A stretch of 39,089 nucleotides of DNA from a virus. This document shows, one piece after another, positions 1-39,089 of this stretch. Made by a program: the position numbers and the translations under genes. How positions within the stretch are numbered: position 1 is the first letter of the stretch; each line of letters opens with the position of its first letter. Under the pieces are notes generated by a model. It made no database searches, had not been told where the DNA came from, and saw only the letters and a list, made by a program, of their open reading frames with translations. The stretch covers positions 1 to 39,089 of the IMG/VR virus record IMGVR_UViG_3300006192_000014; one strand, given 5' to 3'.

Positions 1-205
1 GGGTAATGCCCCGGCTTGCGGCGTGCGGCGGGATCATGTCCGGCTCGCAGGTCCAGGGGTTGAACTGGTTGCGAAGGAAGATGATGTCCCGCCGCGCTTC
101 GTCCAGGGCGCGGGCCAAGCCTTCCACGAGGGCGGCCAGCGGGCCGGGCCGGTGGATGAGCGGCCAGCGCAGGGTCTTGAAAAAGTAGTCCTTGAACACG
201 CCCAC
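1..205 (-). CDS. Mu gp48-like tail protein, 5' part only
   Basis: This is the N-terminal 67 or so codons of the next baseplate/tail gene; the rest lies beyond the window edge. A GTG start (205-203) follows the gp47 stop by three bases, giving a product that begins MGVFKDYFFKTLRWPL and stays open to base 1. A second in-frame GTG follows two codons later, so the exact start is uncertain. The position directly after the gp47/baseplate J gene matches Mu gp48. The visible residues (FLRNQFNPWTCEPDM, near residue 45) are typical of tail proteins of this class, but too little is present for a firm family call. Confidence 0.6.
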   Translation of the reverse strand, partial: MGVFKDYFFKTLRWPLIHRPGPLAALVEGLARALDEARRDIIFLRNQFNPWTCEPDMIPPHAASRGIT

Positions 206-208
206 GGC

Positions 209-1399
209 TTATTCCTCGCTGGCCTCGGAGGCGGTCAGGGTGAGGCTTTCGAGTGTGGCGAGCGCGTCCGCAGCCACGGCGACGTCGGCGACCGGGGAGG
301 CCCAATCGACCTTCTTCACGCCGGGCACGGCCATGACGGCGGCGGTGAGGCGGTCCAGGGTGACGTCCTCGCCGATCTGGAGCGGGGTGATCCCCTTGAC
401 CGAGGCCGGGTCGGTGAACAGGGCGCGGAGGCGCTGGGCGGCCTCGGCCTTGGCGCTGTCGGCATGGGTGCCGGGATAGAGCGTCAACGCGCCGGTGATG
501 GCGAGCGGCACGGCCTGCGGGCCTCGCGCCTGCCAGTCGTCGTTGACCGGCGGTCCGGCCTGTACGTCCTCGGGCTTCGCGCCGGTGGCCACGGCCTGCC
601 GGACGTTTACCAGCAGCGCGTCGGTGGGGATGCCCGCCGCGCCCTTGACAATGACGTCCACCGTGCCCTGGCCGCGCGGATGCTGGTCCAGCACTTTGAC
701 GGCCACGGTGCCGGTCACGGACAGCGCCCACGAGGCATAGGCGTACTTGGTCATGCCGTTGTTGCCCATCCAGCGCAGGATGTACCGCTCGCGCAGTTTC
801 TCCAGCGTCTCAATGTCGGCCCCTTCCGAGGTCAGCCAGTCGGCAGAGTTGGCAACGGCGTCCACGCCGGAGATGGTCGTGACCATTTCGGTGATCTGCC
901 CTGCCGAGGCGTTCGACGCCGCGCCGTATTCCTCGGCCTCCACCGGGACCGCGACCTCGTTCATGCCGTTCTGAATAACCGCGTCCTGGGTGGTGACATA
1001 ACGGTAGACGTTCCCGGCCCCGTCCGTCTCGGTGCGGACGATCTTGCCCGCCGGGATCGGCACGTTGCCGGAGGTGGACACGCGGGCGAACCGGACCAAG
1101 CCAAAGGCCTTGGTGGCTTGCTTGCGTGGCGCTTCCACCTGCTCGGCGTGCCATTCCATCCACTCCTCGTCGGTGGCGGTCTTGGGCGCGGCCTGCTCGA
1201 ACACGGCGGTCAGGAGCTGGTAGAGCTGATACAGCCCCCAGCAGAAGATTTCCAGGAGGCCGCGCACCACGCCCTTGTTCAGGTTCAGGCGGCGCGGCAG
1301 CCAGCCCTTGGCCGCGTATTCCTCCTGCACGTCCTCCACATGGCCGAAGACCATGGAGCGCACGTCGTCGAGGGTCTTAGACAACTGCGGGGTCGGCAT
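209..1399 (-). CDS. Baseplate J-like protein (Mu gp47)
   Basis: A 396-residue baseplate wedge protein that builds the inner baseplate of the contractile tail together with gp46 and gp48. The central part (SGNVPIPAGKIVRTETDG, near residue 112, then a VPVEAEEYGAASNASAG stretch) is the characteristic baseplate J core, and the length is normal for the family. The gene overlaps the end of gp46 by 23 nt and is followed after three bases by the gp48-like start, as expected for co-translated Mu baseplate genes. Nothing suggests damage. Confidence 0.9.
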   Translation of the reverse strand: MPTPQLSKTLDDVRSMVFGHVEDVQEEYAAKGWLPRRLNLNKGVVRGLLEIFCWGLYQLYQLLTAVFEQAAPKTATDEEWMEWHAEQVEAPRKQATKAFGLVRFARVSTSGNVPIPAGKIVRTETDGAGNVYRYVTTQDAVIQNGMNEVAVPVEAEEYGAASNASAGQITEMVTTISGVDAVANSADWLTSEGADIETLEKLRERYILRWMGNNGMTKYAYASWALSVTGTVAVKVLDQHPRGQGTVDVIVKGAAGIPTDALLVNVRQAVATGAKPEDVQAGPPVNDDWQARGPQAVPLAITGALTLYPGTHADSAKAEAAQRLRALFTDPASVKGITPLQIGEDVTLDRLTAAVMAVPGVKKVDWASPVADVAVAADALATLESLTLTASEASEE

Positions 1400-1814
1400 C
1401 CTGGATCACCATTTCCTTTTTGGATTTGTCCACCGTGATGACGAGGTTTCGCTCGTGGTCGGTGTCGATGAAGTGGAACGAGGATTCGGCCCGGATGGAC
1501 GTCTCGTCCCAGTGCGTGACCGAGCAGGCCACGGTGCCGGGCTGGACGCGCGGGTCCTCGTTCAGACGGCGCTTGACTTCAACCGCAAAGCCGATCCGCG
1601 CCTCCTCGGTGTTCTCAGCATAGACCCAGTCGCGCAGGAGCGAGCCGAAATTCTTGTCATAGAACAGGGAAGCAAGGTACGTATCCAAGCGAAGGATAAT
1701 GTCCTGCACGCCCGTGTCCGTGCCGTCCGTGAGCACCAGCTCGCCGTTGGCGGCCACGCGGGCCTGCATGTCGGAGTCGAGGGCTATGTCTTGGCCGAAG
1801 ATGTCAGTGGACAT
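1377..1814 (-). CDS. Baseplate wedge protein, GPW/gp25 family (Mu gp46)
   Basis: A 145-residue gp46/gp25-like baseplate protein. The family signature is clear: an N-terminal strand with ANGELVLTDGTDTGVQDI (22-39), a hydrophobic YLASLFYDKNFGS segment and a C-terminal ERNLVITVD. The start is ATG at 1814. In a standard Mu layout the gp45 stop would lie immediately upstream. Here about 1.84 kb of + strand cassettes separate them. Two degenerate copies of this gene's first ~30 codons occur in that insert (near 2389-2464 and 3073-3166), so this start region has been duplicated repeatedly. Confidence 0.9.
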   Translation of the reverse strand: MSTDIFGQDIALDSDMQARVAANGELVLTDGTDTGVQDIILRLDTYLASLFYDKNFGSLLRDWVYAENTEEARIGFAVEVKRRLNEDPRVQPGTVACSVTHWDETSIRAESSFHFIDTDHERNLVITVDKSKKEMVIQDADPAVV

Positions 1815-1867
1815 TATTTTGCCTATACACTTGTGCTAAAAGTAAAAAAAAGAGGGAGGGTGCCGAG

Positions 1868-2374
1868 ATGTCTTTGAATACTTTGCAGCAGGCTATACTT
1901 GAAGAACTGGACAATAATTGTGGTGATTCTGTGGGGAGAGACCACCTGGTATCGCAGGTACTGGGCGAAGGGGCCGAAAACGACAAGTTGAAACAGCTTT
2001 ATTTTGAGTTGCAATCCCTTGAAGAAGAGCAACTGGTTAAAGTCCTTTGGGTGAATTCCTTGGATGGCAAAGAATTTCTCGATGCCCAAATAAGGCCAAA
2101 AGGCAGAGATCGGCTGTCTGAGGATGGTGGCCTCACGGCTGAACAACATATTGTTACTGTTCGGTTCGATATTGAGAGCCTGCGTGAAGCAATTGCCGCA
2201 GGCCTGCTCACACCCAATGTGCCGGAGGAAAAGCAAGGCGCTCTGATGAAGGCGATTCGGGAAGCGCCCGGTACGATGCTGCAAACGGCGGTGACCAAGA
2301 TGGTTGAAAAGGGCATGAGCGATCCGGTTGGCACGGCCAAGGCCGTGGCCGGGTTGTTTGGAATAACGTGGTAA
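1868..2374 (+). CDS. Accessory cassette gene 1: winged-helix-like protein with conserved DGGL C-terminal domain
   Basis: A 168-residue soluble protein of unknown function, encoded against the late genes and visibly AT-richer than them. Residues 1-85 look like a winged helix (helices, then a two-strand wing ending IRPKGRDRL). From DGGL (86-89) to the C-terminal Trp it shares a domain with the two following + strand genes (VTVRFDIESLRE, then PEEKQGALMKAIREAP, then AGLFGITW). I recall similar 'KG.D.L..DGGLSA' proteins as common uncharacterised genes of mobile elements. A purine-rich GGAGG lies about 9 nt before the ATG. The gene diverges from gp46 (53 bp between starts), so its promoter must lie in or beside the gp46 start. 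Likely expressed in the lysogen (inference). Confidence 0.75.
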   Translation: MSLNTLQQAILEELDNNCGDSVGRDHLVSQVLGEGAENDKLKQLYFELQSLEEEQLVKVLWVNSLDGKEFLDAQIRPKGRDRLSEDGGLTAEQHIVTVRFDIESLREAIAAGLLTPNVPEEKQGALMKAIREAPGTMLQTAVTKMVEKGMSDPVGTAKAVAGLFGITW

Positions 2375-2388
2375 GAGAGCCGTATTCG

Positions 2389-2464
2389 TGCCGCTGTTGG
2401 AGGCCACTTGGGTCTGCATGTCGATGTCGAAGGCTATGTCTTGTCCGGAGATATCCTTTGTTAT
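2389..2464 (-). pseudogene. Relic A: decayed 5' fragment of gp46
   Basis: Read on the minus strand, this segment gives KDISGQDIAFDIDMQTQVASN. It aligns with the start of the intact gp46 (TDIFGQDIALDSDMQARVAAN). The start codon has become ATA (2464-2462), and about 17 bases covering the GELVLT codons are missing before homology fades near cassette gene 1's stop. It lies immediately upstream of + strand cassette gene 2. It cannot encode a working baseplate protein. It may persist as a recombination handle or as the promoter region of the divergent gene (inference). Confidence 0.85.
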
Positions 2465-2503
2465 TATTTGAACATCTCTACAAAGCAGGTAATGAGGTAA
2501 AGG

Positions 2504-3061
2504 ATGAGACTTGACCACAGAGTTCAAAGTAAGGCGTTGTGCGAATTGGCCGCTGCGTATCCCTCGCAGATGAGCCAAACAAAAGTCGTAAAACGCTTGA
2601 AAGCGTGGCTTGCAGAGAATGAAGAAGAAATGGGACTCACAGATGCTGGGGCGAACGAACTGATTCGGTTCATTAAAATGAACCTGAATTATATGAAAGA
2701 GCATGAGCTGATTAAGGCCATCAATTTGAGTGTGGATGTATTTGGAATAGACATCCCCCTCCCGTTTAGCTGGGCCATAACGGCAAAGGGACTTGATTAT
2801 CTGGAAGAGGACGGTGGGCTGTCCGCAGTTTTCAACACCGTGACGGTCAAGTTTGACGTGGACAACATACGGGAATTGGTCGAGGCGGGTCTGCTCTCGG
2901 GCAATGTACCAAAGGAAAAGCAAAGCGCTCTGAAAAAGGCCATTCATGAAGCACCCGCAACGATTTTGCAAACGGCGATATCTACTATTGTTGGGAAAGG
3001 CTTGAGTGACCCTGCCGGTACGGCCAAGGTCGTAGCCGGGCTGTTTGGAGTGTCGTGGTAA
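2504..3061 (+). CDS. Accessory cassette gene 2: winged-helix-like protein with conserved DGGL C-terminal domain
   Basis: A 185-residue paralogue of cassette gene 1. The N-terminal ~100 residues are a divergent winged-helix-like region (helices, then SWAITAKGLDYLEE at 89-102). The C-terminal part from DGGL (103-106) is closely similar to gene 1: FNTVTVKFDVDNIRELVEA, KEKQSALKKAIHEAP, SDPAGTAKVVAGLFGVSW. The ATG at 2504 has GAGG six bases upstream. No signal peptide or membrane segment is visible. It sits between two gp46 relics. A conserved C-terminus with a variable N-terminus suggests the N-terminal half carries the specificity, such as a DNA or protein target (inference). The function is unknown. 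Confidence 0.75.
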   Translation: MRLDHRVQSKALCELAAAYPSQMSQTKVVKRLKAWLAENEEEMGLTDAGANELIRFIKMNLNYMKEHELIKAINLSVDVFGIDIPLPFSWAITAKGLDYLEEDGGLSAVFNTVTVKFDVDNIRELVEAGLLSGNVPKEKQSALKKAIHEAPATILQTAISTIVGKGLSDPAGTAKVVAGLFGVSW

Positions 3062-3072
3062 CAAGGCTGTGT

Positions 3073-3166
3073 CTAGCCCTTCAGTGAGCACCAGCTCTCC
3101 ATTAGCGGTCATACGGATTTGCATGATTTCGTCGAAATTTATATTTGGGGCGAAGTTGTCAGTCAT
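3073..3166 (-). pseudogene. Relic B: 5' fragment of gp46 with intact start codon
   Basis: From an ATG at 3166 the minus strand reads MTDNFAPNINFDEIMQIRMT, then ANGELVLTEGLDTA. This matches the first ~32 codons of gp46 (MSTDIFGQDIALDSDMQARV, then AANGELVLTDGTDTG). Homology stops just before the end of cassette gene 2. It keeps the start and the GELVLT motif that relic A has lost, but has its own substitutions. It therefore looks like a separate acquisition from a diverged relative rather than a recent tandem copy. It lies directly upstream of cassette gene 3. Confidence 0.85.
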
Positions 3167-3185
3167 GTGTACAGGAGAAATTTAA

Positions 3186-3650
3186 GTGTTAAATCGAAAG
3201 TTACAGTTGGATATTTTGCTTCAATTAAACCGGACGTACCCTGACTCCAGAAAGAGTCGGCCAATTAAATCGGCAGTTGGAGACCCAAGAGAATTTGATT
3301 ATAATCTTAAATATTTGTGTGGTCATGGCCTTGTTGATCGATCCCGAATGCATCGACAGCATCTGTGGGACTATAAGATTACAGTCAAAGGAATAGATTT
3401 TCTCGCTGATGACGGTGGCCTTTCCGCTATCCTCAACACCGTGACGGTCAAGTTCGACATTGAAAACACCCGCGAGCTTCTGACCAGTGGATTGCTTTCG
3501 ATGGGTTTTCCCGAAAAAAAGAAAGGAGTGCTCCGCACCGCCATTGAAGGGGCTACCACTGAAACAATCAAAGACCTTGTGAAGGGCGTATTGAGCAATC
3601 CAGCCGGAGCAATCGATCTCGCCCAAAGTTTGTTGAAGATTGTGTTTTAG
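3186..3650 (+). CDS. Accessory cassette gene 3: winged-helix-like protein with conserved DGGL C-terminal domain
   Basis: The 154-residue third member of the family. The GTG start at 3186 is supported by AGGAG about 8 nt upstream. The N-terminal ~70 residues are winged-helix-like, ending ITVKGIDFLADDGGL (65-79). The C-terminal domain matches genes 1 and 2 at NTVTVKFDIENTRELL and at a Lys-rich KKKGVLRTAIEGA segment. It diverges at the end, lacking the Gly-Leu-Phe-Gly...Trp tail. Only two bases separate its stop from the gp45 stop, so the two genes converge tail to tail. It is AT-rich compared with gp45. The function is unknown. Confidence 0.72.
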   Translation: MLNRKLQLDILLQLNRTYPDSRKSRPIKSAVGDPREFDYNLKYLCGHGLVDRSRMHRQHLWDYKITVKGIDFLADDGGLSAILNTVTVKFDIENTRELLTSGLLSMGFPEKKKGVLRTAIEGATTETIKDLVKGVLSNPAGAIDLAQSLLKIVF

Positions 3651-3652
3651 CC

Positions 3653-4399
3653 TCATATCGTCCCTCCGCTCCGGCTTCCGGCATGACTGTTTCCAGCGGT
3701 ATCCAGGCTGCCGCCGATTTCCGCATCTTCCAGCACGGTGAGGCGGGTGCAGACGATGGGACCGACCATTTGGAGGCTGCCCTCCTGGGCGGTGTGGGCC
3801 TTGCAGCTCACATTGCCGACCGCTCCGCCGGGGCCTGAGGATTGGACGTTGCCTTCCTGGATGATGAGCGGGGCCTTGATGGTCCAGACGCCGCCGATGG
3901 TTTCGGTTTTGTTGCCGCCCACTTCCACGGTCTTGTCGCCGCCGATCCTGGTCTCGGCGTTGGCCGGAGTGATCTCCAGGATGTTCCTGGCCGCGTCGAT
4001 CTTGATGTACGTGCCGTCGCTGTGATGGATCACGTAGGCCCCGACCTCGCAGGCCGGTGCGCCGTTGCCGGTCCAGCGGAAATTGGAAATGCGCGGGAAG
4101 TTCGGGTCGCCGTCGTAATATTCGAGGTCGCAGAGTGAATCGACCAGCGGCGGGCAGACCACGCCGCGATTCGGCCCGGCCCACATGATGGGGATTTCCA
4201 CGCGGGGAACGACCGGCTCCTTTTCGTCCACGGATTCATCATTGCGCAACGGCTGCACGTCGGCCCAGTAGCGGCCATCCTCAGCCGGGTAGGTGGCGAC
4301 GATCTTGGCCTTGCGCACCACGCGGTAGTAGGCCCGGAGGTTGGGCATGGCGATCTCGACAACGCGCTGAATGAGGTGTAGCAGGTTGGATTTAGGCAT
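3653..4399 (-). CDS. Baseplate spike / assembly protein (Mu gp45, gpV-like)
   Basis: A 248-residue central spike protein of the baseplate that pierces the outer membrane on infection. The N-terminal half has an OB-like domain (YRVVRKAKIVATYPAEDGRY, then WADVQPLRNDES). The C-terminal half carries the Gly-rich beta-helix pattern of phage spikes (RIGGDKTVEVGGNKTETIGG, near 152-171). ATG at 4399 is chosen over upstream TTG/GTG-like codons; the accessory gene starting at 4422 diverges from it across only 22 bp. The 3' end abuts + strand cassette gene 3. Confidence 0.85.
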   Translation of the reverse strand: MPKSNLLHLIQRVVEIAMPNLRAYYRVVRKAKIVATYPAEDGRYWADVQPLRNDESVDEKEPVVPRVEIPIMWAGPNRGVVCPPLVDSLCDLEYYDGDPNFPRISNFRWTGNGAPACEVGAYVIHHSDGTYIKIDAARNILEITPANAETRIGGDKTVEVGGNKTETIGGVWTIKAPLIIQEGNVQSSGPGGAVGNVSCKAHTAQEGSLQMVGPIVCTRLTVLEDAEIGGSLDTAGNSHAGSRSGGTI

Positions 4400-4421
4400 A
4401 TAACTCACCCAAGGAGCAAAC

Positions 4422-4763
4422 ATGTTTAAAATGGCAATAAGCGTTAACGGAGGAGCAAAACTTCCAATAGAAGAAGGAAGCCTTAAATTTTGCGAAATTG
4501 TGGGGCGGGATTACTTCGGTTCGCCCAACAATATGCAAGATGTGACTCCGAAAGGAACTCATACAATTGACTTCACTTTGGCAAAAACAGCACAGGATGT
4601 TTCTTGCTTGTCGGGCGAGATAAAATCTTGCACATTTTATTCGTATGATGATGTCTATGAATTCAAAGAGGTGGCATTGGTAAATCCTGTTGAACATCAT
4701 AAAGGGATGAAACAATACAAATTGAGCGGGACAGCGATGGACCATTACCCCTCCCTTCCGTAG
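4422..4763 (+). CDS. Accessory gene of unknown function between gp44- and gp45-like genes
   Basis: A 113-residue protein on the + strand, AT-rich against GC-rich neighbours. It has a good ribosome site (AAGGAG, 5 nt before ATG). It looks like a small soluble beta-rich protein: MFKMAISVNGGAKLPIEEGS, then a KTAQDVSCLSGEIKSCTFYS stretch with two Cys, and a C-terminal MDHYPSLP. No signal peptide, membrane helix or recognised motif is seen. Its last 19 nt overlap the last 19 nt of the gp44-like gene on the other strand, so it cannot be cleanly lost without altering that gene. Its position fits the other lysogeny-expressed cassettes, but no duplicated late-gene fragment is seen here. Confidence 0.65.
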   Translation: MFKMAISVNGGAKLPIEEGSLKFCEIVGRDYFGSPNNMQDVTPKGTHTIDFTLAKTAQDVSCLSGEIKSCTFYSYDDVYEFKEVALVNPVEHHKGMKQYKLSGTAMDHYPSLP

Positions 4764-5533
4764 TTGATAAACGTCCGCACACTTTCAGGCGTGATGGCAT
4801 GCTTGACGTGCAAGGCGCGGAGTTTTTGGTCAATGCCAAGGCGGGAGTCGATCAGATGAAATAATCGGGAATGCGAAAAGCCTGGCAGCAAGGCGGTCTC
4901 CACCTGATGGAGGCCGTCTTTTGCGTGGGCGGGCAGGTGGCGGATCAGGTTTTCGCCGGTGGCGATGACCGGCACGTCGCCGGGCTCGTCGAAGTCGCCG
5001 AGGTTGAGGCCTTCGGCCCCGAGCCAGAGCGCGGTTCGGCGCATGTCGTGGCCGTAGGCGCGGTGCAGGGAATGGAGCAGTTGCAGCACGGCCTGCCAGA
5101 CCGGCAGCGTGGACACGGGCAGGCGCGGAATGATCTCGTCGGGGATGTCCACCCGGCCAAGGGGCAGGCCCGCGTGGCCGAGGATGTGCCGGGCGATGGA
5201 AAGGCTGGAATCGTCGGTGTAGCACTCGGTGATGAAGGTGCTGGCCAGGGGCAGCGCCAAGCTGTCTGCGGTCAGGCGGACCTGATCGCGGGAGACGCGC
5301 TCCAGGGCGCGGAGGGTTCCTTGCCACACGGCGGACTCGCCGCCGCGATAGCCGTACTCGATGCGCACCGGATCGCCGTAGGTGAACAGGTCCCCGGCCT
5401 TGCCCTCGGGATCGGGGACGTGGACGCGGGCCATGTCGAGCGGACGGTGCCGGATGGACAGGATTTTCAGACGGGGGCAGCGCTGGATGACGTTGCCGCC
5501 GATTTCGATATGCAGACGGATGCCGGAAATCAT
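4745..5533 (-). CDS. Baseplate protein, Mu gp44 (gpP)-like
   Basis: A 262-residue baseplate hub/tail protein of the Mu gpP type. It starts at ATG 5533, directly coupled to the end of the upstream gene. The N-terminal domain has LHIEIGGNVIQRCPRLKILS, then a DPVRIEYGYRGGE strand typical of hub proteins. The middle has ITECYTDDSSLSIARHILGH. The length and position (after the gp43-like gene, before gp45) are as in Mu. The C-terminal 6 codons overlap the convergent + strand accessory gene. Confidence 0.8.
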   Translation of the reverse strand: MISGIRLHIEIGGNVIQRCPRLKILSIRHRPLDMARVHVPDPEGKAGDLFTYGDPVRIEYGYRGGESAVWQGTLRALERVSRDQVRLTADSLALPLASTFITECYTDDSSLSIARHILGHAGLPLGRVDIPDEIIPRLPVSTLPVWQAVLQLLHSLHRAYGHDMRRTALWLGAEGLNLGDFDEPGDVPVIATGENLIRHLPAHAKDGLHQVETALLPGFSHSRLFHLIDSRLGIDQKLRALHVKHAITPESVRTFINYGREG

Positions 5534-6030
5534 CGGGAACGCTCCCCTATGGATATGTCGAGGCCGGGACCGATGCCGACTTTCACTGCCAGTGTGCCGA
5601 CACGCTTTTCCGCCCGGATGATGGGCGGGCGGTGCTCGGTGAACCGGAGCGTGGCGAGGATCACGTCGTCCTGGTCGGATTCGGACGAATCCAGCCCGGC
5701 GAAGACTACGCGCTCGATGCCCCGCGCCGAGACATGGGCGTTCGCCACGTCCAGGACGCGGGGATTCGCGGCGGTGTCGTGACCCCGGAACAGCGCGTCC
5801 AGGGCGGCGAGCTTGTCGTAGCAGGTGGTCTCGTCCGTAAGCAGCTCCACGGTCAGCGTGATGGCGCTGTCGTCCCACCCCTTGGGCGTCTTGGTCTTGC
5901 CGGACAGCCCGTCGCGCTCGGCCTCGTCGAAGACCACGGCCCCGCGCACGTTCAGGGACTTGAGGATTCCCGGCACGAGCTTGGAGCCGAGGCGCACTTC
6001 GCCATGAGAAAAGGTCAGCATGCCGTCCAT
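5530..6030 (-). CDS. Tail protein in the Mu gp43 (DNA circularisation N-like) position
   Basis: A 166-residue tail/baseplate protein between tape measure and gp44. The start is taken as ATG at 6030, which overlaps the tape-measure stop (TGATG) and has a GGGAGGG sequence about 9 nt upstream. An in-frame GTG at 6039 lies too close to that site. Visible features are an N-terminal hydrophobic strand (KLVPGILKSLNVRGAVVFDE) and a C-terminal LRFTEHRPPII. The product is far shorter than Mu gp43, so the assignment rests on gene order; the family is not certain. Confidence 0.65.
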   Translation of the reverse strand: MDGMLTFSHGEVRLGSKLVPGILKSLNVRGAVVFDEAERDGLSGKTKTPKGWDDSAITLTVELLTDETTCYDKLAALDALFRGHDTAANPRVLDVANAHVSARGIERVVFAGLDSSESDQDDVILATLRFTEHRPPIIRAEKRVGTLAVKVGIGPGLDISIGERSR

Positions 6031-8081
6031 CAGTCCCACCCTCCCGACTCCTGGCCGGAACCGTCGTGCTGGGTCACGAGCTGCTGGAGCGCCGCCATGA
6101 AGCCGTCCGCGTCCTGCACGCCGGGCAGGGTCACGGAAAGATGCTGGATGGTGATGGTGTTGCCCGACCGGCGGACCGTGGCCCGGTCCGGCGCTGGGGC
6201 GAACGCCGGGACCGGGGCCGGTCCTTGGATGGAAGAAGGGGCAGGCGGGGCGACCGCAAGGTTGGCGGCCACGGCCACGCCCGCCAGTGCGCCGGTAGCG
6301 GTGGCGTGCAGGTTCGGGGCGGCGGCGCGGATACCGGTGCCGAGGGTGTCCATGATCTTGGTGCCGGACAGGGTCAGGGCCGAGAGCGGCCCTTCCTTGG
6401 CATCGGAGAACGGCAGGAGCTGGCGGACCTTTTCCAGGCCGGATTTGACCAGATCATACGGCATGGCGATGACCGACTTAATGCCGTCCGCCAGCGTCAT
6501 GAACAGCTTGCGGCCCGATTCGGTCAGGTCGATGTCGAACAGGGAGGTCAGCCGGTCCCACAAGGCCCCGGCGGCGTTGTAGATGTCGGTGAAATAGTAG
6601 GCGAACGCGCCCATGATGCCCGCGCCGGACAGGATGGAGAAAAAGTCGCCGACCGCAGAGGCCGCCGCCTTGATGTTGTCCCACAGCATCACGAATCCAG
6701 CGGCAAGATGGTCCATGATCTCCCGCGCCGTATCGCAGTTGTTGTACAGGGCGATGAGCCCGGCCAGGAGTGCGACCACGGCCAGGACGATGAGGCCGAT
6801 GGGGTTGGCGAGGATCACGGCGTTGAAGGCTGCCCAAGCGACGGTCCCGGCCCATACCGCTGCCGACATGAGCGTGATGGCGATGACGGTCACGGAAAGC
6901 ACGGCGGCGACGACCAACAGGAACTTGCCCACCGGGTTGGCGGCGATCGCGTCCAGGCCGCGCACCACCCAGGTGGCGGCTTGGGCCACCGCCCGCATGG
7001 CGGGCAGAAAGAGTGAACCGATGGTGATTTGCAGGGACTCGAAGGCGCTGCCGAGGGCCTTGTTGTCTCCGGCAAGGTTGTCGTTCTGCCGGGCGGCCAC
7101 TTGGGCGGCGGTGCCTGCGGCGGAGAGCTGGTCGGCGTACTTGGTGATGCCGCCCGCCCCGGCCTGATCGAACAGGGCCAGCACGGCGCTCATGGCCTCG
7201 GTGCCGAAGACGGTCTTGGTGAAGGCCATCTTCTGGGCGCTGCCCATGGTTTCCGTGGCCCGCGCCATATCGCCGAGGATAGCGATGGGGTTGCGCAGGT
7301 TGCCCACGGCATCCGTGGTGACCACGCCGAGGGCGGCCATGGACTTGGCGGCCTCGGAGGACGGCGCGGCGAGGCCGTTGAGCATGGCGCGGAGCGCGGT
7401 ACCGGCCTGCGAGCCCTTGATGCCCACGTTGCCGAGCAGCCCGGCCATGGCGGCGGTGCCTTCCAGGGACACGCCCGCTTTTTCCGCCACCGGGGCCACG
7501 TATTTCATGGTCTCGCCAAGCAGCTCCAGGGAGGTGTTCGAAGTGGTGAACGCGGCGGTCAGGGTGTCGGCAACGCGCGGCATTTGCGCGGCCTGCATGT
7601 TGAATGCGGACAGGATGTCGGACGAGATGTCGGCGGCCCGGCCCAGATCGGTGGCCCCGGCGCTCGCCATGTTCAGCACGGCGGGAAGCGCGGCGATGTT
7701 CTCCTTGACCGAGAACCCGGCCATGGCGAGATACTTCTGCCCTTCGGCCACCTGCATGGCGGACCATGCCGTGGTGGCTCCCAGCTCGCGGGCTGCCCCC
7801 GAGAGCGCCCGCATGTCTTCGGGCGTAGCGCGGGACACCGCGCCCACGTTCGCCATGGCCGCTTCGAAGTCGGCTGCTGTGGATATGCACGGCGCAAGGG
7901 CCGCCAGGAGCACCCCGGCGGCCAGGGCGATGGGCAACAGCGATTTCGCCAGCCCCAACGCTCGGGAACTCAAGGAAGCGGCGGCGTTGTTGGTGGCGTG
8001 CATCTGCCCCGCGATATTCTTCAGGGGAGCGGTGATCATGTCCACGAGGGACATGGATGCCATGACGCTGAAAATTTCCAT
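6030..8081 (-). CDS. Tail tape measure protein (Mu gp42-like)
   Basis: A 683-residue tape measure protein that sets tail length and is ejected with the DNA. The N-terminus (MEIFSVMASMSLVDMITAPL) is typical of Mu-type tape measures. Residues ~75-300 match the TP901-type tape measure core (TTAWSAMQVAEGQKYLAMAG, then SLEGTAAMAGLLGNVGIKGS). Long Ala-rich hydrophobic segments lie near residues 380-450. The ATG at 8081 has no recognisable Shine-Dalgarno sequence and lies inside a long predicted hairpin (8069-8111). In Mu the tail chaperone gene would be directly upstream. Here two + strand cassettes and a relic copy of this gene's start intervene. Confidence 0.92.
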   Translation of the reverse strand: MEIFSVMASMSLVDMITAPLKNIAGQMHATNNAAASLSSRALGLAKSLLPIALAAGVLLAALAPCISTAADFEAAMANVGAVSRATPEDMRALSGAARELGATTAWSAMQVAEGQKYLAMAGFSVKENIAALPAVLNMASAGATDLGRAADISSDILSAFNMQAAQMPRVADTLTAAFTTSNTSLELLGETMKYVAPVAEKAGVSLEGTAAMAGLLGNVGIKGSQAGTALRAMLNGLAAPSSEAAKSMAALGVVTTDAVGNLRNPIAILGDMARATETMGSAQKMAFTKTVFGTEAMSAVLALFDQAGAGGITKYADQLSAAGTAAQVAARQNDNLAGDNKALGSAFESLQITIGSLFLPAMRAVAQAATWVVRGLDAIAANPVGKFLLVVAAVLSVTVIAITLMSAAVWAGTVAWAAFNAVILANPIGLIVLAVVALLAGLIALYNNCDTAREIMDHLAAGFVMLWDNIKAAASAVGDFFSILSGAGIMGAFAYYFTDIYNAAGALWDRLTSLFDIDLTESGRKLFMTLADGIKSVIAMPYDLVKSGLEKVRQLLPFSDAKEGPLSALTLSGTKIMDTLGTGIRAAAPNLHATATGALAGVAVAANLAVAPPAPSSIQGPAPVPAFAPAPDRATVRRSGNTITIQHLSVTLPGVQDADGFMAALQQLVTQHDGSGQESGGWD

Positions 8082-8111
8082 GGGGCTAAGATAGCCGCAT
8101 GGAGATTTGCA
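8069..8111 (-). promoter_or_regulatory. Hairpin enclosing the tape-measure start codon
   Basis: Two 14-nt arms (8069-8082 and 8098-8111) are inverted repeats matching at 12 of 14 positions around a 15-nt spacer, and the spacer itself folds (GGCTA-AGA-TAGCC). On the minus-strand mRNA the downstream arm contains the tape-measure ATG and its next codons, so the start would be sequestered. There is no Shine-Dalgarno sequence before the ATG. The structure may control translation of the tape measure (inference). A perfect-arm version is present at the relic copy (9712-9754). Confidence 0.6.
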
Positions 8112-8218
8112 TTCAGGAAACTGTGCGAAGGGTGCTTGCTAACTAACGAATAAAAAAACTAAAGTGGTAGCATTTGATTTGAGTGGCTGTTTTCTTTGTC
8201 CACACTAAGGAGATATTT

Positions 8219-9568
8219 ATGGATTTTATCGCGAACGGCGTAAATGGCAAATATTTATCAAATGTTCTCCCTTCTAAAAAAACGGAAGTGGATGGTGTCT
8301 ACGCCGCCATTGCCTATGGATCGCCAATAAAACATGAGTATAATGACTTAATTGGAAACTGCATTCAGAACAAATTACGCCTCGATATTTGGATGCGATA
8401 TGATCACACAGTACCTGTTGCCATTCCTGTTTTGAGGCAGCTGCTCGACAATCATCAAAATAATATTTTTTGTAAGCTTGTCCCTGACCGCTTTCATTCA
8501 AAAGTCATCTGGTGGAAAGGGTATGGGGCATATATTGGGTCTGCGAATCTTACGGATAGAGCTTGGATGAACAATGTTGAGGCAGGCATTTTTCTTAGTG
8601 AAGGAGATTTGCAGGCTGACGGCATGGCGCTGCAACTTGAATCTTTTTTCGACAGGCTGACAGGCTTAGATGTTGCTTTTGAGCTTTCAGAGGAGGTTAT
8701 TCAGGAGTTGACAGAGATAGAAGAACTGAGAGCTCCAAATAATGATACAGGTAAAGACAAACGAAAAACACCTGAATGGCGTGGGTTATCTTTTGTCCAA
8801 GACAAGAAAAAGTCTCCAGAAAGACGAAAAGAAAATTTCAGACAAGAGTGGCAGAGTACGCTTACAACCCTTCGGAGCATCGGCGAACAACTTGCGGATG
8901 CAAAACCATCATGGGTGTCTGAGGATGTACCGATAAACTGGCAAGTAGATCAATTCCTCCACGCATATTATTACAATAAGGTTTCTGATGGGGGGAGTCG
9001 GCCTTTTGAGGAGTTTTACCAACGGCATCACAGCGATCCGCAAAAGGCTTTACAAGAAGCTGTTAATTGGTGGGTAGGGACACTCACTCCACCGTCACAC
9101 GAAGATCGTACGCTTGATGAGCAGGCTCCGTTCATTCGGGAAGAACTTCAAAAAGATAAAATTCTTCATTTGGATGAGAACAAATTCTCTACGATCTGCT
9201 CTTACACTCATGCCACACGCGACCATATTTCCAAAATTTCTTTAGCAGTCCTTGGGAAGCCTGAATTACAATCACTTTCTCTTGAAGAACGCATCCCATT
9301 GTTCGCCAACTGGCTTTGGAATAAAAAGAATAATAAAGGGTTAGGAGTTCGAGGCTTGTTGAACTTTGTTTTATATGAAGGCGAGGATTCGTCCCTTTGG
9401 GAACGACTCTATTTAGCTGGGCGAACTGAAGCATATCGCCTTCCCCACTATGGACTCAATTCTTTAGCAGAGCTTGTAGGATGGGCTCGACCTGAAATAG
9501 CGCCTCCTCGTAATGGAAGAACAAGTAAGGCTCTTAGGGCTCTTGGGTATGATGTTAAGGTCTATTAG
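8219..9568 (+). CDS. PLD-like nuclease-domain protein, accessory cassette
   Basis: A 449-residue protein on the + strand, AT-rich. ATG at 8219 is chosen over an upstream in-frame codon at 8183 because AAGGAG lies 7 nt before it. Residues ~20-125 resemble a phospholipase D/HKD nuclease domain: beta strand VDGVYAAIAYGSP, then FHSK (H93, K95), then YIGSANLTDRAWMNNVE (105-121). The classical Asp after HxK is not evident, as in some restriction-type PLD domains. Residues ~200-449 are a separate Trp-rich alpha-helical region with no recognised motif. A single HKD suggests a dimer (family knowledge). Such stand-alone PLD proteins occur in phage defence and restriction, so an exclusion role is plausible but unproven. 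Confidence 0.75.
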   Translation: MDFIANGVNGKYLSNVLPSKKTEVDGVYAAIAYGSPIKHEYNDLIGNCIQNKLRLDIWMRYDHTVPVAIPVLRQLLDNHQNNIFCKLVPDRFHSKVIWWKGYGAYIGSANLTDRAWMNNVEAGIFLSEGDLQADGMALQLESFFDRLTGLDVAFELSEEVIQELTEIEELRAPNNDTGKDKRKTPEWRGLSFVQDKKKSPERRKENFRQEWQSTLTTLRSIGEQLADAKPSWVSEDVPINWQVDQFLHAYYYNKVSDGGSRPFEEFYQRHHSDPQKALQEAVNWWVGTLTPPSHEDRTLDEQAPFIREELQKDKILHLDENKFSTICSYTHATRDHISKISLAVLGKPELQSLSLEERIPLFANWLWNKKNNKGLGVRGLLNFVLYEGEDSSLWERLYLAGRTEAYRLPHYGLNSLAELVGWARPEIAPPRNGRTSKALRALGYDVKVY

Positions 9569-9628
9569 CTACTCAGATGGCAAACATTGAGTATCTTTTA
9601 GCTTTCCGAATTTGTGATCAAACATAAG

Positions 9629-9724
9629 TTAGCAGGGTACCTCCCCCTGTTCAGTGATTTTTCTCAAAGGGGCGTTGGTCATGTCCACAAAGGACATGGA
9701 TGCTATGACGCTGAAAATCTCCAT
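9629..9724 (-). pseudogene. Relic: 5' fragment of the tape-measure gene
   Basis: From an intact ATG at 9724 the minus strand reads MEIFSVIASMSFVDMTNAPL, then RKI, and runs into a stop after 31 codons (TAA at 9631-9629). The intact tape measure begins MEIFSVMASMSLVDMITAPL, then KNI. Homology also extends about 60 bp upstream of the start (8082-8143 against 9725-9786). Beyond codon ~23 the sequences are unrelated. The fragment sits between the PLD-like cassette and the zinc-ribbon cassette, as the gp46 relics do in the other stack. Confidence 0.9.
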
Positions 9725-9754
9725 GCGGCTATCTTGGGCCCATGGAGATTTTCA
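9712..9754. repeat. Perfect 14-bp inverted repeat at the relic tape-measure start
   Basis: Arms 9712-9725 and 9741-9754 are perfect inverted repeats (TGAAAATCTCCATG and its complement) around a 15-nt spacer. The spacer matches the reverse complement of the spacer at the intact tape-measure start (8083-8097) at 13 of 15 positions, much better than the direct orientation. The element is therefore conserved but flipped between the two copies. Confidence 0.75.
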
Positions 9755-9793
9755 TTTAGGAAGCTGTGAAAATGGGGCTTGCTCTTTTTTCAA

Positions 9794-9817
9794 ATGTGTG
9801 TATGTGTGTATGTGTGT
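9794..9817 (+). repeat. Three tandem copies of ATGTGTGT
   Basis: Three perfect 8-bp units lie 38 bp upstream of the zinc-ribbon gene's ATG. An open frame continues upstream through them to an ATG at 9772 and a GTG at 9766. Slippage would therefore change either promoter spacing or, if translation starts upstream, the reading frame. Confidence 0.7.
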
Positions 9818-9855
9818 TCGAAGGTAAAACGTGTACCTATTCAAAAGGAGAAAAT

Positions 9856-10068
9856 ATGGCTGGTAAAATGTGTCCAGATTGCGGGGAAGCTACTTTCCAT
9901 AAAACCCCCACAGGAAGAGAGTGTTCTCAGTGTGGTTACGAGATGAAAGTTCCCGCCAACAGTGGGAAAGGTGGTCGAGGTAAATTCTGTCCGAACTGTG
10001 ACCGTTGGACAGTTTTTGATGGTGAATGTACGAATTGTGGAGCTACCTTTAAAAGAAAAAAGAAATAG
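9856..10068 (+). CDS. Small double zinc-ribbon protein, accessory cassette
   Basis: A 70-residue basic protein with four CxxC knuckles (C6/C9, C23/C26, C45/C48, C58/C61), that is, two zinc ribbons joined by a Gly/Lys linker, and a KRKKK tail. Such ribbons bind nucleic acid or act as adaptors (family knowledge). The start is ATG 9856, which has AAGGAG 5 nt upstream; a 28-residue Cys-rich upstream extension from ATG 9772 is open but has a weaker ribosome site. It is AT-rich, on the + strand, and its stop lies 3 nt from the end of the frameshifted tail-chaperone frame that converges on it. It is preceded by the tape-measure relic and an 8-bp tandem repeat. Function unknown. Confidence 0.75.
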   Translation: MAGKMCPDCGEATFHKTPTGRECSQCGYEMKVPANSGKGGRGKFCPNCDRWTVFDGECTNCGATFKRKKK

Positions 10069-10071
10069 CAT

Positions 10072-10550
10072 CTATTTTTCTGATGAGGTCCGATTATACC
10101 GCTTCTCCAACCACACAGCTTGCGCAGCCTGCTGGGCAAAGACCTCGACGGACGGGGACGGCGACTCGTGGAGCCAGTGCTTTATCAGCACGGCGTACTG
10201 GGTCATTCCGTCCCCGTCTATCTGTTGCAGGTTGCGCTGGATCAGTTTCCCAGGTCACCGAAGCCGCAGGAACCCATAAGCGCCCCGCCGAAGGTGGAGG
10301 CGAGGCCGGAGTAGTCGTCCAGGGCCGTCTTGAGCTGGTCTTTCTCTTCGGGGTTGACCGTTTCCATGATCAGGTTGCGAAAGGCCTGTCCCGCGTTCTT
10401 GAGCACGGTCTTCTGCACCCGGTTGACCTGGGGCGTGGAGGGTCGTTTGAAGTGAAACTTGAAGCTCACGTCCTTGTCCTTGAAGCGGTCGAAGAATTCG
10501 TGCTTCAGCTCCATGTATTCCGTTGCCTTGGGGGTCTCTTTTTCTGCCAT
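10072..10550 (-). CDS. Tail assembly chaperone, -1 frameshift fusion product (gpG-T / Mu gp41-gp41' type)
   Basis: A predicted 159-residue extended chaperone made by -1 ribosomal slippage at GGGAAAC (minus strand, complement of 10245-10251). The zero frame reads GGA AAC TGA. After slipping, translation continues for 57 codons (LIQRNLQQIDGDGMTQYAVL, then a helical Gln/Ala-rich tail) to TAG at 10074-10072. The heptamer is correctly phased (X XXY YYZ) and adjoins the zero-frame stop. Position between tube and tape measure matches lambda gpG/gpGT and the Mu equivalent, where a fixed low ratio of the two products is needed for tail assembly (established). The codon arithmetic closes exactly. Confidence 0.85.
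10242..10550 (-). CDS. Tail assembly chaperone, zero-frame product (Mu gp41-like)
   Basis: A 102-residue helical protein starting MAEKETPKATEYMELKHEFF, with an AGAGGA ribosome site. The frame is open farther upstream, but the ATG at 10550 is the well-placed start. It ends at TGA directly after the GGGAAAC slippery site (see the fusion entry). It follows the tail tube gene and precedes, in phage order, the tape measure, with the accessory cassettes between. It likely coats the tape measure during tail-tube polymerisation (family knowledge). Confidence 0.85.
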   Translation of the reverse strand: MAEKETPKATEYMELKHEFFDRFKDKDVSFKFHFKRPSTPQVNRVQKTVLKNAGQAFRNLIMETVNPEEKDQLKTALDDYSGLASTFGGALMGSCGFGDLGN

Positions 10551-10579
10551 GGTATCCTCTTTTCTCAGGTTGTCCCGGT

Positions 10580-11008
10580 TTACAGAGCCGGAGTGCCGCC
10601 CCACTTGATGGGGGCCAGGATGGTCAGGTCGTGCTTGAGGGCACCGGCGTTGTCGTCGTCCTGCCCGGCGCTGGTGTCGTTCTTGGTGATCTTGACCGCC
10701 GGGAGCGTGTCCGTGACCGTGGGCATGTCGTCGTTGCCGTAGCTGACCACGATCTGGAAGGGCTTGCTGTTGTAAACCGATCCGCCCAGGGCCTCGCGCA
10801 AGGCCTCCGCCTCGTCGCGGTCCAGCTCCATGGAGCCGGTGGCCTTGTAGTTTTTGCGGCCATAGCCGCGCGGGACGTTGCCTTTGCCGTACCGGGCTTC
10901 AATGGGCCGTTCATCGCTGTAGCTGATGTTGGTGATGCCCACGGCCACGCCGCCCGGCAACTGCACCTCGACGGACTCCCAGTCATAGAGATTGCCGTTC
11001 ACGGTCAT
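10580..11008 (-). CDS. Tail tube protein (Mu gpM-like)
   Basis: A 142-residue tail tube protein. The start ATG (11008-11006) overlaps the sheath stop by one base (TAATG). Beta-rich sequence such as GNLYDWESVEVQLPGG (4-19) and a conserved ARYGKGNVPRGYGRKNY motif (38-54) are typical of Mu-like tube proteins. Order sheath, tube, chaperone is canonical. Confidence 0.85.
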   Translation of the reverse strand: MTVNGNLYDWESVEVQLPGGVAVGITNISYSDERPIEARYGKGNVPRGYGRKNYKATGSMELDRDEAEALREALGGSVYNSKPFQIVVSYGNDDMPTVTDTLPAVKITKNDTSAGQDDDNAGALKHDLTILAPIKWGGTPAL

Positions 11009-12702
11009 TATGCGGCCTCCTTCAGGCGCGGATCGAAGTTGGACCCGGCATAGGTGAAGTTGGAGAAGAGCTTGATCTTGCGGATGATGGGCACGCCGAT
11101 CAGGGTCTGCTCCACCCCCACGCCGTTGTTGACGATGTCCTGGCCGGGCGGGATGGCGATGACGTACCCGACCAGCTCCTTGGGCTTGGCCTTGGTCATG
11201 GTGTCCAGGGCGTTCTCGATGCTGCCCTTGAGGTAGGCGAGGCCGGAGGCCTGGCCCTCCTGCGTGGGGTCGCCCGCCTCGTCGTACATGGATTTGAGGG
11301 CCGCGATGCGGGCGAGGCGGACCGCCTTGAAGACCACCCGGAGGATTTCCTCGAACTGGAAATCGCTGGTCCGTGAAGCCAGGGTGCGGGAATCGCCCCA
11401 GTACACCCCGGAAAGCCCGGCGTACATCTTGGCGGAGACGGCTCCGGCGCTTTCCAGGGCCTCGTGGATGCCGATCTCCACCCAGCCGTCGGGCAGCGTG
11501 CCCTGGCTGACCGGGCCGTCCTTGACCCTGCCGGTGGCGCGGTGAACCGGGACGGACAGAACGCGCCCGCATTGCAGGCCGCCCCAATTGCGCAGCTTGC
11601 GCAGGCCCGTGGAGTCCGAGACCTCGCCGAACGCGGCGATGGACTGCACAAACCGATGCGAATACTTGGCCCGCTCGGCCTTCCAGGCCGCCACCCAGTC
11701 GTTCAGGTCCTCGCCATCATAAGGCAGCCGGAATTCGGTCTTGATGTACGTGGGCCGGTGCAGGTTCCACAGCTCGTCCGCACGGACGCCGCAGGCGGCC
11801 CAGTCCACGGCGTCGCTGGGGCCGACGATGTAGACGAACTCGGGATCGTACAGGGCGAGCGGGGTTTCCAGGGCGGCCATGACCGCCGTGATGGACGGCA
11901 CCGGGGCGTTCAGACGGCAATGGTACTCGGTGCCGAGGGTCAGGTCCTCGTCCGGGACGGTGATGGTCACGCCGATGGACGCGACCGGGATCGCGCCGTC
12001 CACCGGGATGGTGCGGATGGAACTCCAGTTGTCGCCGCCGTCCTCGGAGAGCTGGTAGGTGCCGACGTTGCGGCCCCCCGCGCCGGTGACCAGCAGGACC
12101 ACCTCGGCTCCGGCCTTGACCGTGCCGGTGACGGTGATCATCGGGCCTTCGCCGATCCGTTTGACCGGGCCGATGGGGCCGCGCACCGTGACGGCATAGG
12201 CGTCGTCCTTGACGTGCGCACCCTCGGCCAGGGTCAGGACAGCGCCGGATGCGCCCAGGGCGATCTGTCCGTTGGCCGGGGTGGCCGTGGCGTTGTCCCA
12301 CGTTTTCCCGCCGTCCAGGGACAGCTTGTAGGTGGCGGTGCCGAGCTGACCGGCCACCACGATCTGCACGACGGCGTCCGTATTGGCACCGGCCACGCCG
12401 CTGGTGGTCGCGTCCGGGCCGGTGCCGGTGTGCCGGACGTTGCCGATGTAGCCGCCGGGCAGCCCCGCGACCGGCACGGCGATGACGACCGGCTCCTGGC
12501 CGCCGGTGGCGAAGATGTCGCGCAGCCGGTCCACCAGGGGGCCGGTGCCGAGCTGTTCGGTCAGGTCGCTCCGCTTACCCAGGAGATAGGCCTTGCCGAC
12601 CGTGCCCTTGGAGCACACGCCGACAATGACGGCGGAGCCGGACACGTCGCCCGGCGCGAGGCCGCTGGTGCCGTCAATGAGGTATTCGATTACATCATTC
12701 AT
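11008..12702 (-). CDS. Contractile tail sheath protein (Mu gpL position, DUF2586 type)
   Basis: A 564-residue sheath protein. The C-terminal part (VFKAVRLARIAALKSMYDEA, then GYVIAIPPGQDIVNNGVGVE) carries the sheath/DUF2586 signature; ATG at 12702 has a G-rich ribosome site. Two homologous beta domains are inserted near the N-terminus: about residues 92-175 (YKLSLDGGKTWDNATATPAN) and 185-266 (YQLSEDGGDNWSSIRTIPVD). They share the spacing Y-x-L-S-x-D-G-G-x-x-W and probably decorate the outside of the sheath (inference). Confidence 0.85.
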   Translation of the reverse strand: MNDVIEYLIDGTSGLAPGDVSGSAVIVGVCSKGTVGKAYLLGKRSDLTEQLGTGPLVDRLRDIFATGGQEPVVIAVPVAGLPGGYIGNVRHTGTGPDATTSGVAGANTDAVVQIVVAGQLGTATYKLSLDGGKTWDNATATPANGQIALGASGAVLTLAEGAHVKDDAYAVTVRGPIGPVKRIGEGPMITVTGTVKAGAEVVLLVTGAGGRNVGTYQLSEDGGDNWSSIRTIPVDGAIPVASIGVTITVPDEDLTLGTEYHCRLNAPVPSITAVMAALETPLALYDPEFVYIVGPSDAVDWAACGVRADELWNLHRPTYIKTEFRLPYDGEDLNDWVAAWKAERAKYSHRFVQSIAAFGEVSDSTGLRKLRNWGGLQCGRVLSVPVHRATGRVKDGPVSQGTLPDGWVEIGIHEALESAGAVSAKMYAGLSGVYWGDSRTLASRTSDFQFEEILRVVFKAVRLARIAALKSMYDEAGDPTQEGQASGLAYLKGSIENALDTMTKAKPKELVGYVIAIPPGQDIVNNGVGVEQTLIGVPIIRKIKLFSNFTYAGSNFDPRLKEAA

Positions 12703-12711
12703 GGTTTCCCC

Positions 12712-12909
12712 CTAGAGAGCGCCGCCGCCCTGCGGGCGGGTGCGCAACCGGTTCAGGGCGTGGTCGAATTCGGTCCTGGAGACCTGCTTGCCTTGCGCCC
12801 AGTTCATGCCCACGCGGAGCGCGGCGAGTTCCCACGCGGGAATTCCAGCGTCCTTTGCCAGCTCCTCAACGGGGAACATCGGCGGGGCCTCAGTCTTGTT
12901 CTTGCTCAT
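12712..12909 (-). CDS. Small protein in the Mu gp38 position
   Basis: A 65-residue protein just upstream of the sheath gene, with a strong ribosome site (GGAGG, 6 nt before ATG). It overlaps the preceding gene by 20 nt. The sequence (FPVEELAKDAGIPAWELAAL) looks helical and does not show the DUF2635 pattern of Mu gp38, so only position supports the assignment. Possibly a tail assembly factor. Confidence 0.6.
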   Translation of the reverse strand: MSKNKTEAPPMFPVEELAKDAGIPAWELAALRVGMNWAQGKQVSRTEFDHALNRLRTRPQGGGAL

Positions 12910-13429
12910 TGCTTGCCTCCCTGTAGTCGGGGGTAATGGTCACGCTCGTGATGAGCGGGATCTCGTTTTCGGTGGTGGTCATGCCGGTGAACATAATGTG
13001 GAAGACTTTTGACCGTTTCTTGAAGACCTCCACCTTCTTGGTCGTGAAGCCGCCATACTCGGCCTTTTGCACGGCCACACTGACGGCGTTGCCGTATTCG
13101 TCGGCGGTACGCTTGGGCAGCGCGGCCACGAAACGGCGGGAAAACTGTTTGAGCCACGCCTCGTCGTCGGCGCGGATCGCGGCCCGTACCGGCAGGCGGA
13201 CGGCCTCTCTTTCGCGGGTCAGGGTGCGGTGGGTCCGCTCCTTGCCGACCGTGGCCCGCTTGCGGATCGGGCGGCCCGTGCGGGTATACTGCTCGGTAAG
13301 GTAGGCAATCTCGACGCGCTTGTTCGGCAGCGTGATGCCATCCTTGTCCGGCTCGATCATGACGGCGCTTTTGGGCAGGCCAGCGGTAACGGCGGCTGCC
13401 GTGATGGTGTCGGTGGCGATCTGTCTCAT
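12890..13429 (-). CDS. Tail completion protein in the Mu gp37 position
   Basis: A 179-residue protein overlapping both neighbours (ATGA with the upstream gpG-like gene, 20 nt with the downstream gene). It has an Arg/Lys-rich middle and a C-terminal beta region (KVFHIMFTGMTTTENEIPLI). The place between the virion morphogenesis gene and the sheath corresponds to Mu gp37, thought to close the tail tube. I do not recognise a family motif. Confidence 0.65.
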   Translation of the reverse strand: MRQIATDTITAAAVTAGLPKSAVMIEPDKDGITLPNKRVEIAYLTEQYTRTGRPIRKRATVGKERTHRTLTREREAVRLPVRAAIRADDEAWLKQFSRRFVAALPKRTADEYGNAVSVAVQKAEYGGFTTKKVEVFKKRSKVFHIMFTGMTTTENEIPLITSVTITPDYREASNEQEQD

Positions 13430-13875
13430 TTGGTGCCCCCGAGGATGCCCACCAGGTGGTCGGCGAGGATGGCGCGGGCTTCTTCAATATCATCCTCGGA
13501 AATGCCGAGAAAAGCGCGGGCAGGAAGCTCTACGGCGTGACCGCGCCCGGTTTTGCCGCCCAGTTGGTGGATACGGGCGAAAGGCCCATTACTGCCCCAT
13601 ACAACCTGATCCGCGCTTGCCTCGTAGCCGATGGGGCGGAGGTGTGTTTCATTCTTGTTCACCAGCGTCTTGCCTCCTTCCTTTTCCGCTCTCTGCGAGG
13701 GTTCCCACGGCGTGCCGTCCGGGGCCGTCGAAGTTCGGAAGCGTTCCTCTGTAGAAGAAGCCATAGCCTCGCCGATTGTTTCCATGGCCGCTTTGCTTTT
13801 CGCGGCTTTGGCTGTGGCGCGACCGAGCATGCGGTCCATGCCGCCCCAGTCCAGCTTGAAAGATGTACCGCCCAT
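13426..13875 (-). CDS. Phage virion morphogenesis protein (Mu gpG-like)
   Basis: A 149-residue member of the phage virion morphogenesis/tail completion family. The start is ATG 13875, overlapping the previous stop as TGATG; a GTG one codon earlier is also possible. Motifs: TEERFRTSTAPDGTPWEPSQ (43-62), then VWGSNGPFARIHQLGGKTGR, then LPARAFLGIS near the C-terminus, all characteristic of this family. In Mu, gpG lies next to gpF; here it has moved downstream of the DUF1320 gene. Confidence 0.88.
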   Translation of the reverse strand: MGGTSFKLDWGGMDRMLGRATAKAAKSKAAMETIGEAMASSTEERFRTSTAPDGTPWEPSQRAEKEGGKTLVNKNETHLRPIGYEASADQVVWGSNGPFARIHQLGGKTGRGHAVELPARAFLGISEDDIEEARAILADHLVGILGGTK

Positions 13876-14300
13876 CACCAGCCCCCCAGGTCGATGGTGG
13901 GCTTGCGCGTCCTGACGATGAGGGAATCATCGGTGCGGGCTTCCTGGCCCAGCTCCTTGAGGCCGATGTTCAGTTTGGCGTCGCGGACGGCCTCAAGGTC
14001 TTTGACGGCCTGCTTGTACTGGGTCTGGAGCGGTATCCAGTCGTTGTTGGAGCCGCCCTCGGCGGTCATGAGGGAGGTGATGCCGCCCACGATGCGGTAG
14101 GAGGCCATGACGGCGGCTATCCGCTTGAGGGTGTCCGGTGTCTGAGTGAGCGGCAGCTCGAACCGGGCGCGGAGGGCGTCGTCGATCTCGCCGGACACGT
14201 TGCCGAGCGTTTTTTCGACGATGCCGGGGGTCTGCCCTTCGGCGGCGGTCAGGTATGCCTCAAGCACATAATCGGTCAGGTCGGCTCTTTCGCAGTACAC
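13875..14300 (-). CDS. Head-tail connector, DUF1320 (Mu gp36)
   Basis: A 141-residue DUF1320-type protein: MYCERADLTDYVLEAYLTAA at the start, then EIDDALRARFELPL and TLKRIAAVMASYRI, as in Mu gp36. The start is GTG at 14300 with GAGG about 6 nt upstream. It follows the major capsid gene after a 108-bp gap that contains a strong hairpin. Expected to sit at the head-tail interface. Confidence 0.88.
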   Translation of the reverse strand: MYCERADLTDYVLEAYLTAAEGQTPGIVEKTLGNVSGEIDDALRARFELPLTQTPDTLKRIAAVMASYRIVGGITSLMTAEGGSNNDWIPLQTQYKQAVKDLEAVRDAKLNIGLKELGQEARTDDSLIVRTRKPTIDLGGW

Positions 14301-14363
14301 AGATGCCTCGCATTCGCGTTTTGGACTGGTTTTGAACTAGTCCGAACAGGTGGCCGCGCATAA

Positions 14364-14399
14364 CGCGCCCTGCCGAGTCACAAAGTACGGCAGGGCGCG
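14364..14399 (-). terminator. 12-bp stem-loop after the major capsid gene
   Basis: Perfect 12-bp GC-rich arms (14364-14375 and 14388-14399) surround a 12-nt loop, 10 nt past the capsid stop. There is no T-run on the minus strand, so it is more likely an attenuator or an mRNA 3'-end stabiliser than a full terminator. It would let capsid message be more abundant than downstream genes (inference). Confidence 0.6.
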
Positions 14400-14408
14400 A
14401 ATCTCGCA

Positions 14409-15389
14409 TTAAACGACTTTTGCCCAGCAAATGGACTTGGGAGAGCGTGCCGGAAGCGGTTTGCTCTGTCCGATGATGCGGTAGCCGTTGCCCTCGGGCA
14501 GCTTGATCGGCTTGGGGAAGAACGGGTACGGCTGGAGCTTGGCGTCCACATCGTCCAGGGCGCAGTAGATGATCTTGGCCGGGGCGTCCTTGGCGTAGGC
14601 CACGATCTCGCTTGCAGGGACCTTGGACACCATTTCGCCCGTCTGCGGGTTGCGGTACTTCTCGGACATCTTCTTGACGATGTAGCCGCCGACATTGATG
14701 TAACCGGCTCCGACTTCAACCTTGAGCTTGGCCGTGGACTTGTAGTCCTCGACGATGCCGTATAGGGCCTGATAGGCGGCCTTGCCCGCGAAGAATTCGA
14801 TCTCGCCGCCATAGCCGCCGTCCTGGATGGCCGTCTCCATATCGGAGAGGGTTTCGTAGACGTCCGCAACCTTGACGTCGGAGGCCGTCAGCAGCTTTGT
14901 CGGATTGATACGGTAAGGAGTGCCGAACTCCACTTCGTAGGTGTCCCAGCCTCCATCCACTTTGACGGGCCAGGAAATGGTGCCGGTCAGGGCCGTGGCT
15001 GCGATGCCCTCGGTGGTAAACCGGCAGGTGTCGCGCAGGTAGGCGATGGTGTCACGCGTCCAGGCGTCGAGGCTGGCCTTTTCGGCCAGGATCATGCGCA
15101 GGTTGTTGAGGTCCTGGCCGGTGACGTCCTTGGACGGCTTGACCGGCAGCGGCTCGATCATGTTGATGCTCACGCTCCCGGAGCCGACAGGGGTGGACAG
15201 GCCACCGCGACGGATCACGGGCGCGGTCCCGACGATATCCAGGATATCGTTGATGCCGACCAGGGCGAACGGCTTCTGGGCGCGGCCAGGGAAGCAACTG
15301 TCCATGATGGTGGTCTTGATCTTGGGCAGCCCCTTGAGATGCAGGGCAACGGCCTGCGGGGAGAAAAGCCCTTTGAGCTGGGTAAACAT
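14409..15389 (-). CDS. Major capsid protein (Mu gpT position, lambda gpE-like family)
   Basis: A 326-residue major head protein. It starts MFTQLKGLFSPQAVALHLKG with AGGAG 9 nt upstream, then FPGRAQKPFALVGINDILDI. The C-terminal part includes DALDD-like acidic and EIVAYAKDAPAKIIYCALDD segments. The length and sequence style match capsid proteins of the lambda gpE-like group used by many Mu-like phages. It is preceded by the decoration-protein gene and followed by a strong stem-loop. Confidence 0.88.
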   Translation of the reverse strand: MFTQLKGLFSPQAVALHLKGLPKIKTTIMDSCFPGRAQKPFALVGINDILDIVGTAPVIRRGGLSTPVGSGSVSINMIEPLPVKPSKDVTGQDLNNLRMILAEKASLDAWTRDTIAYLRDTCRFTTEGIAATALTGTISWPVKVDGGWDTYEVEFGTPYRINPTKLLTASDVKVADVYETLSDMETAIQDGGYGGEIEFFAGKAAYQALYGIVEDYKSTAKLKVEVGAGYINVGGYIVKKMSEKYRNPQTGEMVSKVPASEIVAYAKDAPAKIIYCALDDVDAKLQPYPFFPKPIKLPEGNGYRIIGQSKPLPARSPKSICWAKVV

Positions 15390-15401
15390 TCGTGTCGCTC
15401 C

Positions 15402-15758
15402 TTAGACGGCGTAGATGCCGATGGTTGCGAGTTTGTTGATGTCGGCCTCGGTGGCCGGATCGCCGTCCGCGCCGATCTTGAGGACGCTCTGCCGGGCGGT
15501 GCCGTGGACCAGGGTGAAGGCCGAGGTCTCCGTGGCGGTGTCCACGGGTTCGTCGATGACGGCCGCGGGGGTGTCGGTGTCGGCCTCGCCGATGTACGGC
15601 ACCAAATCGCCGTTCTCGTCTTCCTTGACGATGAGGCCGATGGGATATTCGCCGTTGTCCGCTTTTACCGGGGCGGTGCCGGTGACGGCGGGATGATGGT
15701 CGGTATGGGCGCGTTCGCCTCCGGCACTGATGGTGCCGAGATTGCCTTTGATGGGCAT
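15402..15758 (-). CDS. Head decoration / fibre-like protein
   Basis: A 118-residue beta-rich protein beginning MPIKGNLGTISAGGERAHTD, with AAGGAG before the ATG. Position between the protease/scaffold gene and the major capsid is where gpD-type decoration proteins lie, and the internal PAVTGTAPVKADNGEYPIGL region resembles them. It probably stabilises the expanded head. Confidence 0.75.
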   Translation of the reverse strand: MPIKGNLGTISAGGERAHTDHHPAVTGTAPVKADNGEYPIGLIVKEDENGDLVPYIGEADTDTPAAVIDEPVDTATETSAFTLVHGTARQSVLKIGADGDPATEADINKLATIGIYAV

Positions 15759-15768
15759 ATGATTCTCC

Positions 15769-16176
15769 TTAGACGTACTGGGTTAAGTCTTCGGTCACGG
15801 CCTCGCCCTGGGCAGGCGGCGCACTGAACTCGTGCAGTAGGCCGTGGCTCTTGCCGTCAGCCATGAAATTCAGGAAATGCTCGGTCAGGGGCTTCTTGCC
15901 CTCGCCCTCGCTGAAACTCATTTCCTTGCCGCCGTTTTCGCCGTCCATGGCCTCGCAGAAGGCGAGGACCTTGTCCTTGTGAGCGGGCAGGAGCTTACCG
16001 TCAGCAATGAGCTTGTCCACGCGGGCCGCGTGGTCCGCCGAACGGCGCTCGGCTTCCTGTTTGACCGTTTCTTCATCCTTGGCCTTCAGGTCGGCTTCAG
16101 CCTTTTCACGCGCTGCCTGTTCGTCTGCGGCCTTCTTTTCGGCGGCGGCGAGTTTGGCTTCCAGTTCCTTGGTCAT
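15769..16176 (-). CDS. Nested scaffold protein, in-frame internal start (Mu gpZ-like)
   Basis: Inside the protease gene an ATG at 16176 is preceded by an excellent GGAGGAA, 6 nt away. It would yield a 135-residue protein starting MTKELEAKLAAAEKKAADEQ: a charged coiled coil followed by the shared C-terminus. Mu I/Z and lambda C/Nu3 use the same nested arrangement (established), so this is a confident prediction from the ribosome site plus domain boundary. Confidence 0.8.
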   Translation of the reverse strand: MTKELEAKLAAAEKKAADEQAAREKAEADLKAKDEETVKQEAERRSADHAARVDKLIADGKLLPAHKDKVLAFCEAMDGENGGKEMSFSEGEGKKPLTEHFLNFMADGKSHGLLHEFSAPPAQGEAVTEDLTQYV

Positions 16177-16617
16177 GTCGGGTTCCTCCGGTGCCGGGTT
16201 GTCCGGCTCATTGAAATTGATGTCTACGGTCAGTCCTCCATCGTCCCGAAACTCGACCCGGCCCAATCCCTTGACCGCCGGGGGAACTGCGCCGAGCAGA
16301 CCGAAATGGCGTATTTTGAGTTCGGGCGTCAGGCTGAGGCTGCCGTATTTGTAGCCTCCATTATCCATGGCTATCCGGGCAGTGTCCGAAACCTGTGCAA
16401 ACTGTGCTTGCAAAATTCCGTCTTTGCTTCGGACCGTTTTGATCCAGCCCTGTGCCGGGTCATTGCCCTTTGGATGACCGAAAACCACGGGTGCATCTTC
16501 GGTGCGCTGGCTGTAATAGCTGGTGATCTTTTCAAGATCGTTGTCGGTCCATGTGCGGGTGCGGCCTGCGCTGTCCGTATGGGTGCCTGTTTTGAAGATG
16601 TTGATCCATTTGTTCAT
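15769..16617 (-). CDS. Capsid maturation protease with C-terminal scaffold (Mu gpI)
   Basis: A 282-residue Mu gpI-type protein. ATG 16617 starts MNKWINIFKTGTHTDSAGRT; the open frame upstream lacks coding character. Residues 1-135 are the protease domain (APVVFGHPKGNDPAQGWIK, near 44-62, then YGSLSLTPELKI). Residues ~148-282 are a Lys/Glu/Ala coiled-coil scaffold, which can be made separately from an internal start (next entry). Protease and scaffold are removed on head maturation (family knowledge). Confidence 0.88.
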   Translation of the reverse strand: MNKWINIFKTGTHTDSAGRTRTWTDNDLEKITSYYSQRTEDAPVVFGHPKGNDPAQGWIKTVRSKDGILQAQFAQVSDTARIAMDNGGYKYGSLSLTPELKIRHFGLLGAVPPAVKGLGRVEFRDDGGLTVDINFNEPDNPAPEEPDMTKELEAKLAAAEKKAADEQAAREKAEADLKAKDEETVKQEAERRSADHAARVDKLIADGKLLPAHKDKVLAFCEAMDGENGGKEMSFSEGEGKKPLTEHFLNFMADGKSHGLLHEFSAPPAQGEAVTEDLTQYV

Positions 16618-16745
16618 GTGTTGACTCTCCTTGTCTTTGTGGCTATTTTTACAGTGCTGGACGGGAGAACCGGCGGCGTACCCTGAACCGGCTCCGAGGC
16701 CGGGTTGAAGCAAGGGTGTCGCTAGCTGAAGAGGCTCGGAACACT

Positions 16746-18023
16746 TCAGCTCTCCCTGAACAGCAACCTTCCGTTTCGTTTCCCTTCCAAATATTTCAGC
16801 AAATCTTTTTCGGGCATTCCGAGCTTTGGCGTAAACGTGGTTGCGGCCAGCCATTGACGGCCTCCAATGAAGTGGAACACGCCATAGCCGCCGATCTTGC
16901 CGTTTGTGTTGGCGAACAATCGCAGGACATTCAGGCAAGGCCGGACACGGCCCTTGATATTGACTGTGGTTTCCCACACTTCAAAGGGGTCAAGGATGGT
17001 CTTGGCCAAGAGCTTGACGTACTGCTCGCGTCCTTCCTTTTTGACCTTCCACCCCACGCCCTTACCTTTGTCCCTGATGAAGAAATCCTTGCTGATGACA
17101 ACCGGCACGCTCCCTGCCAGCTTGTGGACGATGCTCTGGTGCAGGTTGTTGACACCAAACTCATTCAGGAATGCCCGGACATATTCTTCGTCTTTCAATC
17201 CTTTGGGCAGGATGTCATTTTTCCCGATGCGCTTAACGTGACGCGGGTCCAGACTTTTGAGAGGTGGCTTGCAGATCGGCCCGGTAGCGTGATCGCCGGT
17301 GCGGCACAGAGGCCTGTTGGGCAGGTCGGTCAGATCCTCGGCCAGTTCGGACGGAGTGAGGCCGGAAAGCCAATCCTCTCCCACATTGGTGGCCCATCCC
17401 TTGTCCGGGATCGGGGTCACGAAAGATTCCATGCCGGTTGCAGGATCGACCACGCGGATAGTGTCCGGTATATCAGTCTGCACTGTGAGGCCACGCGCCT
17501 TGACCTGCCGCTCCGAGAGCGTGACCACCACGCACCGACAGGCAAAACCGTTGGGCGGGTACCATGTCTGCCAGAACGGATGATCGTGCGGGTACACCAG
17601 ACCGTCCACGGCAAGATGTGTCTGGCGTGTGCGCCGGTCATGGACAGCGACGAGCATCCAGTATGGGCGGGACTTGGCGACTCGTTTCATCTGCTGATGG
17701 CGACCGGCCATGTATGCGGATTGCACGTTGGTACGAAAGAGGTTTTCGATGCGCCACGCCTTCTTCCCGGTCCATCCCTGTTGTTCGATAATGTCGCCAA
17801 TGTGGCTCTTGAAGTCCCGTAAGGTCTCGCCGTTCTCAGTGGCCTTGCCGATGGCGGCCTGTACGCTGCCGACCTGATCCATCTTGGCGAGGCCGGACAC
17901 AGCAAAGGCGCGGGTACGGGCGGCGGCGTCCATGGCCTCAAAGTCTTTTACGGAGACCGGGGCCTTGCCCTTCCAGAATTTGATGGCCTCAGTCGGGGCC
18001 AGCGGTTCAACGGTGACCGGCAT
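16746..18023 (-). CDS. MuF head morphogenesis protein fused to a PBECR2-type toxin nuclease domain
   Basis: A 425-residue minor head protein. Residues ~40-185 are the Mu gpF/SPP1 gp7 domain (DPHRRT-like VAVHDRRTRQTHLAVDGLVY at 125-144, then PPNGFACRCVVVTLSERQV at 156-174). Residues ~265-425 are an added domain resembling phage-encoded Barnase-EndoU-ColicinE5/D-RelE (PBECR2) nucleases: LLAKTILDPFEVWETT, then a strand with VFHFIGGRQWLAATTFTP, then YLEGKRNGRLLFRES at the end. MuF proteins can enter the cell with the DNA, so the nuclease may act on the recipient (inference). No immunity gene is adjacent. Start ATG 18023 overlaps the zinc-finger gene by 17 nt. Confidence 0.85.
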   Translation of the reverse strand: MPVTVEPLAPTEAIKFWKGKAPVSVKDFEAMDAAARTRAFAVSGLAKMDQVGSVQAAIGKATENGETLRDFKSHIGDIIEQQGWTGKKAWRIENLFRTNVQSAYMAGRHQQMKRVAKSRPYWMLVAVHDRRTRQTHLAVDGLVYPHDHPFWQTWYPPNGFACRCVVVTLSERQVKARGLTVQTDIPDTIRVVDPATGMESFVTPIPDKGWATNVGEDWLSGLTPSELAEDLTDLPNRPLCRTGDHATGPICKPPLKSLDPRHVKRIGKNDILPKGLKDEEYVRAFLNEFGVNNLHQSIVHKLAGSVPVVISKDFFIRDKGKGVGWKVKKEGREQYVKLLAKTILDPFEVWETTVNIKGRVRPCLNVLRLFANTNGKIGGYGVFHFIGGRQWLAATTFTPKLGMPEKDLLKYLEGKRNGRLLFRES

Positions 18024-18216
18024 CGGCTTCCTCCTGACAACGCACGCACAATCTCACACCTGGAACGGCCCGGCGGCGGGCTTCTGATATGGGGGCATCG
18101 CATTCGGCGCAGTAATGCAGGGCCTCATGGCACGGCGCGGCACAACCGGCGTTTTGCAGGGCCATCTTGAGGTGCAGCGCTTCCATGTCCTGGGCCATGT
18201 CGCATTCGTCAGCCAT
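18007..18216 (-). CDS. DksA/TraR-type C4 zinc-finger protein
   Basis: A 69-residue protein with a Cys4 zinc finger (C36/C39 and C57/C60) and a helical N-terminus, the size of phage/plasmid TraR. TraR-like proteins bind the RNA polymerase secondary channel and retune host transcription without ppGpp (established for TraR). It is squeezed between portal and MuF genes, overlapping the portal stop by 8 nt and the MuF start by 17 nt, so it is expressed with the head genes. Confidence 0.85.
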   Translation of the reverse strand: MADECDMAQDMEALHLKMALQNAGCAAPCHEALHYCAECDAPISEARRRAVPGVRLCVRCQEEADAGHR

Positions 18217-19723
18217 CGGCTTCCTCCTGCGCCGCCATGGTCCCGAAGGCCTGGGCGTTGAGCATGATCCGGCTCGCCAGCTCGGTCAGTTCGTCCTGTT
18301 CAGCGTCCTGGCCAAGCAGCTCGGCCAGCATGATCTGCATGTCCTCGAACGACTCGGCGCTTTGGACGATCTTCTCAATTTGGGTGGCAATCTCCGCGTT
18401 GGCTTTGACCGCCTGCGGGATGATCTCGGCCACGGCCTTGTCGATCACGTCCTGAGCGTCCTGGGCCTCGGCGAATTCGATGTATGCGGCGTGGTCCGCC
18501 GGTCCGTGACCGGTCTCGCCGTCAAGGTCGAACTCGTCCTCGCCCATCCCGTACCGGCGGGAGAAGTGACACTTCTTGAATCGCACGCCGACGCTGTGGA
18601 GCTTTTTGTCCAGGTCGGCCTGGGCGTCGAAGTCCTCCGGCTCGTCGTAGCCGAAGACCGGGGCCATGACGCTGGCCGGGGCGTTCACGTCGCGGTAGGC
18701 GAGTGCGATATCGTTCATGGCGCTGGTCACGAGGAACTGATCGGCGTCGGCCATGTCCTCGGCCACGCTGTAGTGGGTTTCGCTGGCCGCCCGGCTGCCG
18801 TTGCCGTCCATCTCGGCGGTCAGGGTCTGCCCCGTGAGCACCTTGGATATGGCCTTGTCCCAGCGGCGCAGATAGCCTTCATGCAGGTCCCCGGCCTTGC
18901 CGGAGGCGCTGGCGAGTTCGACCTTTGCGCCGTTGGGCAGCACGGCCACGGCGTCTTGCACCATGGAGGCAAGGTCTCCGGCCATAGACATCCTGGCGGC
19001 GCGATCCGCGTTGTGCGGAGCGTAGGCCAGGACCCACGGCTGCCCGAACTTTTCGCAAAATCTTGTTAAAAATTCGATACCGCCACGCTTGAAGGCCACG
19101 GGCCACAGGCAGCGTGACAGGAGGCGCAAGCCATAGGGGTTTTCAAAGGTCGGGAAATGCCGAACCAGCACGAACTTGCCCGGAGGCAGCGGCGTGTCAA
19201 AGGTGTAGGTATCGCCGCAGAAGACAGGCCGGTTATTGTCGTCGAAGGCGAACCACGTCCTTGGCTTGGCGACGATATCCGCCAGCCGGAGCTTGCCGCC
19301 GCGCGGCTCCCAGATGAGTTCCAGCACGGTCAGGCCGTAAAACGGCGCGTCCAGCATGGAGCTGAACACATTGCGCAGGTTGATGGCCTCCAGGTCGGCT
19401 ACCAGATCGTCGCAGAGCCGGGCCGCGTCGGCAGCCACGTCCTTGCCCTTGGCCTGCCCCGGCGAGAAGTCATAGTCCTGCTTGTTCAGCACGCGCAGCT
19501 TGCGGTTCTGGATCGCCATGCAAACCTGATCGTCGGCGGTCAGATCGTCTAGGACGCTGTCATATTCGCCGCGCTTGCGGAGCACGGGGTCAGGGTCCGG
19601 GAGCTTGCCGAGGAAGGTCCCCACGTCCGCGCCGGCGGCAAGCCGGGTGGCGAACTCGGTGGTTAGGTCGGTATGCGACTCCCCGAAATCAATGGGGTCG
19701 CCTCTATGGTCGTAAATGAGCAT
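18209..19723 (-). CDS. Portal protein, DUF935 (Mu gp29)
   Basis: A 504-residue portal protein. The ATG at 19723 overlaps the terminase stop (ATGA). DUF935 features include LRKRGEYDSVLDDLTADDQV, NRKLRVLNKQDYDFSPGQAK and YGLTVLELIWEPRGGKLRL, and a C-terminal helical acidic part. Forms the dodecameric head vertex through which DNA passes. Confidence 0.92.
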   Translation of the reverse strand: MLIYDHRGDPIDFGESHTDLTTEFATRLAAGADVGTFLGKLPDPDPVLRKRGEYDSVLDDLTADDQVCMAIQNRKLRVLNKQDYDFSPGQAKGKDVAADAARLCDDLVADLEAINLRNVFSSMLDAPFYGLTVLELIWEPRGGKLRLADIVAKPRTWFAFDDNNRPVFCGDTYTFDTPLPPGKFVLVRHFPTFENPYGLRLLSRCLWPVAFKRGGIEFLTRFCEKFGQPWVLAYAPHNADRAARMSMAGDLASMVQDAVAVLPNGAKVELASASGKAGDLHEGYLRRWDKAISKVLTGQTLTAEMDGNGSRAASETHYSVAEDMADADQFLVTSAMNDIALAYRDVNAPASVMAPVFGYDEPEDFDAQADLDKKLHSVGVRFKKCHFSRRYGMGEDEFDLDGETGHGPADHAAYIEFAEAQDAQDVIDKAVAEIIPQAVKANAEIATQIEKIVQSAESFEDMQIMLAELLGQDAEQDELTELASRIMLNAQAFGTMAAQEEADG

Positions 19724-21198
19724 CAGTATCCTCTCATGATTCCGTTGGCGGCGGGTGCGCCGCTGGTGCAGAAATCCCACTCTTCATCGTTTTGCGGGGA
19801 GGAGTAGGCCAGGACGGACAATCCCTTTGCCCAGAAGTGATCGGCATGGCCGGTCTGGTCGGAACGCTCCGCGTCGAAGCGGAAATGTTTGGTCGCCGTC
19901 GCGTATTTCTTGACGCTGTGCAGGGAGTTGCGGATCGTGCTTCCCGCCGGGATGGCGCTGGCCGCGTCCTCGAAGTTTTGTTTCAGCCCGTTGGCGATGG
20001 CTTCCTTGTTGGCGGCACTGAAGGAGACGCCCTCGACGCTCGATCCAAAGCGGTCTGTCGCGCTTTCGGCAAGGTTCAGGCCGATGCCGGATTCGTCGAT
20101 GCACGCCCTGCGGAAGGCACGGTGCATGAGGATGGCGAAGAGAACCTGCCGCTGCACGTAGAACGGCATCTTGTGCATTTCGATGACGGCCAGGGTGCGC
20201 AACACGTTGGCGACTTCGATATCGAGCCAGAGGACGGAGAGGTCTTTCTTGCGCCCGATGTCCATGCCCACGTACAGGTCGCCGGGAATCAGGACGTCCT
20301 TGAGGATGTGGGACGGGGGCCGGATGGCCTCGTCCTTCGTCGTCTTGTACAGCGCGTAATTGGCCTGCGCGGCCTCAATCAACTTGGCGGCCCAATCGGG
20401 CTTGTCGTTCAGCTTCACATCCTGCACGGAGGTGATGAGGTCGTGCGTCAAGAACGCCGAGGCCTCGTCGGACGCCTCGCATTCGTACTCTTCCGCCCAT
20501 GCCTCTTCATCATCCAGAGCAAGGCGAAGGTCTTCCGGCTCGATCGTGTTTCCCTCATCGTCGTGCAGCGCCAGCCCCATCTCAACGGCATCGTGGATGG
20601 TAACCAGGTGCTTGCTCCAACCGCCGCGCTCGCCCAGGTATTCATGGTTCGTCCCCTCAAAGCGTTGCAGGGTCGGTGCGTTGTAGAACAGGTCGTAAAA
20701 CTTGTTGTTTTTGCCCTTGAACGTCGAAATGACGATGATGCGGTATCCCCTTGTCACGGTGGGGAACATGGCCTTCCATATTTCGCGGGAATCGCGGTGG
20801 AGGGCGAACTCGTCCAACAGGATGTTGGCGGACCAGCCGCGAGCCGTGTCCGGGTTTGCAGGCAAGCCCACAATTCGGGAGCCGTTCGGGAACACGATTT
20901 CAAGCTGTTTGTAGGCCGTGCCGTCCTGCGCCCTGAACTCCGCTTCCATTTCGTCAATCGCCATATTGTAGGCGCGGGCGTGCATCGCGCACTTGGCGAT
21001 CAACTCTTTGCTCTGGCGCTCTCCGGCGGAGAGGAGAACCCACATGGTCTTTCGTTCCATGCAGTCATCCACCACCTCCAGGGATGAACCGAAGGACTTG
21101 CCACCTTGGCGCGTGATGCAACCGATTTTAAACCGGCTACGGTCTTTCGCCCACCGGCGTTGGTACCCGGTAAGCGGGACAGCAGGCTTAGAGGCCAT
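19723..21198 (-). CDS. Terminase large subunit (Mu gp28)
   Basis: A 491-residue packaging motor. ATG 21198 (MASKPAVPLTGYQRRW) lies within the end of the gp27-like gene; the longer upstream frame is shadow. Walker A-like RQGGKS at 30-35; Walker B ILLDE at 126-130; coupling motif VISTFKGKN. The nuclease half has YVGMDIGRKKDLSVLWLD, then CIDESGIGLNLAE and a late GHADHFWA. Mu-type terminases pack by headful from the integrated end (family knowledge). Confidence 0.92.
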   Translation of the reverse strand: MASKPAVPLTGYQRRWAKDRSRFKIGCITRQGGKSFGSSLEVVDDCMERKTMWVLLSAGERQSKELIAKCAMHARAYNMAIDEMEAEFRAQDGTAYKQLEIVFPNGSRIVGLPANPDTARGWSANILLDEFALHRDSREIWKAMFPTVTRGYRIIVISTFKGKNNKFYDLFYNAPTLQRFEGTNHEYLGERGGWSKHLVTIHDAVEMGLALHDDEGNTIEPEDLRLALDDEEAWAEEYECEASDEASAFLTHDLITSVQDVKLNDKPDWAAKLIEAAQANYALYKTTKDEAIRPPSHILKDVLIPGDLYVGMDIGRKKDLSVLWLDIEVANVLRTLAVIEMHKMPFYVQRQVLFAILMHRAFRRACIDESGIGLNLAESATDRFGSSVEGVSFSAANKEAIANGLKQNFEDAASAIPAGSTIRNSLHSVKKYATATKHFRFDAERSDQTGHADHFWAKGLSVLAYSSPQNDEEWDFCTSGAPAANGIMRGY

Positions 21199-21781
21199 AG
21201 ACCTGCTCCCGGATGGCTTCGAGCGTCTTGGAATCAAGCTGCTTGGACTCGGACTTGTCCGGGGCGGTCTTGGGCTTCATGGCCTCAATCATGCCGAATA
21301 TCTTGTCGATTTCAGCGACATCCCTGGTGTCCAGCTCGCCGGGGTTTTGCAGGAGGCGGTTCAGCTTGAGTTCCGCCACCTGCTCCAACGCGGCAACCGC
21401 CTCCTTCTTGGTACGAATCGGACGCAGCTCGTTCTGCTTGGCCGCGCTCATGAGCTTCTGGGCGCGGGCGGCTTCGGCCTGTTTCATGGCGAGGCTTTCC
21501 AGCGCCGAGACCGCAAAGCCGTCCTGGGCATTCTTGCTTTTGATGAGCTTCTTGAGCATCGCGGATCGGGCCAGGATGGTGTCGGCGGCAAGGTCGGCCT
21601 CGGCCTGGGCGAGCTTCTCCCGCTTGCCGCGCCAGTCGTAGGTCGCGGCCCAGCGCTTGAGCGTGGAAGCGGCCACCCCGGTTTCCTCGGCGACCTTCTC
21701 GAACGTCAGGCGGGCCACGCAATAGAGTTCCTGCGCTTCCCACACGGTTTCGGGCGGATATTCACGTCCGGTGCGTTCCAC
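21188..21781 (-). CDS. DUF1804 / gp27-like small terminase subunit
   Basis: A 197-residue protein with an N-terminal helix-turn-helix (LTFEKVAEETGVAASTLKRW, 25-44) followed by a long charged helical region; C-terminal KQLDSKTLEAIREQVYG. This is the DUF1804/gp27 pattern, proposed to be the DNA-recognising small terminase. It overlaps the large terminase by 11 nt. Confidence 0.85.
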   Translation of the reverse strand: MERTGREYPPETVWEAQELYCVARLTFEKVAEETGVAASTLKRWAATYDWRGKREKLAQAEADLAADTILARSAMLKKLIKSKNAQDGFAVSALESLAMKQAEAARAQKLMSAAKQNELRPIRTKKEAVAALEQVAELKLNRLLQNPGELDTRDVAEIDKIFGMIEAMKPKTAPDKSESKQLDSKTLEAIREQVYGL

Positions 21782-21782
21782 G

Positions 21783-22082
21783 CTACTCGCCTCCGGGGGA
21801 GGGGCGCTTGACGCCGGGGACGGTGGCGTAGCCCTTGGCTACCTCCTCGCCCCGTTCGGTCAGATGGGCGACTCGGCAGCCGCCGTTTTCGGCCACGCCG
21901 ACCAGCCCCTGTTCGTCAAGCCACGCGAGCTGGGTGCGGATGACATCGCGCGACGGGCGGAACCCATATTCCGGCACCATGTCGCGGATCAGGCTGTCAT
22001 TCAGGGTGTAGTCGGGTTCTTCGGCCAGCAGGCGCAGGATGGTAAGGCGCAGATGCTTGGCCACGACGTTTCCGTAGCTCAT
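21783..22082 (-). CDS. Mu gp26-like winged-helix protein (VpaChn25_0724 type)
   Basis: A 99-residue winged helix: LRLTILRLLAEEPDYTLNDS (11-30), then DVIRTQLAWLDEQGLVGVAE and a C-terminal LTERGEEVAKGYATVPGVKR. This arrangement and place between gp25- and gp27-like genes match the small ArsR-like phage protein of Mu-like genomes. It overlaps the upstream stop by 4 nt. Role unknown, probably packaging or head assembly. Confidence 0.8.
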   Translation of the reverse strand: MSYGNVVAKHLRLTILRLLAEEPDYTLNDSLIRDMVPEYGFRPSRDVIRTQLAWLDEQGLVGVAENGGCRVAHLTERGEEVAKGYATVPGVKRPSPGGE

Positions 22083-22399
22083 GATTTTCCTCCATTGAGC
22101 ATGTAGTCTTCATGGCGGGTGACGACATTTTCCAGTCGGCCCACGATGCGGTCCATGCCTTCGATCTTTTCGACGGCGACGCGGAGGTCTCCGCCGAAAC
22201 CGCGAATGGTCAGGGCCAGATCATGGAGAGCCTCTTCACTGGGGACGTTCTTTAAGCAGGCCTCGGTTGTGGTCACCCGCTTGTCGAGTTCGGAGAGCTG
22301 TTTGCGTTGGTCCAGCAGGAGCTTGAGCAGCACACCGAGAATGGGCAGGACGACGATCTGGACTATGCGCAGGGCGAGGTCGATGTATTGCAAATCCAC
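22079..22399 (-). CDS. DUF2730 membrane protein (Mu gp25)
   Basis: A 106-residue protein with one N-terminal membrane helix (IVQIVVLPILGVLLKLLL, 12-29) followed by a coiled coil with heptad spacing. Size, topology and position beside the holin match DUF2730/Mu gp25. Probably part of the lysis cluster, possibly spanin-like or an accessory to lysis (inference). Confidence 0.82.
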   Translation of the reverse strand: MDLQYIDLALRIVQIVVLPILGVLLKLLLDQRKQLSELDKRVTTTEACLKNVPSEEALHDLALTIRGFGGDLRVAVEKIEGMDRIVGRLENVVTRHEDYMLNGGKS

Positions 22400-22402
22400 A
22401 GC

Positions 22403-23005
22403 CTACCCCCGGAACAGCTTGATGGCTTTGTCCATGGCCGTTTCCGGCTGCATGCCCATTTCGCCCAGCTTCTCCTGGGTGCGGCGTCCGGTGTAGCTCC
22501 GGTACATCAGCAGGAACGTGCCGGAGACGGAAGGCAGAGCCCACTTGAGCACGTCGATGATGAAGGCGGCCTCGTCCTTGCTGACGGACGATGAGAAGGC
22601 GGAAACAAAGGTCACGCCCACGCACGAGAAGATGAGCAGGAAGGTGCCCTTGCCGTACCAGCGCAGGAGCTGGGGCCGGGTGCGGCGGACGTATTCGTCG
22701 TTGGAGTTGATCTCTGCCTTGGCGAGCTTGCGCCCGCCTTCCACGTCCTTCAGGTCGAGTTCCCGGAGCTTGACCGTGGTGGCGAGGCCCGCTTCCTTGA
22801 GGGCGAGCTGCTGTTCGCCGGTCAAAGGCTTGGCTTCGGCTTCCTTCAGGCCGTCCGTGATCATGGTCACGCCGTCCTGAATCTTCTTGCCGGTGTCGCC
22901 GCCCACGGCACCGGCGATGGTCGCCACGCCCTCCACGGCGGTAACGATCTGCCCGATGCCGGGGATGAATTTGAGTGCGCCGGTGAGGAGGCTACCGAGT
23001 CCCAT
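22403..23005 (-). CDS. 3TM-type holin
   Basis: A 200-residue phage holin of the 3TM type. A hydrophobic N-terminal segment (~1-35), a Lys/Glu-rich middle, then membrane helices at GTFLLIFSCVGVTFVSAF and IDVLKWALPSVSGTFLLMY. It forms lesions in the inner membrane at lysis. It overlaps the DUF5675 gene end by 14 nt; the two are probably co-translated. Confidence 0.85.
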   Translation of the reverse strand: MGLGSLLTGALKFIPGIGQIVTAVEGVATIAGAVGGDTGKKIQDGVTMITDGLKEAEAKPLTGEQQLALKEAGLATTVKLRELDLKDVEGGRKLAKAEINSNDEYVRRTRPQLLRWYGKGTFLLIFSCVGVTFVSAFSSSVSKDEAAFIIDVLKWALPSVSGTFLLMYRSYTGRRTQEKLGEMGMQPETAMDKAIKLFRG

Positions 23006-23474
23006 TGTCCCACTCCTTTCCGGCCTCGCCGGTGGCGTCGATGATTTCGAGGTCGAATCGGACGCCGGGGCGCGGATCGCCGTTGCTGACGGCGTTCATG
23101 AGTTCGGCCAAGGTGGCGCGGGAGCTGGCTACGGCGGGTTGCCCTTTGAGCGTGGCGAACCGCAGGCCGGGCAGAATGCAGGCCTCGGAGTCGGATCGGC
23201 GGCCCGCCTCCACGTCACCGGCCCAGTTGCCCGCGTGCATGCGGACGTGCGTGCGGCCCGGTACGCTCAGGACTTCAGGGCAAAGCCCAAAGTGCGGCGA
23301 CTCGGTGATTTCGCATTCGTATTTGCCGGGGGGAATACAGGACACGTCCGTGCGGTTGTCTTTCCACGGCGGCTCCGCGCTAACACGGTCCGTGCCGCCG
23401 GGCAGGAACATACGCCCGAACGTGCCGTCGAGGCCGTGATCGACCCGGACGATGGTGACGCTTTTCTTGTGCAT
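22992..23474 (-). CDS. DUF5675 family protein, probable lysis or cell-wall function
   Basis: A 160-residue DUF5675 protein. ATG 23474 has GGGAGA upstream; an earlier in-frame codon at 23507 lacks a site. Signature: TFGRMFLPGG, then SCIPPGKYECEITESPHFG, then RTHVRMHAGNWAGDVEAG, with conserved His and Cys. The family's fold resembles L,D-transpeptidase-like wall enzymes. Beside a holin it may be the endolysin, because no other lysozyme is visible in the window (inference). Confidence 0.8.
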   Translation of the reverse strand: MHKKSVTIVRVDHGLDGTFGRMFLPGGTDRVSAEPPWKDNRTDVSCIPPGKYECEITESPHFGLCPEVLSVPGRTHVRMHAGNWAGDVEAGRRSDSEACILPGLRFATLKGQPAVASSRATLAELMNAVSNGDPRPGVRFDLEIIDATGEAGKEWDNGTR

Positions 23475-23582
23475 GATCTCTCCCTGTTTGGCGTAGGGTC
23501 CAAGCAAGGCGCTCGGACGATTACAGGGAGAATGCTATCGGTAAGGCTGAGATGGTGCAGGAATCTGTGGGCGCTGTGGATT

Positions 23583-23616
23583 AAAAAAAGCCCCCGGCTT
23601 TATCCAAGCCGGGGGC
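23583..23616 (-). terminator. Strong rho-independent terminator after the lipoprotein operon
   Basis: An 11-bp GC-rich stem (arms 23590-23600 and 23606-23616) with a 5-nt loop, followed on the minus strand by a run of seven T. It isolates the lipoprotein operon from the lysis/head genes, so those need their own late promoter, which should lie near 23475-23582. Confidence 0.9.
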
Positions 23617-23625
23617 ATTTATTAT

Positions 23626-24045
23626 TTACTCTTCGGTATGAGCTGTTAGAAACATCGCTTTTGATAAAGCGTCAAAGAATTGTTGATAGATGATGGGGTC
23701 TCTTATTGGTTCAATATTATATTGCGCATTGACTCTTACGGTTGTTTGCTTGTCGCCTCGCGGAATGGCAACAACGGTCATGCGCACCTTATAGCCATCG
23801 AGTTTGGTCCCGGAAACCGTACCCAAGTCATAGGATGCCTTGTCTATGACAAAACCCAAGTCCTGCAATGTCGCAATGATTGTTTGCAAGGTTTGCCGCT
23901 TGTCATCAGTTTCAAAATAGCGTGTCTGCATCGACCGCATTTTGACCTGAGATTCACCGTCACTGTCCAAAATATTCTTTTGGGCTGTTTGACAGCCGGA
24001 CAAGAGCATAACAACGAGAACGAAAAGAAGTGAGCGTTTATTCAT
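23626..24045 (-). CDS. Lipoprotein, shorter paralogue of its upstream neighbour
   Basis: A 139-residue predicted outer-membrane lipoprotein with lipobox LLSGC (Cys18). The mature part shares MRSMQTRYFETDD, LQDLGF and DLGTVSGTK with the preceding gene (LQTRAYDTGNEE, LQDLGF, ELGVVVGSK), so the two are paralogues. It ends IIYQQFFDALSKAMFL, as the neighbour ends VYQEFFEKLSKSLFLEA. It overlaps the neighbour by 4 nt (ATGA) and is followed by a terminator. Such surface lipoproteins encoded by prophages can block receptors (inference); no direct evidence. Confidence 0.8.
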   Translation of the reverse strand: MNKRSLLFVLVVMLLSGCQTAQKNILDSDGESQVKMRSMQTRYFETDDKRQTLQTIIATLQDLGFVIDKASYDLGTVSGTKLDGYKVRMTVVAIPRGDKQTTVRVNAQYNIEPIRDPIIYQQFFDALSKAMFLTAHTEE

Positions 24046-24770
24046 ATCTTATTGGCCTCAAGGAAAAGAGATTTCGAGAGCTTCTCAAAGAACTCCTGAT
24101 ACACAGTCGGATCGTTGATCTGAGTCTGGGAGTTGATCTGACCCATGGAATTGAAGATCACACGTTGGAAAGTGACGCGCACTGCGGTAGTACCTGGCGA
24201 CTCTTTGACCGAAAGGAGTGTGTCCAAGTCGTTGGCAAGAGTATCCGCAGTGTCCTCCGCCATTTTGCGGGCAATCTTTTCACAGGTGTCCTTCGGGAAG
24301 GTCTCTAGAAGTCCTTCATAAAGGGCATCGTGAACTTTCTCTTTCACTGCAGCTATACGTTCAGGTGTCAGCTCGGTGTCTTGAGTCTCTCCATCCTGGT
24401 CCAATTGCCGAACCACCAATGAAGCCTTGACCATCTGTGTGGCATCAGCGGAATTTACGAGGTTTGGGTTTTGACTAAGGCCTCCGAGCAGGGCGAGCAT
24501 GAAGAGTTGCCCTCCGTCGCTGGCGTCGCGGTTCTTTGAGCCAACAACGACACCAAGTTCAACGGAGGTTTCGTCAAGGTTGAATCCCAAATCCTGTAGC
24601 ACCGCATTGGAAGCAATAAGCACTGCTTCTTCATTCCCCGTATCGTATGCTCGGGTTTGCAACTGCCTGTTTGCCAAGGACTCCGGGGGGAGTTCTAGTG
24701 CTTTTTGGGGAATTTTGGGGGCACACCCTGTCAACAACACCAAAATTAATATTGAAAATAGCCGTTTCAT
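24042..24770 (-). CDS. Lipoprotein, longer paralogue
   Basis: A 242-residue lipoprotein with lipobox LLTGC (Cys16). Core motif block as in the downstream paralogue, plus an inserted segment (~80-190) with a hydrophobic LFMLALLGGL and a charged helical region. It starts 8 nt after the BamE-like gene stop and overlaps the next gene, so the three form one operon. Domain family not recognised. An alternative to receptor blocking is a role in envelope stress or lysis. Confidence 0.8.
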   Translation of the reverse strand: MKRLFSILILVLLTGCAPKIPQKALELPPESLANRQLQTRAYDTGNEEAVLIASNAVLQDLGFNLDETSVELGVVVGSKNRDASDGGQLFMLALLGGLSQNPNLVNSADATQMVKASLVVRQLDQDGETQDTELTPERIAAVKEKVHDALYEGLLETFPKDTCEKIARKMAEDTADTLANDLDTLLSVKESPGTTAVRVTFQRVIFNSMGQINSQTQINDPTVYQEFFEKLSKSLFLEANKI

Positions 24771-24778
24771 ATCATCCT

Positions 24779-25225
24779 CTAGAAACTGGACTGCCTGTAT
24801 GCAAAGTCGCGAACAAGTCCATCTTCGTCGTACTTAATAATAATGGTCAGAGTCCGCTGTGTGGAGCTGGCGGCCCCACTGTCGCCGTTGTAGTTTCCGC
24901 CTCCAAGCGCTCCACCACTTCCTCCGAAGATGAGACCAAGTACGCTCACTCCGCCGGAGGATTTCGAATAAACTCGTTCCGTGGAAACCTTGTCATAGAC
25001 CCAAACCTCTCTGCGCTTTGAGTCCGTTGTCACCATGTTTGGTGAGCCTAGTATGCTGACAACATCAGCGCTGGACATGCCTACTTTAATTTCCTTTTGA
25101 ACTGTCCCAACGGTAAGTTTATCCCCCGTGTCATCGCGAACAGCTTCCCGATGTTTTCCCGCAGTCGCACAACCGGCGGCAAAGAGAATAAGAATTGTCA
25201 AACCAATCGCAGTAATTTTCCTCAT
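24779..25225 (-). CDS. SmpA/OmlA (BamE)-like lipoprotein
   Basis: A 148-residue lipoprotein starting at ATG 25225 (GAGGAG, 5 nt). Signal and lipobox: LILFAAGC (Cys19). The mature part has the BamE-type pattern (VQKEIKVGMSSADVVSILGS, then a strand with REVWVYDKV) and a Gly-rich patch (SGGVSVLGLIFGGSGGALGG). First gene of the lipoprotein operon. BamE-like folds appear in many small lipoproteins, so a role in the Bam complex should not be assumed. Confidence 0.82.
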   Translation of the reverse strand: MRKITAIGLTILILFAAGCATAGKHREAVRDDTGDKLTVGTVQKEIKVGMSSADVVSILGSPNMVTTDSKRREVWVYDKVSTERVYSKSSGGVSVLGLIFGGSGGALGGGNYNGDSGAASSTQRTLTIIIKYDEDGLVRDFAYRQSSF

Positions 25226-25370
25226 TATAGCTCCTCTTAAAATGCAACATACCGAATCAAATTCAGCAAACGGGTATACGTTTTCTCTTGCCCTGTCCAC
25301 GATCTAACAAGATCCAATGAACCGGTCCCGTTGTTGTAACTACATGGAAAGAAGGGGGATGATCAAAATA

Positions 25371-25452
25371 AAACCGCCCCTAGTTATAAACTTCGAGGCG
25401 GTACGGAAATAAAAAAGCACCCGTTGAGGATGCTTTCACGAGGCCGGGTGCT
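25371..25452 (-). terminator. Tandem terminators after the membrane-protein gene
   Basis: Two rho-independent structures follow the gene ending at 25468. The first has arms 25416-25423 and 25445-25452 with a minus-strand T6 tail. The second has arms 25373-25378 and 25397-25402, then TTTATTTT. They separate the early/middle region from the lipoprotein operon, implying a separate promoter between 25226 and 25370, which I could not place confidently. Confidence 0.8.
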
Positions 25453-25467
25453 GGAAGGGACGTTCCA

Positions 25468-26055
25468 CTATTTGTTTAGGCCCTCTTCAACGAACTTTCG
25501 GAAGTCGCGTGTTTGCTGATTCTCCTGGCCGTGGCTTCGAATATATTCCTTTCCAAGCTGTTGTAGATAGCCAGCGCTAGACGCTAGAGCCAGGGAATAG
25601 CCCTTTTTAAGCGACATACGGGAGTCCACTTCCTTCACATTCTGAAGCCATTTGTGGGCATACGGAAGGCCCGCGCCGAAGCCCTTCTGGTGGAATTCGG
25701 TATCGTCTTTGAACTGCATGAGCTGAGAATATAGGCCGCGCACAGTCTCACGGTCTGCGGCTATCTGTTCTGGAGTGGCCTTTTTCATTTCTGTCTTGGG
25801 CGGTTGCGTTTGGGCCTGCTCTGTCTGCTTGGCGTCCTCTTTGAGTTGCGCGAGGTATTTATCTGAGGTGTCCGGTTTGGTAACCGTGGGAAGCAGAAGG
25901 ATGCCAAGGACAAACACGCCCGCGTAAAGGCCAAAGGCCTTGAGCCTTGTTTGCTTTTCAGGCTTGACGAAAAATAGCACCATAGCGGGTTTTATGAGGC
26001 CGAGGATTGCAGCAAGAAGTGCGGCGAGACAGACGAGAGACAACAGTATTTGCAT
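25468..26055 (-). CDS. Two-helix membrane protein of unknown function
   Basis: A 195-residue protein from ATG 26055 (MQILLSLVCLAALLAAILGL). Two membrane helices (~2-27 and ~39-57) are followed by a ~130-residue hydrophilic, Gln/Lys-rich helical domain (LYSQLMQFKDDTEFHQKGFG) facing cytoplasm or periplasm. I recognise no family. It ends before the double terminator. It may be part of the lysis or superinfection functions; this is speculative. Confidence 0.7.
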   Translation of the reverse strand: MQILLSLVCLAALLAAILGLIKPAMVLFFVKPEKQTRLKAFGLYAGVFVLGILLLPTVTKPDTSDKYLAQLKEDAKQTEQAQTQPPKTEMKKATPEQIAADRETVRGLYSQLMQFKDDTEFHQKGFGAGLPYAHKWLQNVKEVDSRMSLKKGYSLALASSAGYLQQLGKEYIRSHGQENQQTRDFRKFVEEGLNK

Positions 26056-26065
26056 TGGAACCTCC

Positions 26066-26497
26066 TTATAAATCAATGCGATTCATTTCTTCCTTAACGC
26101 TTTCCGAGGTCACCCGAAAGGGTTTATCCAAATGGCGTATGAGTTTTCCCTCCGCCGTGATGGCGTATACTTGGCTTTGGCTGATGCATAAACAATAGGC
26201 GGCTTCATCGGCCCGCAAGAATGGCTTGGAAGCCAGCATCTCAGCCGGGGAGATGGAGAACTTGGCGGTGCCGGTCGGATTTTCAGGCAGCATTACCTGG
26301 AAGCCGTGAGGAGCCTTAGGTGTGCAACGCTCGCCGCAACCGAAGCAGTACAGGATCGGCCACTTGCAAACCCAGTATGCCTTCTTCGGTTCCTTGCACC
26401 CCAATTCCTCGTACACGCCGGGCAGGATCTCGCCGTGGTACGGGCGGAAGCCCTTGCCGTACAGGTCCGCGAATTCTTTCAGGTGTCGTGTGGTCAT
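26066..26497 (-). CDS. Early/middle protein with a C-terminal helix-turn-helix
   Basis: A 143-residue protein. The N-terminal part has Cys pairs (WVCKWPILYCFGCGERC, 42-58) that may bind zinc. The C-terminal part is an excisionase-like helix-turn-helix (LRADEAAYCLCISQSQVYAI, 93-112). In Mu the middle activator Mor follows GemA in this area; this gene is a positional candidate for a middle/late regulator but has no Mor sequence match. Confidence 0.65.
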   Translation of the reverse strand: MTTRHLKEFADLYGKGFRPYHGEILPGVYEELGCKEPKKAYWVCKWPILYCFGCGERCTPKAPHGFQVMLPENPTGTAKFSISPAEMLASKPFLRADEAAYCLCISQSQVYAITAEGKLIRHLDKPFRVTSESVKEEMNRIDL

Positions 26498-26516
26498 GTT
26501 TTAGCCTCCGTGACAG

Positions 26517-26819
26517 TCAACGTGAGAAAATTTGCGTAACGGCCTTTGCCTGGGCGGTGAACAGGGCGTCACATCGGTTGCATTTGCCGGTGACGCTGCA
26601 CCGCGCGCAGGCTGTGGCCTTGATCGTTTCCATGATCCGTTTCTCGTCATCCTGGCCCTCAAGCGCGTCCCGTATGCGCCGGGTCTGCCGTTCGATGTTG
26701 CCGCCGTATTTTCCTGCCAGGACCATGTAGACCGTGGCGCGGTTCAGAAACGGATGCAGGCGGCAGAACCTGTGCACCGAGCCGAACCGCGCCTCGATGT
26801 CAGTTCGCAGGTTGTGCAT
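26517..26819 (-). CDS. Small DNA-binding-like protein with Cys cluster
   Basis: A 100-residue protein from ATG 26819 (an in-frame TTG at 26831 is an alternative). The first half resembles a phage HTH (FGSVHRFCRLHPFLNRATVY), the second half has a four-Cys cluster (CARCSVTGKCNRC, 75-87). It overlaps the end of GemA by 20 nt. Its role is unknown; it could substitute for Mor. Confidence 0.65.
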   Translation of the reverse strand: MHNLRTDIEARFGSVHRFCRLHPFLNRATVYMVLAGKYGGNIERQTRRIRDALEGQDDEKRIMETIKATACARCSVTGKCNRCDALFTAQAKAVTQIFSR

Positions 26820-27276
26820 AGTAGGGATCAATTCCCTTTGTTTGGCAGCGCCCGATCAGGTCCTTGGCGAGCGTTTGCAATGCGCCCTGGTCGTTCAGCC
26901 AGACAAACTTGTCCACGCCGAACTGGGAGGCGCAGCGCGTGTCTAACCCGGACATCTTCCAGTCCAACGCGTTCCACATGGCCGCGATCCAGCGCTTCTG
27001 CTTGGCGTGGGGCGTGCCGTCCGGGATTTCGTAGAAGTCCTTACGGGGCGTTTTGGCCCGCTTGCGGCTGTTGGTGAACTCCGCGCCCTTGTCTTCCAGG
27101 TAGCTGACGAAGTCGGCCAACTCTCGTTGGGTCAACTTGCCAGCCGAGGTCTTGCCGTATCGTTTATGGAGGATGGCGCGGTAAGTCTCGTCGTCCATTT
27201 CCGGCATTTGCTTTTTGGCTATATGGATTTTGGCGAGTAGGCCATTGCGCCAATTTTGGTTGTGTTTTTGTGTCAT
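26800..27276 (-). CDS. gemA: GemA/gp16 regulatory protein (DUF1018)
   Basis: A 158-residue DUF1018 protein: LAKIHIAKKQMPEMDDETYR (14-33), then RYGKTSAGKLTQREL and a C-terminal CRQTKGIDPYY-like end. In Mu, GemA alters host gene expression and DNA supercoiling during the lytic cycle (literature). It sits, as in Mu, downstream of the early block. The + strand pentapeptide gene begins 132 bp upstream of its start. Confidence 0.9.
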   Translation of the reverse strand: MTQKHNQNWRNGLLAKIHIAKKQMPEMDDETYRAILHKRYGKTSAGKLTQRELADFVSYLEDKGAEFTNSRKRAKTPRKDFYEIPDGTPHAKQKRWIAAMWNALDWKMSGLDTRCASQFGVDKFVWLNDQGALQTLAKDLIGRCQTKGIDPYYAQPAN

Positions 27277-27408
27277 GGTGCTATCCGTTGGGGGTGTTTA
27301 TGTCGTGCGCAGGTATACAGTTGGTCCAATTGACATTCCCGCCACTTCCGAATCATTCTGCCGATAAGCCAAGTTCCCAAATTTACATTCACGTTGGAGG
27401 GCTTTCCC

Positions 27409-28326
27409 ATGGCAAATCTTGAGCATCTGGCAATTTTGAAACAAGGCGTTGAAGTCTGGAATGCGTGGCGCGAAAAGAATCCGGGCCTCATAAAGCCAGA
27501 CCTCAAGGGAGCGAACCTTGAAGGAGCAGATCTTTATGGGGCAGACCTTAAGGGAGTGGAATTCGGAGAGGCTTGCTATCAAACGGACATTCAAGATTCG
27601 TCCCTTTGGGGACCTCTCTCGTTTTGGACGAATTGCCAGGGGGTGAACTTCAAAGGAGCGAACCTCGGGGGGGCAAGACTCGAAGGGGCGGTCCTTCCTG
27701 GTGCAAACTTTGAGGGGGCCATACTCATTGATGCAAAACTCACAGGAGCGGACCTCCGAGGGGTGAACCTCAACAAGGCGATCCTTGAAAAGGCAAGATT
27801 CGAAGGGGCGAATCTTCATAGGGCAAGACTTAAGCAGGCAAACCTTGGGGGGGCTATCCTCAAAAGAACAAACCTCTCTTGGACAGATTTGTCTGGGGCC
27901 ATTCTCTACGGCGTTGAATTCGATGATAAAATGATTTGCAGGTGTGCAAACGTCACCAATTGCATTGGCAGCCAACGGTTCGTCAAGCACGTCAAGGACC
28001 TGGACTACATTGAAGAGACCAAAGAGAAACATCCCGTAAAATACTGGTCGTGGAAATTGCTCACGGACTGCGGACGCTCGTGGCTCAAATTGCTCGGATG
28101 GTGTGTAGCCGTCCTGTACGTGTTTTGGGCAATTTTTGACCTGCTGCATGTTCACGACTCGCTTGTCACCAGTATTATGGCCTTCACCTCTTTCGGCTTT
28201 GTGGATTCCAAAGCCCACAACTCTACAGAGCTTACCCTTATCTGCATTGAAGCTATGCTCGGCTACGTTATGTTCGGAGCCTTGGTTTCTCTGATCGCCA
28301 GCCAAATAGGCAGACGAAGCGAATAG
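27409..28326 (+). CDS. Pentapeptide-repeat protein with C-terminal two-helix channel-like domain
   Basis: A 305-residue + strand accessory protein. ATG 27409 has GGAGG 8 nt upstream. Residues ~31-172 are A(D/N)LxG pentapeptide repeats forming a right-handed beta-helix. Residues ~225-246 and ~275-299 are membrane helices flanking TSFGFVD (260-266), reminiscent of a potassium-channel pore loop. Pentapeptide proteins fused to such pores exist in bacteria, and membrane-active lysogenic proteins can stop superinfecting phages (family knowledge); that role here is inferred. It lies between GemA and an early gene, both on the other strand. TTGACA at 27330-27335 with a poor CATTCT 18 nt on is the best promoter candidate. 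Confidence 0.8.
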   Translation: MANLEHLAILKQGVEVWNAWREKNPGLIKPDLKGANLEGADLYGADLKGVEFGEACYQTDIQDSSLWGPLSFWTNCQGVNFKGANLGGARLEGAVLPGANFEGAILIDAKLTGADLRGVNLNKAILEKARFEGANLHRARLKQANLGGAILKRTNLSWTDLSGAILYGVEFDDKMICRCANVTNCIGSQRFVKHVKDLDYIEETKEKHPVKYWSWKLLTDCGRSWLKLLGWCVAVLYVFWAIFDLLHVHDSLVTSIMAFTSFGFVDSKAHNSTELTLICIEAMLGYVMFGALVSLIASQIGRRSE

Positions 28327-28402
28327 TATTGTGGTATTCAGTATTTCAAACCGCCCCGATGGATGCTCTCGCAGTATAGCCAACCTCTTCAAGGGGTTAT
28401 AT

Positions 28403-28912
28403 TTAATCATTGGTATAGCCCTCTAGGCTCTCTTCTGGCTCAATAGAGCATTCCGCCAACGATTCCGTGCGCGGCCTGACTGTTGTCACCGGCACGGCCT
28501 TTCTGGAATATGCAAGGGTAACCATCCACACGCCGTCAGCATTCAGGCGAGGCGGTGCGCCGATCATTTCGGCCTCGGGCAGCATGCCGCCTTCGCGGTA
28601 CCAGACCTTTGCGCCTTGGGGGAGGTAGAGGTTGACCCGCACAGTGCCGTCAGTGACAACGCCAGCCGCAACGCCGAAGGCCTCGGCAATTCTTCGGCCA
28701 AGCACCTGCCCCAGTTCGGCAGGGCTGAGGAAGCTCCGGCGTTCGTCCGGGCGAGTGTAGAATGAGTCGCCGATCTGCAAACGGAAATTATCTTTCCTCC
28801 CCCCGTAGTTAGGCCAGTTTTTCCCGTAGTCGCCGGGAAAAACGGAAAGCAGGGGCCATGCCTTCTTCCCCTTGGTGGACGGGATTCGGAGAGGGGCTTT
28901 CATGCTCGACAT
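28403..28912 (-). CDS. Early/middle phage protein of unknown function
   Basis: A 169-residue protein from ATG 28912 (AGG, 7 nt upstream; an alternative ATG lies at 28936). Sequence: KAPLRIPSTKGKKAWPLLSV, then FLSPAELGQVLGRRIAEAFG and a beta-rich C-terminus. No motif is recognised. It follows the HU gene and a stem-loop, and its end faces the pentapeptide gene across 76 bp. Confidence 0.6.
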   Translation of the reverse strand: MSSMKAPLRIPSTKGKKAWPLLSVFPGDYGKNWPNYGGRKDNFRLQIGDSFYTRPDERRSFLSPAELGQVLGRRIAEAFGVAAGVVTDGTVRVNLYLPQGAKVWYREGGMLPEAEMIGAPPRLNADGVWMVTLAYSRKAVPVTTVRPRTESLAECSIEPEESLEGYTND

Positions 28913-28962
28913 ATAGTTACCTGTATGGCTGCTCATCAGGCTGGGATCGCCACACCCCGACG

Positions 28963-28984
28963 ACCGCTCCGAGATAGGAGCGGT
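28963..28984 (-). terminator. Stem-loop after the HU gene
   Basis: Perfect 8-bp arms (28963-28970 and 28977-28984) with a 6-nt loop, 6 nt beyond the HU stop. There is no T-run, so it is an mRNA 3' hairpin or weak attenuator. Confidence 0.5.
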
Positions 28985-28990
28985 TTCGCG

Positions 28991-29263
28991 CTACGCAACA
29001 GCATCCTTCAGTTCGTTGCTGGCCTTGAACTTGACCACGTTCTTGGTCGGGATCATGACCTCGGCACCGGTCTTGGGATTACGGCCAACGCGGCCTTTGC
29101 GTTCTTCAACCTTGAAAGTGCCGAAGCCACGCAGGGTGACCTTGGTGCCACCGGAGAGGGTGTCTTTGATGTTCTCGAGGAAGGCTTCCACCACTCGCTC
29201 CGCATGGGCTTTCGACAGATCGGATTCCTCGGCCACTTTCGCAATCAATTCGCATTTGGTCAT
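28991..29263 (-). CDS. HU-type DNA-bending protein, phage-encoded
   Basis: A 90-residue HU/IHF-family protein with the arm motif GRNPKTGAEV (60-69) and FGTFKVEERKGR. Mu transposition needs host HU to assemble the transpososome (established); this prophage carries its own copy in the early region, which may reduce its dependence on the host (inference). Its length and fold are normal. Confidence 0.95.
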   Translation of the reverse strand: MTKCELIAKVAEESDLSKAHAERVVEAFLENIKDTLSGGTKVTLRGFGTFKVEERKGRVGRNPKTGAEVMIPTKNVVKFKASNELKDAVA

Positions 29264-29295
29264 GGTGTATTTCTCCAGGTTGTTAGGCGGTTCGG

Positions 29296-29685
29296 TTACA
29301 CGGCCAGCCCGTGTTTATCTTTCCATTCACGCACTGCGTCATCCGCTGTTCGGGTGCAGGCGCGATAAAGCCATTTCCAGAACGTCTGAGCTATGACGGA
29401 GTCTTTTTTGACGAGAGAGATGGATACGACGGAAAAGGGAACGTACTCAGGATATCTGTCAACAAAGTACAGTACGATCCGCTGCTCAATTTCTGCATCT
29501 ATGGCGCTGTGTATGCGCAGCCGATGCCTCACGACTTCTTCTTCGTCGTGCCTCCAGATCACCACGTCATAGGTGTACCGCATGCAGCCAAACCAGCCGC
29601 TGACCATTTCGTGGAAACCTTTCCAGGAGTATGAGAAGCCACCAGCGAATGCCATCAGGCAGAGGATGTAAAAGAGCGTCTTCAT
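29296..29685 (-). CDS. Small membrane-anchored protein
   Basis: A 129-residue protein from ATG 29685. A hydrophobic N-terminal segment (LFYILCLMAFAGGFSYSW, 4-21) is a signal anchor, followed by a basic domain with ERRHRLRIHSAIDAEIEQR-like helices. No family is recognised. The longer frame upstream is a shadow of the DUF3164 gene. Confidence 0.6.
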   Translation of the reverse strand: MKTLFYILCLMAFAGGFSYSWKGFHEMVSGWFGCMRYTYDVVIWRHDEEEVVRHRLRIHSAIDAEIEQRIVLYFVDRYPEYVPFSVVSISLVKKDSVIAQTFWKWLYRACTRTADDAVREWKDKHGLAV

Positions 29686-29693
29686 TCCGTCCC

Positions 29694-30308
29694 CTATGCC
29701 ACCGCTATGTTCAAAGGCAGTGCCTTGTATTCGCCGTCTTCGTCCCTCTCGTAGACGCGGACATACTCCTTGCTGTCGATAACTCGGATGCTGTCCTTGA
29801 TGGCCGCCATGGCCTTGCGCCAACGTTTGTCGTCGATTTCCAGGCGGAGCAGGTCGAGGACGCGGTAGACGCTGATCTTGCCGTCAGCGTCCGCCTGGAA
29901 GGCCTTTTCGATGATGGTGCGCAGGTTCGGATTGGCGTCGTGTGTCCATTCGGCCATGCACTCGTTGATAAGGACTTCCGCCGCAACCAGCTCCTCACCG
30001 AACTTGATCCGGTCCTGAATGTTGATCGTGATCTTGATAGCTCCGTCGAAGGAGTACAGGACGCGGTTGCCCTTCTTGCCGCGCAGCTTGACGTCGTACT
30101 TCTCGACCACGAGGGCCAGATGGGTGCGGATATCGTCCAGGGCGTTCTGTTTGAACGCTACAATATCGGCATTGATTTTCTTGGCCTTGCCGTGCAGCTC
30201 CCGGACAATGGAGTCCGCAAGCTTGTCGGATTCCCGGATGTTTTCGGGAGCAACAAGGTTCCCTTTGGCATCCTTCCAGTAACCGTTTTCCGTGGCAGTG
30301 TTTTCCAT
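29694..30308 (-). CDS. DUF3164 family early protein
   Basis: A 204-residue member of DUF3164, found in the early region of most Mu-like phages. Signature start: GYWKDAKGNLVAPENIRESD (9-28). Then a coiled-coil middle and SVYRVLDLLRLEIDDKRWRK (145-164). The function is unknown; possibly linked to replication or recombination. Confidence 0.9.
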   Translation of the reverse strand: MENTATENGYWKDAKGNLVAPENIRESDKLADSIVRELHGKAKKINADIVAFKQNALDDIRTHLALVVEKYDVKLRGKKGNRVLYSFDGAIKITINIQDRIKFGEELVAAEVLINECMAEWTHDANPNLRTIIEKAFQADADGKISVYRVLDLLRLEIDDKRWRKAMAAIKDSIRVIDSKEYVRVYERDEDGEYKALPLNIAVA

Positions 30309-30316
30309 GGTTTCTC

Positions 30317-30523
30317 CTAATTGATTGCCATTTCTTCCAGGCCGTTGACGCGCAGGGCTTCAGCAGCCACATCCGACGCGATCTCGTTGGCCTCGACGCG
30401 TAGGTCGCCGGGGAGCTTGTCGGCCAGTTCGCGGAGACGAGCTGCGCAATTCATCACCTTGCCGCTGATCGCGCCGTCGGAATTCCATCCGATGTTATGG
30501 TTGGTACGTCCGGTCTCGTTCAT
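30317..30523 (-). CDS. Small early protein
   Basis: A 68-residue helical protein with an excellent ribosome site (GGAGG, 6 nt). No motif recognised. It overlaps the preceding gene by 4 nt (ATGA) and ends 8 nt before DUF3164, so it belongs to the early operon. Confidence 0.65.
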   Translation of the reverse strand: MNETGRTNHNIGWNSDGAISGKVMNCAARLRELADKLPGDLRVEANEIASDVAAEALRVNGLEEMAIN

Positions 30524-31140
30524 TTGGAGCCTCCTTCCTCAATTTGGGTGTCAAAACGTTCAAGGATAGCCCTGCATTCCTTGACCACAGCCTGACGGGC
30601 CGGGGCGGAATACAAGTCTTTTTCAAAAAACACGCGGGCAAGCCGGGACATGGCGGCCCGTTCGTTGGCAAAGGGATCGCGGGGGGCAACGGTCGGGTAC
30701 GGGGTTTCTCGATGGTCACGGCCCGAAGGAGTCGTGGAATAGAGAAGGTTCAATCCTTTCTTGCCGTTGCGCCGAACCAACCCGATGGACAGCAGGTGCT
30801 TGAGGTACTTGCTGACCGAGGACATATCCACATGCGACACGGCGGCGATTTCGGCGATGCCGAAGGAGCCGGTTGAGGAGCGGACGGCCCGCCACATGCG
30901 GATATAGCCTTCGCCCCTTCGCTGGGGAGCTTTGGGATTGTATGAGTAGTGGCCGGGCTTGATGCGGGTCAGTTCGTTCTGGCGCGTCATGCCGTCGAGC
31001 TGACGGCGTACACGGGCTTTCTCAGGCTCGGTTTCCAAGGCCAAGGCCTGGAAGACGAGGGCGTTGTTGATTTCCTTCTTGCCGCCCTCGCTCAGGCCGA
31101 TCACCACGCCGCGCAGCTTGTCCATGTCGGGAGACAGCAT
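30520..31140 (-). CDS. Winged-helix early regulator or replication accessory
   Basis: A 206-residue protein. The central part is a winged helix (GIAEIAAVSHVDMSSVSKYL, 94-113, then LKHLLSIGLVRRNG). N- and C-terminal parts are helical. It follows the MuB-type gene by two bases. Possibly the early-to-middle switch, but there is no direct evidence. Confidence 0.7.
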   Translation of the reverse strand: MLSPDMDKLRGVVIGLSEGGKKEINNALVFQALALETEPEKARVRRQLDGMTRQNELTRIKPGHYSYNPKAPQRRGEGYIRMWRAVRSSTGSFGIAEIAAVSHVDMSSVSKYLKHLLSIGLVRRNGKKGLNLLYSTTPSGRDHRETPYPTVAPRDPFANERAAMSRLARVFFEKDLYSAPARQAVVKECRAILERFDTQIEEGGSK

Positions 31141-31142
31141 TA

Positions 31143-31835
31143 CTAGGCCCTCCCGATGCGCAGGGCTTCGACGGCCTTGGCGTCGATGGTGTTGGTGTTC
31201 TGGGCCTTGGCGTAGTCCTCCAGGTGCAGGATGTAGCCGTACACCACGCGGAAGCTGCCCTTGGCTAACAGCGCCAGTTTATGGCAGGCCTCCGGCGTGA
31301 CTTCCAGGGCGGCGGCCTGCATGGCGAAGAGCATTACGTCCTCGGCGCTGATGGGGTCGAAATTCACAACGTCGACCACACGGGAGTGGACACGGCGGCG
31401 GGCGTGGAGCTTCGGGTAAAACCCCTCTTCGCCGATCAGGATCACGGGGCATCCGGTCATGTCGTGGACGTCCCGCAAGTCTTCGATGCGGCCCATATGC
31501 AACCGGTCCGCTTCATCCACGATGATGGCCGTGTGGGATTCGTTCAGAGCACTCATGATGCTCGTGCGGCACTTCGCCGTGTTGCCAGGGCGGTCACCTG
31601 TGGCCTCAAACGCCAGCTCCTGAAGAAAACCGAACTGACTCCAACCTTCCAGGACGCGCAGGAAGATGCCGCCATTGACGGTGTGCCACTCCTTTGCCGC
31701 CATGGTCTTGCCGCGTCCGGCCTCCCCCTGGATAACCCCGATGCCGGGGCGGCCACGTTCCGTGTCGCTCAGGGCACTCAGGGACTTGCGCAGCTTCGCC
31801 ACGTTTCCAGTTGCGATAAAGATGTCTCGCCGCAT
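31143..31835 (-). CDS. MuB-like AAA+ target-capture ATPase
   Basis: A 230-residue AAA+ ATPase that delivers target DNA to the transposase. Walker A is GEAGRGKT (37-44), Walker B AIIVDEAD (103-110), then VILIGEEGF as sensor 1. It is shorter than Mu B (312 residues) because the N-terminal helix-turn-helix extension is absent, as in many Mu-like and Tn7-type relatives. It starts three bases after the transposase stop. Confidence 0.93.
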   Translation of the reverse strand: MRRDIFIATGNVAKLRKSLSALSDTERGRPGIGVIQGEAGRGKTMAAKEWHTVNGGIFLRVLEGWSQFGFLQELAFEATGDRPGNTAKCRTSIMSALNESHTAIIVDEADRLHMGRIEDLRDVHDMTGCPVILIGEEGFYPKLHARRRVHSRVVDVVNFDPISAEDVMLFAMQAAALEVTPEACHKLALLAKGSFRVVYGYILHLEDYAKAQNTNTIDAKAVEALRIGRA

Positions 31836-31838
31836 GTG

Positions 31839-33932
31839 TTACCTCGCTATCTGTTGCTGGTAGAATTGCTTCAGTTGATCAAAACGTGCGCCCGTGGCGG
31901 TCTCGTATTCCTTGGAGGCCTCGTAGGCGGTCATGAAAGATTGGTATTCGTCGGGTAGGTCGCGTCCGTTCTTGACGGCCTGCTCGAAGCACCACTCGTA
32001 TTTTTCCAATTCGGAGGCGAAAAAATCCGGGATTTCCAAGGTGGTTGAGGGAAGGTGCCTGACTCTGGCTTGGAGAGCTTCCAGACGCTCTTTCTCAGCT
32101 TCGTCCATGCCGGGTTCGATTTGGACGGCTTTGGGCTTGGGGACGGCCTTGAGCGGCACGCTCTCCTGCTTCATCCACGGCAATGATTGGAGCCCGCTTT
32201 CGCCGACCTCCGCGTCGAAGGCCTTCACGATCTTCATGGTGGCGGACTTGAGTTGGCGCTGGCGCTTGTTGGCTTCCTGCACCTTGATGAGGTCAAGCTC
32301 GTCGCCGAACATGCGGGCGAGCGGGTGGAGGGCTTCCACGGGCCGGGCCGTGCCGATCCGTTCGCCGTCGAGGGTATGCAGATACACCTCGGCCATGTCG
32401 GACCACCGGTACATCGCCATCAGCGGCTTGTTCAGGCCGTACAGCGCGTCGGACTCAAACCGGACATTGCCGATGGTGAACCCGCAGCGCTTGGGGTGGA
32501 TTTTCTGCCGGAAGAGGAAGTGGCGGTCCAATTCTGTAAGGTCTACGCCGTCACCCATGCCCGCGTGCAGGACATCCAAGGGGCGCTGGCCGCCGAGTTC
32601 ATCGTGTTCCTGCTGGCCGTACCACCAGACGTACAACCGGAAAATTTCGGAGGCCTCGCGCAGGGTGGGCACCCATTCGTTGTGTGTCGCCTCGTGATAC
32701 TTCTCGTTCCGCTTCATCCAAGCGGGTTTGTTGTCTATGCAGTTGCCCACATAGCTCGGCAGGAGCCTTTCACACTGCGAATCAAAGGTGCGGAAAAAGC
32801 GCTCAACGATCTTGGTCCGGGCTTCGTAAGGACGGCTGTACTGCACCGCAATACCGAGCCGGGCGTAGAGGCCGTTAAGTTCGTCGAAGTCGGCGTCAAC
32901 ATTGTTGAAATACTTGGCGCGGAAGGCCTTGCCGTTGTCGATGTAAACGCAACGGGGGTATTGGGCGAGGGTGCCGATCGCCATGTGTAGCGCGGAGCTG
33001 ATGGCAATGGTGTTTTCCGAGGGCATAATTTCCCAACCAACCGGCATGCGGGACCGCCAGTCGTACCAGCAGATGAGCGTCGGCCGGAACGGCTTACCCG
33101 TTGTCGGATGTATGCACTGGAAATTGAGAACCTTGCCGTCACAAAAAAGAACGTCTCCGACAGACAGGAGCTTGTCATTGCGGGCGATATACGGCCCGAC
33201 CTTGTCCTTGAGCGCCTTTTCACCTTCCTGCTTGAGGACAACCAGATCGTGGTGATCCTCGTCGAAACGCCGGGCGAATCGAACGACAGAGCGGTAGCTC
33301 GGCAACCTGATTTCGCGCTTGGCGAAAATGCCTTTCATGGTTTCATAGGCCAGGGCGATGCTCGGCTTGTTGGGAGTCAGCCAGCAACCGAGGAACACCT
33401 TTTCGGCTTCCAGCCCGAGTTGCCCAAGCCCCTTCTTGCCGCCTTTCGACCACTTGCCACGCCGATCGCACAGGATGCGGTAATCTTCAGCGTTGTCGCG
33501 CAGCTTCTTATCCCAGCGGTAGAGCGTTTTGTCCGAGACGTCGCCGAGGATTTCATGCTCTTTGGTGAGCATCTGCCCGGCGTTGATACCCAGGAGGAAA
33601 GCCTTGGTCGCCCGCCCCTTGGTGGACTTGCTCTTCCCGACGAACTGCCGCCATTCGCTGACCAGCCGAAAACGGGCCATGCCTACTTGGTGAGCCCAGT
33701 CGGGAATAACCACATCCTGGGCGGGCAGAGCCGGAGTGTTGGAGCTGGCCTCATGCAAGGTTATAGCGGCTCGCACGTCTTGCGGGAGGCCGGTGACGAT
33801 CCATTCCTTGCCGCCGCCTCGGCCTTGGCGTGGTTGAGAGGTCCAACCTTCGCGTTGGGCACGTCGGTTAACGGTCCTCTCCGTCGTCCTCAGCGTACAG
33901 GCTAATTCTTTTGTGGTGTATGCGTCTTTCAT
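31839..33932 (-). CDS. MuA-like DDE transposase
   Basis: A 697-residue phage transposase. N-terminal helix-turn-helix (TTKELACTLRTTERTVNRRA, 6-25), catalytic DDE core with D265 (FCDGK), D332 (YIDNGKAF) and E377 (TKIVERFFRTFD), and the Mu C-terminal beta-barrel region (~480-560, CGFTIGNVRFESDALYG). Spacing 67 and 45 residues; Mu A itself has D269, D336, E392. All three catalytic residues are present, so it should be active. It drives integration and replicative transposition from the phage ends. Confidence 0.96.
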   Translation of the reverse strand: MKDAYTTKELACTLRTTERTVNRRAQREGWTSQPRQGRGGGKEWIVTGLPQDVRAAITLHEASSNTPALPAQDVVIPDWAHQVGMARFRLVSEWRQFVGKSKSTKGRATKAFLLGINAGQMLTKEHEILGDVSDKTLYRWDKKLRDNAEDYRILCDRRGKWSKGGKKGLGQLGLEAEKVFLGCWLTPNKPSIALAYETMKGIFAKREIRLPSYRSVVRFARRFDEDHHDLVVLKQEGEKALKDKVGPYIARNDKLLSVGDVLFCDGKVLNFQCIHPTTGKPFRPTLICWYDWRSRMPVGWEIMPSENTIAISSALHMAIGTLAQYPRCVYIDNGKAFRAKYFNNVDADFDELNGLYARLGIAVQYSRPYEARTKIVERFFRTFDSQCERLLPSYVGNCIDNKPAWMKRNEKYHEATHNEWVPTLREASEIFRLYVWWYGQQEHDELGGQRPLDVLHAGMGDGVDLTELDRHFLFRQKIHPKRCGFTIGNVRFESDALYGLNKPLMAMYRWSDMAEVYLHTLDGERIGTARPVEALHPLARMFGDELDLIKVQEANKRQRQLKSATMKIVKAFDAEVGESGLQSLPWMKQESVPLKAVPKPKAVQIEPGMDEAEKERLEALQARVRHLPSTTLEIPDFFASELEKYEWCFEQAVKNGRDLPDEYQSFMTAYEASKEYETATGARFDQLKQFYQQQIAR

Positions 33933-33936
33933 CGTT

Positions 33937-34185
33937 CTAGACTTTCATGTCTTCGGGCAATGCCAGTACATGAACAGGGCACCCTTCATCCCGCAGGTAG
34001 GCCAGCACCCGTCGGTTGTTCGCGCTGCCCATGATCGTCCGGGAAACCACGGACTGACTGAGATCAAGACGGTCACGGATGTCGTTCTGGGTCAGTCCCC
34101 GCGTGAACATCCATTCCTTGATTAAGTAAGGCCTCCGGTTACGGCCGGTCCCCATCCCGGCAAGCATGTTTGTGCTCATGGTCAT
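33937..34185 (-). CDS. Ner-like HTH regulator
   Basis: An 82-residue DNA-binding protein with a Cro-like helix-turn-helix (GLTQNDIRDRLDLSQSVVSR, 30-49). Starts with ATGA overlap to the preceding gene; a nearer ATG at 34179 is possible. Mu Ner, in the same position, turns down early transcription and the repressor promoter (established for Mu). Confidence 0.78.
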   Translation of the reverse strand: MTMSTNMLAGMGTGRNRRPYLIKEWMFTRGLTQNDIRDRLDLSQSVVSRTIMGSANNRRVLAYLRDEGCPVHVLALPEDMKV

Positions 34186-34610
34186 AGCTTCAACTCCAAT
34201 TGCTTCTTGCGTTTCTTTGCTTCACGCTCCGCCAGGATTGCGTCGGCGTAATCACGTAGTTTTTTGTCCTGTGGGGTCATGACCCCGCACCCGTGGGGGC
34301 GCAGCATTGCGGCCAACGGTTCGACGCTCTTCACGGCTGTGCAGAATACGTTCACCGCCAGAATTGACGGCTGGTGTTCCGTGTTGGCGGGGTTAAGCCA
34401 CTTTTCAAGCGTAGCCAGCGTGACGCTCTTGGCATTCCCCCGGCTGAGGCTGATCCCGGCGCTCCGAGCGATTTGATTCATGCGGTCCACAATTTCATCC
34501 CGCGACAGGCCGCACCGCGAGGCGGCACGGTTCATGGCGCTCTTTACGTTGGCCATCAACATGGCTAGCTCGGCGCTCTGGTCGGTCTCGAAAAGGGATA
34601 ACTGCCGCAT
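34182..34610 (-). CDS. First early-operon protein, putative DNA-binding regulator
   Basis: A 142-residue protein with a CGLSRDEIVDRMNQIARSAG helical stretch (38-57) and a basic C-terminus (EREAKKRKKQLELKL). First gene of the early operon. I think it is a DNA-binding regulator by shape and place, but the family is not firmly known. Confidence 0.65.
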   Translation of the reverse strand: MRQLSLFETDQSAELAMLMANVKSAMNRAASRCGLSRDEIVDRMNQIARSAGISLSRGNAKSVTLATLEKWLNPANTEHQPSILAVNVFCTAVKSVEPLAAMLRPHGCGVMTPQDKKLRDYADAILAEREAKKRKKQLELKL

Positions 34611-34744
34611 GTGTCGTTCTGTCCGCTGGGTTGCAGGTTGCTGTCCGAAACGGGTGCGGGGTCAGATGTTGACCCCTTGGGCGGTGTCATTTAGAGTGCA
34701 TTTGCTAAATGGTCTTTTTTATGACTGCCCACGGTTTTTGTTCT

Positions 34745-34774
34745 AATCTCGTTTTTGGTGTTTGGTCAACCTTT
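34745..34774 (-). promoter_or_regulatory. Candidate early promoter Pe
   Basis: On the minus strand, TTGACC (complement of 34765-34770) is followed 17 nt on by TTAGAA. It lies 130 bp before the first early gene and directly next to the operator at 34778. The -10 is weak, so this is tentative. Confidence 0.4.
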
Positions 34775-34777
34775 TTT

Positions 34778-34893
34778 GGTGTCCAAGTTGAAAAAACGTG
34801 ATTTTGTATTTTTATTAAGAAAATACAAATAGATATATAGCCGCTTGGGCTGTCCAACTTCTTGTCCTTCTTCGGAGGTTGAAATTGGACACC
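34778..34893. promoter_or_regulatory. Operator region: three TGTCCAA-type sites between repressor and early operon
   Basis: GGTGTCCAA occurs at 34778-34786, TGTCCAA again at 34851-34857, and the inverted form TTGGACACC at 34885-34893 over the repressor start. The flanks share GTTGAA. A perfect 10-bp inverted repeat (TTTGTATTTT, 7-nt loop) lies between the sites at 34804-34830. Cooperative repressor binding here would block early transcription and limit its own synthesis (inference from the Mu model). Confidence 0.6.
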
Positions 34894-35553
34894 TCTTTAG
34901 GTGAAAGAATCAAGATTGCACGTGGGGAATTAACGCAGGCAGAATTTGCTAAGCGAATCGGCGTGCATAAGAATTCGTTGAGCCGTTACGAGCGCAACGC
35001 CAATAAGCCCGATTCTGAATTCATCGCGGTATTGCGCACCAAATATGGGATTTCCGAGTCATGGCTATTGTTTGGGGAAGGCTCAATGAAACGGAGAGCC
35101 CCAGCCGATGATACTCGTGTCTGCGTGGATGAAACCGAACTGGTTATGGTCCCATTGGTCCAAGCCCGCCTGGCCGCAGGATCAGGCTCATTCGAGACTA
35201 GTGGTGAAGTCAACGGACGCTATGCCTTTCGCAATGAGTTCCTGAGTAGGCGGGGAAACCCGGCGCAAATGGTTCTGATGCGAGTTGCTGGTGATAGCAT
35301 GGAGCCTAAGATCGAGAACGACGATACCGTGCTGATTGATCAGAGCCAAAAAGAACCGCGCCCTGGTCAGGTCTACGCCGTCGGGGTGGAAGATATGGTT
35401 TACCTCAAGATGATCGACACCCTGCCGGGCAAGATGCTGCTCAAAAGCTATAATCCAGCCTATCCGCCCATTGAAGTGAATACCAATGGAGACTTGGAGC
35501 AAGGAGTGCGCATCATCGGCCACGTTGTTTGGGTCGGTCGGGAAATGCCCTAG
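34885..35553 (+). CDS. Prophage repressor, S24/LexA-like self-cleaving
   Basis: A 222-residue repressor. Residues 17-36 form a helix-turn-helix (TQAEFAKRIGVHKNSLSRYE). Ala98-Gly99 (QARLAAGSGS) is the likely cleavage site, Ser138 (VAGDSMEP) and Lys175 (VYLKMID) the S24 catalytic pair. It is therefore unlike Mu c and expected to be RecA-inducible. The start is TTG at 34885: GGAGG lies 6 nt upstream, whereas a TTG at 34879 would directly abut it. A weak TTG and an operator over the start both suggest tight dosage control. Confidence 0.9.
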   Translation: MDTSLGERIKIARGELTQAEFAKRIGVHKNSLSRYERNANKPDSEFIAVLRTKYGISESWLLFGEGSMKRRAPADDTRVCVDETELVMVPLVQARLAAGSGSFETSGEVNGRYAFRNEFLSRRGNPAQMVLMRVAGDSMEPKIENDDTVLIDQSQKEPRPGQVYAVGVEDMVYLKMIDTLPGKMLLKSYNPAYPPIEVNTNGDLEQGVRIIGHVVWVGREMP

Positions 35554-35570
35554 TCCAGGCTACCAAAACG

Positions 35571-35630
35571 AACAGCCGCATTTTGGCAGACCCTTTCTCA
35601 AGTTGTCTGTCAAAATGCGGCTGTTTGTTT
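35571..35630 (+). terminator. Terminator of the repressor gene
   Basis: Perfect 15-bp arms (35571-35585 and 35611-35625) followed by TGTTTGTTT, 17 nt after the repressor stop. The 25-nt loop holds one copy of the CTTTCTCAAGTTG direct repeat. Confidence 0.8.
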
Positions 35631-35648
35631 GAGTTCTTTCTCAAGTTG
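35593..35648. repeat. CTTTCTCAAGTTG direct repeats near the phage left end
   Basis: A 13-bp sequence occurs twice (35593-35605 and 35636-35648), 43 bp apart. The core CAAGTTG also occurs in the operator (34784-34790). They are candidates for transposase end-binding sites. Confidence 0.6.
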
Positions 35649-35689
35649 AAAATACGCCCCCGTCAAACCAAGGATTCCGGGGAATCCCG

Positions 35690-35722
35690 CGCCCGTCCTA
35701 CATTCGTCCCATATTCGTCCTG
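35690..35722. repeat. GTCCyrYATTCGTCC tandem repeats at the probable prophage left end
   Basis: On the minus strand GGACGAATATG, GGACGAATGTA and GGACGGGCG follow each other about 11-12 bp apart. They lie between the repressor terminator and the host ferritin-like gene, where the transposon end is expected. The exact end could not be fixed because the 5-bp host duplication at the other end lies outside the window. Confidence 0.5.
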
Positions 35723-35770
35723 AATTTCTCCGGCACCCTCTACCTTCTCACCTTGGCTGTCCCCCTATAA

Positions 35771-36250
35771 CTAGAGCTGCGAATACATGGCCTGAAGCCT
35801 TGCGAGATGCACCCGTTCCTCCTGAATGCATTCGCGGACGGCTGCCTTTTCCGTATCCGGTACCAAGGCTTCCATCTCGGTGAAAAAGAGCAGGGAGTCC
35901 TTTTCAAAGGTCATGGCCATCCTGATGGCTTCTTTTTCATCATCAAGGGCGTCCACCCGTTTCGCCACTTCCTGGTCGGAGAATAAGGCGTGGGATTCGA
36001 TCAGTCCCTGGATATATCTACCTAACTCTTCCGTGGTGGCCCAAGCGGGCAATTCGATATCGCCGAGCCGGTCCTGAAGTGCCTGGAACAATACTTCGTG
36101 TTTGCTTTCCTCGACAGCCAGATAGTGGAACAGTTCCCGAGTCTCCGGGGTTTGGGCGTTTTCTTCCAGACGCAGATAAAACGCCCGGCCTTTTTTTTCG
36201 ATTTCGACTGCGGTCTTGGCTATTTCGTTAGCTCGGAAAAAACTTGCCAT
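35771..36250 (-). CDS. Rubrerythrin/ferritin-like di-iron protein (host)
   Basis: A 159-residue four-helix di-iron protein. Ligand motifs are EIEKKGRAFY (16-25), EESKHEVLF, FEKDSLLFF and EERVHLARL. Lacks the C-terminal rubredoxin domain of full rubrerythrin. It is typical of anaerobes such as Desulfovibrio, where these proteins act in peroxide detoxification or iron handling. AAGGAG precedes the ATG. It is the first gene outside the prophage, and its 3' end faces the phage end. Confidence 0.85.
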   Translation of the reverse strand: MASFFRANEIAKTAVEIEKKGRAFYLRLEENAQTPETRELFHYLAVEESKHEVLFQALQDRLGDIELPAWATTEELGRYIQGLIESHALFSDQEVAKRVDALDDEKEAIRMAMTFEKDSLLFFTEMEALVPDTEKAAVRECIQEERVHLARLQAMYSQL

Positions 36251-36409
36251 GGTGTCTCCTTGTTCTGGGTTTATCGTGATGCGTACCGAGTACTTTGTCC
36301 ACTGCTGCCCGGCACCGGTTCATCCGGCCCAAGCGTACTTTTGACAAGATAAAGGGACACGGCGTCCTATCGATAATCATACCACTGATGATCAAAAGGA
36401 GTAACCGCC

Positions 36410-36490
36410 ATGTCCACGAGCTTCATTTATCACGCCTTCGGCCTGCAATGCTATGACTACGTTCGTCAGGATTATGTAGCACAGAATTGA
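36410..36490 (+). pseudogene. 5' remnant of an ISL3-family transposase
   Basis: ATG 36410 with AAAGGAG upstream encodes MSTSFIYHAFGLQCYDYVRQ, then DYVAQN and a stop. This is the characteristic N-terminus of ISL3-family transposases (usually ~400-550 residues). Only 26 codons survive, and the rest of the element is not seen. No inverted repeats are recognised. Confidence 0.75.
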
Positions 36491-36964
36491 ATTGAGGGGA
36501 TACCATACCAATTTAATGAATAACCCACCACATCATCCTAGAAGATCAATCTGAGTTGGTCCTGAGTCAGATTGTGCTTATCTGAGTGAGGAATCCTCCT
36601 CCGATCAACAAGATGGGACTTTATGCGTGCTAAAAGGGAATTAGAGAAGTGGCCTTGAAAACTGGACCTTTTGGCAAGATGTACGCAAACGGATTGAGGT
36701 TCAACGAAGCCACTGTTTGATCAGTGGAAGCTGACCTTCAAGGGGGCATTGCACAGCTCCTCCTGTGCAGAGGGGGGGGACTCTGCCGTTTCGTGAAAGT
36801 CGGCGGCAGGCGGGATTACGAGGAGTAGTGATCCCAGTATTCACCGTGGAACTCGTGAACGGTTGGACCATCTCCATGCTTCCCCTGATCAGTCACCGAA
36901 AAGAAGAACTTGTCGATATGCGACCAACGAGCCGTCGCCATCCGCGACGTGTTTCTTGTTGAAA

Positions 36965-36993
36965 TTGACTTTCGTTATCTTTGATTTTATAAG
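36965..36993 (+). promoter_or_regulatory. Sigma70-type promoter of the AraC gene
   Basis: TTGACT (36965-36970), 17-nt spacer, TATAAG (36988-36993), each 5 of 6 to consensus, 41 bp before the GTG start of the AraC-family gene. Confidence 0.75.
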
Positions 36994-37034
36994 AGCTCGG
37001 CTGTGTAAACACGAAGCGAGGAGAGGGGAACAAC

Positions 37035-38021
37035 GTGCAAAACGACATCCCTGACGGCAGAGTCTCTGGTAAGCCTGACAGATTGAGGTTTTCCTCCGAA
37101 GGTGGCGTAACCGGGGCCTCGGCCATTCAATCCTGCCTTCTGCGTTCCGGGCTGACCCTGTCAATTTCCCGCCCGTGCCTGGCCGCTCCGCTCAAGGCGT
37201 CTTTTGAGATGGACGATGCCCCCATCCAGTTCGGGTTTACCTATTCCGGGAAAAACCGATGCATCTATTCCGTTGGCGGGCCCAAGGCGCGGTCTCAGGA
37301 AATGCAGGCCGGTTCAAACGGCATCTTTCATCTGCCGAAAACGCGCGGCTCCATAGAACAGTCGTATGAATGCCCGCCTTGCGTCATCGGCATCATCGCT
37401 TCGCCAGAGCTTTTATGCTCCTACTTCGCTGAGGATATGACCCAGCTGCCCGAACCCTTTCGCAAGAAACTGGAGGGCCGCAGGGGCGAAGCCATGACCT
37501 GGTTCGGCCCGCGGAGCCAGGCCAAGCATCATCTGCTGTCCCAGATCCTGAACTGTCCGTTCAAGGGCGGGTTGCGCAAGCTGTTCCTGGAGAGCCGGGC
37601 CATGGAACTGCTGACCCTTCAGCTCCACGATTACATCCGTTCGGAAAAAGGTGCCGCGCCCGAGTCCCCCCCCTTGTGCCCTGCGGACGTCGAGCGTATC
37701 CGCCACGCCCGGGATATCCTCGTCATGGACCTGGAGAAACCTCCCCGGTTGTCGGCCCTGGCTCAGTTGGTGGGCATCAATGAAAAGAAACTCAAGGTCG
37801 GATTCCGGCAGGTTTTCGACACATCCGTTTTCGCTTATCTACGTGAGTACCGCCTGCAACGGGCGTTCGAATTGCTCCAGCAGGGCGAGAACAACGTGAC
37901 CGAGGCGGCTTTTGCCGTCGGCTACCAGAGTCTGAGCCACTTCAGCCAGGCCTTCCGGGAAAGGTTCGGCATGTTGCCCAAACAGTTCCTGACCAATCAG
38001 CGCCGTTTACGGATACCGTAA
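37035..38021 (+). CDS. AraC-family regulator, PchR-like (host)
   Basis: A 328-residue AraC/XylS regulator. GTG start with AGGGGA 6 nt upstream. The C-terminal ~105 residues hold two helix-turn-helix motifs (LSALAQLVGINEKKLKVGFR, then VTEAAFAVGYQSLSHFSQAF, RERFGMLPKQF). The N-terminal half has the layout of PchR-type siderophore sensors. It is followed by a TonB-dependent receptor on the same strand, its probable target. PchR homologues activate receptor expression when bound to ferric siderophore (established for PchR). Confidence 0.87.
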   Translation: MQNDIPDGRVSGKPDRLRFSSEGGVTGASAIQSCLLRSGLTLSISRPCLAAPLKASFEMDDAPIQFGFTYSGKNRCIYSVGGPKARSQEMQAGSNGIFHLPKTRGSIEQSYECPPCVIGIIASPELLCSYFAEDMTQLPEPFRKKLEGRRGEAMTWFGPRSQAKHHLLSQILNCPFKGGLRKLFLESRAMELLTLQLHDYIRSEKGAAPESPPLCPADVERIRHARDILVMDLEKPPRLSALAQLVGINEKKLKVGFRQVFDTSVFAYLREYRLQRAFELLQQGENNVTEAAFAVGYQSLSHFSQAFRERFGMLPKQFLTNQRRLRIP

Positions 38022-38092
38022 AGAAAGTTCCTCCACCGACAACTTTTGCCCTGTCCGGGTTAGTCGCCGCCTCCGGGTACGTATATTGATCG

Positions 38093-38107
38093 TGAGAATC
38101 AATTTCA
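38093..38107 (+). promoter_or_regulatory. Candidate Fur box before the receptor gene
   Basis: TGAGAATCAATTTCA resembles the 7-1-7 Fur consensus and lies 30 bp before the receptor ATG, between TTGATC (38086-38091) and an AT-rich TAAATA. Iron repression of the receptor is likely (inference). Confidence 0.55.
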
Positions 38108-38136
38108 TTAAATATACGATAACCGGCAGGAGTGAC

Positions 38137-39089
38137 ATGATTTCGCATCGATTTATTGGCCTCGCGGCAACGCTCTTCCTTCTTCTTCCGCTCCCCGCAA
38201 AGGCCGAGGAAGCGACAGGCGATGACACCGAACCCATGACCTTGCAGGAGGTCAGGGTGACCGCCACCAAGCGAGAGGGCACGGTCAAGGAGTTCCCGGG
38301 CAACCTCTCCGTCATCGAGGAGGGGTTCATGGAGGAGCACGAGGTAGACAACCTTCAGGACTTGGCCCGCTTCACCCCCAATGTGTACATCAAGGACACC
38401 AGCTCCGGCGCTTCCGTCGTCAGTCGGGGCATTTCCACTATCGACACGGGCCTGTTCAGCCCCATGGGCCTGTACGTGGACGACGTCTCCTATTCACTCG
38501 GCTACATGGTCAACCAGGACCTCTTCGACGTGGAGCGGGTGGAGGTCCTTCGCGGTCCTCAGGGCACGCTCTACGGCCGGAACAGCGAATCCGGGGTCAT
38601 CAACATCGTGCTCAAGCAGCCGGATAACGAACGGCGGAGCAAGACAAAGTTCGAGATCGGCAATTACGCTTCGGTTCGGGCCGGGGTCAGCACCAGTGGT
38701 CCCATCGTGGAGGATGCTCTTTTCTACGGCCTGGCTTTTCAGGGCTACACCACGGACGGGTTCTATAAGAACGTCGACACCGGTGCCGATGACGTGGGGG
38801 GCGATCAGACCATCAACGGGCGCGGCACCCTGCGCTGGACTCCCACCAAAGATTGGGACGTCTCGGTCAACCTGGACGGGGCCAAGCGCGATCTGGGCAT
38901 CAGTAAATTGCGCTACGATGACGGCCCGAACAAGACGGCGCGCTACGAGGTCAGCTCCGGGGAGAGCGACAAGGCCTACGAGACGGAGCTGGGGCAGTCG
39001 GCGCGGGTCAAATACGCTCTGCAGGGCATGGAGTTCACATCCATAACCAGCCACCGCGATTTCGACAGGGAACATCACCTGGACTCGGA
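38137..39089 (+). CDS. TonB-dependent outer-membrane receptor, 5' part (host)
   Basis: The frame is open from ATG 38137 to the window end (317 codons). Signal peptide to about residue 23 (PLPAKA), then a TonB-box-like LQEVRVTATK, plug domain with FTPNVYIKDTSS and VEVLRGPQGTLYGRNSESGV, and the start of the barrel. Probably a siderophore receptor by its AraC neighbour and Fur-like box. Ligand not determinable. Confidence 0.9.
   Translation, partial: MISHRFIGLAATLFLLLPLPAKAEEATGDDTEPMTLQEVRVTATKREGTVKEFPGNLSVIEEGFMEEHEVDNLQDLARFTPNVYIKDTSSGASVVSRGISTIDTGLFSPMGLYVDDVSYSLGYMVNQDLFDVERVEVLRGPQGTLYGRNSESGVINIVLKQPDNERRSKTKFEIGNYASVRAGVSTSGPIVEDALFYGLAFQGYTTDGFYKNVDTGADDVGGDQTINGRGTLRWTPTKDWDVSVNLDGAKRDLGISKLRYDDGPNKTARYEVSSGESDKAYETELGQSARVKYALQGMEFTSITSHRDFDREHHLDS

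Follow-up and report, generated by a model that had tools for sequence, protein, structure and literature searches.

In the Mu-like prophage analyzed here, three genes of the PHROG 3983 family are stacked in the single gap between the baseplate genes gp45 and gp46, all antisense to the gp45-gp46 operon and separated from one another by decayed copies of the gp46 5' end. In relatives, this gap collects such genes and the front part of the gene is swapped between versions, which suggests that the stacked genes may be defences aimed at different rival phages. Features of the window, by which we mean the whole stretch of viral DNA analyzed (39,089 nucleotides), are listed in Table 1. The first-pass annotation had read the order of elements as gp46, gene 1, relic A, gene 2, relic B, gene 3 and gp45, and this order was recovered. 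The reading frames of genes 1, 2 and 3 are all intact, each has a Shine-Dalgarno-like sequence directly 5' to it, and the G+C content of the cassettes is 0.45-0.51, compared with about 0.6. The 5' end of the intact gp46 is the parent type for the relics, and gp45 is 66-82% identical to the copies in relatives.

Table 1. Features of the gp45-gp46 array and of the tape measure-gp41 site in the window
Feature	Position	Strand	Evidence
gp46, baseplate protein, intact	1377-1814	-	PHROG 975 baseplate E 2e-11; gp45-gp46-gp47 synteny in relatives
Cassette gene 1, 168 aa, winged-helix head and DGGL tail	1868-2374	+	ORF; PHROG 3983 E 1e-19
Relic A, decayed gp46 5' end, about 34 codons	about 2380-2469	-	repeat D3; 79.5% over 78 nt to the window's own gp46, E 3e-16
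Cassette gene 2, 185 aa	2504-3061	+	PHROG 3983 E 9e-27; AlphaFold2 model
Relic B, decayed gp46 5' end, L016/L017 lineage	about 3067-3166	-	82% over 90 nt to L017 gp46, E 9e-23
Cassette gene 3, 154 aa, GTG start	3186-3650	+	PHROG 3983 E 5e-28; AGGAG upstream
gp45, baseplate hub/spike-like, right border of cassette site	3653-4399	-	PHROG 4011 baseplate E 7e-43
Single antisense ORF, 113 aa, between gp45 and gp44	4422-4763	+	
Second site cassette 1, PLD-family protein	8183-9568	+	PF13091 E 3e-6; PHROG 28026 E 1e-126
Second site relic, decayed 5' end of tape measure gene	9656-9783	-	79.7% over 128 nt to 8013-8140, E 1e-27
Second site cassette 2, zinc-ribbon protein	9856-10068	+	

The profile of PHROG 3983, a family of unassigned function, covers genes 1 to 3 nearly end to end. 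Its members have a PadR-like winged-helix N-terminus and a conserved 'DGGL' helical C-terminus, and the DGG that links the two is invariant in all 70 of the 70 members aligned. It had been proposed that the three genes share their C-terminal part but differ in the N-terminal part. The N-termini are indeed only 23-30% identical to one another, but they are divergent sequences of one winged-helix fold, so that the whole fold is common to the three genes; the DGGL tail of gene 3 is the more divergent. An AlphaFold2 model of gene 2 (pLDDT 87.5) consists of a PadR-like wHTH and a four-helix tail. The fold search returned PadR-type transcription regulators alone, and these weakly (best E about 0.007), while the BFVD search gave weak winged-helix matches only. 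No PadR profile was matched by genes 1 to 3 in Pfam, and the PadR resemblance is a weak one at the level of the fold.

Searches of Pfam, NCBIfam and PADLOC yielded no real assignment for genes 1 to 3. PHROG 3983 proteins matched no defence model in PADLOC and no solved structure in a PDB sequence search, no catalytic motif was recognized in them, and a literature search on PHROG 3983 and on DUF2513 found no paper. Weak similarity to DUF2513 and YjcQ was seen. The cassettes match no toxin or immunity family, and homology to orphan immunity/toxin arrays found no support.

The family is widely distributed in prophages of diverse bacteria. One scan of viral contigs confirmed 184 relatives; a close-relative scan of these contigs with gene 3 alone had no match, whereas an alignment query did find relatives. 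In E. coli, a near copy is present in 28 of 5426 genomes and is chromosomal in every one. Of the 80 loci examined, most have just one PHROG 3983 gene, with stacking seen only in this phage and in L016. The genes often adjoin CI-like or Arc-like repressors or sit alone among late genes; the neighbour tallies used a crude ORF caller and covered part of the family. Their orientation relative to their neighbours is mixed, and the antisense layout is therefore no rule for the family.

When members of the family were compared in pairs, C-termini that are 93-99% identical (dS 0.2-0.4) were accompanied by N-termini only 27-57% identical, in which synonymous change is saturated or nearly so. In many cases, genes that are nearly identical in the C-terminus and lie between conserved flanks are unrelated in the N-terminus; thus, the recognition half has been exchanged. 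The break in similarity falls at or near 33 nt 5' of DGG in several pairs, and in the comparison of L058 with L082 and L079 both flanks are about 90-95% identical. The C-termini are under purifying selection, with dN of about 0.1-0.25 vs dS of 0.9-1.4 in unsaturated comparisons. In the array, gene 1 is 75% identical to the L012 and L023 genes in the C-terminus but only 23-25% in the N-terminus, and for the C-terminus of each array gene some other phage has a closer match than the array itself. An AU test did not reject a single clade for genes 1 to 3 (p 0.167), and separate origins of the three are to that extent not statistically proven.

Comparison of the junction across Mu-like relatives, which the first-pass annotation had called for, revealed that cassette number varies (empty, one, two or three), as does cassette type. 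The gap is shorter than 200 nt in 34 of 67 distinct Mu-like gp45-gp46 junctions, and many of the remainder contain one antisense winged-helix gene. This single gene is of the DGGL type in L012, L017, L023, L126, L151 and L155, of a membrane-tail type in L135, L136, L138, L139 and L141, and head-only in L132 and L149; L016 has a two-gene stack with a gp46 relic. Tails are swapped as well, the DGGL and membrane types having a head in common (hhalign probability 98, E 2.5e-13), and hydropathy supports a C-terminal membrane helix in the latter. The site thus shows the empty/filled variation, the different cassettes and the conserved flanking genes of a moron hotspot. A gp47 scan of genome contigs found no relatives. 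At the neighbouring gp45-gp44 junction of the window, the single antisense ORF had no significant match in family and profile searches; an antisense ORF of 108 aa occupies this position in L120.

A second site in the window, between the tape measure gene and gp41, repeats the layout of a gene and a duplicated 5' end. Its PLD-family protein has DrmC as best PADLOC match (E 8e-7). The tape measure-gp41 hotspot of these phages also houses a Hachiman HamB helicase (E 2e-67), AbiJ_NTD4/DUF7014 proteins and an AAA ATPase matching HEC-03B/PDC-M55A. Known defence genes are found at this site but not at gp45-gp46, where PADLOC matched no known anti-phage system.

The spread of lone copies in prophages, the CI-like neighbours, the N-terminal exchange and the defence genes in the neighbouring hotspot indirectly make a role in immunity or exclusion plausible. 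Judging from sequence, we consider the chances about even that PHROG 3983 cassettes, encoded antisense to the late operon, serve the prophage in exclusion or against other phages and that their heads are interchangeable and set specificity. The gp45-gp46 gap is an accessory-gene (moron) site that accepts small cassettes on the strand opposite the late operon. The product, an N-terminal winged-helix head joined to a C-terminal tail (the DGGL helical domain, or a membrane helix in relatives), would be made by the prophage as an exclusion factor. A variable feature of the invader, such as DNA or an early protein, would be recognized by the head; the tail would have a conserved target or would work at the membrane.

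It is less likely that genes 1 to 3 are instead DNA-binding regulators or auxiliary immunity repressors, in which the winged helix would sit on operators, the tail would dimerize and head exchange would track operator specificity. Any protection would then be repression of like phages, or the proteins might tune genes of the prophage itself or of its host. The PadR-like fold, the weak DUF2513 and YjcQ similarity and the frequent CI-like neighbours fit such a role. However, in Mu-like phages the cassettes are placed in the baseplate operon, at a distance from the early control region, about half of the related phages lack them, and membrane-anchored versions occupy the same site; moreover, heads change in otherwise nearly identical phages, whose own operators should stay constant. 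Improbable, in our judgment, are lysogenic-conversion genes that aid the host or alter its physiology in ways unrelated to phage competition. The moron-like placement, the lower G+C content and the wide distribution would suit such genes, but rapid exchange of a recognition domain is typical of conflict genes and defence-like genes abound in the companion hotspot.

The matches of relics A and B to gp46 are far better than chance would give. Relic A has ATA in place of the start codon and a deletion of about 18 nt, and relic B is 76% identical to the L016 relic over 123 nt spanning the end of the gene, its stop codon and the joint. In all three relics (A, B and that of L016), the cut falls at one and the same gp46 codon and the joint at the same place after the cassette stop; thus, they descend from one founding joint and not from separate insertions. 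In relic B and the L016 relic, the measurable ones, dN/dS is about 0.6, as in non-coding DNA, vs about 0.08 in the close relatives L017 and L015 for the 5' end of gp46 (only 30-33 codons). Relics as still-coding genes were not supported, given the relaxed dN/dS and the missing start of relic A. Nor were relics as promoters: promoter and terminator scans were at chance level, with one weak promoter candidate in relic B (TTTGCA-16-TATATT, 3118-3145).

The best match of relic A is the window's own gp46 lineage and that of relic B the L016/L017 lineage; material of diverged phages has therefore been combined, as the first-pass annotation held. Its further view, that the cassettes were successive acquisitions and not one duplication, is not supported in that form, given the breakpoint common to all three known relics. 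This breakpoint indicates a single founding joint, which would amount to a tandem duplication or to one staggered crossover, probably followed by lengthening through recombination. Only a slim chance remains that a single cassette was recently duplicated in tandem and then diverged in place: the common joint and the AU result would agree with it, but the divergent N-termini, the closest C-terminal relatives in other phages and the two gp46 lineages of the relics would not. From the occupancy of the 67 junctions and the L016 relic cut at the same point, we infer that this is a variable moron site whose founding joint arose once and was later spread and lengthened by recombination. Least probable of all are neutral passengers, left behind when illegitimate recombination struck a site between two essential genes that tolerates any insert, as the decayed gp46 relics might imply, since the C-termini are under purifying selection, all three frames are intact and the same gene type recurs at gp45-gp46 in diverged phages.

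For the exclusion reading, the order of events may have been as follows. After a first staggered joint, a fragment of the gp46 5' end would have remained next to a cassette, and homologous recombination of this fragment, or of gp46 itself, with relatives would then have lengthened the row; a staggered joint followed by ordinary homologous recombination would thus explain how three heads are held at once. Upon induction, late transcription would run antisense through genes 1 to 3 and lower their expression. The complete picture of a growing exclusion array, with exchangeable heads on a shared effector tail, gp46 relics serving as homology landing pads and an antisense off-switch in the late phase, we offer tentatively and with more doubt than confidence. 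If the landing pads are real, a new cassette could enter without loss of the old ones.

These results show that a widespread, unstudied prophage family has a clear evolutionary signature, in that the N-terminal recognition half is exchanged, and link the family to a fixed place in the genome where cassettes accumulate. If the cassettes are exclusion factors, the array permits direct mapping of head sequence to target phage, and the assembly of a multi-specificity defence by ordinary recombination could be observed. The decayed 5' end of a flanking gene is a footprint by which stacked accessory genes may be found in other phages.

Several known systems bear comparison. BstA is a prophage abortive-infection protein whose variants have distinct self-immunity elements (PMC8585504). 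Like BstA, the PHROG 3983 proteins are prophage-encoded, have a DNA-binding-type N-terminal domain and are often found beside a cI repressor; however, BstA has a KilA-N-like domain and is single copy, whereas here a PadR-like winged helix occurs in stacked copies, and genes 1 to 3 gave no PADLOC or Pfam match indicating BstA or KilA-N homology. Tha, a defence gene of Staphylococcus prophages, has an antisense (noncontiguous-operon) layout that lets lytic transcription switch it off (PMC11087260). Genes 1 to 3 are likewise antisense to lytic-phase transcription, the off-switch being here a proposal; Tha is a HEPN RNase with a paired inhibitor gene, whereas genes 1 to 3 have neither a HEPN match nor a paired gene. 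The closest precedent for the site is the prophage defence hotspot (PMC9122126), likewise a small, high-turnover locus flanked by two conserved phage genes and either empty or variously filled, sometimes with more than one cassette. Those hotspots hold many unrelated systems, whereas at gp45-gp46, where the anti-phage role is a predicted one, a single gene family dominates and its stacked cassettes are separated by relics of the adjacent structural gene.

The window was identified as a Mu-like prophage record; at its right end the sequence, read directly, looks like host genes, one for a regulator of the AraC type and one for a TonB-type receptor. Its gp45-gp46 gap is occupied by three genes antisense to the late operon, each preceded by a gp46 5' end, and G+C is 0.45-0.51 in this insert versus about 0.60-0.63 in gp46 and gp45. 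The gp45-gp44 gap is a possible third insertion site; small, mutually unrelated antisense ORFs lie there in the window and in the related locus L120.

Locations of genes, relics and other elements in the window and related viral loci (L-numbers)
Feature	Locus	Coordinates	Strand	Remark
gp46	window	1377-1814	-	left border of array
gene 1	window	1868-2374	+	preceded by real gp46 5' end
relic A	window	~2380-2469
gene 2	window	2504-3061	+	preceded by decayed gp46 5' copy, ~90-100 nt (relic A)
relic B	window	~3067-3166
gene 3	window	3186-3650	+	preceded by decayed gp46 5' copy, ~90-100 nt (relic B)
gp45	window	3653-4399	-	right border of array
antisense ORF	window	4422-4763		gp45-gp44 gap
antisense ORF	L120	11915-12238		gp45-gp44 gap
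second stack	window	8183-10068
decayed tape measure 5' end	window	9656-9783		79.7% over 128 nt
imperfect palindrome, 43 nt	window	8069-8111; 9712-9754		first copy at start of tape measure gene
gene pair: upstream partner gene and Hachiman-type HamB helicase	L119	5612-6433; 6433-8928		tape measure-gp41 gap

PHROG 3983 matches the proteins of all three array genes over almost their full length. The predicted model for gene 2 (mean pLDDT 87.5, 70 homologues as input) consists of a winged helix (residues 1-102) with weak resemblance to PadR-type regulators, a low-confidence linker with an invariant DGG motif, and a helix bundle; weak DUF2513 similarity was seen in about one third of homologues. 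Family-model searches with the array proteins gave no matches to defence, toxin or immunity models, and a literature search found no paper on PHROG 3983.

A comparison of N-terminal heads and C-terminal tails that took in phage records besides 80 viral loci turned up several pairs whose tails hardly differ and whose heads are unrelated (L096/L105, tail identity 99%, head 51%; L084/L089, 98% and 57%; L058/L082, 93% and 47%; L100/L063, 93% and 27%). In such pairs dS is 0.2-0.4 in the tails and the heads are at or close to synonymous saturation, so the heads were replaced and did not diverge rapidly in place. Similarity breaks within about 20-50 nt upstream of DGG, with several pairs breaking at -33 or -34; the outer flanks of L058 are about 90-95% identical to those of L082 and L079. 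Upstream of their PHROG 3983 gene, L079 and L082 carry a small membrane-type gene that L058 lacks. Among the Mu-like cassettes, the pair L012/L023 follows this pattern (tail 85%, head 29%).

Scans with gp47, gp46 and gp45 collected 67 distinct gp45-gp46 junctions, 34 of them with a gap below 200 nt; that of L015, read from the sequence, is fully closed by an ATGA overlap of the gp45 stop with the gp46 start. A single antisense winged-helix gene is carried by most phages of the nearest clade and, further out, by L151 and L155. The tails of these junction genes are of three types: DGGL, a single membrane-type helix (L135/L020, L136, L138, L139, L141 and the second gene of L016), or none (L132/L018, L149). 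Heads of the DGGL and membrane types are homologous by profile comparison (probability 98, E 2.5e-13). In more distant phages other genes also occupy the gap, including late-strand structural-type genes; in L162 and L164 the occupant is antisense and encodes 232 aa with two CxxC pairs, a possible DUF4145-like protein.

Among the relatives scanned, L016, a two-gene stack, is the only one that gives partial gp46 matches as the window does. Since relics A, B and that of L016 all start at one and the same codon of gp46 and have an equal joining distance past the cassette stop, the sequences are best read as deriving from one founding joint; an alignment of relic B with its L016 counterpart spans this joint over 123 nt. 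Such a joint amounts to a tandem duplication that runs from about gp46 codon 34-38 as far as the cassette stop, or else to a single staggered crossover between two cassette-bearing phages. The closest gp46 to relic A is the window's own (79.5%) and that to relic B is that of L017/L016 (82/80%); two or more gp46 lineages have therefore come together. The nearest match of each array gene's tail is a gene of another phage; a single clade for the array genes is not rejected (p 0.167). The array is inferred to have grown as relics recombined homologously with gp46. Over only 30-33 codons, dN/dS is about 0.6 in relics B and L016 versus about 0.08 between the close relatives L017 and L015, whose gp46 5' ends are intact.

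The second stack repeats the architecture of the gp45-gp46 array: the tape measure 5' end is followed by a PLD gene, a decayed tape measure 5' end and a zinc-ribbon gene, the last three being either antisense to the late operon or a relic of it. Leftover 5' fragments are thus not peculiar to gp46, and in the window's phage such a piece of the adjoining late gene looks like the footprint of cassette addition. The 43-nt palindrome, also present in L118, L119 and L120, is a candidate site of regulation or processing.

The tape measure-gp41 gap is a defence hotspot of the window's Mu-like group, occupied by the PLD-family protein in the window, the Hachiman-type HamB helicase with its partner gene in L119, AbiJ_NTD4/DUF7014 proteins in L118 and L121, and, in L120, an AAA ATPase that matches HEC-03B/PDC-M55A and has a partner gene. 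These defence-like genes, the head exchange and the membrane-tailed versions favor an exclusion or anti-phage role for PHROG 3983 cassettes, to which we would give an even chance. The main rival, that the proteins are regulators or auxiliary repressors, appears rather unlikely. PHROG 3983 genes are usually single copy; in annotated phages they adjoin the CI/Cro region or stand alone, opposed to late genes, and a neighbor tally frequently gave CI-like and Arc-like repressors and CII-like activators, in mixed orientation.

Among known kinds of locus, the gp45-gp46 array comes closest to the prophage anti-phage hotspot (PMC9122126). That a prophage defence protein can have variant-specific self-immunity is known from BstA (PMC8585504), and that one can be switched by an antisense layout from Tha (PMC11087260); the window's cassettes are analogous to both and homologous to neither. 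The new features are a stack built from one family, its members separated by decayed 5' ends; winged-helix heads that are exchanged; and tails that are swapped at a single fixed site.
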